From contig JAUNGU010000003.1 in assembly GCA_030524315.1 (NCBI GenBank), positions 1 through 57,036 of the forward strand: a stretch of DNA of 57,036 bases, given 5' to 3'. The position numbers were made by a program, and so were the translations under genes. The DNA is from Peptococcaceae bacterium (GTDB lineage: Bacteria > Bacillota > Peptococcia > Peptococcales > Peptococcaceae). The notes under the pieces were generated by a model. The model searched no databases. It worked only from the letters and a program-made list of their open reading frames with translations, and was not told the DNA's origin. This document shows positions 1-57,036 of this stretch, one piece after another (within the stretch, counting starts at the first letter, position 1; the number at the start of each line of letters is the position of its first letter).

Positions 1-2
1 GA

Positions 3-638
3 GAAGATGTTGTCATAGGCTATGTGGGCACCGTCCTCAGCCGTCTTGCGGATTTTGGCATCACGCTAGAATTGATGGATTATCCTGATTCTCTCAAGCA
101 ATATTTGGGCCGCAAGATTTGGTCGACCACCATTGACGCAGTGAGCAATCAGCCGGATTTGTGGCCAGTCTTTGTCAAATCCAAGCAGAATAAACGCGTG
201 ACTGGCGTTGTTGTCCAATCGACGAAGGATTTGATCGGCTGTGGCTGTTGGGATGAAAATCCGGAATGCTATTGCAGCGAGGTTGTCGATTTTTTGGCGG
301 AATGGCGCGTCTTTGTGCGTTACGGAAAGATCCTTGACGTACGCCCCTATACGGGCGATTGGCGGGTGCATTATGATGCGAATGTGATTGAATCGGCGGT
401 GGGGGCCTACACTGAGGCACCAAATGGCTACGCCCTGGATTTTGGACAGACAGCCGATGGCCGAACCCTGCTCGTCGAAGCCAACGACGGCTATGCCCTC
501 GGCAGCTACGGGCTGTATTACGCTGATTACGCCAAGCTGTTGTCGGCGAGATGGGCAGAGATGACCAATACGGACGATTACTGCGATTTCATGGGCGAGC
601 GAGCGCAGTACAGGGAAGGAGAGAGTATCCTAACATAA
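3..638 (+). CDS. ATP-grasp domain protein, C-terminal part (5' end outside window)
   Basis: The reading frame is open to the window edge, and the codons before the first possible GTG (position 24) continue without a stop, so this is the 3' part of a longer gene. The protein resembles the DUF4343-type ATP-grasp proteins: a FVKSK motif near the middle (the nucleotide-contacting lysine strand), EWRVFVRYGKI in the core, and LLVEANDGYALGSYG near the end, which matches the metal- and ATP-binding last strand of the fold. Such enzymes join a carboxylate to an amine or thiol using ATP; the substrate here is unknown. No partner gene can be seen upstream. Family assignment is from motifs only. Confidence 0.7.
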   Translation, partial: EDVVIGYVGTVLSRLADFGITLELMDYPDSLKQYLGRKIWSTTIDAVSNQPDLWPVFVKSKQNKRVTGVVVQSTKDLIGCGCWDENPECYCSEVVDFLAEWRVFVRYGKILDVRPYTGDWRVHYDANVIESAVGAYTEAPNGYALDFGQTADGRTLLVEANDGYALGSYGLYYADYAKLLSARWAEMTNTDDYCDFMGERAQYREGESILT

Positions 639-641
639 AAA

Positions 642-676
642 TTTGCATCTTAACATAAAGTGTGTTAAGATGCAAA
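642..676 (+). promoter_or_regulatory. Promoter embedded in a perfect 14-bp inverted repeat (likely autoregulatory operator)
   Basis: Left arm 642-655 (TTTGCATCTTAACA) and right arm 663-676 are exact reverse complements with a 7-nt spacer. Inside the palindrome lies a promoter: -35 TTGCAT (643-648), 17-bp spacer, -10 TAAGAT (666-671). A protein bound to the repeat would cover both promoter boxes. It sits 30 bp before the regulator gene of the AbiE-like pair, and AbiEi antitoxins are known to repress through inverted repeats of this kind. It could also act weakly as a terminator for the upstream gene, since six A residues follow on the plus strand and T residues precede the left arm. Confidence 0.7.
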
Positions 677-706
677 AAATGATGTTTAGATAGGTGGCGA
701 GACAAA

Positions 707-1672
707 ATGGAAGGGCTTTTGGAAAATCTGCTCCATGTTCCTGTGCAGGAAAAAGTTTTTGATCCAGCAGAAAAACTGCCGCTGCTATTTACTGGGCTTT
801 ATGACATACGGGCATTTGTTATCGGTGAAAGACTTGTATATCTGATTCGTCCGAAAGAACCCCTGTCTTTGACAAAGTTGAAGAAACATTTTGCAAAGCT
901 GGCGGCGCTTTTGGATGGCGATTGCATACTGTATGATGATGGCTACACGAGGTATGGAATCTCCAAACTGGTTGAAATGGGGATTCCATTTATTTTTGGA
1001 GATCAGAATATTTACCTGCCAAATTTGGGCATCCAGATTCACGAAAAACCAAGGACGAAATTACCAGATGTAGAACAATTTTCGCCATTCACACAAAAAC
1101 TTGTACTAACGGCGCTATACCAAAGATGGCAGCACATTTCTGGAAAAGAGATGGCAGAATACTTCGGTGTCTCGCGCATGACGGTCAATAGGGCCTTGCT
1201 TGAATTAGAAGCGCTGGATCTTCCGCTGGTTGCTATGGAAGGGAAAACCAAGTACCTCAAATATGCGTTTAGCAGAGGAATGCTTTATGATTTGTGCAAG
1301 GATTATTTGATCAATCCTGTGAAAAAAAGCATTCGACTACGTGTCAAGCCTGAAAATGTGAGTATAAAAAGTGGTGTGTCTGCATTGGCAGCGTATACAT
1401 TGTTGGGTGATGATCCTTATCAAACTTTTGCAGTTACCCAAGAACAATATCGGCAATTGGCGTTGAATCATGCAGAACTTGCAGAGAAAGATGAGGTGCC
1501 AGCTTGTATTGTGCAGATTCATCGTTACTTGATTGAGAATAATAATATTGTCGATCCTCTCAGCGCCATATTGTCATTGCCGAAGGATGCGTTAGAAGAT
1601 GTCAGAATCGAGCAGGCAGTGGAAGAAATAAAGGAGGCGGTTTTCGGTGGTAGGTGGCCTGGAAAAATTTAA
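707..1672 (+). CDS. AbiEi-like / MarR-type winged-helix regulator (putative antitoxin)
   Basis: A 321-residue protein with an N-terminal domain of about 120 residues (contains LPLLFTGLYDI and IYLPNLGI), then a winged-helix segment at about 148-185 with EMAEYFGVSRMTVNRALLEL as the recognition region, and a C-terminal helical part. The DNA-binding domain is central, not N-terminal as in classical AbiEi. It overlaps the next gene by 26 bp, and that gene encodes a nucleotidyltransferase of AbiEii type, so the pair has the layout of a type IV toxin-antitoxin or abortive-infection module. The upstream promoter lies within a palindrome, which suggests autoregulation. Base composition is more AT-rich than the flanking housekeeping genes, consistent with transfer. 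Antitoxin function is inferred, not shown. Confidence 0.6.
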   Translation: MEGLLENLLHVPVQEKVFDPAEKLPLLFTGLYDIRAFVIGERLVYLIRPKEPLSLTKLKKHFAKLAALLDGDCILYDDGYTRYGISKLVEMGIPFIFGDQNIYLPNLGIQIHEKPRTKLPDVEQFSPFTQKLVLTALYQRWQHISGKEMAEYFGVSRMTVNRALLELEALDLPLVAMEGKTKYLKYAFSRGMLYDLCKDYLINPVKKSIRLRVKPENVSIKSGVSALAAYTLLGDDPYQTFAVTQEQYRQLALNHAELAEKDEVPACIVQIHRYLIENNNIVDPLSAILSLPKDALEDVRIEQAVEEIKEAVFGGRWPGKI

Positions 1673-2405
1673 AGAGTATTTTGCAGAATACAGCAATCAA
1701 TACGTCTTAATTGGTGGTGCTGCATGTGATATCATTATGGAGGATTTTGACAGCGCTTTTCGCGCAACAAAAGATCTCGATCTGGTATTGATTGTGGAGG
1801 CGCTGACGCCTGAATTTGCTCAGGCGTTCTGGCAGTTCGTAGAGGATGGTCAATATGGAAATAGACGCGCAAGCACGCAAACGCCTCAGTTTTACCGGTT
1901 TGATAAACCGCAGGTGCGCGGATTTCCCTACATGCTGGAATTGTTTTCAAGGAACAATTTTGAATTAAGATTTCCAGAATCTCATCTGATGCCATTACAT
2001 TTAGATGATGATGTATCCAGCTTGTCAGCCATATTACTCAATGATGCGTATTATGAAATGCTGTTGGATGGAAGAATCGAGATAGATGGTGTGCGTGTGT
2101 TGGCGCCATCATATATTATCCCGTTCAAAGCGAAGGCGTGGCTCGATCTGAGCGAAAAAAAGAGAAATGGCGAGCATGTTGATGAAAAAAATATTAGAAA
2201 GCACAAAAATGACATTGCCAGGCTGGCGACTATTTTGAATGATAGGGATGTCATACAATTGCCTGAAGAGGTTGCAAGAGACATGCATGACTTTATTCGC
2301 CAGTATGAAATGGATCCTGTGGATATGAAATCCCTTAAAATGCGAGGGGTGACGAACAGGCAAGTTGTTGATAGGCTGAAACAGATTTATCGTTATGAAC
2401 CATAA
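1647..2405 (+). CDS. AbiEii-like nucleotidyltransferase (putative toxin)
   Basis: A 252-residue protein of the nucleotidyltransferase fold. The segment YVLIGGAACDII followed by RATKDLDLVL gives the GG...(R.T.D.DL) signature in which the glycines hold the nucleotide and the two aspartates bind metal. I chose the GTG at 1647 because AAGGAGG lies at 1631-1637 with good spacing; this start lies inside the preceding regulator gene. AbiEii toxins of this superfamily transfer nucleotides to RNA (often tRNA) or to GTP-related targets. Which substrate this one uses is unknown. A strong hairpin terminator follows, so the pair is a closed two-gene unit. Confidence 0.65.
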   Translation: MVGGLEKFKEYFAEYSNQYVLIGGAACDIIMEDFDSAFRATKDLDLVLIVEALTPEFAQAFWQFVEDGQYGNRRASTQTPQFYRFDKPQVRGFPYMLELFSRNNFELRFPESHLMPLHLDDDVSSLSAILLNDAYYEMLLDGRIEIDGVRVLAPSYIIPFKAKAWLDLSEKKRNGEHVDEKNIRKHKNDIARLATILNDRDVIQLPEEVARDMHDFIRQYEMDPVDMKSLKMRGVTNRQVVDRLKQIYRYEP

Positions 2406-2425
2406 TAATAGAGCCGCTAATTCCG

Positions 2426-2458
2426 ATCCCAGGAACGAGTCGTTCTTGGGATTTTTTA
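2426..2458 (+). terminator. Rho-independent terminator after the AbiE-like pair
   Basis: Thirteen-base arms 2426-2438 and 2440-2452 pair with one G-T wobble and are followed by a run of T. The loop is very tight, so the innermost pairs probably open. Confidence 0.85.
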
Positions 2459-2510
2459 TTGCCGCGGGTCAAAGAAGCTTCATTAATATGAGGCGCTTAG
2501 AAATTTTTAT

Positions 2511-2539
2511 GTGGCAATCGTTGAGGGACTTGTTATAAT
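2511..2539 (+). promoter_or_regulatory. Extended -10 promoter for the glycosyltransferase
   Basis: TATAAT at 2534-2539 preceded by TG one base upstream (extended -10). The -35 position 17 bp upstream reads GTGGCA and is poor, as is usual for extended -10 promoters. Confidence 0.6.
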
Positions 2540-2589
2540 AACTCTAGATTAGAAGGTAATGATTGGACGAAAATATTGGGAGGGCGGTT

Positions 2590-3702
2590 ATGCGCGTTTT
2601 GATTTTGAGCTGCAACACGGGGCAGGGGCATAATTCGTGCGCAAAGGCGCTCCAGGAGGTTTTTTTGGCGAAGGGCGCGCATTGCGAGATTGTGGATGCG
2701 CTGGGTTTTGTCTCGGCGGGCTTCTCGCGGCTGATTTCTGCGGGGCATGTGCGCATGTATCGCTATTTTCCCAAGGTGTTCAGTCTGTCCTATCATTATT
2801 CGGAGCTGCATCCGACGCTGTTTGCCGAGGAGGCGAAGGTGTATCGGGTGCTGAGCTTGGGGACGGCGCGGCTGGCGCATTTTCTGAGGCAGGGCAATTA
2901 TGACGTGATTTTATGCGTGCATGTGTTTTCGGCGCTGATGGTGACGGATGTCATGCGCAAATCGCCGCTGCCAAGCCGAAGCTATTTTGTGGCGACGGAT
3001 TACACCTGCAGCCCGAGCACCGAGGAAAGCGTGCTCGATGGCTATTTCATTCCGTCCAAGCGCCTGGCGGACGATTTCTGCAAGGGGACGATCACGGCAG
3101 GGAAGATTTTGCCGGTGGGGATTCCCGTGCGTCAGGAATTTTACCGGCACGAGGCAGTCGATGTGGCCAAGGACGCCTTTGCGGTGGCGCCGGGCCACAA
3201 GCACCTGGTGGTAATGACTGGGAGCATGGGCTGTGGGCCGGTGGTCAGCGTGAGCAAACGCATTGCCAAGGGCCTGGCGGATGACCAGGAGATGACGATT
3301 GTCTGCGGCACCAACAAGCGGCTCAATCGACGGCTGACGCGCTATTTTGCCAGGTCGCCCCGCATCCACGTGCGCGGCTACGAGAAAAATGTCTCGTTGC
3401 TTCTAGATAGTGCCGACCTTTTTCTGACCAAGCCCGGCGGCATCAGTGTCACCGAGGCGGCGACGAAACGGGTGCCAATGGTGCTCATGGATGCAGTGGC
3501 GGGCTGCGAGACCTACAACTGCCGCTATTATTTGATGGCAGGCGGCGCCATCACCGAAAAAAATCGCCGCAGGCTGGCCGCTGAAACCTTGGCCCTCCTG
3601 GCCGACGGTGAGAGATGCGAGCGCATGGCAGCGGCCTTGGCCCTCGCCTGCTCGGGCAATGCCGCCGAGGCGGTCTATGCGGAATGCGTGAGAAAAAAAT
3701 AA
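2590..3702 (+). CDS. MGDG synthase / UgtP-like processive diacylglycerol glycosyltransferase
   Basis: A GT28-type glycosyltransferase of 370 residues. The N-terminus MRVLILSCNTGQGHN carries the G-x-G-H loop that binds the acceptor side, and the C-terminal domain has the donor-binding stretch LTKPGGISVTEAA. Relatives (UgtP, MGD synthase) add glucose or galactose from the UDP-sugar to diacylglycerol at the inner face of the membrane, making glycolipids and lipoteichoic-acid anchors. A TTG at 2563 would extend the frame by nine codons, but the ATG at 2590 is preferred because GGGAGGG lies at 2578-2584. It is monocistronic, between its own promoter and a terminator. Exact sugar and number of additions cannot be read from sequence. 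Confidence 0.8.
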   Translation: MRVLILSCNTGQGHNSCAKALQEVFLAKGAHCEIVDALGFVSAGFSRLISAGHVRMYRYFPKVFSLSYHYSELHPTLFAEEAKVYRVLSLGTARLAHFLRQGNYDVILCVHVFSALMVTDVMRKSPLPSRSYFVATDYTCSPSTEESVLDGYFIPSKRLADDFCKGTITAGKILPVGIPVRQEFYRHEAVDVAKDAFAVAPGHKHLVVMTGSMGCGPVVSVSKRIAKGLADDQEMTIVCGTNKRLNRRLTRYFARSPRIHVRGYEKNVSLLLDSADLFLTKPGGISVTEAATKRVPMVLMDAVAGCETYNCRYYLMAGGAITEKNRRRLAAETLALLADGERCERMAAALALACSGNAAEAVYAECVRKK

Positions 3703-3732
3703 GGGCCAGCGCCCGTTAGCGAAAAATATCAG

Positions 3733-3764
3733 AGCCATGGACGGCAATTGTCCATGGCTTTTTT
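3733..3764 (+). terminator. Rho-independent terminator
   Basis: AGCCATGGAC (3733-3742) pairs perfectly with GTCCATGGCT (3750-3759), followed by TTTTT. Confidence 0.85.
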
Positions 3765-3818
3765 GCTGCGCAGAATTTTTGGCGGAGAGATTTTCTTTGC
3801 GCGAAAATTTCTGCGCGG

Positions 3819-3847
3819 TTGCGTTAGGTTTGGGCTTTGTTTATAAT
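3819..3847 (+). promoter_or_regulatory. Promoter of proS-polC
   Basis: TTGCGT (3819-3824), 17-bp spacer, TATAAT (3842-3847), about 40 bp before the proS start. No T-box was found in the short leader. Confidence 0.7.
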
Positions 3848-3889
3848 TGTAATGTTGTAGAGCAATTATTTACTGGAGGGTAATTTTAT

Positions 3890-5590
3890 ATGAGAATGAA
3901 ACACGCATTGATTCCGACGCTGCGCGATGTGCCGGCGGAAGCGCAAATTCCTAGCCATCAGCTGCTGCTGAAGGCGGGCTATATTCAGAAGGTGACGGCG
4001 GGCATGTACACCTATCTGCCCCTAGGCAAGCGCGTCTTGGCCAAGGTCGAGCAGATCATCCGCGAGGAAATGGACGCCGCCGACGGTCAGGAAATCCTCA
4101 TGCCAATCACCCAGCCGGCGGAGCTCTGGGAAGAATCAGGCCGCTGGGATGCCTACGGCGCTGAAATGTTCCGTGTCGTCGACCGTCACGGGCGTGAATT
4201 TTGCCTCGGGCCAACCCACGAAGAGGTCGTCACCGATGTCTGCCGCCAATTCATCAAGAGCTACAAGCAGGTGCCGCTGCGTCTCTATCAGATTCAGAAC
4301 AAGTACCGCGACGAGCGTCGCCCACGCTTTGGGCTCATGCGCGGCCGCGAATTTGTGATGAAGGATCTCTATTCCTTTGACATTGACGAGGCTGGGCTGG
4401 ATCAGGCGTATCAGGACATGTACCAGGCGTACAACAAGATTTTCAGCCGTTGCGGCCTGACCTTCCGTCCGGTCTTGGCAGACAGTGGCCAAATCGGCGG
4501 CGGCTACACCCACGAATTCATGGTGCTCGCTGAAAACGGTGAAGGCACCATCGCCTATTGCGATTCCTGCGACTATGCGGCCAATATCGAAATTGCCGAA
4601 GCCAAGCCGGAGGCCTGCGAGGACAAGCACGATGCGGCTGCCGTCGAAAAAATCGTCACGCCAAACATTGCCACCATCGAGGATATTTGCAAATTCCTGG
4701 ACGATACACCACAGAATTCCATCAAAAGTGTGCTCATGCGTGCCGATGATGAGCTGATCATGGTGCTGGTGCGTGGCGACCGCGAGGTCAACGACGTCAA
4801 GGTGCAGCACGTGCATCCATGCCTGAACATTGAAATGGCCGATGAGGATTTCATCGTCGAAAAAATCGGCGCTCATCCTGGTTCTCTGGGACCGGTGGGT
4901 CTAAAGGATATTCCTATTTATGCCGACCTGGAGCTCGAAAATCGCACGGGCCTGGCCTGTGGCGCCAACGAGGATGGCTATCATTTCATCCATGTGGACA
5001 TGGCGCGCGACCTGCCAGAGGTGACCTATCACGACCTGCGCATGCTCAACGAAGGTGAAAAATGCCCAGTGTGCAGCGGTACCATCCAAACGGCCCGCGG
5101 CATTGAGGTGGGCCAGGTGTTCAAGCTCGGCACCAAATATTCCGAAGCCCTCGGCGCCACCGTCCTCAACGAGGAAGGCAAGGCCACCGTGCTACAAATG
5201 GGCTGCTATGGCATTGGCGTGAGCCGTGTGCTCTCGGCCACTGTGGAACAGCACCACGATGACAAGGGCATCATCTGGCCAAAGACGTTGGCGCCTTATC
5301 ATGCGAGCCTGATCGTCGTCAACATCAAGGACGAGGCGCAGATGGCTGCCGGCGAAAAGCTCTATGCTGAATTGCAGCAGGCTGGCTTTGACATTCTCTT
5401 TGATGACCGCAAGGAACGCGCAGGGGTTAAGTTCAACGACGCCGACCTCATCGGGCTTCCGGTGCGCATTGTCTGTGGCAAGAAAATTAGCGACGGTATT
5501 GTGGAATACAAGTACCGCGACAGCGATGAGGTGCTCGAAGTCAGCGTGGATGAGGTTGTGGACAAGATCAAGGATTTCTATCAAGACTAA
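3890..5590 (+). CDS. proS: Prolyl-tRNA synthetase, bacterial (editing-domain) type
   Basis: Charges tRNA-Pro with proline in the cytoplasm. The 566-residue length, the N-terminus with PTLRDVPAEAQIPSHQ, the motif 2 region around YRDERRPRFGLMRGREF, the long inserted editing domain between about residues 225 and 405, and the C-terminal anticodon-binding domain (FDDRKERAGVKFNDADLIG) are those of the bacterial ProS class, in which the insertion removes mischarged alanine. The ATG at 3890 follows GGAGGG (3875-3880). The polC gene starts 21 bp downstream, so the two are probably cotranscribed; this proS-polC order is common in Bacillota. Confidence 0.95.
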   Translation: MRMKHALIPTLRDVPAEAQIPSHQLLLKAGYIQKVTAGMYTYLPLGKRVLAKVEQIIREEMDAADGQEILMPITQPAELWEESGRWDAYGAEMFRVVDRHGREFCLGPTHEEVVTDVCRQFIKSYKQVPLRLYQIQNKYRDERRPRFGLMRGREFVMKDLYSFDIDEAGLDQAYQDMYQAYNKIFSRCGLTFRPVLADSGQIGGGYTHEFMVLAENGEGTIAYCDSCDYAANIEIAEAKPEACEDKHDAAAVEKIVTPNIATIEDICKFLDDTPQNSIKSVLMRADDELIMVLVRGDREVNDVKVQHVHPCLNIEMADEDFIVEKIGAHPGSLGPVGLKDIPIYADLELENRTGLACGANEDGYHFIHVDMARDLPEVTYHDLRMLNEGEKCPVCSGTIQTARGIEVGQVFKLGTKYSEALGATVLNEEGKATVLQMGCYGIGVSRVLSATVEQHHDDKGIIWPKTLAPYHASLIVVNIKDEAQMAAGEKLYAELQQAGFDILFDDRKERAGVKFNDADLIGLPVRIVCGKKISDGIVEYKYRDSDEVLEVSVDEVVDKIKDFYQD

Positions 5591-5611
5591 CATTAGATGG
5601 AGATGGGTACA

Positions 5612-8600
5612 ATGATGGATCAACAATCGGCGCAATTTGATTGCAAGGATTTTGTCAAACATTGTAACGTAAAGAAAATCGAAATATTCAAGGACAAGCA
5701 GCTCCTGTCGGCCAGCGTCCAGCTGCCGCGGGTGGTGGATGCCGAGGCCTACGGCCAGCTCACCCACTTTTACCGCGAGCAGATTCAGAGCGCGATTCCA
5801 AACATTCCCGCGTCCTTTCAGGTGGAGCTCGTGCCGATTTATGAGGAGAATACGCCCGAGGCCATTTGCCAGGCGCCGGACGTGCTTTGGCAGCTTTTGC
5901 ACGTGCACAATTTGCACGTGTTCTTGAAGCTCCAGCACATGCCCGAGGACGGCGCGGTGCTCATTCGCTGCTCCAACGAAATCGCCTATCGCACGCGCAT
6001 CGGCAAGCCTGATTTTGCCAAAAGCTGCGAGCAGCTCCTGGCGCGTATTTGCGGCCAGCCCCTCAAGGTCTTCACACGCTACGAGGAGGACGAAAACCTG
6101 GCGCCGGTGCCGGACGATTATTTTGGCCCCTCCAAGGAATGGGAAAAGCTGCGCAAGGAGCAGGTGCACCGAGAGGCGCCTGCGCCCCGCGCCCATGGCG
6201 AAAAGCGCGCCAGTGTGCATAGTGCGGTCAGCGGCAACGTGCTCAAGGGCAAGCTCATCAAGGCCAGCCCTGTCGAGGTGCGAGAGATTGTCGATGAAGA
6301 AAAAAGCGCCTGCCTGGCCGGAACCATCTTTGGCCTGGACAGCCGCGAGCTGAAAAGCGGCCGCTCCCTCATCACCTTTGCCCTGACCGACCACACCGAT
6401 TCACTGTCGTGCAAGGTGTTTTCTGACAAGGACGAGGCGGGGCCCCTCCTTGATGCTCTCAAGAGCGCGTCGGCCATCAAGGTGCGCGGCAAGGTGCAGT
6501 ATGACACCTACAGCGACGAAATTGGTATGATCTGCAACGACATCAACGTCAGCACCCTGGCCTGTCGCGTGGACAATGCGACGGAAAAGCGCGTCGAGCT
6601 TCATTTGCACACGCAGATGAGCAGCATGGATGGTATGAACGACGTCAAGGACCTCGTCAAGCTGGCGAGTCAGCTCGGCCATTCGGCCATGGCCATCACC
6701 GACCACGGCGTCGTCCAGGCCTTTCCGGATGCCTACGCCGCCGGGCAAAAATACGGCGTCAAGATCATCTATGGCGTCGAGGCCTACATCATCGACGACG
6801 ACGAGCCGGAGGTCAATCTCAAGCAAAAACGCAGCTACCACTGCATCGTCCTGGCCAAAAATATGACGGGCCTGAAAAATCTCTACCGACTCATCACCGA
6901 ATCGGAGCTGCGCTATTTCCATCGCCGTCCGCGCATTCCTAAGCGGCTAATCAATTATGCCCGCGAGGGGCTCGTTGTCGGCAGTGCCTGCGAGGCGGGC
7001 GAGCTCATGCAGTACCTGATCCACAATCCTGACGATGAGGCGGGGTTGGAAAAGCTGGCTGAGTTCTACGATTACATCGAGATTCAGCCGATTGCCAACA
7101 ACTTCTTCATGATCCGCAACGGCATCGCCGAGGACGAGGAGGCCCTGCGCGAGCTCAACCGCCGCCTCTTTGAGCTGGGTAAGCGCATGCATAAGCCAGT
7201 GGTCGCCACCTGCGACGTGCATTTTGCCAATGCCGACGACGACATCTACCGCGCCATCATCATGAAAAGCCGCGGCTTCAAGGATGCCGAACAGCAGGCG
7301 CCGCTCTATTATCGCACCACCGATGAGATGCTGCGGGAGTTTGCTTATCTGGGCGAGGACGAAGCCTACAACGTTGTCGTGCGCAACCCCAATGCGATTA
7401 TTGCGGACTTTGAGGCGCTGACGCCGGTGCCAACGGTGCTCCATGCGCCGGAAATCGAAGGGGCAGAGGACCAGATCAAGGAGCTGACCCTCTCCAAGGC
7501 GCACCGCCTCTATGGCGAGGAGCTGCCAGAGCTCATCCAAAAGCGCATCGACAAGGAGCTCAAATCCATCATCGGCAATGGCTACGCTGTGCTCTATCTG
7601 ATCGCCCACAAGCTCGTCAAAAATTCCAACGACAATGGCTACGTCGTCGGCTCCCGTGGCTCGGTCGGCTCTTCGGTGGTGGCGTATTTTACGAACATTA
7701 CAGAGGTTAATGCACTGCCACCGCACTACCGTTGCCCGCATTGTCAGTACAGCCAATTTGACGAAAGCGGCACCTATGGCGCCGGGGTGGACATGCCCGA
7801 TGCCAATTGCCCTGTTTGCGGCACCAAGCTCGAGAAGGATGGCTTTGACATTCCCTTTGAAATTTTCTTGGGCTTCAAGGGCGACAAGATTCCGGATATC
7901 GACCTGAACTTTTCCGGCGATTATCAGGCAGGCGCCCACGCCTACACCGAGGAGCTTTTTGGCAAGGACAACGTGTTCCGCGCTGGTACCTTGGCCACCG
8001 TTGCAGAAAAAACCGCCTACGGCTACGTGCGCAATTATTTCAACGACATCAACGAAAAGCGCCGCGAGGCAGAAATCAACCGCCTCAAGCTCGGCTGCAC
8101 CGGCGTCAAGCGCACCACGGGCCAGCATCCCGGCGGTCTGGTCGTCATTCCCAAGGGCGTCGATGCCCACGATTTTACGCCGCTGCAGCGCCCAGCCGAT
8201 GATGTCAAAACAGAAACCGTCACCACCCACTTCGATTACCACAAAATCGACCAGGGCTTGGTCAAGCTCGATATTCTCGGCCACGATGATCCGACAGTCA
8301 TCAAAATGCTCGGCGATTTGACGGGCATCGATCCGACGACGGTGCCTCTGGACGATCCGGCGACGCTGTCGCTCTTCTCCTCGACGGAGGCCTTGGATGT
8401 GACGCCGGAGCGCCTGCATTCGCCGGTGGCGACCTACGGCATTCCTGAATTCAATACGAGCTTTGTGCGCAAGATGCTTGAGGACACCAATCCTCAGTCT
8501 TTTTCAGATCTCTTACGCATCAGTGGCTTTTCCCACGGCACCGACGTCTGGCTCAACAACGCCCAGGACATTATCGTCAACAAAATTGCGCCAGTTTCTC

Positions 8601-9316
8601 AGACCATTTCGACGCGCGATGACATCATGCTCTTCTTGATTCAGCGCGGCATGGACGAGAGTCTCTCCTTCAAAATCATGGAGGGCGTGCGCAAGGGCCG
8701 CGGTCTCAAGGAAGACCAGGAAGCCGCCATGCACGAATCCAACATCCCACAATGGTTCATTGATTCCTGCAAAAAAATCAAATACCTGTTTCCAAAAGCC
8801 CACGCCGTCGCCTACGTGATGATGGCCTATCGTATCGCCTGGTTCAAAATCAATTACCCGCTTGCCTTTTACGCCAGCTATTTTTCGGTGCGTGGCATCG
8901 AGGATTTTGACATCGGCATCATTCAGCAGGGAGAGGAAGGGGTGCGCCAAGCCATCCTCGATCTCTACGCCCAGGGCAACGCCCTGACCGCTAAGGAAAA
9001 AAGCAAGATCACCGTCCTTGAGGTGGCTCTCGAGCTTTACACCCGTGGCTTCAAGGTCTTGCCGGTCAGCCTGGAGCAATCGTCGGCCACCGACTTTATC
9101 ATCAGCGAGGATAGCTTATTGCCACCGTTTATTAGCATTGACGGACTGGGGACCTCCCAGGCAGAAGATATTGTCAGAGGGCGTGAACAAAAGGCGTATA
9201 CTTCGCTGGAAGATTTAAAGAAACGTGGAAAAACTGGCGACACGATGATAGAAAAATTTAAACAGTTGGGAATAGTCGAACAATTGCCGGAACGCGACCA
9301 AATCGCATTTTTCTGA
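5612..9316 (+). CDS. polC: DNA polymerase III alpha subunit, PolC type, without the exonuclease insert
   Basis: The replicative polymerase of Bacillota. Visible in order: an N-terminal domain, an OB-fold (about 220-320), the PHP domain starting at KRVELHLHTQMSSMDG, the PolC zinc-finger (CPHC...CPVCG), the catalytic palm with KIPDIDLNFSG and GTLATVAEKTAYGYV, and the C-terminal HhH-like part. Typical PolC carries a 3'-5' DEDDh exonuclease of about 170 residues inserted inside the PHP domain. Here the PHP strand YGVEAYIIDDDEP runs directly into RSYHCIVLAKNMTGLKN, so the insert is missing, and the 1234 residues are correspondingly short of the usual 1400 or more. I chose ATG 5612 because GGAG at 5599-5602 fits; an ATG at 5597 is possible. 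Promoter shared with proS. Confidence 0.95.
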   Translation: MMDQQSAQFDCKDFVKHCNVKKIEIFKDKQLLSASVQLPRVVDAEAYGQLTHFYREQIQSAIPNIPASFQVELVPIYEENTPEAICQAPDVLWQLLHVHNLHVFLKLQHMPEDGAVLIRCSNEIAYRTRIGKPDFAKSCEQLLARICGQPLKVFTRYEEDENLAPVPDDYFGPSKEWEKLRKEQVHREAPAPRAHGEKRASVHSAVSGNVLKGKLIKASPVEVREIVDEEKSACLAGTIFGLDSRELKSGRSLITFALTDHTDSLSCKVFSDKDEAGPLLDALKSASAIKVRGKVQYDTYSDEIGMICNDINVSTLACRVDNATEKRVELHLHTQMSSMDGMNDVKDLVKLASQLGHSAMAITDHGVVQAFPDAYAAGQKYGVKIIYGVEAYIIDDDEPEVNLKQKRSYHCIVLAKNMTGLKNLYRLITESELRYFHRRPRIPKRLINYAREGLVVGSACEAGELMQYLIHNPDDEAGLEKLAEFYDYIEIQPIANNFFMIRNGIAEDEEALRELNRRLFELGKRMHKPVVATCDVHFANADDDIYRAIIMKSRGFKDAEQQAPLYYRTTDEMLREFAYLGEDEAYNVVVRNPNAIIADFEALTPVPTVLHAPEIEGAEDQIKELTLSKAHRLYGEELPELIQKRIDKELKSIIGNGYAVLYLIAHKLVKNSNDNGYVVGSRGSVGSSVVAYFTNITEVNALPPHYRCPHCQYSQFDESGTYGAGVDMPDANCPVCGTKLEKDGFDIPFEIFLGFKGDKIPDIDLNFSGDYQAGAHAYTEELFGKDNVFRAGTLATVAEKTAYGYVRNYFNDINEKRREAEINRLKLGCTGVKRTTGQHPGGLVVIPKGVDAHDFTPLQRPADDVKTETVTTHFDYHKIDQGLVKLDILGHDDPTVIKMLGDLTGIDPTTVPLDDPATLSLFSSTEALDVTPERLHSPVATYGIPEFNTSFVRKMLEDTNPQSFSDLLRISGFSHGTDVWLNNAQDIIVNKIAPVSQTISTRDDIMLFLIQRGMDESLSFKIMEGVRKGRGLKEDQEAAMHESNIPQWFIDSCKKIKYLFPKAHAVAYVMMAYRIAWFKINYPLAFYASYFSVRGIEDFDIGIIQQGEEGVRQAILDLYAQGNALTAKEKSKITVLEVALELYTRGFKVLPVSLEQSSATDFIISEDSLLPPFISIDGLGTSQAEDIVRGREQKAYTSLEDLKKRGKTGDTMIEKFKQLGIVEQLPERDQIAFF

Positions 9317-9375
9317 CACTTGTGCAGACCATAAGGCATACTAATAAATGATTCTTGTTTTATTAAACAAGTAAA

Positions 9376-9404
9376 TTGTTTTCAGATTAAAAGTATGATA
9401 GAAT
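9376..9404 (+). promoter_or_regulatory. Promoter of nifJ
   Basis: TTGTTT (9376-9381), 17-bp spacer, TAGAAT (9399-9404), about 46 bp before the start codon. The stretch is AT-rich compared with the coding DNA around it. Confidence 0.7.
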
Positions 9405-9449
9405 TGAAGAATAAAGAGGTTTTTTAAATTTTGGGAGGAGGACTTTAAA

Positions 9450-12400
9450 TTGTCTAATAAAACCATGAAAACCATGGATGGGAACACAGCTGCTGCTCAC
9501 GTGTCCTATATGTTCACTGATGTGGCTGCTATCTACCCAATCACGCCATCTTCTCCGATGGCAGAAAAAGTTGATGTGTGGAGTGCTCAAGGAAAGAAAA
9601 ACTTGTTCAACCAGACTGTCAAGGTCGTTGAAATGGAATCTGAAGCCGGTGCTGCTGGTGCAGTTCACGGTTCTCTGACCGCTGGCGCCCTGACATCTAC
9701 CTACACGTCGTCTCAAGGTTTGCTTCTGATGATTCCTGCAATGTACAAAATTGCAGGCGAATTGCTTCCAACTGTATTCCAGGTTGCAGCTCGTGCGATT
9801 GCCGGTCATGCCCTCTCTATCTTCGGTGACCATTCTGACGTAATGGCTTGCCGTGGGATCGGCTTTGCAATGTTGGCTTCTTCCAGCGTACAGGAAGTAA
9901 TGGATTTGGGTACCGTTGCTCAGCTGGCTACCATCAAATCCCGTGTACCTTTCATTCATTTCTTCGATGGTTTCAGAACTTCTCATGAAATTCAAAAAAT
10001 CGAAATGATGGATGAAGACTTCCTCAAGAAGGAAATCGACATGGATGCTGTCAACAAGTTCCGTGAACTCGGCTTGAACCCAGAACATCCAGTCACCAAG
10101 GGTACCAACCAGAACCCTGATATCTTCTTCCAGCAAAGAGAAGGTGTCAACAAGTTCTATGATGATGTTGTTGACGTCACCGAAAAGTACCTGGAAGACG
10201 TTTCCAAGGAAACTGGCCGTGACTACAGACTCTTCAACTACTACGGCGCACCAGATGCAGAAAACGTTGTTGTTGCAATGGGTTCTGTCTGCGAAGCCCT
10301 CGAAGAAGTTGTTGACTATCTGACTGCTAAGGGTGAAAAGGTTGGTCTTTTGAAGATCCGTCTCTACAGACCATTCTCCCTCAAGCACTTCTTTGCTGAA
10401 ATGCCTAAGACCGTCAAGAAAATCTGCGTCCTTGACCGTTCTAAGGAACCAGGTGCCATCGGCGAAGCAGTTTACGAAGACGTTATGACTGCTTTCTATG
10501 ATTCCGACATGCACCCAATGATCATCGGTGGCCGTTATGGCTTGGGCTCCAAGGATGTCACCCCAGCACAGCTCATCGCTGTCTATGACAACCTTGCTAA
10601 GGATGAACCTAAGAACCACTTCACCGTTGGTATCGTTGATGACGTCACCAACACTTCCCTCGAAGTTGGCGCACCTGTTGTTACCAGCCCATCTGACATC
10701 ATTTCCTGCAAATTCTGGGGTTATGGTTCCGATGGTACTGTTGGTGCCAACAAGGATGCCATCAAGATCATCGGTGACAACACCGACATGTATGCACAGG
10801 GCTACTTCTCTTACGACTCTAAGAAGAGCGGCGGTGTAACCGTATCTTCCCTGCGTTTCGGTAAGAGCAAGATCCGTGCAACCTACCAAGTTGACCAGGC
10901 AGACTACATCGCTTGCCACAAGTCCAGCTATGTACACCTCTATGATGTACTCGAAGGCTTGAAGCCAAACGGTACCTTCCTCTTGAACTGCACCTGGACC
11001 CCAGAAGAACTCAACACCCATCTGCCAGCTGCTATGAAGCGCTACATTGCTCAGAACAACATCAAGTTCTACACTATCGACGCTTCCAAGGTTGCTGCTG
11101 AAGTTGGCTTGGGCAACAGAACCAACATGGTTACCCAGACCGCATTCTTTAAGCTGACCGGCGTTCTTCCTTTCGAAGAATCTGTTAAGCTCCTCAAGGA
11201 TGCCATCAAGAAGACCTACGGCCGCAAGGGCGACGCAGTTGTTAACATGAACTGGGCTGCTGTTGACAGAGCTGTAGAAGTACTGCACGAAGTTCAGGTT
11301 CCTGCTGATTGGGCAAATGCCGAAGATGCAGCTTCCGAAGAAAAGCGTTGCAGCCACGAACCAGAATTCATCAAGAAGATCTTCCGTCCAATGATCGCTA
11401 TGCAGGGCGACAAGCTCCCTGTCAGCGCCTTTGTCGGCATGGAAGATGGTCGTTACCCAGCAGGTACCACCAAATACGAAAAGCGCATGTCTGCACTCTT
11501 CGTTCCTGAATGGATTCCAGAAAACTGCATTCAGTGTAACCAGTGCTCCTTGGTTTGCCCTCACGCATCCATCCGTCCATTCCTGCTCGATGAACAGGAA
11601 GTTGCTAACGCACCAGAAGATCTGAAGACCATCAAAGCAAATGGTAAAGAATTTGCTGGCCTCCAGTTCAGAATGCAGGTTAGCCCTATGGACTGCTTGG
11701 GCTGCGGTAGCTGCGTCAACACCTGCCCTGCCAAGAACAAGGCACTGCAGATGGTTCCAGTCGAAAAGGCTGCTGACGACGAACGTGAACATTGGATCTA
11801 CATGACCCATAAGGTTACCAACAAGGCTGATCTGACCAACACCAAGACCGCTAAGGGTAGCCAGTTCAAGGTTCCTCTACTCGAGTTCTCCGGCGCTTGC
11901 GCAGGCTGCGGTGAAACCCCATATGCGAAGCTCCTGACTCAGCTCTTCGGTGATCGCATGATGATCGCTAACACCACTGGTTGTACCTCTATTTGGGGTG
12001 CTGCTGCTCCATCTACCCCATACACCACCAATGCAAAGGGCCAGGGCCCAGCTTGGCAGAACTCCCTGTTTGAAAACAACGCTGAGTTCGGTTTGGGGAT
12101 GTACATGGCTGACAAGCAAATGAAGGCCAAGGTTCAGTATCTCTGCGGCGTTCTCGCTGAAGGCAACTACAGCGACGCCATGAAGAATGCTGCTGCCGAA
12201 TGGCTCAAGGGCTTCGAAGCACATGATGTCAAGGCTGTTGCAGATGCAAGCGATGTCATTTTGGCTGAGCTTGAAGCTGCTACCGATAAGGACGAATACC
12301 TCACCGACCTCGAAGGCGTGAAGGGCTTCCTGAAGATTCGTTCCCAGTGGATCTTCGGTGGCGACGGTTGGGCATACGACATCGGTTACGGCGGTGTAGA

Positions 12401-12989
12401 CCATGTTCTCGCTAGCGGCGAAAACATCAACATCTTCGTATTCGATACCGAAGTATACTCCAACACTGGTGGTCAGGCTTCCAAGTCTACCCCACTCGCT
12501 GCTGTTGCTCAGTTTGCCGCTGATGGTAAAAAGACCAACAAGAAGGACCTCGGTGTGATGCAGTCCATCTATGGCAACGTTTACGTTGCTCAGATCGCTC
12601 TGGGTGCAAACATGAACCAGGCTGTAAAAGCCATCGAAGAAGCAGAAGCTTATGATGGCCCATCCCTGATCATCGCTTACGCACCATGCATCAACCACGG
12701 TATCCGCAAGGGTATGGGTATCTCCCAGGCTCACGTCAAGGATGCTGTTGCATGCGGCTACTGGCACCTCTGGAGATATAACCCAGAACTCGCTAAGGAA
12801 GGCAAGAACCCATTCATCCTCGATTCTAAGGAACCAGATTATGATAAGTTCGAAGACTTCCTCAAGAGTGAAGTACGTTATTCTTCCTTGGCCAAGGCAC
12901 ATCCAGAAACTGCAGAAGCACTGTATGCGAAGAACAAGGCTTTGAGCGAAGCACGTTATGCTAGATATAAAGAAATGGCTGGCAAGTAA
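9450..12989 (+). CDS. nifJ: Pyruvate:ferredoxin (flavodoxin) oxidoreductase, single-chain
   Basis: Oxidises pyruvate with CoA to acetyl-CoA and CO2 and passes two electrons to ferredoxin, the central step of anaerobic fermentation. The 1179 residues hold all domains fused: the N-terminal pyruvate-binding domain (YPITPSSPMAEKVD), two 4Fe-4S motifs (CIQCNQCSLVCP with C693/C696/C699/C703 and CLGCGSCVNTCP with C749/C752/C755/C759), the cysteines of the proximal cluster (CAGCGETPY near 817), and the TPP site (GGDGWAYDIG...SNTGGQASKS). TTG at 9450 is the start because AGGAGG lies nine bases before it; the first ATG (9465) is too far. Codon choice is strongly biased to GTT, GCT and TCC/TCT, unlike the neighbours, as expected for a very highly expressed gene. 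Monocistronic. Confidence 0.97.
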   Translation: MSNKTMKTMDGNTAAAHVSYMFTDVAAIYPITPSSPMAEKVDVWSAQGKKNLFNQTVKVVEMESEAGAAGAVHGSLTAGALTSTYTSSQGLLLMIPAMYKIAGELLPTVFQVAARAIAGHALSIFGDHSDVMACRGIGFAMLASSSVQEVMDLGTVAQLATIKSRVPFIHFFDGFRTSHEIQKIEMMDEDFLKKEIDMDAVNKFRELGLNPEHPVTKGTNQNPDIFFQQREGVNKFYDDVVDVTEKYLEDVSKETGRDYRLFNYYGAPDAENVVVAMGSVCEALEEVVDYLTAKGEKVGLLKIRLYRPFSLKHFFAEMPKTVKKICVLDRSKEPGAIGEAVYEDVMTAFYDSDMHPMIIGGRYGLGSKDVTPAQLIAVYDNLAKDEPKNHFTVGIVDDVTNTSLEVGAPVVTSPSDIISCKFWGYGSDGTVGANKDAIKIIGDNTDMYAQGYFSYDSKKSGGVTVSSLRFGKSKIRATYQVDQADYIACHKSSYVHLYDVLEGLKPNGTFLLNCTWTPEELNTHLPAAMKRYIAQNNIKFYTIDASKVAAEVGLGNRTNMVTQTAFFKLTGVLPFEESVKLLKDAIKKTYGRKGDAVVNMNWAAVDRAVEVLHEVQVPADWANAEDAASEEKRCSHEPEFIKKIFRPMIAMQGDKLPVSAFVGMEDGRYPAGTTKYEKRMSALFVPEWIPENCIQCNQCSLVCPHASIRPFLLDEQEVANAPEDLKTIKANGKEFAGLQFRMQVSPMDCLGCGSCVNTCPAKNKALQMVPVEKAADDEREHWIYMTHKVTNKADLTNTKTAKGSQFKVPLLEFSGACAGCGETPYAKLLTQLFGDRMMIANTTGCTSIWGAAAPSTPYTTNAKGQGPAWQNSLFENNAEFGLGMYMADKQMKAKVQYLCGVLAEGNYSDAMKNAAAEWLKGFEAHDVKAVADASDVILAELEAATDKDEYLTDLEGVKGFLKIRSQWIFGGDGWAYDIGYGGVDHVLASGENINIFVFDTEVYSNTGGQASKSTPLAAVAQFAADGKKTNKKDLGVMQSIYGNVYVAQIALGANMNQAVKAIEEAEAYDGPSLIIAYAPCINHGIRKGMGISQAHVKDAVACGYWHLWRYNPELAKEGKNPFILDSKEPDYDKFEDFLKSEVRYSSLAKAHPETAEALYAKNKALSEARYARYKEMAGK

Positions 12990-13036
12990 TTTCTGATATT
13001 GAGCGACATGTTTAAGCTCGTCAACAAATAAATTGG

Positions 13037-13077
13037 ATAGGACCTGTATTGCAAAAGCGGTACAGGTCCTATTTTTA
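13037..13077 (+). terminator. Terminator of nifJ
   Basis: ATAGGACCTGTA (13037-13048) pairs exactly with TACAGGTCCTAT (13061-13072), followed by TTTTTA. A perfect 12-bp stem. Confidence 0.9.
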
Positions 13078-13151
13078 TGACAAAAAAATGTTATTTGTGG
13101 CAGTATAAAATGTTTTAAACAAATCGACATATTATCCTGTCTGTGGATGTA

Positions 13152-13180
13152 TAGACAGGGTTATAAATATTTGGTATCAT
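13152..13180 (+). promoter_or_regulatory. Promoter of the alaS operon
   Basis: TAGACA (13152-13157), 17-bp spacer, TATCAT (13175-13180), 29 bp before alaS. A small hairpin (CCTGTCT/AGACAGG) overlaps the -35 box. The leader is too short for a T-box. Confidence 0.6.
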
Positions 13181-13208
13181 TACGTCAGAGTGAATAATAG
13201 AATGGAGA

Positions 13209-15866
13209 ATGAAAGTGTTAACGGGAAATGAGATTAGAAATAAGTTTATTGACTACTTTGTAAGACATGGACATACCCACGTTAAAAGCTCTTCGCTGGT
13301 GCCATATAACGACCCAACGTTGTTGTTTACCAACGCCGGCATGAACCAGTTCAAGAATGTATTTCTTGGGCTAGAAACGAGAGATTACAAGCGTGCAACG
13401 ACGGTTCAAAAATGTGTGCGTGCCGGTGGCAAGCACAACGACTTGGAAACTGTCGGGAAAACGGCGCGTCACCATACTTTCTTTGAAATGCTGGGGAATT
13501 TTTCCTTTGGTCAATATTTCAAGGAAGATGCCATCAAATTTTGCTGGGATTTTTTGACCAACGAGCTCAAGCTGCCAAAGGACCGTCTCTACATCACCAT
13601 CTATGAAGACGATGACGAGGCCTACAACATTTGGCATGAGGTCACCGGCTTTGATGAAAGCCGCATCTATCGCCTGGGCAAGAAGGACAATTTCTGGCAA
13701 ATGGGCGACGTTGGCCCATGCGGCCCTTGCAGTGAGGTCCATTATGACCGCGGCGAGGACCATGCCTGCGATAATCCTGCTGGCTGCAAGCTCGGCGTCT
13801 GCGATTGCGACCGTTGGCTGGAAATCTGGAATTTGGTCTTCATGCAGTACAACCGTGACGAAACCGGCAAGCTCACGCCATTGCCACATCCAAACATTGA
13901 TACCGGCATGGGGCTCGAGCGTATCACCTCGATCCTCCAGGGCGTTGAAACCAACTTTGACACCGACCTCTTTGTGCCACTGCTCGAGTACGTCGAGGAA
14001 TTGACGGGCAAGCCTTACTATCACGATGAACGCGGCTTTGCCTTCCGCGTCATTGCCGACCACGCCCGTGCTTGCACCTTCCTCATTGCCGATGGGGTGC
14101 TGCCAAGCAACGAGGGCCGCGGCTATGTATTGCGTCGTATTTTGCGCCGCGCCGTGCGTTTGGGCAAGAGCGTCGGTCTCAACGAGCCATTCCTCTACAA
14201 ATTCACTGCCAAGGTCACCGCGCTTATGGGCGAGGCTTATCCGGAACTCGTAGAGCATCAAAGCTACATCGAATCGATCATCCGCAAGGAAGAGGAACGC
14301 TTCTATCAGACCCTGCAGGATGGCCTCAAAATCGTTCACGAGACCGTCGAAGCCATCAAGGCCAAGGACGGTACCGTCATTGATGGCAAGAGCGCCTTCA
14401 AATTCTACGACACCTATGGCTTCCCAATCGACTTGACCAAGGACATTGCCGATGAAGAAGGCATGACCGTCGATATCGAAGGCTTCGAGGCCGCCATGGC
14501 TGAGCAGCGCCGCAAGGCCAAGGAAGCGCAGAATGTCACCGATGTGTGGGATTTGGCCCATCGCGTGACCGACGCCTATCCAGACATGCCTGCCACGGAA
14601 TTTGTGGGTTATGATGACGCCCACACCAAGGCCAAGGTCCTGGGGCTCATGATTGACAAGGAACCGGCAGAGTTTGGCTATGACACCCACGGCATGGTCA
14701 TCCTGGACAAGACGCCATTTTACGCACAGGGTGGCGGCCAGGTTGGTGAGCAAGGGAAGCTCATGGGCAAAAACGGCGTCTTCAACGTCGAAAACACCCT
14801 CAAGCTCGCCGATGGGAAATACATCCACCAGGGCTATCTGGACGGCCGCTTCGATGTGGGCGACGAGATTGAAGCCTTTGTCGACACCGACAAGCGTCTC
14901 GCCTCTGCCCGCAACCACACGGCAACCCATCTCTTGCACTACGCCCTGCGCAAGGTCCTCGGCGACAAGGTGCATCAGGCAGGTTCCCTTGTGGATGCCA
15001 GCCACCTGCGCTTTGACTTCTCAAGCCTGGAAGCGCCAACGGCTGATGAGCTCGCTCAGATCGAGCGCACCGTCAACGAGGAAATCATGACGGCAGCGCC
15101 TGTCAACATCTACGAAACCACCATTGACGATGCCAAGGAAAGTGGCCACGTCGCCCTCTTTGGTGAAAAATACGGCGACAAGGTGCGCTGTGTCGATGCC
15201 GGGCTTCACAGCAAGGAGCTCTGCGGTGGGATGCACGTGGATAACGTGGGTGCCATCGGTAGCTTCAAGATTCTCAGCGAAAGCTCTGTATCTGCAGGGG
15301 TTCGTCGCATCGAAGCCATCACCGGTCTTGCAGCCTACGAAAAAAATAACGAACAATATGCTTTGGTCGACAGCATCTGCAAAAAGCTCAAGGTCAACGG
15401 CCCCGATGCCATCATCGACAAGATCGCTGGCTTGGATGCGCAAATCAAAGCATTGCAAAAGCAACTTGATACTATTAAAATGGAGCAAATGAAAAATGCC
15501 GCAGCAAATGCCGGCGATGCCGTCTGCGACGTCAAGGGCCTCCAGGTCGCTTGTCAAGAGGTGCAGGCTGCCAATATGGATGAGCTGCGCAAGCAGGCCG
15601 ACCTCTTCCGCAACAAGCTCGAAGACGGTGTCGTCCTCTTGGCCGCTGTGAATGGTGACCAGGTACAGCTCGTGTGCATGCTCACCGCCGGTGAGGCGCG
15701 CAAGCATCTCCACGCTGGCAACCTGATCAAGGAATTCGCCCCACTGGTCGGTGGCAAGGGCGGCGGTCGCCCAGATATGGCCCAGGCTGGCGGGAAGAAT
15801 CCAGCGGCACTGAAAGACGCATTGGCAGCATTTGCAGACATTGTAGAACGCCAATACAAGGAGTGA
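13209..15866 (+). CDS. alaS: Alanyl-tRNA synthetase
   Basis: Charges tRNA-Ala. The 885-residue chain has the class II catalytic domain (N-terminus with [28 protein letters not shown] split across motif 1), motif 3 GxGxER (GMGLERI), the zinc-dependent editing domain with H570-x3-H574 and C672-x3-H676, and the C-terminal DHHA1-type domain ending in [18 protein letters not shown] 13209 has a weak TGGAGA ribosome site close upstream. It heads the conserved Bacillota run alaS-ireB-yqgF-DUF1292, with gaps of only a few bases. Confidence 0.97.
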
Positions 15867-15873
15867 AAATCCT

Positions 15874-16131
15874 ATGAGAGATGATCTTGATCAGACCATG
15901 TATTTTAGCAAAGATATGGTCAAAGAACAGACCCCGAGAGAGGTGCTGCGTCAGGTGTACGCAGCCCTCGAGGAAAAAGGCTATCAGCCAATCAACCAGA
16001 TTGTTGGCTACATCCTCTCGGGTGACCCTGCCTATATCACCAGCCACGACAATGCCCGTGCGCTCATCAAAAAATATGACCGAGATCAATACATCGAAGA
16101 AATGCTCGTCAACTTTTTGGATGAACGCTGA
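15874..16131 (+). CDS. ireB: IreB / UPF0297 (YrzL) family regulatory protein
   Basis: An 85-residue protein matching the UPF0297 family across its length ([11 protein letters not shown] near the start, [20 protein letters not shown] in the middle). In Enterococcus the homologue IreB is phosphorylated by the Ser/Thr kinase IreK and affects cephalosporin tolerance; whether it has that role here is unknown. GGAG precedes the ATG, and it lies seven bases after alaS in the operon where this family is normally found. Confidence 0.92.
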
Positions 16132-16132
16132 T

Positions 16133-16555
16133 ATGATTGGGCGCTTGATTTGTTTTGACGTTGGTGAACGGCGCATCGGCATTGCCGTCAGCGATCCCCT
16201 GGGGATTACCGCCCAGCCGGTGGAAACTTACACGCGCACAGGAAAGCTAGAGGAGGATTACAAATACCTCGCCGGTGTCGTACGCGCCCAGGAGGCCGTC
16301 AAGCTCGTGGTGGGACTGCCAAAGAACATGAACAACACCATTGGCTTCAAGGCCGAGGAGATCCAAGCCTTCATCGAGGGCTTTCGCGACTATCTGCCGC
16401 CGTCTTTCAAAATTGATTGGATCGACGAGCGGCTGACGACGGTGCAGGCAGAAAATGTGCTCTTGGAAGCCAACGTCTCACGGAAGAAACGCAAGAAATT
16501 TGTTGATAAAATTGCAGCAGTGTTCATGCTGCAAACCTACATGGATATGCACTAA
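16133..16555 (+). CDS. yqgF: YqgF / RuvX family putative pre-16S rRNA nuclease
   Basis: A 140-residue RNase H-fold protein. CFDVGERRIGIAVSDPLG at the N-terminus carries the first catalytic aspartate, LVVGLPKNMN holds the second strand motif, and IDERLTT the conserved DERxTT motif. YqgF-family proteins finish the 5' end of 16S rRNA and are implicated in Holliday-junction-like cleavage. ATG 16133 begins one base after the ireB stop codon ends; an in-frame ATG at 16121 would overlap ireB. Translation is probably coupled. Confidence 0.92.
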   Translation: MIGRLICFDVGERRIGIAVSDPLGITAQPVETYTRTGKLEEDYKYLAGVVRAQEAVKLVVGLPKNMNNTIGFKAEEIQAFIEGFRDYLPPSFKIDWIDERLTTVQAENVLLEANVSRKKRKKFVDKIAAVFMLQTYMDMH

Positions 16556-16566
16556 GGAGGCAGACA

Positions 16567-16860
16567 ATGGACGAAAACAAAGAGTTTGTAGAAAACGACG
16601 GCGAATTAGAAGAAGGGCTGGTTGTCCTCATCGACGAAGAGGATCATGAGCACACCTTCCAGGTGCTGGAACGCATCGAGCTTAACGGCCAGGAATACGC
16701 GATTCTCGTGCCATGGGACGAAAAAGAAGACGACAGCGCCATTCCTCTCAAGATCGTCGTCGAAAACGGCGAAGAGCTGCTCTACGACATTGACGATGAC
16801 GACGAATGGGATGCCATCGTCGATTTCTGGAACGACTACGTCGACGAAAACGAAGACTAA
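16567..16860 (+). CDS. DUF1292 (YrzB-like) acidic protein
   Basis: A 97-residue, very acidic protein (ends DDDDEWDAIVDFWNDY plus a short acidic tail). The central DEEDHEHTFQVLERIELNG with EYAILVPW is the DUF1292 signature. The family almost always follows yqgF in Bacillota; its function is not known. A strong AAGGAGG lies at 16554-16560. Last gene of the alaS operon. Confidence 0.9.
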   Translation: MDENKEFVENDGELEEGLVVLIDEEDHEHTFQVLERIELNGQEYAILVPWDEKEDDSAIPLKIVVENGEELLYDIDDDDEWDAIVDFWNDYVDENED

Positions 16861-16970
16861 TTTTTGCAAAGCCGCTGGCCACGCGCCAGCGGTATTTTTG
16901 CGCGCAAAATTTCTCGCTGGCGGCTGGTGAGAATTTCTCGTGCAAAGAGTGAAAAAATAATAAAACTTGG
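16861..16970. other. Intergenic stretch with GC-rich hairpin and repeat-like GAAAATTTCT units
   Basis: CCGCTGGC/GCCAGCGG form a hairpin (about 16872-16891) followed by TATTTTT, a plausible terminator of the alaS operon. After it come two copies of an AAATTTCTCG-like unit (about 16905 and 16931). The same kind of unit occurs in other intergenic regions of this window. Confidence 0.5.
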
Positions 16971-16999
16971 TTGACGAACGGCGCCCAGGATGATATAAT
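16971..16999 (+). promoter_or_regulatory. Strong promoter of the tRNA pair
   Basis: TTGACG (16971-16976), 17-bp spacer, perfect TATAAT (16994-16999), about 33 bp before tRNA-Cys. Near-consensus, as expected for stable RNA. Confidence 0.85.
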
Positions 17000-17032
17000 C
17001 AATATCGTTGTAGCGCAAAAGCGTTGCGGCGC

Positions 17033-17103
17033 GGCGACATAGCCAAGTGGTAAGGCAGAGGACTGCAAATCCTTCACCCCCAGTTCGAATCTGGGTGTCG
17101 CCT
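17033..17103 (+). tRNA. tRNA-Cys (anticodon GCA)
   Basis: A 71-nt cloverleaf. Acceptor GGCGACA (17033-17039) pairs with TGTCGCC (17096-17102), discriminator T. The anticodon loop CTGCAAA gives GCA. The T-arm is CCCAG-TTCGAAT-CTGGG. CCA is not encoded. Confidence 0.95.
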
Positions 17104-17106
17104 GTC

Positions 17107-17192
17107 GCCGGAGTGGCGGAACTGGCAGACGCACAGGACTTAAAATCCTGCGGAGGTAACACTCCGTACCGGTTCGATTCCGGTCTCCGGCA
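17107..17192 (+). tRNA. tRNA-Leu (anticodon TAA)
   Basis: An 86-nt class II tRNA with a long variable arm. Acceptor GCCGGAG (17107-17113) pairs with CTCCGGC (17185-17191), discriminator A. The anticodon loop CTTAAAA between CAGGA and TCCTG reads TAA. The variable arm is CGGAG...CTCCG. It starts three bases after tRNA-Cys, so both come from one transcript. CCA is not encoded. Confidence 0.95.
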
Positions 17193-17196
17193 TAAG

Positions 17197-17227
17197 AAAA
17201 GGACTATCCCGAGGGAAGTCCTTTTTT
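17197..17227 (+). terminator. Terminator of the tRNA operon
   Basis: AAAAGGACT (17197-17205) pairs with AGTCCTTTT, followed by further T residues. Confidence 0.8.
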
Positions 17228-17240
17228 CGCATTTATAGAG

Positions 17241-17270
17241 AAAAAACGCGCCCTCATGGACGCGTTTTTT
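17241..17270. terminator. Bidirectional terminator between convergent genes
   Basis: AAAAAACGCG (17241-17250) and CGCGTTTTTT (17261-17270) are exact reverse complements, with A and T runs on both sides. It serves the minus-strand small membrane gene and backs up the tRNA terminator. Confidence 0.8.
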
Positions 17271-17460
17271 ATTTGCGGCGCGTGCGCCATCTGTCGAAGA
17301 GGTCGCTGATGGCGCCGTAGAAGATGCTGACCAGGGCGCTGTAGACGAGGAGATAGGTCAGGGTGTGATCGTACTTGCCAATGGCCTTGATAAAAAGCTG
17401 GAGCAGGAAGAAGATGACAAAGAATGTGATCGTCCGCTGCAAAAAATATTTGAATGTCAT
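17269..17460 (-). CDS. Small membrane protein of unknown function
   Basis: A 63-residue protein with two predicted membrane segments (TITFFVIFFLLQLFI and LTYLLVYSALVSIFYGAI) and a basic C-terminus (DRWRTRRK). On its strand GGAGGTGTACC stands directly before the ATG, a good ribosome site, so it is likely real. I do not recognise the family. It is encoded alone, convergent with the tRNA operon and divergent from the hemolysin III gene. Confidence 0.6.
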   Translation of the reverse strand: MTFKYFLQRTITFFVIFFLLQLFIKAIGKYDHTLTYLLVYSALVSIFYGAISDLFDRWRTRRK

Positions 17461-17536
17461 GGTACACCTCCAGGCAGTTGTTACCTTAAATTGTAGTGGA
17501 AATTTATAAATAAAGCAAGCAACCGTCGTTCACCCC

Positions 17537-17565
17537 TTGTCGCCAGGGAATAAAAGTGTTATTAT
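17537..17565 (+). promoter_or_regulatory. Promoter of the hemolysin III gene
   Basis: TTGTCG (17537-17542), 17-bp spacer, TATTAT (17560-17565), 57 bp upstream of the start codon. Confidence 0.55.
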
Positions 17566-17622
17566 AAATACGAAACATGGTTATCAAAACTAGATTGAAA
17601 CGAACAGATAGGAAGTGCAGAT

Positions 17623-18276
17623 ATGAGCCATTATTTGATGAAGGCAAGGGAGCCGTGGAGCAGCTTTACCCATTTTCTTGGCGCGATATTTTTTGGGGTG
17701 GCAACGATTTTTCTGGTGATTAAGGCGCTGGCAATGCCGAGCCTGTCGCCGGGCATCCTGCTTGGGGTGATTATTTTTGGGGCGTCGCTCATCGCCCTGT
17801 ACACGGCGAGCGCTGTGTACCATTATTCCAACGGCTCCGACAAGAAAATTCTCGTCTTGCGAAAGCTCGACCATTCGATGATTTATGTGCTCATCGCTGG
17901 GAGCTATACGCCGGTGCTGATCAAGTTTTTGCCGCAGCGGGAGAGCTTGATTTTCGTTTCGGCCATCTGGCTCTGCGCCATTGTCGGCACGGTGATCAAG
18001 CTCTGCTGGTTTTCGGCGCCGCGCTGGCTGCAGACGGTCCTCTACATTGCCATGGGCTGGGCGATTCTCTTTGACATCTCGATTTTCAAGGAAATGTCGG
18101 GGATGGCGCTGTTCCTTTTGGCAGCAGGTGGCATCAGCTATACCGTTGGCGGGCTCATCTACATCATCAAAAAACCAAACTTTTCACCAGACTTTGGCTT
18201 CCACGAATTTTTCCACCTGTTTGTGCTCTTGGGCAGCGTGTTCCACTATCTGATGATTTTCTTCTATGTTGCATAA
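17623..18276 (+). CDS. Hemolysin III / YqfA family (PAQR-like) membrane protein
   Basis: A 217-residue integral membrane protein with about seven hydrophobic segments. EPWSSFTHFLGAIFF near the start, SAVYHYSNGS, KLDHSMIYVLIAGSYTP, and the C-terminal FGFHEFFHLFVLLGSVFHY place it in the bacterial Hly-III branch of the PAQR superfamily; the conserved His and Asp residues are those that bind zinc in PAQR receptors. Cellular function in bacteria is poorly defined, and the hemolysin name is historical. AGGAAG precedes the ATG. Single gene. Confidence 0.9.
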   Translation: MSHYLMKAREPWSSFTHFLGAIFFGVATIFLVIKALAMPSLSPGILLGVIIFGASLIALYTASAVYHYSNGSDKKILVLRKLDHSMIYVLIAGSYTPVLIKFLPQRESLIFVSAIWLCAIVGTVIKLCWFSAPRWLQTVLYIAMGWAILFDISIFKEMSGMALFLLAAGGISYTVGGLIYIIKKPNFSPDFGFHEFFHLFVLLGSVFHYLMIFFYVA

Positions 18277-18337
18277 ATGTGCCGTCAGGCATAGCAAGAT
18301 GCAGGGGCTTGATGGATTTTTATGCAGGCGGACCCAT

Positions 18338-18366
18338 TGACAAATATAGATAATATTGGTAAAATT
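18338..18366 (+). promoter_or_regulatory. Promoter of the thiC leader
   Basis: Perfect TTGACA (18338-18343), 17-bp spacer, TAAAAT (18361-18366), just upstream of the TPP riboswitch. Confidence 0.8.
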
Positions 18367-18382
18367 TATTTGTAATTGAATA

Positions 18383-18474
18383 TTGATTCGGGAGCTTGTG
18401 AGGCAGGCTGAGAGGAAAGTAAGTTTCGACCGTACCTGATGTGGATAATGCCATCGTAGGGAAATAGAAAAATA
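18383..18474 (+). promoter_or_regulatory. TPP (thiamin pyrophosphate) riboswitch
   Basis: The leader contains the THI-box landmarks in order: TCGGGAGC, then GGCTGAGAG (about 18407-18415), ACCTGATGTGGATAATGCC (about 18434-18452) and CGTAGGGAA (about 18455-18463). These are the pyrimidine- and pyrophosphate-sensing helices of the aptamer. It is followed by a strong terminator hairpin, so control is by premature termination of thiC transcription when TPP is abundant. Confidence 0.95.
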
Positions 18475-18481
18475 AATCATC

Positions 18482-18510
18482 ATGCCTGACAAGTGTCAGG
18501 CATTTTTTTG
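18482..18510 (+). terminator. Riboswitch-controlled terminator before thiC
   Basis: ATGCCTGAC (18482-18490) pairs with GTCAGGCAT (18495-18503), followed by seven T residues, in the expression platform of the TPP riboswitch. Confidence 0.85.
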
Positions 18511-18551
18511 TGCCGCCGAACACACTGGGAGTAAGAAGGGAGTATAAGTAC

Positions 18552-19865
18552 ATGACTTATCATACTCAAATGGAAGCTGCACGCAAGGGGATTATCACCC
18601 CTGAAATGGAAACCGTTGCCGAAAAGGAACGGATGGATGTCGAAATCCTGCGCGAACGCGTCGCCAAAGGGACCATCTGCATTCCGGCCAACGTCAACCA
18701 CAAATCTCTTTCCGCAGAAGGGATTGGCGAAGGCCTGTCCACGAAAATCAATGTCAATCTCGGCGTAAGTGGTGATGCGCACGATTACAGCGAAGAGTGG
18801 AAAAAGGTTGAGACCGCCCTGGAATTTGGCGCCCATGCCATCATGGACCTGTCCAACTATGGCAAGACCGTTGAATTCCGCACCAAGCTCGTCGAAGAAT
18901 CCACGGCGATGATCGGTACTGTGCCAATGTATGATGCCATCGGCTACCTGGAAAAGGAGCTCATGGACATCACCGTCGATGACTTTTTCAAGGTCGTTGA
19001 ATACCATGCACAGCAAGGGGTCGACTTTATGACCATCCATGCCGGGATCAACCGTCGCGCCGTGTCTGCTTTCAAAGAATCCGGTCGTATCATGAACATC
19101 GTTTCTCGTGGTGGGAGTCTGTTGTTCGCGTGGATGGAAATGACCGGCAATGAAAACCCATTCTATGAACATTATGATCGCCTCCTTGATCTGATGTATA
19201 AATACGACGTCACCATCAGCCTCGGTGACGCCCTCCGTCCTGGTGGCACCCATGACGCCACCGACGCGGCACAGATTTCCGAGCTCATCGAGCTGGGTAT
19301 TCTCACCAAGCGCGCTTGGGAGCATGATGTACAGGTCATGGTCGAAGGGCCGGGGCATATGTGCATCAACGAAATTGTGGCCAACATGCAGCTGCAAAAG
19401 CGTCTCTGCCATGGCGCACCATTCTACGTGCTTGGGCCACTGGTCACCGACATTGCGCCAGGCTATGACCACATCACCTCTGCCATTGGTGGGGCCCTGG
19501 CTGCAACCTACGGTGCCGACTTCCTCTGCTATGTCACCCCTGCTGAGCATCTGCGTCTGCCAGATCTCCAGGACGTGCGCGACGGCGTCATTGCCTCCCG
19601 TATCGCCGCTCACGCTGCTGACATGGCCAAGGGCATCCCAGGCGCCAGAGATTGGGACGACGACATGAGTCGCGCCCGCCAAAAGCTCGATTGGGAAGAA
19701 ATCTTCAAGCTCTCCCTCGACTCAGTCAAGGCACGCAACTATTTCGAAAGCAAGCCACCGGAAGAACGCCACAGCTGCTCCATGTGCGGTAAAATGTGCG
19801 CCGTCAGAACCACCAACGCCATCCTGGCCGGTAACAAGGTGCACCTGCACGAAGGCAACTGTTAA
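18552..19865 (+). CDS. thiC: Phosphomethylpyrimidine synthase ThiC
   Basis: Converts aminoimidazole ribotide to HMP phosphate, the pyrimidine half of thiamin, by radical SAM chemistry. The 437-residue chain is of the shorter ThiC type. The C-terminal cluster motif reads C409-SM-C412-GKM-C416, a C-x2-C-x3-C spacing, while many ThiC proteins have C-x2-C-x4-C. Other hallmarks are [21 protein letters not shown] and VEGPGHMC. The open frame extends 14 codons upstream, but ATG 18552 is the start because GAAGGGAG lies just before it and the earlier codons overlap the riboswitch terminator. No other thi genes are adjacent. Confidence 0.95.
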
Positions 19866-19883
19866 TTGCAGATTCTTCACCTA

Positions 19884-19910
19884 CCCTCGCGAGCAATCGC
19901 GGGGGTTTTT
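19884..19910 (+). terminator. Terminator of thiC (GCAA tetraloop)
   Basis: CCCTCGCGA (19884-19892), loop GCAA, TCGCGGGGG (19897-19905), then TTTTT. A near-copy of this hairpin with the same loop occurs at 25943-25966 behind a diverged thiC tail. Confidence 0.85.
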
Positions 19911-19913
19911 GCG

Positions 19914-21350
19914 TTATTCGCCGCTGTACCTAGCGATATACGCCGCCGGGGAAGCCTTAAGGGATTGACGCACCGTGCACCAGGAAATGCCTGTCAAAAC
20001 CACTGCGAGTACCATCAATATAAGCAGCCATTGCTGCCACGGTATGGCGAAGCCGACCAGCCCAAAGGCTTTATACATCCCAGCTGCAAAGACAGCCGTC
20101 ATCAGCACGCTCATGACAAACGCCAGCACAGCCGCTGTCATCGCTGTTATTAGCCCGTCAAAGGCGGCGATCAGCGAAAGTTGTCTCGGCGTCGCACCGG
20201 CAATAGATACCAGCGCCAAATCCAGCCCGCGCCCGTGGGTCGATATGAGATACCCTGCCAACACGCCCGTCAACACCACCAGCAGCGCCGGCCCGAGCAG
20301 GGCAAGGATTCGTACAAATCCTGGCACCGCCCAACCGGCGGTCAAATCGTTTGGCATCACCCGCAGCGTGGCGCGAAATATTTGTGTGATGCCGGTATAG
20401 GACATGACCAACATCATTCCTGCAACAAGGGGCATTACCGTCGCTGTTGACCGGCGGGCGCGCGCTGCCCCTTGCCTACAGGCAATCCGCCACGACGCGG
20501 AGGGGAGCGGGAGGAGGGCGGTCCATATCTGAACAGTCTTTGCCAACACGGCTGGGCCAGCCAAGCAGATGGCTGCCACAACCAGAACAGCCGCCAGCAC
20601 GCAGCAATAGAACAGCGGCGTTAGTGCGGCAAAGGATAGGCTTTTCACCTGCCCCAGGACAACGTGCTTTGTCAGGAGCAGCCCGCAGCTGGTGGCGATG
20701 ATGGCCCCGACGAACGCAATTATGGCAAATACCCGCCGAGGCACGCCCACTGCTTTTGGCGTACCAGACGCCTCACGCAAGGCTTCCACCGGGGAAATAT
20801 GTGAAACGGTGCGGATGGTCAAAAAGGCGCCAAGCATCGCGACAGTAAAGCCAAGGCCTGCGCCGTAGGTCCATGCGGAGAGCTGCTGTGGCATGGCCGC
20901 GTCTGCATAGGGCAGCCCCTCGGCTTCAAGCTGTGTGGCAAAGAAGGGGAAGAGCCAGTGGGCGAGGGTCGGCGCAAGGACCAGAGAAAAGACACTTGAG
21001 GCCACATCCAGCAGAAATACTTGTGCGCACGTCCGCAGCGTCAGCTGAAGTGGCGTTGCGCCCTGCATGGAAAGCAGCGCCAAATCTCGCCGACGCTGGT
21101 TGATGGCAGCCGATACCACCATCATCACGACCAGCACGCTCACCATGAGCGTCGTCGGATACGGCAAGCCGCGCATCGAGCTGATAAACCAGCCTGCCTT
21201 TTCGCCCCAAACGGCATTTCCTTGCATCACGGCAGCGCTGGATAACATCAGCCGCATGACAGGAATCAAAGTCTGCACGACCGTCAGCAGCAAAAACACG
21301 CCGCTCCACACCACCGGCGCATCCTTGAAATCTCTCAACAAGCCACGCAT
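19914..21350 (-). CDS. ABC transporter permease, FtsX/MacB-like
   Basis: A 478-residue membrane protein with an N-terminal anchor, a first FtsX block (about 65-200: TTLMVSVLVVMMVVSAAINQRRRDLALLSMQGATP), a further helix pair near 210-270, and a second FtsX block in the C-terminal 170 residues (RGLDLALVSIAGATPRQLS). The paired R(R/G)xDLALL...GATP boxes are the usual coupling region of this exporter class. Its ATG overlaps the stop codon of the ATPase gene (TGATG), so the two are translated together. Substrate unknown; next to an AgrC/AgrA-like system it could move a peptide or protect against one. Confidence 0.8.
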   Translation of the reverse strand: MRGLLRDFKDAPVVWSGVFLLLTVVQTLIPVMRLMLSSAAVMQGNAVWGEKAGWFISSMRGLPYPTTLMVSVLVVMMVVSAAINQRRRDLALLSMQGATPLQLTLRTCAQVFLLDVASSVFSLVLAPTLAHWLFPFFATQLEAEGLPYADAAMPQQLSAWTYGAGLGFTVAMLGAFLTIRTVSHISPVEALREASGTPKAVGVPRRVFAIIAFVGAIIATSCGLLLTKHVVLGQVKSLSFAALTPLFYCCVLAAVLVVAAICLAGPAVLAKTVQIWTALLPLPSASWRIACRQGAARARRSTATVMPLVAGMMLVMSYTGITQIFRATLRVMPNDLTAGWAVPGFVRILALLGPALLVVLTGVLAGYLISTHGRGLDLALVSIAGATPRQLSLIAAFDGLITAMTAAVLAFVMSVLMTAVFAAGMYKAFGLVGFAIPWQQWLLILMVLAVVLTGISWCTVRQSLKASPAAYIARYSGE

Positions 21351-22051
21351 CAGATCCCCACCTGCCCTTCATCGCCAGAGACCATTTGGCCATCGCGCAG
21401 GTGAATCACCCTGTCACATTGGGCTGCCACCTCTGCGCTGTGCGTCACCATGACAACGGCGTGATCCGGCTGCGACGCCATCCGCTTGAGCTCGCTGACA
21501 ACCTGGGCAACCGATTCTGAATCCAGTGCGCCTGTCGGCTCGTCGGCAAAAATTATTTGCGGATTTGCAATCAACACGCGCGCCAAGGCGACGCGTTGCT
21601 GTTCGCCGCCGGATAACAAGGTCACGTTCTTTTTGAGTAAGCTGGCTATATGCAGCCTCTGCAAGGTCTGGGCTGCAGCAGTGCGCGGAAATTTTTGACC
21701 GCGCAAGATGAAGGGCAGTTTCAGATTATCCTCCACCGTCATTGATGGCACCAGGTTGTAGGATTGAAACACAAAGCCCAAATGGTCTCGGCGAAATTTT
21801 GCCGACTGCGTGCGGCGCATCGTCGCAATATTTTCCCCCAGCACCTGCACGCTGCCAGAAGATGCCGGCTCCAAGCCTGCCAGACAATAGAGCAGGGTCG
21901 ATTTGCCCGAGCCGGACGGTCCGACGATGCCCGTCATTTGGCCCAATGCGATGGAAAGATTGATGTTGCGAAGCACGGGAACGGTTTCGTCCTCTCTCAC
22001 GGCAAAATCCTTACACAAATTTTCAGCGATGATTCCTTTATCAGATAACAT
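21350..22051 (-). CDS. ABC transporter ATP-binding protein, LolD/MacB-type
   Basis: A 233-residue ATPase with Walker A GPSGSGKST, Q-loop VFQSYNLVPSM, signature LSGGEQQR, Walker B IIFADEPTGALD and the switch histidine in VMVTHS. This subgroup drives MacB, LolCDE and BceAB-like exporters. The frame is open for 17 codons upstream, but AAAGGAGG on its strand places the start at 22051. A perfect palindrome (22072-22092) lies just upstream. Pairs with the FtsX-like permease. Confidence 0.92.
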   Translation of the reverse strand: MLSDKGIIAENLCKDFAVREDETVPVLRNINLSIALGQMTGIVGPSGSGKSTLLYCLAGLEPASSGSVQVLGENIATMRRTQSAKFRRDHLGFVFQSYNLVPSMTVEDNLKLPFILRGQKFPRTAAAQTLQRLHIASLLKKNVTLLSGGEQQRVALARVLIANPQIIFADEPTGALDSESVAQVVSELKRMASQPDHAVVMVTHSAEVAAQCDRVIHLRDGQMVSGDEGQVGI

Positions 22052-22071
22052 GTCAATACGACCTCCTTTTC

Positions 22072-22092
22072 TGGTCACAGTTTCTGTGACCA
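22072..22092 (-). promoter_or_regulatory. Perfect 9-bp inverted repeat upstream of the ABC exporter
   Basis: TGGTCACAG (22072-22080) and CTGTGACCA (22084-22092) are exact reverse complements around TTT. It lies about 20 bp before the ATPase start, between it and the terminator of the sensor kinase. Likely a regulator-binding site; it does not resemble the direct-repeat sites usual for LytTR regulators. Confidence 0.5.
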
Positions 22093-22103
22093 AAGGAACC
22101 ATA

Positions 22104-22137
22104 GCATAAAAAATGACGGCACATTTGAAATGTGTCG
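22104..22137 (-). terminator. Terminator of the two-component operon
   Basis: Read on the minus strand, CGACACATTT pairs with AAATGTGCCG (one wobble) around a C, followed shortly by ATTTTTT. It separates the kinase gene from the exporter genes, which therefore need their own promoter. Confidence 0.65.
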
Positions 22138-22165
22138 CCAGCTGTATCTATAGAGGCGCGACATG

Positions 22166-23455
22166 CTACATCGGGAGCAGTATGTCCAAGCGAAAGTGCC
22201 CGGTCTCCGTGGTAATGGTCATCGTGCCGCCGTTTTGCTCGACCTTTTCGCGAATGCTTCGCAGCCCATATCCGTGATTCAAGCCATCGCTTTTTGTGGT
22301 CCGTCCGGTATATGGACGCTCGGTTGTCATCGTATTTTCCAAGGAAATCATGTAATACAAATCGCATCTGCTGATGGCAAGGGCGATCAGCCGATGCTTC
22401 TCGTCAGGCACCCGTTGATTTGCTTCAATCGCATTGTCCAAGGCATTGGCAAAAATCGTACAGATATCGAAGGGGGACATGGACAACGCCCCCGCGAATG
22501 CGCCGGACAGCTTAAACGCAATGTGCGCCCTTTGCATTTTTGAAATTTTGGCACTCAGGATGGCGTCTACCGTATCATCTCCCGTATGAACGAGGGCCTT
22601 CGCCGTCTCTTCCCAATGGCCCTGTAGCGCCCGCAGATAGTCTTGCACAGCAGAAAGATTTCCCTCATCGCAAAGCTGCTCAAGATGGGTAAGATGATGC
22701 TTCATGTCATGCCGGAAGCCACGGATATCTTCCTGACTCCTTTTGTAGCTCTCAAAATACTGCAATTCCTGTTCAATATACTCTTTATTCCGCTGATCCA
22801 GCTGCTTCAAATAATCGGTCGTTTTACTTTTCCACAGGGAAATAAAATAAAGCACGTCCGCAATGACAACGATCACAGAAAAACAGGCGGAAATGTACAG
22901 CTGAATGTCGGTGCTTTCAATGCGGTAATTGACCCACGCGAAGGGATTCAAAAAAATGGCCATCACCCACAAGAGGACACCGGGCAGAATCTCTACATAG
23001 CCAAAGCGTATTCTGTGGGCCAATGCACGGCACCTGTAGACGGCCGTAATAATGAGGCCATCAGCGATGAGATTGCCGATGAGCAGGGCGTAAAAGGTCA
23101 ATTCGCCAATAGAAATGATGGCTTGGTGGATGTCCAGCGTTCCCATCAGGAGCGCCACGCTGCTGGCCGGGAGACTCCGCAGTATCCAGAGAAACGCCGC
23201 AAGCATCATGGCGTCCAATCGGCGATCCTGTGCACCCGCAATGGCAAGTATGACGATGAACGCAAAGCAGCTGATGCCGTATGCGATGATGGCTTCGTTG
23301 ATCAGACAGACCCATTCCAGGATGACAAAAAAGACTGCCAGCGCAATGTTCCTTTTGCCCGGCCGCATGCTGGGCGTCACAAAAAGAAAGACCAGCGCAG
23401 CTGCCGAAAGGGTGCCAAAGACGGCCGCGACTAATTCTAATATCACTCGTATCAC
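22166..23455 (-). CDS. AgrC-like sensor histidine kinase (GHKL, HPK10 type)
   Basis: A 429-residue membrane kinase. About six hydrophobic segments fill the first 200 residues, a linker coiled coil follows, then the phospho-acceptor box FRHDMKHHLTHL (H248), the N box NALDNAIEA and the G box GYGLRSIREKVEQNGG. This is the AgrC/ComD/FsrC class, which usually senses peptides. The frame extends 17 codons upstream, but GTG 23455 is preferred: it lies eight bases after the response-regulator gene, behind AGGTGAGCTGAGG. It is cotranscribed with the LytTR regulator. No AgrB or AgrD gene is present, so the signal is not encoded here. Confidence 0.88.
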   Translation of the reverse strand: MIRVILELVAAVFGTLSAAALVFLFVTPSMRPGKRNIALAVFFVILEWVCLINEAIIAYGISCFAFIVILAIAGAQDRRLDAMMLAAFLWILRSLPASSVALLMGTLDIHQAIISIGELTFYALLIGNLIADGLIITAVYRCRALAHRIRFGYVEILPGVLLWVMAIFLNPFAWVNYRIESTDIQLYISACFSVIVVIADVLYFISLWKSKTTDYLKQLDQRNKEYIEQELQYFESYKRSQEDIRGFRHDMKHHLTHLEQLCDEGNLSAVQDYLRALQGHWEETAKALVHTGDDTVDAILSAKISKMQRAHIAFKLSGAFAGALSMSPFDICTIFANALDNAIEANQRVPDEKHRLIALAISRCDLYYMISLENTMTTERPYTGRTTKSDGLNHGYGLRSIREKVEQNGGTMTITTETGHFRLDILLPM

Positions 23456-23462
23456 CCTCAGC

Positions 23463-24170
23463 TCACCTCGCCGTTCGCTTGATATAGGTATGAAATGCCT
23501 CGACAAATTGCTTTTTTCTGAGCCTGCTCATTGGCAGGACATCGCCATTTGCCATCAGGATGTCGAGACCATCAATGAATTTGACATATCGGAGATTGAT
23601 CAAATAGCCGCGATGAATTCTGTAAAAATCATTGGGCGCCAAAAGCTGGGTATAAAATGCAATCCCCTTGCGATCATCATAAAGCTGATCCCGTGACACA
23701 ATTTTTACGTGCTTGTCCTGGGCCTCGATATACAAAATATCCGTCACTTTAAGAACGGCCTCAGTCGCCTTGCTCTGGATATGAATCGTTTTTTGGCTCA
23801 GCAATGCCTTTTTGACTGCCGCGATCGCTTCCATCAGCTTTGCAGGCTGAATGGGTTTGGTGAGAAAACGAAACGCCGATACCTCGTAGCCAGCTGTGGC
23901 AAACTCGTCATGGGACGTGATGAAGACAATAGACATGTCCGGTAAAAGGGCGTGCGCCCTTTTTGCCACCTGCATCCCATCCATGCCGCCCATTTCTATA
24001 TCAAGAAAAAGCAGATCATAGGACAGGCCGCGTTTTTCTATCGCCCTAATGAGCGCTTCTCCTGAGGAATATCGATCCGTGAGCACATCAATATCGTGGT
24101 AGGTCTTATTTATAAAATCAGTCAGCGATGACAACACCGCCGCATCATCATCACAAATCGCCATTCGCAT
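23463..24170 (-). CDS. AgrA/VirR-like response regulator with LytTR DNA-binding domain
   Basis: A 235-residue regulator: receiver domain with ICDDD acidic pocket, phospho-acceptor D57 (LLFLDIEMGG), and the conserved threonine and lysine (FITS, LTKP); then a LytTR domain (ILYIEAQDKHVKIV...FYRIHRGYLINLRYV...MSRLRKKQF). The ATG at 24170 is eight bases after GAGG; a GTG three codons earlier is also possible. First gene of the operon, partnered with the downstream GHKL kinase. The likely target is the adjacent ABC exporter, which is inference from position. Confidence 0.9.
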   Translation of the reverse strand: MRMAICDDDAAVLSSLTDFINKTYHDIDVLTDRYSSGEALIRAIEKRGLSYDLLFLDIEMGGMDGMQVAKRAHALLPDMSIVFITSHDEFATAGYEVSAFRFLTKPIQPAKLMEAIAAVKKALLSQKTIHIQSKATEAVLKVTDILYIEAQDKHVKIVSRDQLYDDRKGIAFYTQLLAPNDFYRIHRGYLINLRYVKFIDGLDILMANGDVLPMSRLRKKQFVEAFHTYIKRTAR

Positions 24171-24230
24171 CAGCTTCACCTCGCTCTGTGCTGTTCAGTT
24201 CTACGCCAATCGTGAACGTCATACAGAAGT

Positions 24231-24259
24231 ATCGTACCGCTATGCTGGAGAAAACACAA
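24231..24259 (-). promoter_or_regulatory. Candidate promoter of the two-component operon
   Basis: On the minus strand TTGTGT (24259-24254), 17-bp spacer, TACGAT (24236-24231), about 60 bp upstream of the regulator gene. Confidence 0.45.
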
Positions 24260-24455
24260 TACGCCGTTGTTCTGTTGTTTCTAACCGAACAGAGCGGAAA
24301 TGACGGTAAATCCGGCAACTTTTTTCAAAAAATGATTTTCCTTTCATGTGAGTAACCGCAAAAACTGGATTTTGGCTACCATGTCATAGAAAAAAGAGCG
24401 ATTTATTCTTTCACTCCTATCTATGGACGATTTCCCAAAATACCAAAAATAGGTG
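24260..24455. other. AT-rich intergenic stretch, no gene seen
   Basis: Stretch between the two-component operon promoter and the XRE-TPR terminator. A short plus-strand open frame ends at 24355 but has no ribosome site and no recognisable content. I see no further structure. Confidence 0.5.
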
Positions 24456-24489
24456 CAAAAAAGCAGCAAATCTTTTTCGGATTTACTGC
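24456..24489 (-). terminator. Terminator of the XRE-TPR gene
   Basis: On the minus strand GCAGTAAATC (24489-24480) pairs with GATTTGCTGC (24472-24463) with one G-T pair, followed by six T. It lies 135 bp after the stop codon. Confidence 0.7.
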
Positions 24490-24494
24490 TCATG

Positions 24495-24516
24495 GCTGCC
24501 GCTGTGGGACGGCAGC
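24495..24516. other. Isolated hairpin
   Basis: GCTGCCG (24495-24501) and CGGCAGC (24510-24516) form a stem with an 8-nt loop, within the 3' untranslated part of the XRE-TPR gene. Role unknown. Confidence 0.35.
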
Positions 24517-24623
24517 ACTTTTAGGTTGTCACCCCTTGATTGCCTATCAGCAGAGACGGCGCAAAGTGGTGTTCGTTTTATCGTTGACTGGCGCAGACGG
24601 TTTTGCTAAATGCGAAAATATAC

Positions 24624-25664
24624 TTACCTACCCATTTGCGCCATTAGTTTTTTGAAATCTGCACAATCACGTATAAATGCAAATTCATCTTTGCTATTTA
24701 ATTCCTCACAAAGAGAATCTACAACTTTACTTGAAAGCGCTGTTACCTCTGTTCCTTCTGCATTTTGGTATAATTTACAATCCTGTGAATTCCATTTTTT
24801 TCTCATGGCAGGTAGCATTTTTGAGAGAATTGATATACATGTATCTTTGTCTTTTCTTTCTATTGCAAGCTGTAAATGCGCATTATACTGTTGCCATTCC
24901 GGGAAAGAAAACAGACGAGTGATGGCGGCATATTTATCCGCAATAAAATCTGCGTCCATATGACGGTTTTCGTGTAATGCTATTTCAATCATATTGACTA
25001 AAGCGGTTTGTATCTCAGTAACACCCTTCAATATTCTATGTTCCCAAAGTTTTTCAGCGTCTGAGTATTTTTTCTGCTCTTGGTAAAGAATAGCAAGTTG
25101 TTCTTCTCTGTCTATTTGGGAGAATGGTAATTTATTAATTAGCTCTTCTGCGCTTGAATACGCTTCCTTTTTTCTTGCATAAGAAATTAGCATACCGATG
25201 GACAGGTCTCTAATTTCGGGATTTTCATTTTCAGATAGTCGTTGATAAAATGTTTCAAAAGTTTCCTGATATTGTTCTGGTTCTGCTACATTATAGAGAA
25301 ATCGTGCGCCATCTAAGTAAAGAATAGCTGAATATACCAACTCATCACAAGTGGGGTATTCATGTATTTTGTCGATTGCCCTTTGAAAAGCGGTTTGATA
25401 GTTCTGTTCTCGAACAACTTTATCAAGTTCATTTACGAATTTTTCAATTTCTATATCTGTTAAATCTTCATTAAATGACATAAGCGTGTTCAAATCAATT
25501 CTTAAAAGGCGAGCAATAGCTGGTAAAAGAGTGATATCTGGATATGTGCTTCCTTTTTCCCACTTGTTTACAGCCGGGGTGGATACGCCTAAAAGCTCGG
25601 CAATTTGTTCTTGTGTTAATGAGAGTACTTTACGTTTTTCTCGGATAATTTGATTGATTTTCAT
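24624..25664 (-). CDS. XRE-family helix-turn-helix protein with TPR-like repeats
   Basis: A 346-residue protein. Residues 1-65 form a Cro/CI-type HTH (LTQEQIAELLGVSTPAVNKWEKGSTYPDI split over helices 2-4). The rest is all helical and reads as tetratricopeptide-like repeats (for example EEQLAILYQEQKKYSDAEKLW). The HTH-TPR layout is shared with Rgg, PlcR and related peptide-responsive regulators in Gram-positives, and with many uncharacterised orphan regulators. AAAGGAGGTTTACTT precedes the ATG. Its codons are much more AT-rich than the surrounding genes, which points to recent acquisition. Nothing adjacent clearly encodes a peptide signal. Confidence 0.8.
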   Translation of the reverse strand: MKINQIIREKRKVLSLTQEQIAELLGVSTPAVNKWEKGSTYPDITLLPAIARLLRIDLNTLMSFNEDLTDIEIEKFVNELDKVVREQNYQTAFQRAIDKIHEYPTCDELVYSAILYLDGARFLYNVAEPEQYQETFETFYQRLSENENPEIRDLSIGMLISYARKKEAYSSAEELINKLPFSQIDREEQLAILYQEQKKYSDAEKLWEHRILKGVTEIQTALVNMIEIALHENRHMDADFIADKYAAITRLFSFPEWQQYNAHLQLAIERKDKDTCISILSKMLPAMRKKWNSQDCKLYQNAEGTEVTALSSKVVDSLCEELNSKDEFAFIRDCADFKKLMAQMGR

Positions 25665-25867
25665 AAGTAAACCTCCTTTGTATTTCTACAATACCAAAGA
25701 GAATTTCAAGCCACAATGGAGTGGTTGTTAAATTTACTGTTTATAAAATTAACCGTAAGTTAAAAAAAGTAGTAAGGGCTGCAGGCTTTCAAATTCCTGC
25801 ATGTTACCTTATAGCACATGAGCATTCTCTGCGGCAATCAAGCGTCGCTTTGGCGAACATCTATTGG

Positions 25868-25924
25868 AACGCCAACGCCACCCTGGTCAGTAACAGGGTG
25901 CATCTGCACGCAGGCAACTGCTAA
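25868..25924 (+). pseudogene. Remnant of the 3' end of a second, diverged thiC
   Basis: The last 18 codons plus stop of thiC recur here in frame and without gaps: encoded NANATLVSNRVHLHAGNC against [18 protein letters not shown] in the intact gene. Differences include silent changes, so this is a diverged allele, not a recent copy. The match continues through the stop codon into TAATTGCA and the terminator with its GCAA loop. Upstream of 25868 no thiC similarity remains. Together with the real thiC end at 19865 it brackets the 6-kb exporter/two-component/XRE block. Confidence 0.85.
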
Positions 25925-25942
25925 TTGCATCTTTCTGCAAAA

Positions 25943-25966
25943 CCTCGCGAGCAATCGCGGTTTTTT
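25943..25966 (+). terminator. Second copy of the thiC terminator
   Basis: CCTCGCGA, loop GCAA, TCGCGG, then TTTTTT. The core 18 bases are identical to the thiC terminator at 19885-19902. The stem is shorter because the outer G residues are lost. Confidence 0.75.
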
Positions 25967-26058
25967 GCGTGTGGCGGAAAAATCATTGTCAGGTGGCGCA
26001 TTTTTCGCGGAAAAATGTTGCCATCACAACAATTTGCTATCGATAAAAAGTTCGGGTG

Positions 26059-26067
26059 TGCTATAAT
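26059..26067 (+). promoter_or_regulatory. Extended -10 promoter of the MoxR-VWA operon
   Basis: TGCTATAAT: a perfect -10 with the TG extension. No good -35 hexamer is present at 17 bp. It lies 50 bp before the ATPase gene. Confidence 0.6.
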
Positions 26068-26117
26068 GAACAAAACGTACATGCTCATTGCAATCGAATG
26101 GATAGGAGGAGAGACGG

Positions 26118-27035
26118 ATGATGACGATTGAAGAGATTCGCGAGGGGCTCTGGGTGGCGGATTATATTGCGAGCACCGAAATTTGCTACGTTGTTTTTGA
26201 GGCGCTGGTGTTGAACAAGCCGATTCTCATTGAGGGCGATCCAGGCGTGGGTAAGACGTCGCTGGCCAAGGCGGTGGCGCGGATGCTGGAGCTGCCTTTT
26301 TTGCGGCTGCAAATGTATGATGGCCTCACCAAGGAGGATATTTTGTACGACTATGATTACCAGCGCCAGCTCCTGACGCTGGAAGCTGTCAAGCCGAAAA
26401 TCACAGAGAAGATCCAGGATCTTGATGTGAATGCAGCGATTCGTGCCGTGGCCTCGGATGTGGATTTTTACGGGCGGGAATTTTTGATTCCGCGGCCGAT
26501 TTTGAAAACCATCGACGGCAGCGGCCGCAAGCTCTTGCTCATTGACGAAATCGACAAGGCGTCCGAAGAAATTGAGTACATGCTCTACGAATACCTGGAG
26601 AATTATCAGATCAATATTCCTCAGTATGGCGCGATCCAGTGCCCCGAGGACCAGAAGCCGCTGGTGTTTCTGACCTCTAACGGCTACCGCGAGCTCTCCG
26701 GCGCCATGAAGCGCCGCTGTGGCTACCTCTACATCAAGAAAAAGACGCGCCAGGAGATTGTCGAGATTCTCAAGCGTCAGTGTCTTGCCAGCGACCAGGT
26801 GGCAGAAGGGGTCGCGGCCTGTGTGGTAGCCCTTCAGGAGAAGGATCTCAAGCATCCCGTGTCTGTGGCCGAGGCCATTGATTGGACGCATTTTCTCAGA
26901 GACCACGCCACCCAGGACATGGTGGCGCAGTCCATTGGCCTTTTGGCCAAGGATCGGCGGGATATGGAGACGATCCGCACAGTGGTAGAGGCGCATGTGG
27001 CAGAATTGGCAGGCGAACACGCAGAAGAGACATGA
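26118..27035 (+). CDS. MoxR-family AAA+ ATPase
   Basis: A 305-residue AAA+ protein. Walker A GDPGVGKTS (40-48), Walker B LLLIDEIDKA (D143, E144), sensor 1 FLTSNG (N188) and the arginine region MKRRCGYLYI identify the MoxR branch. MoxR ATPases act as chaperones that remodel or activate a partner, very often together with a VWA-domain protein encoded next door, as is the case here. AGGAGGAG precedes the ATG. The next gene begins 13 bp downstream. Confidence 0.92.
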   Translation: MMTIEEIREGLWVADYIASTEICYVVFEALVLNKPILIEGDPGVGKTSLAKAVARMLELPFLRLQMYDGLTKEDILYDYDYQRQLLTLEAVKPKITEKIQDLDVNAAIRAVASDVDFYGREFLIPRPILKTIDGSGRKLLLIDEIDKASEEIEYMLYEYLENYQINIPQYGAIQCPEDQKPLVFLTSNGYRELSGAMKRRCGYLYIKKKTRQEIVEILKRQCLASDQVAEGVAACVVALQEKDLKHPVSVAEAIDWTHFLRDHATQDMVAQSIGLLAKDRRDMETIRTVVEAHVAELAGEHAEET

Positions 27036-27048
27036 TAGGGAGGCGGCC

Positions 27049-28584
27049 ATGGCTGAGAAACCGTTGCTCGAAGCAGAATCGTCCTATCTCTATGAATTTA
27101 TTTTTGAAATCTGTGGTTACTTTTCAAGCTGTGGCTTTATTGCCTGTGATCCGGCAGAGGTGTTTGTGGTGGCGCGGGCCTTAGTGGCGGCTCAGGGGCA
27201 GGTGAATGTGCGGGCCTTGTTGATGAATCTGTTGGTGCATGATGAGGCGGAACGGGCGGCCGCCGGCAAAATTTTTCGCGAGTTTACCCAGCTTTACTAC
27301 CATAAGGAACATTTGCGACAGGCCTATGCAGACAAGCAGCAACGCATGAACGGCCGCCTTGAGCGCTTATTGGCGCAGCACGCCGCCCTTGAGGCGGAGG
27401 GCTTTGCGGCTGTTTGCCGCGGGCGGCTTGAGCAGGCGCGCGCCCTTGAGGCGGCACAACAGGACGTGGCCCATCTCGCAGATTGCTTGGCGGGATTGGT
27501 GTATTTGCTAAGCTTTGTGGTTTACGTGCAAAGGGGTGAACCGGTCTCCCACGAGCGCTTGACCCAAGAGGTTAAGATCAGCGGGGCGCGGGCCATGGCC
27601 TTCGACAATTACCAGGCGCTTTTGGAAAGCATCAAGGCGCGCAGCAGGATGTTGCAAGCCTTGGAAGGGGACGGCGGCTCTCTTGAAGCGAAACAGGCGC
27701 GCATCGCGCGGGAAATTGAGCGGCAGAGGGGGCGCATCAAGGCTGCCGAGGATGCCTTTGGCCAGACCATCGAAAAGCACGCCAGCGTCATTCATCGCGA
27801 TTTCTTTGATCCGGAGACGGCAAAAAATGCTGTCCACAGCCTCTATGCAGGTGAGCCGATTCTGCAGACGCGGTTTGACAAGCTTTCGACGAAGGATAAG
27901 GCAAAGATTTACGAATACATTCGCGACAATGCCCGAAAATTTCGCACGCGTTTGGCACGTCGGCTGCGTGGCAATCAGCGCAAGCGTCTGGATCTGCCAA
28001 ACACCATCAAGCAGAGCTGCCAAACAGGCGGCGTCCCGCTGCGACTCGTTTACGAAAAGCCTGCACGCAACAAAACCAACCTGGTGCTCATCCTGGACAT
28101 GTCGGGCTCCTGTAGCGCGGCGTCAGAATTGATGTTGGTTTTTATGCATGCGATGAAGAGCGCCTTTCCTGGTGGCTGTCAAACCTTTGCCTTTACCAAC
28201 AGGCTCTTTGATTTGGCGCCGTTTTTTGAGGAAACGGATGCGTCGCAGGTGGTGCAAGCGGTGCTGGCGCACATTCCTAGGGCAGGGGCGTATTCCAATT
28301 ATTACATTCCTTTTAGAACGTTATATGAGTCGCATTTCGGCGTCATCAACAGGGATTCCATCGTGTATTTTATTGGCGATGCACGCAACAACAAGCATCC
28401 TACCGGGGAAGATTACGTGAAGGCCATCGCCAGAAAAGCCAAGCGCGCCTATTGGATGAACACCGAGCCGATGCAAAAATGGAACAAGGGGGATTCGATC
28501 ATGGCCGTCTATGCGCGGTATATGGACCGTGTTGGCAAGGTCGAGACCCCGGCAGAGCTCCTGGCCTTTTTGGAGGAGGGGTGA
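27049..28584 (+). CDS. CoxE-like VWA-domain protein, MoxR partner
   Basis: A 511-residue protein. The N-terminal 330 residues are helical, with a charged, probably coiled-coil stretch at about 95-260. The C-terminal part is a von Willebrand A domain with a complete MIDAS start: LVLILDMSGSC (D350, S352, S354), then FAFTNRLFDL and DSIVYFIGDARNN. It resembles the CoxE-like group that pairs with MoxR ATPases. The ORF is open upstream, but ATG 27049 follows GGGAGGCGG, which fixes the start. It ends two bases before the third gene. The pair should bind metal and a client protein; the client is not known. Confidence 0.85.
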   Translation: MAEKPLLEAESSYLYEFIFEICGYFSSCGFIACDPAEVFVVARALVAAQGQVNVRALLMNLLVHDEAERAAAGKIFREFTQLYYHKEHLRQAYADKQQRMNGRLERLLAQHAALEAEGFAAVCRGRLEQARALEAAQQDVAHLADCLAGLVYLLSFVVYVQRGEPVSHERLTQEVKISGARAMAFDNYQALLESIKARSRMLQALEGDGGSLEAKQARIAREIERQRGRIKAAEDAFGQTIEKHASVIHRDFFDPETAKNAVHSLYAGEPILQTRFDKLSTKDKAKIYEYIRDNARKFRTRLARRLRGNQRKRLDLPNTIKQSCQTGGVPLRLVYEKPARNKTNLVLILDMSGSCSAASELMLVFMHAMKSAFPGGCQTFAFTNRLFDLAPFFEETDASQVVQAVLAHIPRAGAYSNYYIPFRTLYESHFGVINRDSIVYFIGDARNNKHPTGEDYVKAIARKAKRAYWMNTEPMQKWNKGDSIMAVYARYMDRVGKVETPAELLAFLEEG

Positions 28585-28586
28585 GG

Positions 28587-30188
28587 ATGGCAAAAAAGAA
28601 AAACAAACGGCGAGAGGCGACGCCCAAGGAGATCCAACGGGCGCAAAAAATTGCTGCTGCCAATGGCTATGACTTCTTGAACCATTTGCCGAAAGGCAGG
28701 TATTTGGTGGATGTCGGCGGCACGCTCTCTTTTTATGCCGACGGCCATGAAACCTATCAGCTGAGTGCGGGTGGTGCATTCAAACCGACGGCCCATTTGC
28801 ATAAAATCATCATGCCCCAGCAGCTGCGATTGAATGACAGCTTCCAGGATTTTTTGGACGGGCTACCCCCGGGCGCTGGGCCGCTTGTAGATGCGGATCT
28901 TGTCATCAAGGGCCTTGGCACAGAAGCGGTGGCTGTGGAATTTGTGCCAAGGCTGGCGCCCCTTTCGGGCATCACTGCGAGGCAGGTGGCGCTTTCCTTT
29001 GATAAGGTGTTCAGCCTGGCAGAGCTGTGTGAGACCATCCAAGCTGCTATGGATGCGCCGCGCATCCCTGTGGACGTGCAGCCATTGACCATTGTCCGAA
29101 TACAGGCGGCGCTCAAGGCGTATTTGTGTCGTGCCAAGGCGCTGATCGTGGATGAAGAGCTGTTGGCGTGCATCAGCGACAAGGCGCTGTTTGAGCTGGC
29201 GTGGCTATATCGCAACAATGACAAGCTGGCAGAAGTCCTGTATCCGCCGGGGGATTTCCAGCTGCAGCGAGACGTCGATCGGCTGCGTTTTAGATGTCAC
29301 AAGACGGTTTTCTATTGCAATCCCGATGGCACCAGGGTGCATTGCACAGTGCTCGCAGAGGAGTGTATTCGCGCCCGTTTTCTGCAAGAGCACCGCGATG
29401 AGCTCAAGGCGCTGGTTGCTCAGGCTCGGGCCATGAAGGTCAGGGTGGGCTTCCATCATCGCCATCTCAGGCTCAAAGGCTTGACGCCCCTTGATGCACC
29501 GCAAAATCAGAAATTCTATTACGAAGATTTTTCGCTGGAGGCTGTCAAAACCTGGCTCATTGCGCTGATGCAGGCGCGCGAGAAAAAGGCGGCGCATCTG
29601 GCGCTGGTGGAGGCCCAGTATCAGAGCCCCCATTATGGGCAGCTTCTGCCCCTGGCGATTTTGAAGCTCATCGGTGCCAACAGACCATTGACGGCCAATA
29701 CGATCATCAACCATTTGCGAGGGATTTCTCGCAAGCAGGCGAAACACCTTCAACCAGTGGCAGAAAGTGGCAAGCTCCATTTGCTGACGCCACAGGAAAT
29801 AGCGAGAGAGATTGAGGCGCTGCGCGCAGCTGGCTTGCTTGCACAAACGCTTGCGCCTCAGGGCTATCATTATCTGTCGCTCACAGAAAAAGGCCAGTGT
29901 CTTTTGGAATGCAAATATCGCGGACTGTTAGAACGCAGCAGCCAGGCGCTGACAGATTGGGATTGGCGGCATGGCTTAAGTGAAGGGCGCGTGCCGATAG
30001 AATCGCCAGCAGATTTTTTGGAACGCAAGTCCTTTGTGGTGCTGCATCCATCGCAGGTACAGCAGATGGCCAAGCGCTTTGCGACCAGGTGGCAGGATTA
30101 TCTCGCCTTGCGCCATGCTGTGGCAGCACCTGGCACAGAAAAAGCCTACTGGCGCTACGTGCAGCAGCTGTTTGCGTCGGCGCGATGA
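28587..30188 (+). CDS. Unrecognised 533-residue protein in the MoxR-VWA operon
   Basis: I do not recognise this protein. It begins with a lysine/arginine-rich tail (MAKKKNKRRE), followed by a mixed region without clear catalytic motifs; a cysteine/histidine pattern suggesting metal is not evident. At about 400-475 the sequence reads like a winged helix (TANTIINHLRG...EIEALRAAGLLAQTL...YHYLSLTEKGQCLLE), somewhat reminiscent of the RQC domain of RecQ helicases; that resemblance is weak and by eye only. No signal peptide or membrane segment. GAGGGGTGAGG before the ATG and only two bases after the VWA gene mean strict cotranscription, so it is probably the client or effector of the MoxR-VWA pair. 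Confidence 0.7.
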   Translation: MAKKKNKRREATPKEIQRAQKIAAANGYDFLNHLPKGRYLVDVGGTLSFYADGHETYQLSAGGAFKPTAHLHKIIMPQQLRLNDSFQDFLDGLPPGAGPLVDADLVIKGLGTEAVAVEFVPRLAPLSGITARQVALSFDKVFSLAELCETIQAAMDAPRIPVDVQPLTIVRIQAALKAYLCRAKALIVDEELLACISDKALFELAWLYRNNDKLAEVLYPPGDFQLQRDVDRLRFRCHKTVFYCNPDGTRVHCTVLAEECIRARFLQEHRDELKALVAQARAMKVRVGFHHRHLRLKGLTPLDAPQNQKFYYEDFSLEAVKTWLIALMQAREKKAAHLALVEAQYQSPHYGQLLPLAILKLIGANRPLTANTIINHLRGISRKQAKHLQPVAESGKLHLLTPQEIAREIEALRAAGLLAQTLAPQGYHYLSLTEKGQCLLECKYRGLLERSSQALTDWDWRHGLSEGRVPIESPADFLERKSFVVLHPSQVQQMAKRFATRWQDYLALRHAVAAPGTEKAYWRYVQQLFASAR

Positions 30189-30253
30189 TTGTAATAGGGG
30201 TGGGCGTTATGGAATCAATAATTATATTTTGACAATTCTCAAATATTATTAAA

Positions 30254-30282
30254 TTTACTTCAAAGGTTCTTGGTGTTACAAT
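30254..30282 (+). promoter_or_regulatory. Promoter of the hydrogenase maturation operon
   Basis: TTTACT (30254-30259), 17-bp spacer, TACAAT (30277-30282) with an extended TG at 30274-30275. A further TTGACA at 30229-30234 lacks a good partner. Confidence 0.55.
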
Positions 30283-30289
30283 TAAATTG

Positions 30290-30304
30290 TTAAAAAGTTT
30301 TTAA
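30290..30304 (+). promoter_or_regulatory. AT-rich palindrome at the predicted transcription start
   Basis: TTAAAAA (30290-30296), G, TTTTTAA (30298-30304): a perfect 7-bp inverted repeat eight bases after the -10. The left side reads TTGTTAA, like half of a Rex operator, but the right half does not match Rex. Candidate operator for a redox or hydrogenase regulator. Confidence 0.4.
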
Positions 30305-30346
30305 TATTATACGTTGTTATGCAATTTGAAGGGAGGCTATCATCGG

Positions 30347-30592
30347 ATGGAAACGAGAGTGGCAACACTGGGGATTATTGTGGATGAAAACGCAGACACA
30401 GAAATGCTGAATGCGATCCTCCACGATTTTCGCGCATATATTGTCGGGCGTATGGGGATTCCTTATCGCCAGAAGCACATGAATGTCATTTGCTTGGTGG
30501 TCGATGCGCCACAGGATGAGATCAATAGCTTGACAGGGAAAATCGGCAGCCTTGACGGTGTCAACGCGAAGGCTTGCTATTCCCAGGTGTAA
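30347..30592 (+). CDS. Putative iron-only hydrogenase system regulator (TM1266 family)
   Basis: An 81-residue ACT/NikR-C-like protein: RVATLGIIVDENAD at the start, GRMGIPYRQKHMNVICLVVDAP in the middle and IGSLDGVNAKACYS at the end. Members of this small family sit next to hyd maturation genes in many anaerobes and are annotated as regulators; DNA binding has not been seen in the sequence, as there is no HTH. ATG 30347 follows GGGAGG. Three bases separate it from hydE, so it is first in the maturation operon. Confidence 0.85.
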   Translation: METRVATLGIIVDENADTEMLNAILHDFRAYIVGRMGIPYRQKHMNVICLVVDAPQDEINSLTGKIGSLDGVNAKACYSQV

Positions 30593-30595
30593 GCG

Positions 30596-31645
30596 ATGGC
30601 TGCGGAACTTTTTTCGCTGATTGATCATTTGCGGGCAGAAAAAAATCTCACAGACGATGCGCTAACGATGCTCTATGAAAATCGCACGCCAGAAACCGAC
30701 GCCTATCTTTACGCCGCTGCGGATGCGGTGCGCCGTGAAAGCTATGGTAACAAGGTGTTCTTGCGTGGGCTCATTGAGATTTCCAATATTTGCAAGAACG
30801 ACTGCTATTATTGTGGCATTCGCCGCAGCAACAGGCAGGTGGCGCGCTACCGTTTGACGCTGGAGGATCTCATGGCTTGTGCCGCCCACGGCTATGAGCT
30901 GGGCTTTCGCACCTTCGTTTTGCAAGGTGGGGAGGACGCCTATTTCATTGACGAGGTGGTGGTGCATTGGGTACGTGCGCTCAAATGCGCCTTTCCCGAT
31001 TGCGCGGTGACCTTGTCCTTGGGCGAGCGCTCGCGCCAAAGCTACGAGGCGCTGTTTGCGGCCGGAGCGGATCGCTATCTGTTGCGACACGAGACGGCCA
31101 CAGAGGCCCATTATCGCAGACTGCATCCTGCGGCGATGCGCCTGTCGCATCGGCTGGATTGTCTGGCGGCCCTCAAGGACATTGGCTACCAGACGGGCTG
31201 CGGCATCATGGTCGGCTCACCTGGCCAGACCTGGCCCAATCTCTTGGCGGATCTGCGCTATATGCAAGGTCTGAATCCGCAGATGGTGGGGCTGGGGCCA
31301 TTTTTACCGGCCCAGCACACGCCCTTTGCCCACCAAAAGGCCGGCACCCTGGCCGACACCCTCTGGATGCTCGCGGTGGTGCGCCTGATGTTGCCACAGG
31401 TGCTCTTGCCTGCGACAACGGCGCTGGCGACGCTGAGCCCCGAGGGGCGTGAGGCGGGCTTGCGCGCCGGGGCCAATGTGCTCATGCCGAATCTGTCGCC
31501 CCTGTCTGTGAGAAAAAAATATGCCCTGTATGATAACAAAGCGACCCTGGATGGAGAAGCTGCAGAAAATGTCGCCTCGCTTTTTGATTGGCTGAAAACC
31601 CTTGGCTATGAAGCGGTGGTCGACAGAGGAGATTATAGGATCTAA
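30596..31645 (+). CDS. hydE: [FeFe]-hydrogenase maturase HydE (radical SAM)
   Basis: A radical SAM enzyme that helps to build the dithiomethylamine-bridged di-iron precursor of the H-cluster. C66-x3-C70-x2-C73 in ICKNDCYYCGIRR binds the SAM cluster. The HydE-specific VLQGGEDAYF and GIMVGSPGQT motifs follow, and the C-terminal LMPNLSP is typical. AGGTG precedes the ATG. Together with hydG and hydF just downstream it forms a complete maturation set in the order E-G-F. Confidence 0.93.
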   Translation: MAAELFSLIDHLRAEKNLTDDALTMLYENRTPETDAYLYAAADAVRRESYGNKVFLRGLIEISNICKNDCYYCGIRRSNRQVARYRLTLEDLMACAAHGYELGFRTFVLQGGEDAYFIDEVVVHWVRALKCAFPDCAVTLSLGERSRQSYEALFAAGADRYLLRHETATEAHYRRLHPAAMRLSHRLDCLAALKDIGYQTGCGIMVGSPGQTWPNLLADLRYMQGLNPQMVGLGPFLPAQHTPFAHQKAGTLADTLWMLAVVRLMLPQVLLPATTALATLSPEGREAGLRAGANVLMPNLSPLSVRKKYALYDNKATLDGEAAENVASLFDWLKTLGYEAVVDRGDYRI

Positions 31646-31688
31646 TGGGTAAGCCGCAAGGCTGACTCAGAAGAGAGGAGTAGTAAAA

Positions 31689-33107
31689 ATGTATAACCCA
31701 AAATCACTCAAGGCCGAAGAATTTATCAACCATGACGAAATTATGTCCACGCTGGCCTACGCGGACGCCCACAAAAACGACACTGCCTTAATCGACCAAA
31801 TTCTGGAAAAGGCCAAGCTGCGCAAAGGCCTGAGCTACCAGGAAGCGTCGGTGCTTCTGGCTTGCGATGATCCAGAAAAAAACAAGGAAATCTTTGCCCT
31901 CGCTGAGCAAATCAAAAAAGATTTTTACGGCGATCGCATCGTCATGTTTGCGCCATTATATCTATCTAACTACTGTGTCAATGGCTGTGTGTATTGCCCA
32001 TACCACGCCAAGAACAAGCACATCGCCCGTAAGAAGCTGACCCAGGAAGAGGTCGCCGAGGAAGTCCGCGCCCTGCAGGATATGGGCCACAAGCGTCTGG
32101 CCATTGAGGCAGGCGAGGACCCGGTCAACAATCCGATCGAATACATCCTGGAATGCATCAAGACCATCTACGATACCACCCACGACAACGGTGTCATCCG
32201 TCGCGTCAATGTCAACATTGCCGCAACCACCGTCGATGAATACCGCATGCTCAAGGAAGCGGGCATCGGCACCTACATTCTCTTCCAGGAAACCTACCAC
32301 AAGGAAAGCTACGAAGAGCTGCATCCAACCGGGCCAAAGCACAACTACGCTTGGCACACGGAAGCCATGGACCGCGCCATGGAAGGCGGCATCGATGACG
32401 TCGGCATCGGCGTGCTCTTTGGGCTGGAACGCTATCGCTACGAATTTGCCGGGCTGCTCATGCATGCCGAACACTTGGAAGCGGTGCATGGCGTTGGGCC
32501 ACACACCATCAGTGTGCCACGCATCAAGCGTGCCGACGACGTCAATCCAGACGATTTTGACAACGGCATCGATGATGACACCTTCATTAAGATCATTGCC
32601 TGCATCCGTATCGCGGTGCCATACACGGGCATGATCATCAGCACCCGCGAAACCCAGAAGGTCCGCGAACGCGCCCTGCACGTCGGCATCAGCCAGATCA
32701 GCGGCGGCTCTCGCACGAGCGTCGGCGGCTATGCAGAGCCAGAGGACGAGGAAGAAAATTCCGCACAGTTTGACGTCAGCGACACCCGCTCCCTCGATGA
32801 GGTTGTGGAATGGCTCATGGAGCTGGGCTACATTCCAAGCTTCTGCACCGCCTGCTACAGAGCGGGCCGCACCGGCGACCGCTTCATGAGCCTGTGCAAG
32901 AGCGGCGAAATCCAAAATTGCTGCCATCCAAACGCCCTCATGACCCTCAAGGAATACCTCCTCGATTACGCCTCGCCAAAATCTCGTGCCCTTGGTGAAA
33001 AGCTCATCCAGGATCAGCTCGTGAACATTCCGCGTGACAACGTCCGCCAGAAGGTCACCGAATACCTGGCGCAGATGGAACACGGCGAACGCGACTTCCG
33101 CTTCTAA
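31689..33107 (+). CDS. hydG: [FeFe]-hydrogenase maturase HydG (tyrosine lyase)
   Basis: Splits tyrosine to make the CO and cyanide ligands of the H-cluster as an Fe(CO)2CN synthon. The N-terminal SAM cluster motif C96-x3-C100-x2-C103 (YCVNGCVYCPYH) and the C-terminal auxiliary cluster motif CTACYRAGRTG followed by the distant cysteine in MSLCKSG are both intact, which separates HydG from ThiH. The 472-residue length is normal. AGAGGAG precedes the ATG. It lies between hydE and hydF in one transcript. Confidence 0.96.
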   Translation: MYNPKSLKAEEFINHDEIMSTLAYADAHKNDTALIDQILEKAKLRKGLSYQEASVLLACDDPEKNKEIFALAEQIKKDFYGDRIVMFAPLYLSNYCVNGCVYCPYHAKNKHIARKKLTQEEVAEEVRALQDMGHKRLAIEAGEDPVNNPIEYILECIKTIYDTTHDNGVIRRVNVNIAATTVDEYRMLKEAGIGTYILFQETYHKESYEELHPTGPKHNYAWHTEAMDRAMEGGIDDVGIGVLFGLERYRYEFAGLLMHAEHLEAVHGVGPHTISVPRIKRADDVNPDDFDNGIDDDTFIKIIACIRIAVPYTGMIISTRETQKVRERALHVGISQISGGSRTSVGGYAEPEDEEENSAQFDVSDTRSLDEVVEWLMELGYIPSFCTACYRAGRTGDRFMSLCKSGEIQNCCHPNALMTLKEYLLDYASPKSRALGEKLIQDQLVNIPRDNVRQKVTEYLAQMEHGERDFRF

Positions 33108-33119
33108 GGGGGCTTTGCT

Positions 33120-34310
33120 ATGAGCCTACAGGAAACGCCAACTGCCAATCGCTTGCACATCGGCTTTTTTGGCCGCTGCAACAGTGGCAAGTCGACCCTC
33201 ATCAATGCCTTCACCGCGCAGCAGGTGACAATCGTCTCGCCAGTGGCTGGGACGACCACCGACGTGGTGCAAAAAAACATTGAGCTCCACGGCCTCGGCC
33301 CCTGCACCCTTCTGGATACGGCGGGCTTTGACGATGCCTCGACAGACCTCGGCACCCTGCGCATGGAAAAAACCGCCCAGAGCGCCGAGCGCGTCGACAT
33401 TGCCGTGGTCGTTTTTGACAGCGAGGATTTGAGCGAGGAGCGGCAGTGGATCCAAAAATTCAAGGCGCGCCGTACGCCTGTCGTCGGCGTCGTCAGCAAA
33501 TGTGACCTGCGCACACCGGATGCGGCCTGGGTCGCCGAATGCGCGGCGTTGGTGGATGGCGACGTGCTCCTCGTGAACATCCAGGACAAATCGAGTCTCG
33601 ATGCCCTCTTGGCGCGGCTCGTCAGCGTCAATCCGCTGAAAAATGAGCCGGAAATCACCCATGGCCTTGTGGATGACGGCGATCTCGTGCTCCTGGTCAT
33701 GCCACAGGACATTCAGGCGCCAAAGGGTCGCTTGATTTTGCCTCAGGTGCAAACCCTGCGAGAGCTCTTGGACAAGCACTGCATGACCATTTCCGTCACG
33801 CCGGACAAGCTCGAAGCGGCCTTGGCGCTGCTCAAGGAGCCGCCAAAGCTCATCATCACCGACTCTCAGGTCTTCCCGATGGTGCATGATTTGACGCCGG
33901 CGGGGACGCTACTCACATCCTTTTCGGTGCTCATGGCCGGGCTCAAGGGCGATATTGCAAGCTATGTGGCTGGGGCCAAGGCGATTGAAAGCCTCCCGCC
34001 CGACGCCCGCATCCTCATTGCCGAGCTCTGTAGCCACGCGCCGCTCGAGGAAGATATAGGCCGCGTGAAAATCCCGCGCTTGCTCAAAAAACGCCTCGGC
34101 GATGGCATCAGCGTCGATGTGGTCAGTGGCCACGATTTTCCGGCGGACGTCTCCGGCTACGATCTGATCATCCAATGCGGGGCCTGCATGGTCAACCGCA
34201 AGCTCGTACAAAATCGCATCATTCAAGCGTCAGAACAGCATACGCCAATCAGCAATTACGGCATCGTCATCGCCTATTTGAACCGCATCCTCGACGATAT
34301 CGCTTACTGA
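33120..34310 (+). CDS. hydF: [FeFe]-hydrogenase maturase HydF (GTPase scaffold)
   Basis: The GTPase on which the di-iron subcluster is assembled and from which it is delivered to HydA. The G1 loop is GRCNSGKST (18-26), G3 is DTAGFDD, G4 SKCD. The C-terminal domain carries the iron-sulfur ligands: CSH in AELCSHAPLEED and the pair in IIQCGACM. Length 396 is usual. It starts 12 bp after hydG and closes the maturation operon with a terminator. Confidence 0.95.
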   Translation: MSLQETPTANRLHIGFFGRCNSGKSTLINAFTAQQVTIVSPVAGTTTDVVQKNIELHGLGPCTLLDTAGFDDASTDLGTLRMEKTAQSAERVDIAVVVFDSEDLSEERQWIQKFKARRTPVVGVVSKCDLRTPDAAWVAECAALVDGDVLLVNIQDKSSLDALLARLVSVNPLKNEPEITHGLVDDGDLVLLVMPQDIQAPKGRLILPQVQTLRELLDKHCMTISVTPDKLEAALALLKEPPKLIITDSQVFPMVHDLTPAGTLLTSFSVLMAGLKGDIASYVAGAKAIESLPPDARILIAELCSHAPLEEDIGRVKIPRLLKKRLGDGISVDVVSGHDFPADVSGYDLIIQCGACMVNRKLVQNRIIQASEQHTPISNYGIVIAYLNRILDDIAY

Positions 34311-34318
34311 ACATTACG

Positions 34319-34357
34319 CGCAGGCATTTTTATTTGATGCCTGCGTTATTTTTTTTG
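34319..34357 (+). terminator. Terminator of the hydEGF operon
   Basis: CGCAGGCAT (34319-34327) pairs with ATGCCTGCG (34337-34345), followed by a T-rich run. The maturation and structural operons are thus separate. Confidence 0.8.
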
Positions 34358-34387
34358 AAAACAATATTATATCGAAACAATAAAATG

Positions 34388-34443
34388 TCGCGAATAATTC
34401 GTGAAATAAAAATCTTTCGAAAATTCAAAAGTGGGAGTATAAT
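34388..34443 (+). promoter_or_regulatory. Promoter region of the hydrogenase structural operon, with dyad
   Basis: Perfect TATAAT at 34438-34443; the -35 position at 17 bp reads TTTCGA and is weak, which suggests an activator. Upstream, TCGCGAA (34388-34394), TAA, TTCGTGA form an imperfect dyad where an activator could bind. Confidence 0.45.
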
Positions 34444-34528
34444 ATAATTATGACGATGGTATTTATGATGATAATATTATCGACCCTCCAATAATTATTG
34501 TGTGATACAAAGAGTAAGGGGTGTAACA

Positions 34529-35023
34529 ATGAACTATGAAATGTTAGATCGGAGTAAATTAGATGAGCTGGATGCTTATATCAATTCCTTTGAAGACAAG
34601 CCAAGCCATTTGATTATGATCCTCCACCGTGCACAGGGCCTGTTCGGTTACTTGCCGAAGGAAGTGCAAATGTATGTCGCTGAAAAAACGGGCGTGTCTT
34701 CTGCGAAGGTGTACGGCGTCGTCACGTTTTATTCCTTCTTTACGATGAAGCCTAGAGGTCGCCACACGATTTCTGTTTGCATGGGGACGGCCTGCTTCGT
34801 CAAAGGCGGCGAACGTATTCTGGATGTTGTCAAGGAAGAGCTCGGGGTAGAAGTAGGGCAAATGACTGACGATGGCATGTTCACATTGGAGCATGTGCAT
34901 TGTCTGGGCGCGTGCAGCTTGGCGCCGGTCATCTCCATTGATGGTCAAATTTACGGTCATATGACGCGTGATAAGGTCAAAGAAGTCATTCGCAGCTACT
35001 ATGTGGAAGAGGAGGAAGCATAA
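34529..35023 (+). CDS. NADP-reducing / bifurcating hydrogenase subunit HndA (NuoE-like)
   Basis: A 164-residue NuoE-type subunit. The helical N-terminal half (HLIMILHRAQGLFGYLPKEV) is followed by a thioredoxin-like domain with C84-x4-C89 and C125-x3-C129 (VCMGTACF and CLGACSLAP), which bind one [2Fe-2S] cluster. It passes electrons between the flavin subunit and the hydrogenase. ATG 34529 is chosen because TAAGGGGTG stands before it; the frame is open further upstream without a ribosome site. First gene of a four-gene hnd-like operon. Confidence 0.9.
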   Translation: MNYEMLDRSKLDELDAYINSFEDKPSHLIMILHRAQGLFGYLPKEVQMYVAEKTGVSSAKVYGVVTFYSFFTMKPRGRHTISVCMGTACFVKGGERILDVVKEELGVEVGQMTDDGMFTLEHVHCLGACSLAPVISIDGQIYGHMTRDKVKEVIRSYYVEEEEA

Positions 35024-35400
35024 TGAGTGAACGATTGAATTCTTATGACGCCTTAAAAGAAAAACGCGAGGCCCTCAAAAAAGCCGCAGAGGCACAAACA
35101 CGTCCTGTAGAAATTCGTGTGGCCCTCGGTACCTGCGCCATTGCGACTGGCGCAAAAGAGGTGTTTGATGCGCTAGAGGATGCCCTCCGCGCCAACAATT
35201 TGGATGATGTGACCTTGAAGGCCACCGGTTGCATGGGCTATTGCTATGCAGAGCCTACCGTTGAAGTGGCTGGCATTGCAGCAGAGCCTGTGATGTTTGG
35301 CCATGTGGATAAAAAAATTGCCCGCGACATTGTAGAGCAGTACATTATGAAGCAGGAGCCCGTCGATGCGCGCATCGAAACCTGCCACGTTAATGCGTAA
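35023..35400 (+). CDS. Hydrogenase subunit HndB-like, [2Fe-2S] thioredoxin-fold
   Basis: A 125-residue protein; VALGTCAIATGAKEV and TGCMGYCYAEP hold the four cysteines for a thioredoxin-like [2Fe-2S] cluster. In many trimeric hydrogenases this domain is the N-terminus of the flavin subunit; here it is a separate gene, as in the HndABCD complex. Its ATG overlaps the hndA stop codon by one base (TAATG). The C-terminal extension with one more cysteine (ETCHVNA) is not explained. Confidence 0.85.
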   Translation: MSERLNSYDALKEKREALKKAAEAQTRPVEIRVALGTCAIATGAKEVFDALEDALRANNLDDVTLKATGCMGYCYAEPTVEVAGIAAEPVMFGHVDKKIARDIVEQYIMKQEPVDARIETCHVNA

Positions 35401-35411
35401 GGAGGTACACT

Positions 35412-36887
35412 ATGTCTACGAAAGAACCTGTTCAACAGCTACGGATTGCCCTCAGAAACTGCGGCATCGTCAATCCGCGTGACATTGACGACTGTATCGC
35501 CCACGACGCATACCTGGCCCTCGGCAAATGCTTGACAGAGATGACTCCTCAGGAGGTTGTCCAAGAGGTCCTCGATTCTGGCCTGCGCGGCCGCGGCGGC
35601 GCCGGTTTCCCAACCGGGAAAAAATGGCAGATCGCAGCCACCTATGACGCCGACGTCAAATACGTTGTCTGCAACGCCGACGAAGGCGACCCTGGTGCCT
35701 TCATGGACCGTTCCATTCTCGAAGGGGACCCACATTCGGTGCTCGAAGCGATGGCCATTTGCGGCTATGCCATTGGCGCCCACGAAGGGCGCATCTACAT
35801 TCGTGCCGAATATCCACTGGCTGTTAATCGCCTAGAAAACGCCATTGCCCAGGCCACCGAATATGGCCTCTTGGGCAAGGATATCATGGGCACCGGCTTT
35901 GACTTTAACATCGAAATCACCCTCGGCGCAGGCGCCTTCGTCTGCGGCGAAGAAACCGCCCTCCTTCATTCCATGGAAGGCAAGCGCGGTGAACCATCCA
36001 CAAAGCCACCATATCCAGCCGAATCCGGCTTCATGGGTAAGCCAAGCAACGTCAACAACGTTGAAACCTTTGCCAATATTCCAACCATCATCAATCGTGG
36101 TGCAGCATGGTTTTCCAGCATCGGCACCGAAAAGAGCAAGGGCACCAAGGTCTTCGCCCTGGCTGGTAAGATCAACAACGTCGGCCTCGTCGAGGTGCCA
36201 ATGGGCACGACCCTGCGTGAAATCATCTACGGCATCGGCGGCGGCATCAAGGGCGGCAAGAAGTTTAAGGCTGTCCAGACCGGTGGTCCTTCCGGTGGCT
36301 GCATTTCCGAAAAGCACCTGGATCTGCCAATCGACTACGACAACCTGGTCTCCATCGGCTCGATGATGGGCTCCGGTGGGATGATCATCATGGACGAGGA
36401 CGACTGCATGGTCTCCATCGCCAAATATTATCTCAAATTCTCCGAAGGGGAATCCTGCGGTCGCTGCACCCCATGCCGCATCGGTACGCGCCGTATTTCC
36501 GAACTTCTCAATATTATCACCGATGGCCGCGGCAAAATGGAACACATCGATGAGCTCAAGCGCATTTCCCGAACCATGCAGGACACCGCCCTCTGCGCCC
36601 TTGGCCAGAGCGCGCCAAACCCGGTTCTTTCAACTATCGACACCTTCTGGGATGAATATGTGGCCCACGTTGTCGACAAGCGTTGCCCAACCGGTACCTG
36701 CCGCAAGATGACCCGTTACCAAATCGATCCTGCTCGCTGCACCGGCTGCTCGTTGTGCTCGCGCAACTGCCCAGCAGATGCAATCAGCGGTGTCCTACGT
36801 TCGCCATTTAGTATTGACCAAAGTAAGTGCATTAAATGCGGCACCTGCATTGAAAAATGCAACTTTGGGGCAATCTCGATTGGTTAA
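35412..36887 (+). CDS. Hydrogenase flavoprotein subunit HndC-like (NuoF-like, NAD(P)H/FMN)
   Basis: A 491-residue NuoF-type subunit. Motifs in order: NADH/FMN domain with GLRGRGGAGFPTGKKW, CNADEGDPGAFMDR, GAGAFVCGEETALLHSMEG; the [4Fe-4S] site GESCGRCTPCRIGTRR; and two C-terminal ferredoxin motifs CTGCSLCSRNCP and CIKCGTCIEKCN. Oxidises or reduces NAD(P)H and, in bifurcating complexes, couples this with ferredoxin. The N-terminal thioredoxin domain of fused homologues is absent because it is supplied by the preceding gene. AAGGAGG precedes the ATG. Confidence 0.93.
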   Translation: MSTKEPVQQLRIALRNCGIVNPRDIDDCIAHDAYLALGKCLTEMTPQEVVQEVLDSGLRGRGGAGFPTGKKWQIAATYDADVKYVVCNADEGDPGAFMDRSILEGDPHSVLEAMAICGYAIGAHEGRIYIRAEYPLAVNRLENAIAQATEYGLLGKDIMGTGFDFNIEITLGAGAFVCGEETALLHSMEGKRGEPSTKPPYPAESGFMGKPSNVNNVETFANIPTIINRGAAWFSSIGTEKSKGTKVFALAGKINNVGLVEVPMGTTLREIIYGIGGGIKGGKKFKAVQTGGPSGGCISEKHLDLPIDYDNLVSIGSMMGSGGMIIMDEDDCMVSIAKYYLKFSEGESCGRCTPCRIGTRRISELLNIITDGRGKMEHIDELKRISRTMQDTALCALGQSAPNPVLSTIDTFWDEYVAHVVDKRCPTGTCRKMTRYQIDPARCTGCSLCSRNCPADAISGVLRSPFSIDQSKCIKCGTCIEKCNFGAISIG

Positions 36888-36911
36888 GAGAGATTGGAGG
36901 AGAAGAGTAGT

Positions 36912-38672
36912 ATGAGTGAAGTAACCTTAACAATAAACGGCAATGAAGTCACAGTCCCGAAGGGCAGCACGATTTTGAATGCCGCTAAGAAACTTGATAT
37001 TTGGATTCCAACACTCTGCCATATGAATCTGCATGGCACAGAAATGAACAACAAGCCTGCTTCCTGCCGTGTCTGCGTGGTAGAGGTTGCCGGTAGACGC
37101 TCCCTGATGCCTGCCTGCGCCACTCCGGTTGCCGATGGCATGGAGGTCGTCACCAATTCCAACCGCGTGCTTCAGGCGCGCAAGATGATCGTTGAGCTTT
37201 TGATCTCCGACCATCCAAAGACCTGCCTCACCTGCGGCAAGAGCGGCGATTGTGAGCTCCAGGATCTGGCGATTCGTCTGGATATTGACAGCGTCAACAT
37301 CACCGGCAAATCCCAATCCACCTACAAACTCGACAGCACCAAATCCCTGGTGCGCGACATGAACAAGTGCATCATGTGCCGCCGTTGCGAAACCATGTGC
37401 AACGACGTGCAAAAGGTTGGCGCCCTTTCGGCGGTTGGCCGTGGATTTGATGCAGTCATCCAGCCAGCCTTTGAATCGCCACTGTTGGAAACTCGTTGCA
37501 CCCATTGCGGTCAGTGCGTGGCTGTTTGCCCAACAGGCGCCCTCCTGCAAAAGGATTCTACCTGGGAAGTGGTCGAAGCCCTGGCCGATCCGGACAAGGT
37601 CGTCGTTGTGCAGACGGCGCCGTCGGTCCGCGTGGCCATTGGCGAGCCATTTGGCATGGAGCCGGGTGAAGCTGCCACCGGCAAGATGGTCACGGCCCTG
37701 CGCATGATTGGCTTTGACTATGTCTATGACACTGACTTTACCGCCGACTTGACCATCATGGAAGAAGGCACCGAGCTTCTCGGGCGTCTCAATCGCTTCC
37801 TCGGTGGCGACCAATCGGCGTTGCCAATTTTGACCTCCTGCTGCCCGGCATGGGTCAATTTCTTAGAAACTCAGTATCCGGATCTTTTGGATGTGCCATC
37901 CACGGCGCGTTCGCCACAGCAGATGTTTGGCGCCGTTGCCAAGAATTTCTTTGCAGAAAAGCTCAACATCCCTCGCGAAAAAATGGTGGTCGTCTCCATC
38001 ATGCCTTGCCTGGCCAAGAAAACCGAGGCCGACCGTCCGGAATTTGCGGAAAACGGCAACCCGGATGTCGACATTGTGCTCTCGACCCGCGAGTTGGCAC
38101 GCTTGATCAAGCTCAAGGACATTGATCTCAAGCAGCTTCCTGATTCCGAATTTGATGATCCTCTCGGTGAATCCACAGGGGCCGCTGTCATCTTTGGCTC
38201 GACCGGTGGCGTTATCGAAGCGGCAGTGAGAACTGCTTACGAGCTCCACACGGGCAAGCCTCTGCCAAAAATCGATTTCGAAGAGCTGCGCGGCTTTGAA
38301 GGTCTGCGTGTAGCCGAGGTCGATGTGGACGGCATCATGCTCAAGATTGCCATCGCCCACGGCCTGGGCAATGCCAAGACGCTGATGGACGAAATTCGTG
38401 CAGGCAATCCTCGCGGCATTCACGCCATCGAGGTCATGGCCTGCAAGGGCGGCTGCATCGGCGGCGCCGGTCAGCCATACCATCATGGCGATGAGCAAAT
38501 CCTTCTCAAGCGTATGAAATCCATCTACGACATTGACAAGAACATGCCACTGCGTAAATCCCATGAAAATCCATCCGTTCTCGCTCTTTACCGCGATTAC
38601 TATGGCGAACCAGGGAGCGAGCTGGCCCATCATCAGCTGCACACCAGATATGTGGCTCAGGATAAATTCTAA
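36912..38672 (+). CDS. hydA: [FeFe]-hydrogenase catalytic subunit HydA/HndD
   Basis: Produces or consumes H2. From the N-terminus: a [2Fe-2S] domain (C36, C52, C55, C69), the His-Cys3 cluster (H101, C105, C108, C114), two [4Fe-4S] motifs (C153/156/159/163 and C196/199/202/206), then the H-domain with L1 TSCCPAW (C310 proton relay, C311 ligand), L2 MPCLAKKTE (C366, K369) and L3 MACKGGCIGG (C511, C515). All H-cluster residues are canonical, so it should be active. The start is ATG 36912 behind GGAGGAG; the TTG 18 bases earlier lacks support. With the three preceding genes it forms an HndABCD-type NAD(P)-linked, possibly electron-bifurcating, enzyme. Confidence 0.96.
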   Translation: MSEVTLTINGNEVTVPKGSTILNAAKKLDIWIPTLCHMNLHGTEMNNKPASCRVCVVEVAGRRSLMPACATPVADGMEVVTNSNRVLQARKMIVELLISDHPKTCLTCGKSGDCELQDLAIRLDIDSVNITGKSQSTYKLDSTKSLVRDMNKCIMCRRCETMCNDVQKVGALSAVGRGFDAVIQPAFESPLLETRCTHCGQCVAVCPTGALLQKDSTWEVVEALADPDKVVVVQTAPSVRVAIGEPFGMEPGEAATGKMVTALRMIGFDYVYDTDFTADLTIMEEGTELLGRLNRFLGGDQSALPILTSCCPAWVNFLETQYPDLLDVPSTARSPQQMFGAVAKNFFAEKLNIPREKMVVVSIMPCLAKKTEADRPEFAENGNPDVDIVLSTRELARLIKLKDIDLKQLPDSEFDDPLGESTGAAVIFGSTGGVIEAAVRTAYELHTGKPLPKIDFEELRGFEGLRVAEVDVDGIMLKIAIAHGLGNAKTLMDEIRAGNPRGIHAIEVMACKGGCIGGAGQPYHHGDEQILLKRMKSIYDIDKNMPLRKSHENPSVLALYRDYYGEPGSELAHHQLHTRYVAQDKF

Positions 38673-38685
38673 TCAACGCGCATAC

Positions 38686-38720
38686 ACGGGGATCGACAGA
38701 CGTCGATCTCCGTTTTTTTA
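38686..38720 (+). terminator. Terminator of the hydrogenase structural operon
   Basis: ACGGGGATCGAC (38686-38697) pairs with GTCGATCTCCGT (38702-38713) with one G-T wobble, followed by seven T. Confidence 0.85.
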
Positions 38721-38868
38721 TGCATGGCGCCACCTGATGAAGGTAAATTCCCGCATTTTCTACGGCATTCGAAATGAAATTATGGTAAAATAAAGAAAAT
38801 AATGTAAACTATAGAGGATTTTTTTACAATATTGCTGCGGAGATTGGATATCAAAAGGGTGAAAGTGA

Positions 38869-39117
38869 ATGGCAAGTGAAATTAAAATTTGTATGGGCAG
38901 CGCCTGTCATATCAAGGGCGCACCAGGCTTGGTGCAAGCCTTTCAAAATGAAATTGAAAAACGTGGTGTCGGTGAAGAGGTCAAGCTCATGGGCTGCTTT
39001 TGCAAAAAGCAGTGTCACCAAGGCATCAATGTAGAGGTTAACAATGTCACCTACGGACACGTCACCCCAGAGGAAGTGTCCCATTTGGTGGACATTGCTT
39101 TGGGGGTAGTAAAATGA
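38869..39117 (+). CDS. Small [2Fe-2S] thioredoxin-like ferredoxin (NuoE-like)
   Basis: An 82-residue protein of the (2Fe-2S) ferredoxin domain family: ICMGSACHIKG with C8-x4-C13, and GCFCKKQCHQG with C43, C45 and C49. C45-x3-C49 matches the second half of the cluster motif, leaving C43 extra. It overlaps the sensor hydrogenase gene by four bases (ATGA), so the two are translationally coupled. It probably passes electrons to or from the sensor protein. The leader upstream (38721-38868) is AT-rich, with no promoter I would commit to. Confidence 0.85.
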   Translation: MASEIKICMGSACHIKGAPGLVQAFQNEIEKRGVGEEVKLMGCFCKKQCHQGINVEVNNVTYGHVTPEEVSHLVDIALGVVK

Positions 39118-40817
39118 AGCATTTCCCGTTTCCGATTGTCAACAAGGACAATTCGAATTGTTTAGACTGTTACCGTTGTCTGCGCAAATGCCCGCTGGAT
39201 GCCATTGAATTTTCCACGGGCCGTGCGCGCATTATCACAGAGTCCTGTGTCGTCTGTGGCCAATGCATCAAGGAATGCCCACAAAAAACCAAGCGCATCA
39301 TCAGCGACATGGACTTTGTCGTCAAGGCCCTCAAGGAGGGCAAGCCGCTGATTTTGAGTCTGGGCGAGGTGGCGCTCATCACCTCAAAAATGTCTATTGC
39401 CGAGCTGGCTGATAAGGCCTATAGCATCGGCTTTGATTATATTGAAGAGATGGATATTCTCGAGGAAGACGTCATCCGCGAGGTCAAGGCCGTGGTGCGC
39501 AGCAGCAATGAGCTGGTGCTGACGAGTCACTGCCCGGTGGTGGTCAATCTCGTCGAGCAGCATTATCCACAGTGGCTCGACAATCTTTTGCCGATCACGA
39601 GCCTGGCGTCGATGCATGCCAAGGATCTCAAAAAGCGCTATCCGGATCACATGGTGGTGCACGCCTCCGTCTGCCCGGCGGAATTTTACAATCGGCAAAA
39701 CGATGAGGACATTGATTTTCTCATCACGCTTTCTGAGCTTGAGCGTATCATTCGCTACAATCCGGCGGTGCGCAATACCGACGATGCCAAGGAACCCTAC
39801 TACATCGAATATAGCGGCGGCTACGGCTTTTCCATTGTCGGCAATGTGTCCAGCCGCCTCATCGAAGAAGGCGTCGTCGATTACAACGAAATCGAGTGGT
39901 ACTCGGGCTTGGACACCTGCATCGACATTCTTAAATCCAAGGACGAGCGCCTCAACGAGGAGGTCGAATTCCTCGAGCTCATGGCCTGCAACAGTGGCTG
40001 CATCAGCAGCGTCGATGTCATGAGCCCGGATAGCCTCTTTGGCCGCTGCCTGAAAATCAAGCAGTACAACGCCGACCGCGTCTATCTGCCGACCTTCCAG
40101 ATGAACGTGCCCGTCTCCAAGGCCACCTTCATCAACAACAAATACGAGCCGCCACAGATGGATGCCCAGGCCGTGCGCAACGAAATGGACATCTGCTTCA
40201 AGGATACCGATGCGCGTCCGCTCAACTGCGGCGCCTGCGGCTACGATTCCTGCTACGCCAAGAGCGCAGCAGTGGTGCGTGGCGAGGCGGACCGCGAAAT
40301 GTGCATGAGCTACATGAAGGCCAAGGCCGAATCCCTGGCCAATTCTGTCGTCAACAATATTGCCAGCGGCATCATTATTTTCGACAAGGATTATACGATT
40401 TTGCAGCTCAATCCCTTCGTCAAGAAAATGTTCGACGTCTTCAAGCTCGACGTTGGCTCGCGGCTGAGCGATTATTTTGACGTGAGCTACATGCGCAAGG
40501 CCGTTGAAAAGCGCGAGGTCGTCCACAACGTCACGATTTCCTACAAGGACCTGGACATCTGGACCCAGCAGACGGTGCAGCCCCTGGACAGCGAAACCTA
40601 CGTGGCCTTCATTGTCGACATCACCGAGCGCGAAAAGCAGCGCGAGCAGTTCAACAACGTCAAGCGCGACCTCCTCGTCAACGCCACCCAGGTTATCGAC
40701 GACCAGATGCGCACCGCCCAGGAAATCGCCAGCCTCCTCGGCGAAACGACGGCGGCGACAAAGATTACGCTGCTCAAGCTGATCCAGGAATTTGAAAAAG
40801 AGAAGGAGTTGAGCTGA
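39114..40817 (+). CDS. Sensory-type [FeFe]-hydrogenase homologue (HydS / group C-like) with Fes and PAS domains
   Basis: A 567-residue multidomain protein: two [4Fe-4S] motifs (C16/19/22/26 and C45/48/51/55), a shortened H-domain, a Fes-type cluster motif (C372, C375, C380, C397), a PAS domain at about 405-505 and a C-terminal helix. The four H-cluster cysteines are kept (C140, C187, C292, C296). However the proton-relay cysteine is H139 (TSHCP), and in L2 the lysine is E190 and the glutamate N193 (SVCPAEFYN). So it may bind the cofactor but is unlikely to be an efficient catalyst. The layout matches group C, proposed H2 sensors. A phosphatase follows two bases later. Confidence 0.88.
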   Translation: MKHFPFPIVNKDNSNCLDCYRCLRKCPLDAIEFSTGRARIITESCVVCGQCIKECPQKTKRIISDMDFVVKALKEGKPLILSLGEVALITSKMSIAELADKAYSIGFDYIEEMDILEEDVIREVKAVVRSSNELVLTSHCPVVVNLVEQHYPQWLDNLLPITSLASMHAKDLKKRYPDHMVVHASVCPAEFYNRQNDEDIDFLITLSELERIIRYNPAVRNTDDAKEPYYIEYSGGYGFSIVGNVSSRLIEEGVVDYNEIEWYSGLDTCIDILKSKDERLNEEVEFLELMACNSGCISSVDVMSPDSLFGRCLKIKQYNADRVYLPTFQMNVPVSKATFINNKYEPPQMDAQAVRNEMDICFKDTDARPLNCGACGYDSCYAKSAAVVRGEADREMCMSYMKAKAESLANSVVNNIASGIIIFDKDYTILQLNPFVKKMFDVFKLDVGSRLSDYFDVSYMRKAVEKREVVHNVTISYKDLDIWTQQTVQPLDSETYVAFIVDITEREKQREQFNNVKRDLLVNATQVIDDQMRTAQEIASLLGETTAATKITLLKLIQEFEKEKELS

Positions 40818-40818
40818 T

Positions 40819-41964
40819 ATGGCTGCAATTATCGGAGAAGTCGCCATCGCTCAGCTCAAGCACCACGGCGAGGAGCTCTGTGGCGACACCGTCGAGATCA
40901 TCCGCAACCCCGGGGAGACGGTCGTCGTGCTCTCTGACGGGCTGGGCAGCGGCGTCAAGGCCAATATTTTGAGCTCTCTGACCGCCAAAATCTGCGCCCA
41001 GCTCATTGCCGCCGACGTCCCTATTGAGGACACGGTCGACACCCTCCTCAAGACCTTGCCGACCTGCGCCGATCGCGGCGTGGCCTACTCGACCTTTTCG
41101 ATCATGCGCCTCTACGACAACGGCGTCGCCTTCATGGTCGATTTTGACGGCTGCCCGATGATCCGCATCAGCGAGGATAAGAAAATTTCCGTCATCGAAA
41201 CCAATCCGTCTGAGGTCGAGGGCAAGACCATTCACGAGACCAACTTCCGCCTGCATGCGGGCGAGACGGTGGTCATCGTCAGCGATGGCGTCATTCAGGC
41301 GGGGCTCGGCGAGCTCCTGCCCTTCGGGCTGGGCATCGACGGCCTCGTCGACACCCTCGAGCGTTTCGTCGATCTCGACGACAACGTGCAGAGCATCGCC
41401 TGGCGCATCGTCAACATTTGCAAGAGCTACTACCTCGGTGAGCCGGGCGACGACACCACTGCCGTCGTCATGCGTCTCAAGGAGGAGCAGCGCATGGTCA
41501 TCATGACCGGGCCGCCGGTGCACATGGAGGACGACGCGCGCATGGTTTCGCGTTTCCAGTCGGAAGAAGGCATGAAAATCATCTGCGGCGGCACTACGGC
41601 GCAAATCTATGCCCGCGAAACCGGCAAGCAGATCCATTCGGATTTTCACTACGTCAACAAAAAAATCCCGCCGATTTCCTACATCGACGGCGTCGACCTC
41701 GTCACAGAGGGGATCATCACCCTCTCGGCCGTCAAGCGCATGCTCGATGAGCAGGAGCTGCAGACCGGCGAGGACGGGGCGACGCTTCTCATGAACAAAA
41801 TCCTTGCCAGCGACCACATCACCTTCCTTCAGGGCATGCAGCGCAACGTCGCCATGAAGGACAACCTGCCGTTGGATTTGGACCTGCGCGACGTCATTGT
41901 CGAAAAGCTCGCGACCAAGCTTCGCAGCATGGGGAAAATCGTCGAGATTGTGCGGTATGAGTAA
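40819..41964 (+). CDS. SpoIIE-family (PP2C-like) serine phosphatase
   Basis: A 381-residue protein. Metal-binding motifs of the SpoIIE/PP2C fold are present: GDTVEI, VVLSDGLGSG, VVIVSDGVIQ and EPGDDTTAVVM. The catalytic domain fills about 1-225; the C-terminal 150 residues are of unknown type and may be regulatory. SpoIIE phosphatases usually act on anti-sigma antagonists or other phosphoproteins. Direct coupling to the HydS-like sensor, with one base between the genes, suggests that hydrogenase state controls dephosphorylation. No kinase is encoded nearby. Last gene of its operon. Confidence 0.88.
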   Translation: MAAIIGEVAIAQLKHHGEELCGDTVEIIRNPGETVVVLSDGLGSGVKANILSSLTAKICAQLIAADVPIEDTVDTLLKTLPTCADRGVAYSTFSIMRLYDNGVAFMVDFDGCPMIRISEDKKISVIETNPSEVEGKTIHETNFRLHAGETVVIVSDGVIQAGLGELLPFGLGIDGLVDTLERFVDLDDNVQSIAWRIVNICKSYYLGEPGDDTTAVVMRLKEEQRMVIMTGPPVHMEDDARMVSRFQSEEGMKIICGGTTAQIYARETGKQIHSDFHYVNKKIPPISYIDGVDLVTEGIITLSAVKRMLDEQELQTGEDGATLLMNKILASDHITFLQGMQRNVAMKDNLPLDLDLRDVIVEKLATKLRSMGKIVEIVRYE

Positions 41965-41969
41965 AAAAA

Positions 41970-42017
41970 ATAGGCGAAGCACGTCACACATCGGTTGTTG
42001 TGCTTCGTCTATTTTTA
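41970..42017. terminator. Bidirectional terminator between convergent operons
   Basis: ATAGGCGAAGCAC (41970-41982) pairs with GTGCTTCGTCTAT (42000-42012) with one mismatch or wobble, with A residues before and T residues after. It serves the phosphatase gene and the MerR gene. Confidence 0.85.
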
Positions 42018-42845
42018 TGCGCGCTGGTTGGTTGCTAGCGGGATGTCAATTTGGGTGATGTAGTCGTCAAAGTGGTCGATGACGAGCTCGTTGATGCCTT
42101 TTTCGTAGGCGTGGCCGCAGAGCTTGAGTCGATGGGCGTCGGCGTAGGCCATGATCTCGGCGTAGCGGCTGGGGAGATCGGCCCAATCGCCCTGAAAATA
42201 GGCGCGCAGATAGTTGCCAGCCGGTTGCACATGGTCCCCGTGAGGGGTGGCAAAGGGCAGCTCAATATAGAGGGCGGTGTAATCCTCGTAGCGTCCGGCG
42301 TACAGATTTTCCACAGGCAGCATCGCACCGTAGGTGGCGTTGTGCAGGCGAGGGAGGTCGGTCTTTTTGATTTCTGCAACGACGCGGGCAATTTCTGTCT
42401 CAAAGGGCGTCGTGGCAGAGGTTTCGACGGTGATGAAATAGCTCGGCTGAAGTTTGCGCGCGATGGTGATGGCCGAGAGGTCCAAGGTACGGAGATGGCG
42501 CATGTCGTCGCGCTTGGCGGCCATGATGGATTTGATTTTTTCGAGCTGGGCGATGGTCTGATCAATGTCCTCGATTTTGTCGCTGAGGAGATTTTCTAGG
42601 GTGTGCGCAGAGCGGTGCTCAAAAAATGTCTGGATCTCAGCCAGGGAGACGTTCAGATCCCGCAGGAGCAAAATCACCTCAAGCTTGGCGCTCTGGGCGT
42701 AGCTGTAGTAACGGTAGCCGTTGTCCTTGACGATCGCTGGCTTGAGCAGGCCGATGTCGTCATACCACATGAGGGTTTTCTTGTTGATCTCGTGGAGCTT
42801 GGCAAATTGGCCGATGGTAAAAAGCTGGCGCGTGTCTGATGGCAT
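42015..42845 (-). CDS. MerR-family regulator with effector-binding domain
   Basis: A 276-residue regulator. The MerR HTH is at the N-terminus (LFTIGQFAKLHEINKKTLMWYDDIGLLKP...GYRYYS), then the dimer helix (about 85-120), then a GyrI-like effector domain (AGRYEDYTALYIELPF...YEIMAYADAHRL-like region), as in BmrR and related drug-binding activators. The long frame extends upstream, but AAGGAGG puts the start at ATG 42845. It diverges from the GNAT gene; the shared intergenic region holds a 19-bp-spacer promoter with a palindrome, the hallmark of MerR activation. Confidence 0.9.
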   Translation of the reverse strand: MPSDTRQLFTIGQFAKLHEINKKTLMWYDDIGLLKPAIVKDNGYRYYSYAQSAKLEVILLLRDLNVSLAEIQTFFEHRSAHTLENLLSDKIEDIDQTIAQLEKIKSIMAAKRDDMRHLRTLDLSAITIARKLQPSYFITVETSATTPFETEIARVVAEIKKTDLPRLHNATYGAMLPVENLYAGRYEDYTALYIELPFATPHGDHVQPAGNYLRAYFQGDWADLPSRYAEIMAYADAHRLKLCGHAYEKGINELVIDHFDDYITQIDIPLATNQRA

Positions 42846-42856
42846 AAAATTCCTCC

Positions 42857-42887
42857 TTGACTGTACAGTTACTGTACGGTTTATGAT
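42857..42887 (+). promoter_or_regulatory. MerR-type promoter with 19-bp spacer and operator palindrome
   Basis: -35 TTGACT (42857-42862), spacer of 19 bp, -10 TATGAT (42882-42887). Within the spacer GTACAGT (42863-42869), T, ACTGTAC (42871-42877) is a perfect palindrome. Over-long spacers with a central dyad are the known MerR-family design: the activator twists the DNA to let RNA polymerase bind. It points at the GNAT gene, and binding would also cover the region before merR. Confidence 0.85.
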
Positions 42888-42967
42888 ATATGATGTAGCA
42901 AGAAAACACAAGAGGCGGCGGCTGACCATCGGCTGCTGCCAGCAACATCAAGAAAGGACATCAAATT

Positions 42968-43615
42968 GTGACAAGTAAGCAGATTATTCTAAGACCCTAT
43001 CAAGAATCGGACCGCGCCTCCCTGGCGGCAGTGATTCGCGAAGCCTGGGAGTATGACAGCTTTTGTAGTTCACAGGTTGCAGAAAAAATGGCCCATCTCT
43101 ATTTGGATGCGTGCCTCGCCAATCAAACCTTCACCCAGGTGGCCGTCGTCGATGGCGAGCCTGCCGGGGTGATCATGGGCAAAAACATTGCCCGCCACCG
43201 TTGCCCGCTGCGGCTGCGTTGGCAGATGGTCAAATCCACCTGCGCCCTCCTAGCCAGCGAAGAGGGGCGGCGCGTCGCCAAAATTTTTTCGGGCATCGAG
43301 GCACTGGACCAGGCGCTTTTGGACAGCTGCCAAAAAGAATACGAGGGCGAGCTGGCATTTTTCGCCATCAGCCAAAAGCACCGCGGCGTCGGCTTAGGCC
43401 GGCGGCTGTTTGAAACCGTCGTTGCCGACATGCGCGCCGAGGGCGTGGGCAATTTCTACCTCTTTACGGACACTAGCTGCAATTATCGTTTCTACGAGCA
43501 TCTGGGCTTGGAGCGCCAAACCGCTCACACCGAGCTCGTGGACCTCGGCAGCGAGAAGGAAAAAATGACCTTCTTCGTCTACGATTACGACCTCAAGGCG
43601 CAAGCCAGCGCATAA
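42968..43615 (+). CDS. GNAT-family N-acetyltransferase
   Basis: A 215-residue acetyltransferase. IILRPYQESDRASL starts the fold; FAISQKHRGVGLGRRLFETVV carries the acetyl-CoA pyrophosphate loop (HRGVGLGRRL), and NYRFYEHLGLERQ the C-terminal motif. It starts with GTG at 42968 behind AAAGGACATC. The substrate is unknown. As the apparent target of a drug-type MerR regulator, it may detoxify a small amine compound. Confidence 0.85.
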   Translation: MTSKQIILRPYQESDRASLAAVIREAWEYDSFCSSQVAEKMAHLYLDACLANQTFTQVAVVDGEPAGVIMGKNIARHRCPLRLRWQMVKSTCALLASEEGRRVAKIFSGIEALDQALLDSCQKEYEGELAFFAISQKHRGVGLGRRLFETVVADMRAEGVGNFYLFTDTSCNYRFYEHLGLERQTAHTELVDLGSEKEKMTFFVYDYDLKAQASA

Positions 43616-43618
43616 AAA

Positions 43619-43651
43619 CAAGCCCCTCCGGACCATGTTCGGAGGGGCTTG
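43619..43651. terminator. Terminator between convergent genes
   Basis: CAAGCCCCTCCG (43619-43630) and CGGAGGGGCTTG (43640-43651) are a perfect 12-bp inverted repeat. The T run is on the minus-strand side (AAAAA before 43619 on plus), so it best serves the ECF gene. Confidence 0.8.
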
Positions 43652-43667
43652 TGTGCGTTTACGGCTA

Positions 43668-44192
43668 TTAGCGATGGGCGTGCTGCAGGCCGGTCATGCG
43701 AGGCGCGGCGTTTAGCACTGGCGAGAGGATGACGGCGATGACCAAGCCGCCAACGCCCTGGATGATGTTGGCAGGGATGCTGGCTGCAGCGCCGAGACCA
43801 TAGAAGAAAAATTCGAAGACGAAGTAGCCACCGGCGACGAGGACAATGTCGATGACGCCGCCGCAGACAACGCCGAGGAGCTGGCCCTTTGGCTTGTCTG
43901 CAAGGCGCTTGTAAGCCAAGGCCGTGAGGCAGGCGATGAGGCCCTTGATGACGAAGGTCGCCGGTACATAGAGGAAGTAGCCGCCGAGCAGGTCCGAGAG
44001 GCAGGAGCCGAGGCCGGCGGCGATGAAGCCATAGACAGGCCCGAGCATGATGCCCGAGAGAATGACCAGTGCATCCCCGGGATGGATGTAGCCACCGGTG
44101 CCTGGCGTTGGGATACGGATGGCCATCGTGGCCACACAGGTGAGGGCGGCAAAGAGGGCCGTCATGACGATGAGTCGCGTTTTGTTATTCAT
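43668..44192 (-). CDS. ECF transporter S component (substrate-binding membrane subunit)
   Basis: A 174-residue membrane protein with about six hydrophobic segments. IRIPTPGTGGYIHPGDALVIL and MLGPVYGF...GSCLSDLLGGYFLYVPATFVIKG match the S-component group that delivers vitamins or related small molecules to the shared EcfAA'T module, which is not in this window. The vitamin cannot be told safely from sequence. AAAGGAATG precedes the ATG. The leader (44193-44305) holds a terminator-like hairpin, pointing to an attenuator or riboswitch. Confidence 0.88.
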   Translation of the reverse strand: MNNKTRLIVMTALFAALTCVATMAIRIPTPGTGGYIHPGDALVILSGIMLGPVYGFIAAGLGSCLSDLLGGYFLYVPATFVIKGLIACLTALAYKRLADKPKGQLLGVVCGGVIDIVLVAGGYFVFEFFFYGLGAAASIPANIIQGVGGLVIAVILSPVLNAAPRMTGLQHAHR

Positions 44193-44226
44193 ATAAAAAT
44201 CATTCCTTTCCTTTTCTGGAATTCAT

Positions 44227-44262
44227 CATAAAACAAAACTGGTTCTATGAAAAGAACCAGTT
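44227..44262 (-). promoter_or_regulatory. Terminator-like hairpin in the leader of the ECF S-component gene
   Basis: AACTGGTTCT (44262-44253 on minus) pairs exactly with AGAACCAGTT (44246-44237), followed by TTGTTTTA. It lies upstream of the coding region, not after a gene. Nearby CTTTCCTT can also pair with the AAGGAAAGG ribosome-site region, giving a possible switch. No known riboswitch class recognised. Confidence 0.5.
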
Positions 44263-44305
44263 AAGGAAAGAATCACCTATCCAGAATGTGCGAGTGACAG
44301 ACAGC

Positions 44306-44345
44306 GACAAAAAAATATCGCCACCTGTACGCGGTGGCGATATTT
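44306..44345 (-). terminator. Terminator of the trpXYZ operon
   Basis: On the minus strand AAATATCGCCACC (44345-44333) pairs exactly with GGTGGCGATATTT (44325-44313), followed by T residues. Confidence 0.88.
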
Positions 44346-44346
44346 G

Positions 44347-45138
44347 CTATCGGGTGAGGAGCATGCGGTCGGCGAGCATGATGTTTGCATTTTTGTAATG
44401 CTGCATAATGTCTTCTTGGGTCATGCCCTCGCGCTCTTTGCCGGCAATGTCGAGAATGATTTTGCCGCTGTCCATCATGATGGTGCGGTTGCCGACGTGG
44501 AGGGCGCTCTCGAGATTGTGGGTGATCATGAGCGTCGTCAGCTTGTTTTCGCGGACGATGTCGTTGGTCAGCCGCATGACCGTCTCGGCGCTGACCGGGT
44601 CCAGCGCCGCTGTGTGCTCGTCAAGGAGCAGCACATCCGGCACGACGATGGTCGTCATGAGCAGCGCCAGCGCCTGTCGCTGACCGCCCGAGAGGGTGCC
44701 GACCTTGACGGTCATGCGATCCTCCAGGCCCATGCCGAAGCTTGAGAGACGCTCGCGGAAGAGGTCGCGGTTTTTCTTGTTGAGGGGAAAGTGGAAGGGC
44801 CCGATGCGGCCAGAGGTGTAGGCCAAGGCGAGGTTTTCCTCGATGGTCATATTCGCCGCTGTGCCGCGCAGTGGATCCTGAAAGAGTCGGCCGATGACGC
44901 GGGAGCGCTTGTGGCCCGGCAGGTAGGTGATGTCCTTGTCGCCGAGCTTGATGTGGCCGCGGTCGAGGAAGAAATCGCCGCAGATGGCGTTGAACATCGT
45001 CGATTTACCGGCGCCGTTTGAGCCGACGACGGTGATGAAGTCGCCATCGTTGACCTTGAGGTTCAGGCCGTCGAGGGCCTTGTGAGAATGGGCCGTGCCC
45101 TTGGAAAAGGTTTTTGTGAGATTAGAAAGTGTCAGCAT
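44347..45138 (-). CDS. trpZ: Tryptophan-type ABC importer, ATP-binding subunit
   Basis: A 263-residue ATPase: Walker A VGSNGAGKST, signature TLSGGQRQAL, Walker B VLLLDEHTAALDP and switch LMITHN. The signature and the tail ITHNLESALHVGNRTIMM...GMTQEDIMQHY are of the group that pairs with PF04392-type binding proteins. ATG 45138 is chosen behind AAAAGGAGAA; this overlaps the permease gene by 17 bp. The name rests on operon structure and the Trp-type T-box leader. Confidence 0.85.
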   Translation of the reverse strand: MLTLSNLTKTFSKGTAHSHKALDGLNLKVNDGDFITVVGSNGAGKSTMFNAICGDFFLDRGHIKLGDKDITYLPGHKRSRVIGRLFQDPLRGTAANMTIEENLALAYTSGRIGPFHFPLNKKNRDLFRERLSSFGMGLEDRMTVKVGTLSGGQRQALALLMTTIVVPDVLLLDEHTAALDPVSAETVMRLTNDIVRENKLTTLMITHNLESALHVGNRTIMMDSGKIILDIAGKEREGMTQEDIMQHYKNANIMLADRMLLTR

Positions 45139-46033
45139 GGCTTTGATTCTCCTTTTTTGCGCGCTGCATGTCATAGAGCTGCTTGATCGTTGGGATCGCC
45201 AGGGCGATGGTGACGATCACTGCAGAGAGCAGACGGAAGGCCGCCGTTGGGAAAATGTTGGTCTGGTAGGCCAGCGCGATCAAGAGACGATAGATGATCG
45301 AGCCGAGTACCGCCGCAAAGAGCCCGCGGAGAATGCTCTTTTGCCCGAGGAAGGCCTCGCCGATGATCACCGACGCCAAGCCGACAACGAGCATGCCGAC
45401 GCCGCTGGAAATATCCGCAAATTGCTGATACTGGGCGAGGATGCCGCCGGAAAGGGCGATGACGCCGTTGCTGATGGCCAGCGCCAACAGCTTGGTGGTG
45501 TTGATATTGATCGAGGAGGCGCGCACCATGTGCTCGTTGTCGCCGGTGGCGCGAATCGACAGACCGATGCGCGTCTTGAAGAAAAGGTAGAAGAGCACAA
45601 TGAAGGCTGCCACGAGAATCAGATTGACGAGGGTCTTGGCCGTGTTCATGCTGCCGCCAAAAATTGGCGCAGCCAGCTGAAAAATCGTCTCCTTGCCGAT
45701 GAGGGTCAGGTTGGCCTTGCTGCCCATGGCAAGCAAATTGACCGAATAGAGGCCGCTCATTGTGAGAATCCCGGCGAGAATGGCCGGAATGCGCAGGTAG
45801 ACGTTCAGCGCGCCAGTGACCCAACCGGCCACGAGCCCTGCGAGAATCGCGAACACAATCCCCAAGAGCGGATGCCCCGCCTCGGTGGCTACCGCAGAAA
45901 TAACCAAACCGAAGGTAAAGCTACCTTCGGCGGTTAAGTCTGGAATGTTCATGATTCTAAACGAGATGTAGATACCAATGGCCAAAAAGCCGTAGATCAG
46001 CCCCAGCTGGAGGCTACCAATGAAGAGTGTCAT
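45122..46033 (-). CDS. trpY: Tryptophan-type ABC importer, permease subunit
   Basis: A 303-residue membrane protein with eight or more hydrophobic segments, related to branched-chain-amino-acid-type permeases (PF02653). Recognisable stretches are SFRIMNIPDLTAEGSFTFG near the N-terminus and RATGDNEHMVRASSIN in the cytoplasmic loop that meets the ATPase. AAAGGAGATG precedes the ATG. It lies between the lipoprotein and ATPase genes. Confidence 0.88.
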   Translation of the reverse strand: MTLFIGSLQLGLIYGFLAIGIYISFRIMNIPDLTAEGSFTFGLVISAVATEAGHPLLGIVFAILAGLVAGWVTGALNVYLRIPAILAGILTMSGLYSVNLLAMGSKANLTLIGKETIFQLAAPIFGGSMNTAKTLVNLILVAAFIVLFYLFFKTRIGLSIRATGDNEHMVRASSININTTKLLALAISNGVIALSGGILAQYQQFADISSGVGMLVVGLASVIIGEAFLGQKSILRGLFAAVLGSIIYRLLIALAYQTNIFPTAAFRLLSAVIVTIALAIPTIKQLYDMQRAKKENQSHADTF

Positions 46034-46072
46034 AACAACGCTGCATCTCCTTTGAAATCATTTGGATCGATA

Positions 46073-47110
46073 TTACTTGTCGCTGGTGGTTTCCTTGACG
46101 AAGGTCGCGCCATCGGTGGTGCCTTCTGGGAAGGTGATGCCGATGTCATTGATGAGGTCTTCGTTGAGGACAACGTCGCTGGATGGGAAGACAACGGCAG
46201 GAATGTCGGTGACCTTTTTGCCTTCGAGGTATTCGATGATCATGTCAGCAGTCTTGGCGCCGATGGCCTTGTCAGACATGGCGACGGTGGCCATGGCACC
46301 AGTTTCAACGGTGGCCGCGCTGCAGGAATAGGTTGGTTTTTTGAATTCGCGGGTGATGTCAGCGATCAGTGGCATGGCGCTTTGAACCATGGCAGAGTTT
46401 GGAATGAAGACGGCGTCAACCTTTGGGACGAGGTTTTGCGCAGCCTGCTGCACTTCAGAAGAGTTGGTGACAACGGCTTCTTCATATTTGAGGCCCTTTT
46501 CGTCCATGACCTTCTTGGCGGCTTCAACAGTGGAGACGGCATTGTCTTCGCTGGTGTTGTAGATGATGCCGAAGGTCTTGACGTCTGGCGTCAGCTTCTG
46601 GGCGAGGTCGATAATGTCCTCAACAGGAATGGCGTTGGACGTGCCGGTGGCATTCTTGTCTGGCTTGTCCATATCGGAGATGACGCCAGCGGCGACAGGG
46701 TCGCTCACAGAGGTGAAGAACACAGGAATGTCACTGCCTGCAGAGACGCAAGCCTGGGTGGCAGGGGTGGCAATTGGTGCAAGCACGTCCACACCCTCGG
46801 TGACGAGATTCTGCACGATGGTGTTGAGGTTGGATGCATCGCCCTGGGCGTTTTGGTATTCGATCTTCACCTTGTCTTCGCCGTAGCCCTTGGCCTTGAG
46901 CTCTTCGGTCAGGCCCTCACGCATGTCGTCAAAGGCAGGATTGTCCATGGACTGGACGATGGCGACGGTTTTTACATCGCCACTGTCGGCTGCGGCGCTA
47001 GAAGCCGCGCTGCCAGAATCAGAGGATGCACCGCCACAGCCGGCAAAGGTGGCCAGCATGGTCGCAGCAAGGACAGAAGCAACGAGTTTTTTAATGGTTT
47101 TGTTTTTCAT
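46073..47110 (-). CDS. trpX: Tryptophan-type ABC importer, substrate-binding lipoprotein
   Basis: A 345-residue exported lipoprotein: signal sequence with lipobox LATFAGC (lipidated C25), a serine/alanine-rich linker, then a PF04392 (ABC_sub_bind) domain (VAIVQSMDNPAFDDMREGL...VDVLAPIATPATQA...IPVFFTSVSDPVAAGVI). The start is ATG 47110 with GAGGGAAATCCC before it; the frame runs on upstream only through the leader. First gene of the operon, under a T-box whose specifier reads best as UGG, which indicates tryptophan as ligand. Confidence 0.9.
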   Translation of the reverse strand: MKNKTIKKLVASVLAATMLATFAGCGGASSDSGSAASSAAADSGDVKTVAIVQSMDNPAFDDMREGLTEELKAKGYGEDKVKIEYQNAQGDASNLNTIVQNLVTEGVDVLAPIATPATQACVSAGSDIPVFFTSVSDPVAAGVISDMDKPDKNATGTSNAIPVEDIIDLAQKLTPDVKTFGIIYNTSEDNAVSTVEAAKKVMDEKGLKYEEAVVTNSSEVQQAAQNLVPKVDAVFIPNSAMVQSAMPLIADITREFKKPTYSCSAATVETGAMATVAMSDKAIGAKTADMIIEYLEGKKVTDIPAVVFPSSDVVLNEDLINDIGITFPEGTTDGATFVKETTSDK

Positions 47111-47171
47111 GGGATTTCCCTCCAAAAATATTTTTTGTTGGAATGCCAGAAGGTGGGGGATTCGCGGCAAT

Positions 47172-47433
47172 AAAAAAACACCCATCCTTTTACCTAAAAG
47201 GACAGATGCACAATCTGCGGTACCACCTTTATTGGCTCAAAAGAGCCCACCTCATGCAGGATGCCAACACATCCCTCACCCTTAACGCGGGTGTGACGTC
47301 AGCTGCTACTCGATGTCTTTCACAGTGCCCTCCGTGGCCCATTGTACCGGCGCGTGTTCATCAGGCTTCCACCGTCCCCGACTCGCTATCCAACCGTATG
47401 CTGGTTTTACTTCCACATCTTTGGTTTAAGCTT
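47172..47433 (-). promoter_or_regulatory. T-box riboswitch, probably tryptophan-specific
   Basis: On the minus strand the T-box core AGGTGGTACCGC occupies 47228-47217. It is followed by the terminator (arms 47208-47196 and 47191-47179, then seven T), with which AAAGG of the antiterminator competes for CCTTTT. Upstream are a stem III hairpin (GGCTC-TTTT-GAGCC), the CACCCGCGTTAAGGGTG element, and the distal stem I element GGTGGAAGCC. In stem I, GTGGAAGTA on the 5' side and CAA-TGG-G-CCAC on the 3' side form the specifier loop; TGG at 47341-47339 reads UGG (Trp). The specifier is a manual fold; the T-box itself is clear. Confidence 0.88.
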
Positions 47434-47462
47434 ATTCTAGAAAAAATGACAGCCCTTGTCAA
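47434..47462 (-). promoter_or_regulatory. Promoter of the trpXYZ T-box leader
   Basis: On the minus strand perfect TTGACA (47462-47457), 17-bp spacer, TAGAAT (47439-47434). Confidence 0.85.
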
Positions 47463-47646
47463 GGACTTTTGCAAAGATTTTTCGCTGGGCGCTTGCGGGC
47501 GAAAAATGTGGCGTGTCGGAAAATTTCTGGCTGGCGACTCACTGGCGAAAAATTCCTGACAGCTGAAAAGTTTTCGCCAGTGACGGTGAGCGAAAAATTC
47601 GCCGCTGCGGGATCGCTTTCAGCGCTGAGCGCAGGCAAAAAAATAA
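47463..47646. repeat. Intergenic region with repeated GCGAAAAATT units and a 13-bp inverted repeat
   Basis: Contains TCACTGGCGAAAA (47539-47551) and its exact reverse complement (47571-47583), and several copies of a GGCGAAAAAT/GAAAATTTC unit at about 47510, 47520, 47545 and 47590. No convincing gene on either strand. Similar units appear in other intergenic regions of the window. Confidence 0.45.
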
Positions 47647-47666
47647 GGCACCTCGCGCGAGGTGCC
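47647..47666 (-). terminator. Terminator of the NifX-like gene (20-bp palindrome)
   Basis: GGCACCTCGC and its reverse complement form a perfect 20-bp palindrome. On the minus strand it is followed by TTATTTTTTT. Confidence 0.8.
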
Positions 47667-47672
47667 GTCGTT

Positions 47673-48026
47673 TTAGTGGTGGTCGCAATCGTGATGATCG
47701 CAGGCGATTTGGTTGTCGACGAGGTTTCCGGCGAGGTAGGCTGCGAGGACGTCGTCGATGGGGCCACTGCAGCCGCGGATGACCTGGATGCCGTTGGCGG
47801 AGAGGACGTTTTTGGCGCCTTCGCCCATGTTGCCGGCAAGCAGCAGGCGCACGCCCATGCGCGCCATGGTTGGGGCGATGTCGGATTTGCAGCCGCAGCC
47901 CTGTGGCGAGGCGAGATCCTCGGTGGCAGTGACTTGTCCGTTTTCTACAGTGGCAATGGTGTAATGGTCGCAGTGGCCGAAATGGTCGTCGATGCGTCCG
48001 TCTCTGGTTGGTAATGCAATTTTCAT
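47673..48026 (-). CDS. NifX/NifB-type dinitrogenase iron-molybdenum cofactor family protein
   Basis: A 117-residue protein of the NifX-like family (PF02579): MKIALPTRDGRIDDHFGHCDHY, then AGNMGEGAKNVL and VIRGCSGPIDDVLAAYLAG. The tail CDHHDCDHH is rich in cysteine and histidine and could bind metal. Family members bind iron-sulfur or FeMo precursors, but many occur in non-fixing anaerobes with unknown roles; no nif genes are present here. ATG 48026 follows GAGAGGGAC; the frame is open further upstream without support. Confidence 0.88.
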   Translation of the reverse strand: MKIALPTRDGRIDDHFGHCDHYTIATVENGQVTATEDLASPQGCGCKSDIAPTMARMGVRLLLAGNMGEGAKNVLSANGIQVIRGCSGPIDDVLAAYLAGNLVDNQIACDHHDCDHH

Positions 48027-48155
48027 AAATAGTCCCTCTCTAAAAAAATTTCCCGGGAGAATCCGGCGCCCGGTCGCCGTCACGCGATCGCCGCGCGAAA
48101 ATTCTTTCTCTATTATACATCCAAAACACCTAAATTGTACAGGGGTTTATCCTGC

Positions 48156-48184
48156 TTGCGCGTCTCTGGGCAGTCGTGTAAAAT
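48156..48184 (+). promoter_or_regulatory. Promoter of the rnc-smc-ftsY operon
   Basis: TTGCGC (48156-48161), 17-bp spacer, TAAAAT (48179-48184), about 40 bp before rnc. Confidence 0.65.
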
Positions 48185-48224
48185 AAATAACAGTATATAA
48201 GATAGAAAGGACGGCGACTGACGG

Positions 48225-48944
48225 ATGACTGGCGAGCGAATCGCGGCCCTGCGCGCGTTACTAAAAAAATTGGAAATGGAGCAGGTGGATGTGAAGCTGT
48301 TGAATCAGGCGTTCATCCACCCTTCTTATGCGATGGAGCACCATCTGGACGGCGACAACCAGCGCCTGGAATTTTTGGGCGATGCGGTGGTCGACCTCTT
48401 GATGGGGGAATACCTCTACAAAATGTACGACAGTGCCGATGAAGGCAAGCTCACAAAAATGCGCGCGAGCCTTGTGTGCGAGGAGGCGCTGGCGGGCGCT
48501 GCCGAAAAGCTGGGGCTGAGCGCCCTCCTGCTCCTCGGCCACGGCGAGGCCCAATGCGGCGGCGCGACGCGTCCGTCGAATCTCGCCGATGCCTGGGAGG
48601 CGATGTGTGGCGCAATTTATCTCTCGGCAGGCCTCGACGGGCTCAAGCCTGTGCTCGTGCGCTATTTGGATGAGAGCATCCAACGCGTACAGAGTGGCTA
48701 TTACGGCGATTACAAGACGCGGCTCCAGGAAGTCGTGCAGCGCACGCCGAATCGCCAGATTGAGTATCAGCTCTTGGAGGAAAACGGTCCCGCCCACGAT
48801 CCGAATTTCAAGGTCGCCGTCCTCGTTGACGGACGTACCCTCGGCACCGCCTGGGGCAAATCGAAAAAAGCCGCCCAGCGCGAGGCCGCCATGCAGGCCC
48901 TCGTGGCCTTGGGAGAGCTCTCACCGGTGGATTCCTTAGAATGA
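48225..48944 (+). CDS. rnc: Ribonuclease III
   Basis: Cuts double-stranded RNA, including rRNA precursors. The 239-residue protein has the signature NQRLEFLGDAVVDL, the second acidic site DAWEAMCGAIYL (D-x2-E) and a C-terminal dsRNA-binding domain (KTRLQEVVQRTPN...GTAWGKSKKAAQREAAMQAL). AAGGACGG lies upstream of the ATG. It overlaps the next gene by four bases. The rnc / radical SAM / smc / ftsY order is typical of clostridia-like Bacillota. Confidence 0.95.
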   Translation: MTGERIAALRALLKKLEMEQVDVKLLNQAFIHPSYAMEHHLDGDNQRLEFLGDAVVDLLMGEYLYKMYDSADEGKLTKMRASLVCEEALAGAAEKLGLSALLLLGHGEAQCGGATRPSNLADAWEAMCGAIYLSAGLDGLKPVLVRYLDESIQRVQSGYYGDYKTRLQEVVQRTPNRQIEYQLLEENGPAHDPNFKVAVLVDGRTLGTAWGKSKKAAQREAAMQALVALGELSPVDSLE

Positions 48945-49930
48945 AGCAGGTGATTGTGCCGATTTTTGTGCCTCACATGGGCTGCCCCCACGATTGCGTC
49001 TTTTGCAATCAATACCACATCACCGGCAGCTGGCAGGCGCCGGATTTGGCGGCGATTGACGAGATGGTTGCCGAGTGGACCGCCTCAAGCGGCGAGACGC
49101 CGTCACTGGCCTTTTACGGCGGGAGCTTTACGGCCATCGACCTAGATGTGCAGCTGCCGCTTTTGGCAGCTGCGGCGGCCCTCAAAGCGGCCGGGAAGAT
49201 TGCTGCGATTCGCCTCTCGACGCGACCGGATGCGCTGGATGCAGAGGTGCTCGCGCGCCTGGCCAATTATGGCGTGGACACCATCGAAATCGGCGTGCAA
49301 TCTTTGAACGATGACGTGCTTTGCGCCAGTGGCCGCGGGCACACGGCGCAGGATGCCGTGGCGGCGATTCGCCGCGTCAAGGCGGCGGGCTTTGCATGCG
49401 GCGTCCAGCTCATGCTGGCGCTGCCTGCAGATACGCCTGCGCGGAGTCTGGCGACGGCGGCGCAGGTCGTTGACTTGGCGCCGGATTTTGTGCGCCTCTA
49501 TCCCACGGCGGTGATTCGCGACACGGCCCTGGCAGATCTCTATGCCAGTGGCCGCTACGTGCCCTGGGCGATGGATGCGGTGCTAGACACGGCCGCGGAG
49601 ATGGCGATGGCTTTTGCAGCCGCTGAGATTCCCGTGATTCGCATCGGCCTCCAGGCCGAGGATCAGCTGACGCAAGGGGACGTCATCGCCGGTGCCTATC
49701 ATCCGGCGATGGGCGAGCTCGTCAAAGCGCGCATCTACCGCAAGCGCATGGCGATAATGCTTGGCGCGGGTGCGTCGGGCCCAGTCACCTTTGCGGTGGC
49801 ACCGCGTCGCCTCTCCCAGGCGCTGGGCCATCATCGGGAGAATGTGGATTATTTATCGGCGCTGGCAGGGGTGCCAGTGAAAATAATGGGCGATGAGACC
49901 CTCGCAGACAATGAGATTGAGAGAAGGTGA
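48941..49930 (+). CDS. Elp3-like radical SAM protein
   Basis: A 329-residue radical SAM protein. PHMGCPHDCVFCNQYHITG holds the C-x3-C-x2-C motif, followed by AFYGGSFTAID and DTIEIGVQSLNDDVL, which are typical of the Elp3/HemN-like subgroup. There is no acetyltransferase domain, so it is not full Elp3. The family is regularly found between rnc and smc; the substrate is unknown, RNA modification being a guess. Its ATG overlaps the rnc stop (ATGA). Confidence 0.88.
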   Translation: MKQVIVPIFVPHMGCPHDCVFCNQYHITGSWQAPDLAAIDEMVAEWTASSGETPSLAFYGGSFTAIDLDVQLPLLAAAAALKAAGKIAAIRLSTRPDALDAEVLARLANYGVDTIEIGVQSLNDDVLCASGRGHTAQDAVAAIRRVKAAGFACGVQLMLALPADTPARSLATAAQVVDLAPDFVRLYPTAVIRDTALADLYASGRYVPWAMDAVLDTAAEMAMAFAAAEIPVIRIGLQAEDQLTQGDVIAGAYHPAMGELVKARIYRKRMAIMLGAGASGPVTFAVAPRRLSQALGHHRENVDYLSALAGVPVKIMGDETLADNEIERR

Positions 49931-49933
49931 CAC

Positions 49934-52900
49934 ATGTTTTTAAAATCACTGGAAATACAGGGCTTCAAATCCTTTGCGGATAAGGTGGTCTTTGATTTTT
50001 CATCTGGGGTGACGGCGATTGTCGGCCCCAACGGCAGCGGCAAGAGCAACGTCGTCGACGCCATTCGCTGGGTCCTCGGTGAGCAGAGCGCGCGCACCCT
50101 GCGCGGTGCGAAAATGGAGGACGTCATCTTTTCGGGGAGCGTCGACCGCAAGCCGGTGGGCATGGCGCGGGTGACGATGCGGCTGGATAACAGCCAGCGC
50201 CTCTTTGCCTTGGACAGCGACGAGGTCGAGGTGACGCGTACCCTCTACCGCTCGGGCGAGAGCAATTACATGCTCAACAAGAGCAACTGCCGCCTCAAGG
50301 ACATTCAGGAGCTCTTCATGGACACGGGGCTCGGCAAGGACGGCTTCAGCGTCATCGGCCAGGGCAAAATCGAGGAGATTCTCACGCTGCACGCCGAGGA
50401 GCGCCGCGGTCTCATTGAGGAAGCGGCAGGCATCAGCAAGTACAAGTATCGCAAGCGCGAGGCTGAGCGCAAGCTGGCTTCGACCCAGGATGATATGACG
50501 CGATTGGACGATATTCTCTTTGAGCAGGAAAAGCGCATCCAGCCCCTGTCGATTCAGGCAGAAAAGGTGCGACAGTATCGCGCCCTCAAGGGTGAGGAGG
50601 ATGCGCTGCATCTGGCCCATCTCACACGGGGCTATCTCGCCGAGAAGGAGGGGCTGGATGCCTTGCGCATCCAGGCCGACGCCGATCGCCAAGCGGCCGA
50701 CGCCGCCCAGGCAGAACTTGCGGCGCTAGAGAGGACGCTGGAGGAAGGGCGTGCAGCCCTGAGTGCTCAGCGTCAGGCCTTTGAAGAGGCGCAGGCGGCC
50801 TACACTGCCACCTTGCGCGAGTCCCAGGAGGCGCAAAATGCGCGGGATCTTCTCGAGGAGCGTCAGCGTCACAATCGCCAGCGCCTCGATGCCTTGGCAG
50901 AAAGCAGCGCCAGCCAAAGGGAAAAACGTGCCGCCCAGGAGGCTGAGGCAAGCGCACTGGAGGCGCAGCTTGTCGAGCTCAAGGCAAAAACGGCCCAGGC
51001 CCACGGTGCCGTCCAGGACACTGAGACGGCGCTGCACACGCTTGAAGCGCGCATCGCCGCGCACAAGTCGACCATTGATGAGAAGCAGGCCGAGCAGTTT
51101 GAGGCCCTCTCCCAGCAATCGGCGGCCAACAACGACATCACCCGTCTGACCCAGAGCATGAGCGGCGACGAAGCGCGCCAAGCGCGGTTGCACAGCCGCC
51201 TCGACGGTCTCATGGCGCAGCAAGCGGCGTTGGATGCCGAGCTGAAGGAGGCCGAGCAGCGCCACGAGGCGCTGGCCGAGGACGCCGCCGCCCTCATAGG
51301 TGAGGGCCAAGCCCTGGGCGCGCAGATTGATGCAGAGCAGAAAGCCCTACGCGAGGCCCAGGCGCGCCAGCAATCTGTCAATCAGGCACAGATGCAGGCG
51401 GAGAGCCGTTTGCAGACCCTGGAGGAATTTGAGGCCTCAGGCGAAGGCTACTACCAGGGCGTGCAGGCCGTCCTCCGCGCCAAAAAGGAGGGCCACCTCG
51501 ACGGCCTCGAAGGCTCGATTTTGCAGCTGTTGGAGATTCCGACGGATTACCTGGCCGCCATTGAAAATGCCCTCGGCGGCGCCGCGCAAAACATTGTCGC
51601 CGCAAGCGACCGCGACGCCCAGACGGCCATCGCCTGGCTCAAGCGCGAAAAGCGCGGCCGTGTCACCTTCATGCCGCTGAACCTCGTCAAGGGCAAGCGT
51701 CAGCAGGTGAATTTTGACGACGCGGCGGTCATTGGCCTGGCGCTGGATCTCGTGAAATACGACGCCAAGTATGAGCCGGTGATGGCGCAGCTTTTGGGCC
51801 GCGTCTGGGTGCTCAAGGATTTGGCGAGCGCCACGCGCCTGGCCAAGCGCACCGGCTCGAAATATCGCTTTGTCACCCTGGATGGGGATATTCTCTCGCC
51901 GGGGGGCAGTATGACCGGCGGCCACGCCAAAAAGCAGAGCTCCATTGTCTATCGCAAGCATGAGATGGGTATGCTCCGGGAGCGTATTGAGCGACTTCGC
52001 GCCGATGGTGACAAGCTCGCCGGAGATGTGGCTGGGCACCAGGCCGCTCTCGACACCCTCGAATCGACACAGGCAGAAAAGCGCGAGGCCTACAGCGCCC
52101 TCCAGCTTCAGATGAAGGAATGCAAGGTCGTTCTCGAGCAGCTTGGCGCTCAGGATAAGCGCCTCGGACGAGAGCTCGAATTGGAGCGCTTGAACCACGA
52201 AGAATTGAGCGCTCAGCGTGAGGATATGAGCGCGCAGCTCGAGCAGGCGCAGGCCGCAGCTGCCGCCATTGCCGAAGGGCTCGTGGCCATTGAGGACGCC
52301 CTCCAATCGGCGCGTACGGCCCTCTCGGATGAAGAGGGTGAGCGCGAGACGCTCCACAAAGAGCTGCAAACCCTGCTTGTGGATAAGGCCACCGCCGATG
52401 AGCAGGAGCAAGCGGTGCGTCAGCAGCTGAAATCGTGTCGCAGTGACATTGAGCAATTGACCCGCGATAGCCAGGCGGCCGAGGCGCAGCGCCGTCAGTT
52501 CGAGGACGAGGCAGACGCGCTCGCAAAGGCTCTCGACGAGAAGAATGCCGCCATTGGGGCGCTGGCAGAGGCCTTTTCTACAAGCGAAGCGCAGCTGGCC
52601 GCCCTCAAGGAGGAGATTGCGAGCGCTGAGCGCGCGCGTAGCGCGCAGGAGACAGCGCTCGCAAAGGGCCGCCAGCAAAACGACGCTCTCTGGCGTGCGG
52701 CAAATGGGAGCGCTCTTAAATTAGAGCGCGCCGAGGACAAACAGGCGCGACTGGTCGAGCAGCTCCTGGCAGATTTTGATTACACACCGGCGCAGGCCAT
52801 CGAAGCCACCGACTTCGAGCTGGATTTGACGAATGCAGCCACGCGGCTCAAAACCCTGCGCACGAAAATTGCCCAACTGGGCGAAATTAACTTCACGGCG

Positions 52901-53482
52901 CTGGAGGAATACGAGCAGGTCTGCGCCCAGGTGGATTTCATGCGCACGCAAATGGACGATCTCAACCAGGCGCGAGAAAAGCTCGAAACCATCATCCGCG
53001 AAATGGAGGCCACCATGGCCGCGCGCTTCAAGGACGCCTACAATCGCGTCAACGAGCAGTTCTCGAAAATCTTCACGGTGATGTTTGGCGGCGGTGCGGC
53101 GCGGCTCGAGCTCTCGATGCCGGGACAATATTTGGAAACGGGTATCGAGATCATCGCTCAGCCGCCCGGGAAAAAGGAGCGCGTACTCACGCTCCTATCC
53201 GGTGGCGAGCGCGCCCTTACCGCAGCGGCATTGCTTTTTGCGCTCCTTGAGGTGCGGCCGAGCCCCTTCGTCATTCTCGACGAAATCGAGGCGGCCCTCG
53301 ACGAGGCCAACGTCGAGCGCTTTGCCGACTTCATCATCCAATACGCCAACCGCACCCAGTTCATCATCATCTCCCACCGCAAGGGGACGATGGAGGCAGC
53401 CTCGGTGCTCTACGGCGTGACGATGGACAAAAACGGCGTCTCCAAGCAGGTATCTGTGCGCTTGAGCGATTTTAACGACTAG
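49934..53482 (+). CDS. smc: Chromosome segregation protein SMC
   Basis: The 1182-residue condensin ATPase. N-terminal Walker A GPNGSGKSN in FLKSLEIQGFKSFADKV context, R-loop and Q-loop, two long alanine/glutamate-rich coiled coils (about 170-500 and 670-1020), a hinge at about 505-665 (begins GYYQGVQAVL, contains GGSMTGGH), and the C-terminal signature LLSGGERALTAAALLFA with Walker B PFVILDEIEAALDEANV. It works with ScpA and ScpB (not in window) to fold and separate chromosomes. It starts three bases after the radical SAM gene. Confidence 0.97.
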   Translation: MFLKSLEIQGFKSFADKVVFDFSSGVTAIVGPNGSGKSNVVDAIRWVLGEQSARTLRGAKMEDVIFSGSVDRKPVGMARVTMRLDNSQRLFALDSDEVEVTRTLYRSGESNYMLNKSNCRLKDIQELFMDTGLGKDGFSVIGQGKIEEILTLHAEERRGLIEEAAGISKYKYRKREAERKLASTQDDMTRLDDILFEQEKRIQPLSIQAEKVRQYRALKGEEDALHLAHLTRGYLAEKEGLDALRIQADADRQAADAAQAELAALERTLEEGRAALSAQRQAFEEAQAAYTATLRESQEAQNARDLLEERQRHNRQRLDALAESSASQREKRAAQEAEASALEAQLVELKAKTAQAHGAVQDTETALHTLEARIAAHKSTIDEKQAEQFEALSQQSAANNDITRLTQSMSGDEARQARLHSRLDGLMAQQAALDAELKEAEQRHEALAEDAAALIGEGQALGAQIDAEQKALREAQARQQSVNQAQMQAESRLQTLEEFEASGEGYYQGVQAVLRAKKEGHLDGLEGSILQLLEIPTDYLAAIENALGGAAQNIVAASDRDAQTAIAWLKREKRGRVTFMPLNLVKGKRQQVNFDDAAVIGLALDLVKYDAKYEPVMAQLLGRVWVLKDLASATRLAKRTGSKYRFVTLDGDILSPGGSMTGGHAKKQSSIVYRKHEMGMLRERIERLRADGDKLAGDVAGHQAALDTLESTQAEKREAYSALQLQMKECKVVLEQLGAQDKRLGRELELERLNHEELSAQREDMSAQLEQAQAAAAAIAEGLVAIEDALQSARTALSDEEGERETLHKELQTLLVDKATADEQEQAVRQQLKSCRSDIEQLTRDSQAAEAQRRQFEDEADALAKALDEKNAAIGALAEAFSTSEAQLAALKEEIASAERARSAQETALAKGRQQNDALWRAANGSALKLERAEDKQARLVEQLLADFDYTPAQAIEATDFELDLTNAATRLKTLRTKIAQLGEINFTALEEYEQVCAQVDFMRTQMDDLNQAREKLETIIREMEATMAARFKDAYNRVNEQFSKIFTVMFGGGAARLELSMPGQYLETGIEIIAQPPGKKERVLTLLSGGERALTAAALLFALLEVRPSPFVILDEIEAALDEANVERFADFIIQYANRTQFIIISHRKGTMEAASVLYGVTMDKNGVSKQVSVRLSDFND

Positions 53483-53492
53483 GAGGACAGAC

Positions 53493-54563
53493 ATGGGATT
53501 ATTCGATAAATTATTCAAGAAAAACACCGGCGAAAAAACCAACGCCGAGGAACTCAACAAGGAGCTCAACGACGGCCTTTCCAAAACCCGCAAGGGCTTT
53601 ATGGAGAAGGTTTTCGGCGTGCTCTCGGGCAAGGACATTGACGACGACCTCTACGAGGAGCTCGAGGAAGCCCTCATTCAAGGGGACGTCGGCGTCAACA
53701 CGGCGCTGGATTTGGTGGAGCGCCTGCGCGAGCGTGAAAAACGCGACAAGCTCAAAAACGCCCACCAGCTCCAGGAAGCCTTCGCCGATGAGCTCGTCGA
53801 GCTCCTTGGTGAGGAGGAAACGCCGCTGGCCCTCGAGCCAGACACGCTAAACGTCGTGCTCTTTGTCGGTGTCAACGGTGTCGGTAAAACCACCAGCATC
53901 GGCAAAATCGCCTACCAGCTCAAGGAGGAGGGCCACAAGGTCATCCTCGGCGCCGCTGACACCTTCCGCGCCGCCGCCGCTGATCAGCTCAAGATTTGGG
54001 GCGAGCGCGTGGGTTGCGACGTCATCGCCCACCAGGAGGGCGCCGATCCGGCGGCTGTCGTCTTTGACGCCATCGCTGCAGCAAAATCTCGCGGCTGCGA
54101 CGTGCTCCTGGTCGACACGGCCGGACGCCTGCAAAACAAGGTCAACCTCATGAACGAGCTGGCGAAAATTCGCAAAATCATCGACCGCGAAGCGCCGGAT
54201 TCATTGCGCGACGTGCTCCTGGTCATCGACGCCACCACAGGTCAGAACGCCCTCAATCAAGCCAAGGAATTCAAGGACACCGCCGGCGTCACCGGCGTCA
54301 TCCTGACCAAGCTCGATGGTACTGCCAAGGGCGGCGTCGTCATTGGCGTCAAGGCCGAGTATGACCTGCCGATCAAATACATCGGCGTCGGCGAGCAGAA
54401 GGAGCATCTCCAGGTCTTCAACCCACGCACCTTTGCCGAAGCCCTCTTTGTCGATCTCAACGCCGAAAGCGACAAAGTGGACGACGCCGACGAGGAGGCA
54501 GTGGATCCGGATATGGACGCGCCGCTGGCCGAGGACCTCGAAGATGCAGAGGATGAGGCGTAA
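53493..54563 (+). CDS. ftsY: Signal recognition particle receptor FtsY
   Basis: The 356-residue SRP GTPase receptor at the membrane. N domain at about 25-110; G domain with GVNGVGKTTSIGK (about 125-137), DTFRAAAADQL, DTAGRLQNK (about 208) and TKLDGTAKGG (about 271). The N-terminal A domain is short (about 20 residues), while the C-terminus carries a strongly acidic tail (DDADEEAVDPDMDAPLAEDL and on), beyond the usual end at the NG core. AGGAGG precedes the ATG. Eleven bases after smc. Confidence 0.95.
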   Translation: MGLFDKLFKKNTGEKTNAEELNKELNDGLSKTRKGFMEKVFGVLSGKDIDDDLYEELEEALIQGDVGVNTALDLVERLREREKRDKLKNAHQLQEAFADELVELLGEEETPLALEPDTLNVVLFVGVNGVGKTTSIGKIAYQLKEEGHKVILGAADTFRAAAADQLKIWGERVGCDVIAHQEGADPAAVVFDAIAAAKSRGCDVLLVDTAGRLQNKVNLMNELAKIRKIIDREAPDSLRDVLLVIDATTGQNALNQAKEFKDTAGVTGVILTKLDGTAKGGVVIGVKAEYDLPIKYIGVGEQKEHLQVFNPRTFAEALFVDLNAESDKVDDADEEAVDPDMDAPLAEDLEDAEDEA

Positions 54564-54565
54564 CT

Positions 54566-55849
54566 ATGAACAAATTTCTCTTTCGACAGATTCAATACCT
54601 GGATGGCGAGTCCCTGACCCTGCGCCAGGGCGATGTGCTCATTGAGGATGACGTGATCAAGCGCGTCGGTGTCGTCTCTGACGAGGAAGCGGCAGGGGCA
54701 GAAATCTTCGCCGCAGGCGAAGAGTGGCTGGCGGTGCCGGGCTACATCAACACCCACACCCACATTGCCATGACCCTCTTGCGCGATTACGGTGGCGACC
54801 AGCCCCTGTCGAGGTGGCTCAACGATTACATCTGGCCAGCAGAGGCCAAGCTCACTGACGAGGACGTCTACTGGGGCACGGCCCTCGGCGCACTCGAGAT
54901 GATCGCCAGCGGCACGACCTGCTTTGTGGACATGTACGACCATTGCGACGCCATTTGTGAAGCCACCGCCAAGGCCAAGCTGCGTGCCGTCTTCAGCCGC
55001 GGCAGCGTGGGCATGAACGATCCAGCCCATCGCGGCATTGACGAAAACGACGCCCTCTATGCGCGCTGGCACGGTGCCGAGGGCGGGCGCTTCCGCGTCT
55101 GGTACGGGCCCCACGCGCCCAATACCTGCCCGGGGGATTACATCCAGGAGATGGTCGCCCACGCCAAGGCGCGCAGCACCGGCATTCACATTCATGTGGC
55201 AGAAACCCGCGGCGAGGTCGAGAGCATCCAAGCCCAGTACGGCATGACGCCGGTGGCCTGGCTCGATAGCCTCGGTGCCTTTGCCGTGCCAACCCTGGCG
55301 GCGCACTCGGTCTGGCTTACAGAAGAGGACAAGGCCATCTACGCGCGCCGGCACGTCGCCGTCGCCCACAATCCGATCAGCAATCTCAAGCTCGCCAGCG
55401 GCATCGCCGACGTCGAAGATCTGCGCGGTCGCGGCGTCATCGTCGGCCTCGGCACCGACGGCGCCTCGAGTAACAACAACCTGAGCATGCACCGCGAGCT
55501 GCAAACCGCCGCCCTCATTCACAAGATCCGTCATTATGACGCTGAAGCCGTCGGCGCCCGCGACGTTCTGCAAATGGCGACCATCGACGGCGCCCGCGCC
55601 CTCGGCTGGGCCGACGAGATCGGCAGCATCAGCCCAGGCAAGCAAGCCGACATCACCCTCTATAAGCTCGACCAGCCGTGGCACGCGCCATACCACGACG
55701 CTGTCAGTAACCTCGTCTACGCCGCCCATTCCGACGACGTGGATGCCGTCTTCGTGCAGGGCGAATGCCTCTATAAGCACAAAGAATTTCTCACCCTCGA
55801 CGCCGAAAAATCATCGCCGAAGCCACCGCCCGCGCAAAACGCTTGGTGA
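54566..55849 (+). CDS. mtaD: 5-methylthioadenosine / S-adenosylhomocysteine deaminase
   Basis: An amidohydrolase of 427 residues that deaminates MTA, SAH or adenosine, removing by-products of SAM use. Metal ligands: NTHTHIAMTLL (H-x-H), HIHVAET, AAHSVWL and GTDGASSNNNLSM (D). The length and LRDYGGDQPLSRWLNDYIWPAE segment fit the MtaD/SAH deaminase group. It begins three bases after ftsY and ends in a long hairpin, so it is the last gene of the rnc operon. It may recycle products of the radical SAM enzymes encoded in this window. Confidence 0.92.
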   Translation: MNKFLFRQIQYLDGESLTLRQGDVLIEDDVIKRVGVVSDEEAAGAEIFAAGEEWLAVPGYINTHTHIAMTLLRDYGGDQPLSRWLNDYIWPAEAKLTDEDVYWGTALGALEMIASGTTCFVDMYDHCDAICEATAKAKLRAVFSRGSVGMNDPAHRGIDENDALYARWHGAEGGRFRVWYGPHAPNTCPGDYIQEMVAHAKARSTGIHIHVAETRGEVESIQAQYGMTPVAWLDSLGAFAVPTLAAHSVWLTEEDKAIYARRHVAVAHNPISNLKLASGIADVEDLRGRGVIVGLGTDGASSNNNLSMHRELQTAALIHKIRHYDAEAVGARDVLQMATIDGARALGWADEIGSISPGKQADITLYKLDQPWHAPYHDAVSNLVYAAHSDDVDAVFVQGECLYKHKEFLTLDAEKSSPKPPPAQNAW

Positions 55850-55876
55850 AATAGCATTTCTTTATAACCGCACAAC

Positions 55877-55944
55877 AAAACACGGACAAGACCGCCGACT
55901 GAATGGTGAATCCTTTCAGGCGGAGGTCTTATCCGTGTTTTTTC
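55877..55944 (+). terminator. Large hairpin terminator after mtaD
   Basis: AACACGGACAAGACCGCC (55879-55896) pairs with GGCGGAGGTCTTATCCGTGTT (55919-55939) with small bulges, followed by TTTTTC. Arms of about 18 bp. Confidence 0.8.
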
Positions 55945-55973
55945 TTGCGGGTATAAAAGATAGAAGTTATAAT
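55945..55973 (+). promoter_or_regulatory. Promoter of the VanZ-like gene
   Basis: TTGCGG (55945-55950), 17-bp spacer, perfect TATAAT (55968-55973). Confidence 0.6.
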
Positions 55974-56065
55974 AGGACATATAGAAAACCTGATGTGCTC
56001 TTATTTGAATTTTTTTCTGTTCTTCTTATCAATAGGAATGAACGTCATTTGAGGAGGTTTTATAA

Positions 56066-56734
56066 ATGGGCACTGTATCAAATAGTGGAACGGGTGTTGA
56101 GATTCAACTTGGCTTATTTGACGCTATCATAGATTTGTTATTGATTTCCCCGATTTTTTTGTTGGGCGTTGTTTTAATCGGTATTATACTAACGGTAATT
56201 TTTAGAAAGGACAGCAGTGTACCTAAAGTTAAAACATCTGCCTTGTCATTGCTGCTATATTATTATTTGTGTGTAATGTTGTTGAATATTGTAGGGATTC
56301 CTACCCTCAGCGAATATTTCAGGCTGTCGCGATTAGGAGAAGCATTTTTCAACCCAAATGTTAATTTCATTCCATTGAGTGATGGTTTTAGTTTGAGCTT
56401 TGTCTTAAATATTCTTCTTTTTATTCCGCTGGGCTTTTTATCTCCGTTTATCAGTAAAACATTTGAACGTGTACGAAATATATTTTTTATTGGTCTTGTA
56501 CTATCGCTTTTCATTGAAATTGCTCAATTATTTACATTGCATAGGGCAACAGATGTCAATGATATTCTCACAAATGTCGCCGGAACAATGATAGGTTATT
56601 TTTGCTTTAGGCTTATTGCAAAGCTACGGACGCCAAAACGATATTCCAGCCAAAAAATGACCAAACGAGATGATACAGCATATTTGCCTATTGTAATTAT
56701 AATCATTGTTTGTGTCCTGGGCTTTTTCAGTTAG
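56066..56734 (+). CDS. VanZ-like family membrane protein
   Basis: A 222-residue protein with five hydrophobic segments. NFIPLSDGFSLSFVLNILLFIPLGFLSP, split over two helices, and SLFIEIAQLFTLHRATDVNDILTNVAGTMIGY are the VanZ signature (the E-x2-Q and D-x2-D-x3-N motifs). VanZ gives low-level teicoplanin resistance in enterococci, but most homologues are uncharacterised. GAGGAGG precedes the ATG. Codons are AT-rich, unlike the mtaD gene before it, which suggests acquisition. Confidence 0.88.
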   Translation: MGTVSNSGTGVEIQLGLFDAIIDLLLISPIFLLGVVLIGIILTVIFRKDSSVPKVKTSALSLLLYYYLCVMLLNIVGIPTLSEYFRLSRLGEAFFNPNVNFIPLSDGFSLSFVLNILLFIPLGFLSPFISKTFERVRNIFFIGLVLSLFIEIAQLFTLHRATDVNDILTNVAGTMIGYFCFRLIAKLRTPKRYSSQKMTKRDDTAYLPIVIIIIVCVLGFFS

Positions 56735-56878
56735 GTAAGTAATGCCACTTCCATACATGGCTTTGAAGGATTCGCGACGCTTTGTTTTTCCCATTGTGGA
56801 TATTATACAAAGCTGTGCCATATCGGGTGGATGTAGGATGTTCTGTTTAATGGCTTGCTTTGCAAAGGAGGATGATGT

Positions 56879-57036
56879 ATGCGTACTTGGAAAGCAATCT
56901 TTAGTGTTTTAACGATTATTTTCGGTTCTATTGGATTAATGAATATAGTGTCTGCTGATATCACACTGCCAATTATGTTTGTCTTTATGGGATTAACTTT
57001 GTTGACGAATGCAAAGGAGTGTTATGATAAGGGTGC
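56879..57036 (+). CDS. Small membrane protein, DUF3953-like (cut by window end)
   Basis: ATG 56879 follows AAAGGAGGA with good spacing. The visible 52 residues have two hydrophobic segments (IFSVLTIIFGSIGLMNI and LPIMFVFMGLTLLT) and then NAKECYDKG. Length and pattern recall the DUF3953 family of short two-helix proteins; this is a tentative match. AT-rich like the VanZ gene before it. The 3' end lies outside the window. Confidence 0.6.
   Translation, partial: MRTWKAIFSVLTIIFGSIGLMNIVSADITLPIMFVFMGLTLLTNAKECYDKG

Follow-up and report, generated by a model that had tools for sequence, protein, structure and literature searches.

The 57,036-nucleotide stretch of Peptococcaceae DNA analyzed here (the window) carries a compact operon in which a MoxR-type AAA+ ATPase and a CoxE-type VWA protein are encoded directly upstream of an orphan, protein X. 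The sole recognizable part of X, on profile and model evidence, is a borderline winged helix resembling the RQC domain of RecQ helicases. We tentatively propose, partly by analogy with characterized pairs of this type, that the ATPase-VWA pair remodels X, a predicted RQC-like nucleic acid binder, in an accessory, laterally spread role. MoxR-VWA pairs that act with a third protein are known; what appears to be new is the orphan X as the partner, a view held with strong reservations because the third gene has been seen once.

Layout of the operon and its ATPase-VWA pair

All three genes lie on the + strand, with the AAA+ gene at positions 26118-27035 (305 aa, CoxD/MadB-like), the VWA gene at 27049-28584 (511 aa from the ATG at 27049), and the X gene at 28587-30188 (533 aa, net charge +16, with a basic N-terminus). 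The three open reading frames and the intergenic gaps of 13 bp (AAA+/VWA) and 2 bp (VWA/X) given in the original prediction were confirmed, and codon usage favored the annotated frame in 3/3 genes. X has the lowest codon score of the three at 0.11 bits per codon, compared with −0.72 and −0.67 in the other forward frames, and its score is positive in each third of the frame (0.08, 0.21, and 0.07). The G+C content of the three genes (0.55 to 0.56, and 0.63 to 0.70 at third codon positions) is the same as that of host genes. A candidate extended −10 promoter is present at 26040-26067 on the + strand (10/12 matches; a TG precedes the second hexamer), as had been predicted. However, the region contains 7 promoter-like sites versus 3.5 ± 2.0 in shuffled sequences, and because this number is not clearly above chance, the promoter carries little weight. 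Cotranscription of the three genes, as claimed earlier, is suggested by their close spacing.

The upstream gene was predicted to encode a MoxR ATPase with intact Walker motifs, and both motifs are indeed intact, with Walker A (GDPGVGKT) at residue 40 and Walker B (LLLIDEIDKA) at residue 139. The protein matches AAA_5 (1.6e-12) and other AAA families in Pfam, and its best matches in the plasmid search are 38 to 39% identical and annotated as MoxR ATPase, one of them as CO dehydrogenase subunit D. The downstream protein matches VWA_CoxE (PF05762) at 3.4e-33 and 115.4 bits, above the cut-off of 26.4, and consists of a divergent N-terminal half (about residues 1 to 270) and a VWA domain (residues 297 to 503); the match stops at residue 503 of 511, leaving no effector domain C-terminal to it. 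The assignment of a MoxR and CoxE-type VWA pair is thus borne out by profiles and motifs. The best NCBIfam matches of the two proteins are MadB_ATPase for the ATPase (180.6 bits, cut-off 475) and MadC for the VWA protein (98.3 bits, far below the cut-off of 600), and no X was seen with distant MadB/C-like pairs; with both scores below the curated cut-offs, MadB/MadC equivalogs were rejected.

The metal ion-dependent adhesion site (MIDAS) of the VWA protein, predicted to be intact from D350, S352, and S354, is complete, including T379 and D444. In an alignment of the window protein with 20 of its 58 other protein search matches, S352, S354, T379, and D444 are kept in 21/21 rows and D350 in 20/21. 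That search returned 59 matches at E values up to 1, one of which was the query itself. Nineteen metagenome proteins (P0003-P0021), all from sources labeled lgn and ena, are 43 to 45% identical to the VWA protein over 97 to 99% of its length. Conservation is uneven along the chain: residues 271 to 511 are 51 to 62% identical to the 20 relatives (median, 60%), and residues 1 to 270 are 18 to 33% identical (median, 30%). In two matches, P0028 and P0037, AAA+ and VWA domains stand in one frame, which suggests from sequence that the two genes are adjacent in those sources as well; the one-frame joins are possibly deletions or assembly joins. At 163/218 positions (75%), the window ATPase is identical to the AAA+ part of P0028, the only relative for which this was measured.

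Distribution and the clients of related pairs

The family to which the VWA protein belongs is sporadic. Among 46 genomes of the class, only the genome of origin has a member at E values up to 1e-30, the other 45 lacking one. In the phylum, 90/398 genomes have a match at 1e-10, with the own protein scoring 711 bits and the next 155.7, and the own draft genome contains a single VWA_CoxE match. A scan of 84,980 species genomes with two patterns, in which records near the own genome were possibly left out, yielded 28 VWA loci, all at 24 to 30% identity and none of them a member of the close family (P0003-P0022). Co-occurrence counts therefore come from distant relatives, as P0003-P0022 are known as proteins alone. 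An AAA+ gene is present at 22/28 of these loci. At least three of the six lacking it (L009, L019, and L025) start just before the VWA gene, so that the upstream gene lies off the contig. Together with the one-frame proteins P0028 and P0037, these counts argue that the ATPase and the VWA protein belong together. X, in contrast, was detected at 0/28 loci by phmmer comparison of their open reading frames, in which a highly divergent X would escape notice, and co-occurrence of all three genes was not seen at these distant loci. An AAA+ match at 1e-20 occurs in 2/46 genomes of the class, the own genome and G020, which has two copies (36 to 37%): one adjoins a distant VWA gene, with no detectable X, and the other lies at a contig end.

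The operon stands alone beside hydrogenase genes, as originally described. To its left lie an ABC ATPase, a LytTR response regulator, and a low-G+C helix-turn-helix (HTH) gene, and to its right a TM1266-like regulator, hydE (named from gene position and relatives rather than from a Pfam scan), hydG, hydF, and [FeFe]-hydrogenase genes.

Systems of comparable gene content have been described. The available text of PMC7159879 presents MoxR-vWA ternary conflict systems with a third local protein (VMAP, iSTAND, FtsH, or beta-propeller), and the window likewise has adjacent genes for a MoxR AAA+ protein, a VWA protein, and a third product. In the VMAP type, as set out there, the MoxR protein has an N-terminal extension with WxhapG and PsWRxa motifs, variable effector domains lie C-terminal to the VWA domain, and the third protein has VMAP-C. 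In contrast, the window ATPase, with Walker A starting at residue 40, has neither W....G nor P.WR, and the VWA match ends at 503 of 511. As for VMAP-C, full-length X has no match to a Pfam family. In the FtsH type, according to the same text, an active FtsH-type AAA+ domain is present in the third protein, whereas X has neither GxxxxGK[ST] nor a full-length Pfam match. Judged by these features (motifs, effector domain, and Walker A), the trio is not a VMAP or FtsH ternary system. The CoxD-CoxE pair, which the available portions of PMC3471820 and PMC4240915 connect to CO dehydrogenase maturation, has the same type of ATPase and a PF05762 VWA protein. The window differs in its extra orphan gene and in that no CO-dehydrogenase-type client was recognized among the window proteins scanned or found in the draft genome, where MoCoBD_2 (PF20256, CO-dehydrogenase/xanthine-dehydrogenase type) has no match at 87% completeness. 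A nonexhaustive literature search found no description of the three-gene set or of an RQC-type partner to a MoxR-VWA pair.

These comparisons raise the alternative that the pair serves a different client encoded elsewhere, in metal-cofactor insertion or complex assembly as for CoxDE, NorQD, or RavA-ViaA, with X a passenger or a minor accessory. We regard this as somewhat unlikely. Both proteins are closest to the CoxD/CoxE/MadB/MadC types, distant pairs occur without detectable X, and scanning the neighbors of a few distant loci turned up metal transport genes at two of them (feoB in L003 and a copper P-type ATPase in L028). Against it, the remaining neighbors scanned at distant loci share no client, no MoCoBD_2 protein was found in the 87% complete draft genome, and the adjoining hydrogenase maturation genes are also found in relatives that lack the operon.

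Protein X and its winged-helix segment

X was originally described as a protein that could not be placed, and the searches leave it so. Neither the whole protein (7997 candidates sharing most words scored) nor residues 345 to 450 (2008 candidates, E values up to 10) has a relative among 5.8 billion proteins; these searches require shared five-residue words, so that relatives below roughly 40 to 45% identity, by our estimate, may be missed. X occurs in 1/100 genomes of relatives, its own alone, and in 2/398 genomes of the phylum, the second being a 16.9-bit match with an in-frame stop that is taken as chance. It is absent from the plasmids, phages, and viral contigs searched, and comparison with a copy of the PDB returned nothing at E values up to 10. 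At full length, X matches nothing significant in NCBIfam, PHROGs, PADLOC, or Pfam, which holds VMAP models. Its sequence contains no Walker A motif (GxxxxGK[ST]) and, by profile, no helicase domain.

The earlier remark that a C-terminal segment of X recalls RQC domains holds at a borderline level. The segment (residues 359 to 441, positions 29661-29909, + strand) is a predicted RQC-like winged helix, based on a Pfam profile and a structure model. The RQC model (PF09382) scores 23.6 bits on the best-cut segment against a gathering cut-off of 23, and 20.5, 21.3, 21.9, and 22.8 bits on four other C-terminal segments, all below the cut-off; the E value on one segment is 8.7e-5. The alignment covers profile positions 14 to 98 of 114. 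RQC is not listed for full-length X, residues 1 to 451, or residues 101 to 533, and X is not listed at E values up to 0.001 when the model is run over the own genome. By sequence, the segment matches none of three RecQ proteins, and in the PDB copy it has four unrelated matches (E values of 0.055 to 1.2). A crude profile built from the three RecQ proteins scores full-length X at 6.9 bits and the segment at 9.5 bits, the latter a narrow margin over the best of 2000 segment shuffles (8.5 bits). The best of five single-sequence models of the segment is a winged helix (pLDDT of 67.5); the model of whole X (pLDDT of 42.5) offers no usable overall fold. Foldseek found no match to the segment model at E values up to 0.001, and the rows listed are mainly MarR/PadR regulators, not RecQ. 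The likeness of X to RecQ helicases is thus a borderline one confined to the winged-helix segment, with no helicase domain by profile; through this segment X is predicted to bind DNA or RNA.

The same fold could instead make X mainly a transcription factor with a PadR/MarR-kind winged helix, the ATPase-VWA pair timing its binding to a promoter. This is unlikely: on one and the same segment, RQC (4.8e-5) ranks above HTH_20 (0.0075) in Pfam, X is much longer than the listed regulators and would be left mostly unexplained, and the winged helix is a common fold. It is very unlikely that X is a recently arisen or decayed functionless frame beside a working pair, as its missing relatives and lowest codon score might indicate, given its 533 open codons, coding score positive in every third, start codon 2 bp past the VWA stop, and borderline recognizable domain.

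A possible remodeling machine

In the reading that we tentatively prefer, X would be a nucleic-acid-binding partner that is remodeled by an ATPase ring with the VWA protein bound to it. The two upstream proteins would form a complex, and the start of the X gene 2 bp further on makes X the prime candidate for its client. The available text of PMC13036017 describes how, in NorQ-NorD, the VWA protein reaches into the AAA+ ring with a finger and the linker to the N-terminal domain is stretched during turnover, which remodels the client, and that of PMC9976466 reports that NorD MIDAS mutants keep NorQ binding and lose client activity. We propose that the window pair works in a like manner, with an AAA+ ring and a VWA adaptor made up of an N-terminal part, a linker, and a MIDAS; the client of NorQ-NorD is nitric oxide reductase, and the likeness is one of working mode rather than tested kinship. 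By this analogy, the VWA protein would sit as a plug in the ATPase hexamer and grip the client at an acidic residue through its MIDAS, and the linker between the N-terminal half and the VWA domain would be pulled on by ATP hydrolysis. The outcome for X might be loading onto DNA or RNA, activation there, or removal.

The ATPase is the part closest to its relatives (75% identity to the single one compared, over 218 aa), followed by the VWA domain (about 60%), then the N-terminal half of the VWA protein (about 30%), and last by X, for which no relative was found, so that the parts predicted to contact the client diverge fastest. Such a gradient is expected when the partner contacted by the outer parts keeps changing. 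Together with the sporadic presence of the family, it suggests an accessory, laterally spread function, in stress or defense, rather than a housekeeping one. Counting against remodeling of X by the pair, X is found beside the pair in this one genome alone and could be a late, unrelated passenger.

The proposed link to defense found no support. For neither the VWA protein nor X did PADLOC list a family at E values up to 1, the weak matches of the ATPase were read as generic ATPase matches, and the 2/10 other window proteins matched at 1e-5 (the ABC ATPase and the HTH protein) were read as generic too. A defense role of the operon is possible but unsupported, and the trio may represent an unrecorded kind of bacterial stress or defense system. 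More specifically, and improbably in our estimate, it could be a further MoxR-VWA ternary class in which a conserved engine drives a fast-changing RQC-type effector against invading or damaged nucleic acid. The engine in that case would be one that is common in metagenomes and was not found in species-representative genomes.

The close relatives P0003-P0022, which include single clusters of up to 1489 sequences, have no source-given name among the matches listed and were not found in the 84,980 species genomes, so that a common engine may escape annotation. MoxR-VWA machines are widespread, yet the list of their known clients is short. A compact operon that encodes a lone candidate client alongside the pair, seemingly with a nucleic-acid-binding fold, would allow the question of what such a machine acts on to be tested directly.

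RQC model across genomes

Across the 20 genomes searched with the RQC model (Pfam PF09382), which describes the winged-helix domain that residues 359 to 441 of the orphan protein X (28587 to 30188) recall at a borderline level, matches were obtained in 3. The draft genome from which the window derives was among the 20 and not among the 3, with zero matches to the model at E values up to 0.001.

Neighboring genes and other loci

To the right of the operon, adjacent to the hydrogenase genes, the interval 39114 to 41964 of the window encodes a protein that combines an [FeFe]-hydrogenase C-domain with a putative Fe-S domain, and its gene is directly followed by one for a SpoIIE-type phosphatase. 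At the locus of the relative G005 that carries a copy of hydE, two TM1266-like matches (34% and 56%) are located upstream of that copy, as is an ABC ATPase match. Elsewhere in the window, between 9387 and 13130, long open reading frames overlap on opposite strands, one of 1,179 aa on the plus strand and two of 807 and 417 aa on the minus strand; a Pfam scan confined to the two minus-strand frames identified no families at 1e-5.

Distribution of the VWA protein family

The close metagenomic relatives of the VWA protein (27049 to 28584), P0003 to P0022, were plentiful in the protein search among assemblies of the lgn and ena source collections, where single clusters comprised up to 1,489 sequences. 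When 84,980 species genomes were scanned with two patterns, no member of the VWA family above 30% identity was recovered. The close family may be located on DNA that is strain-variable or poorly binned.
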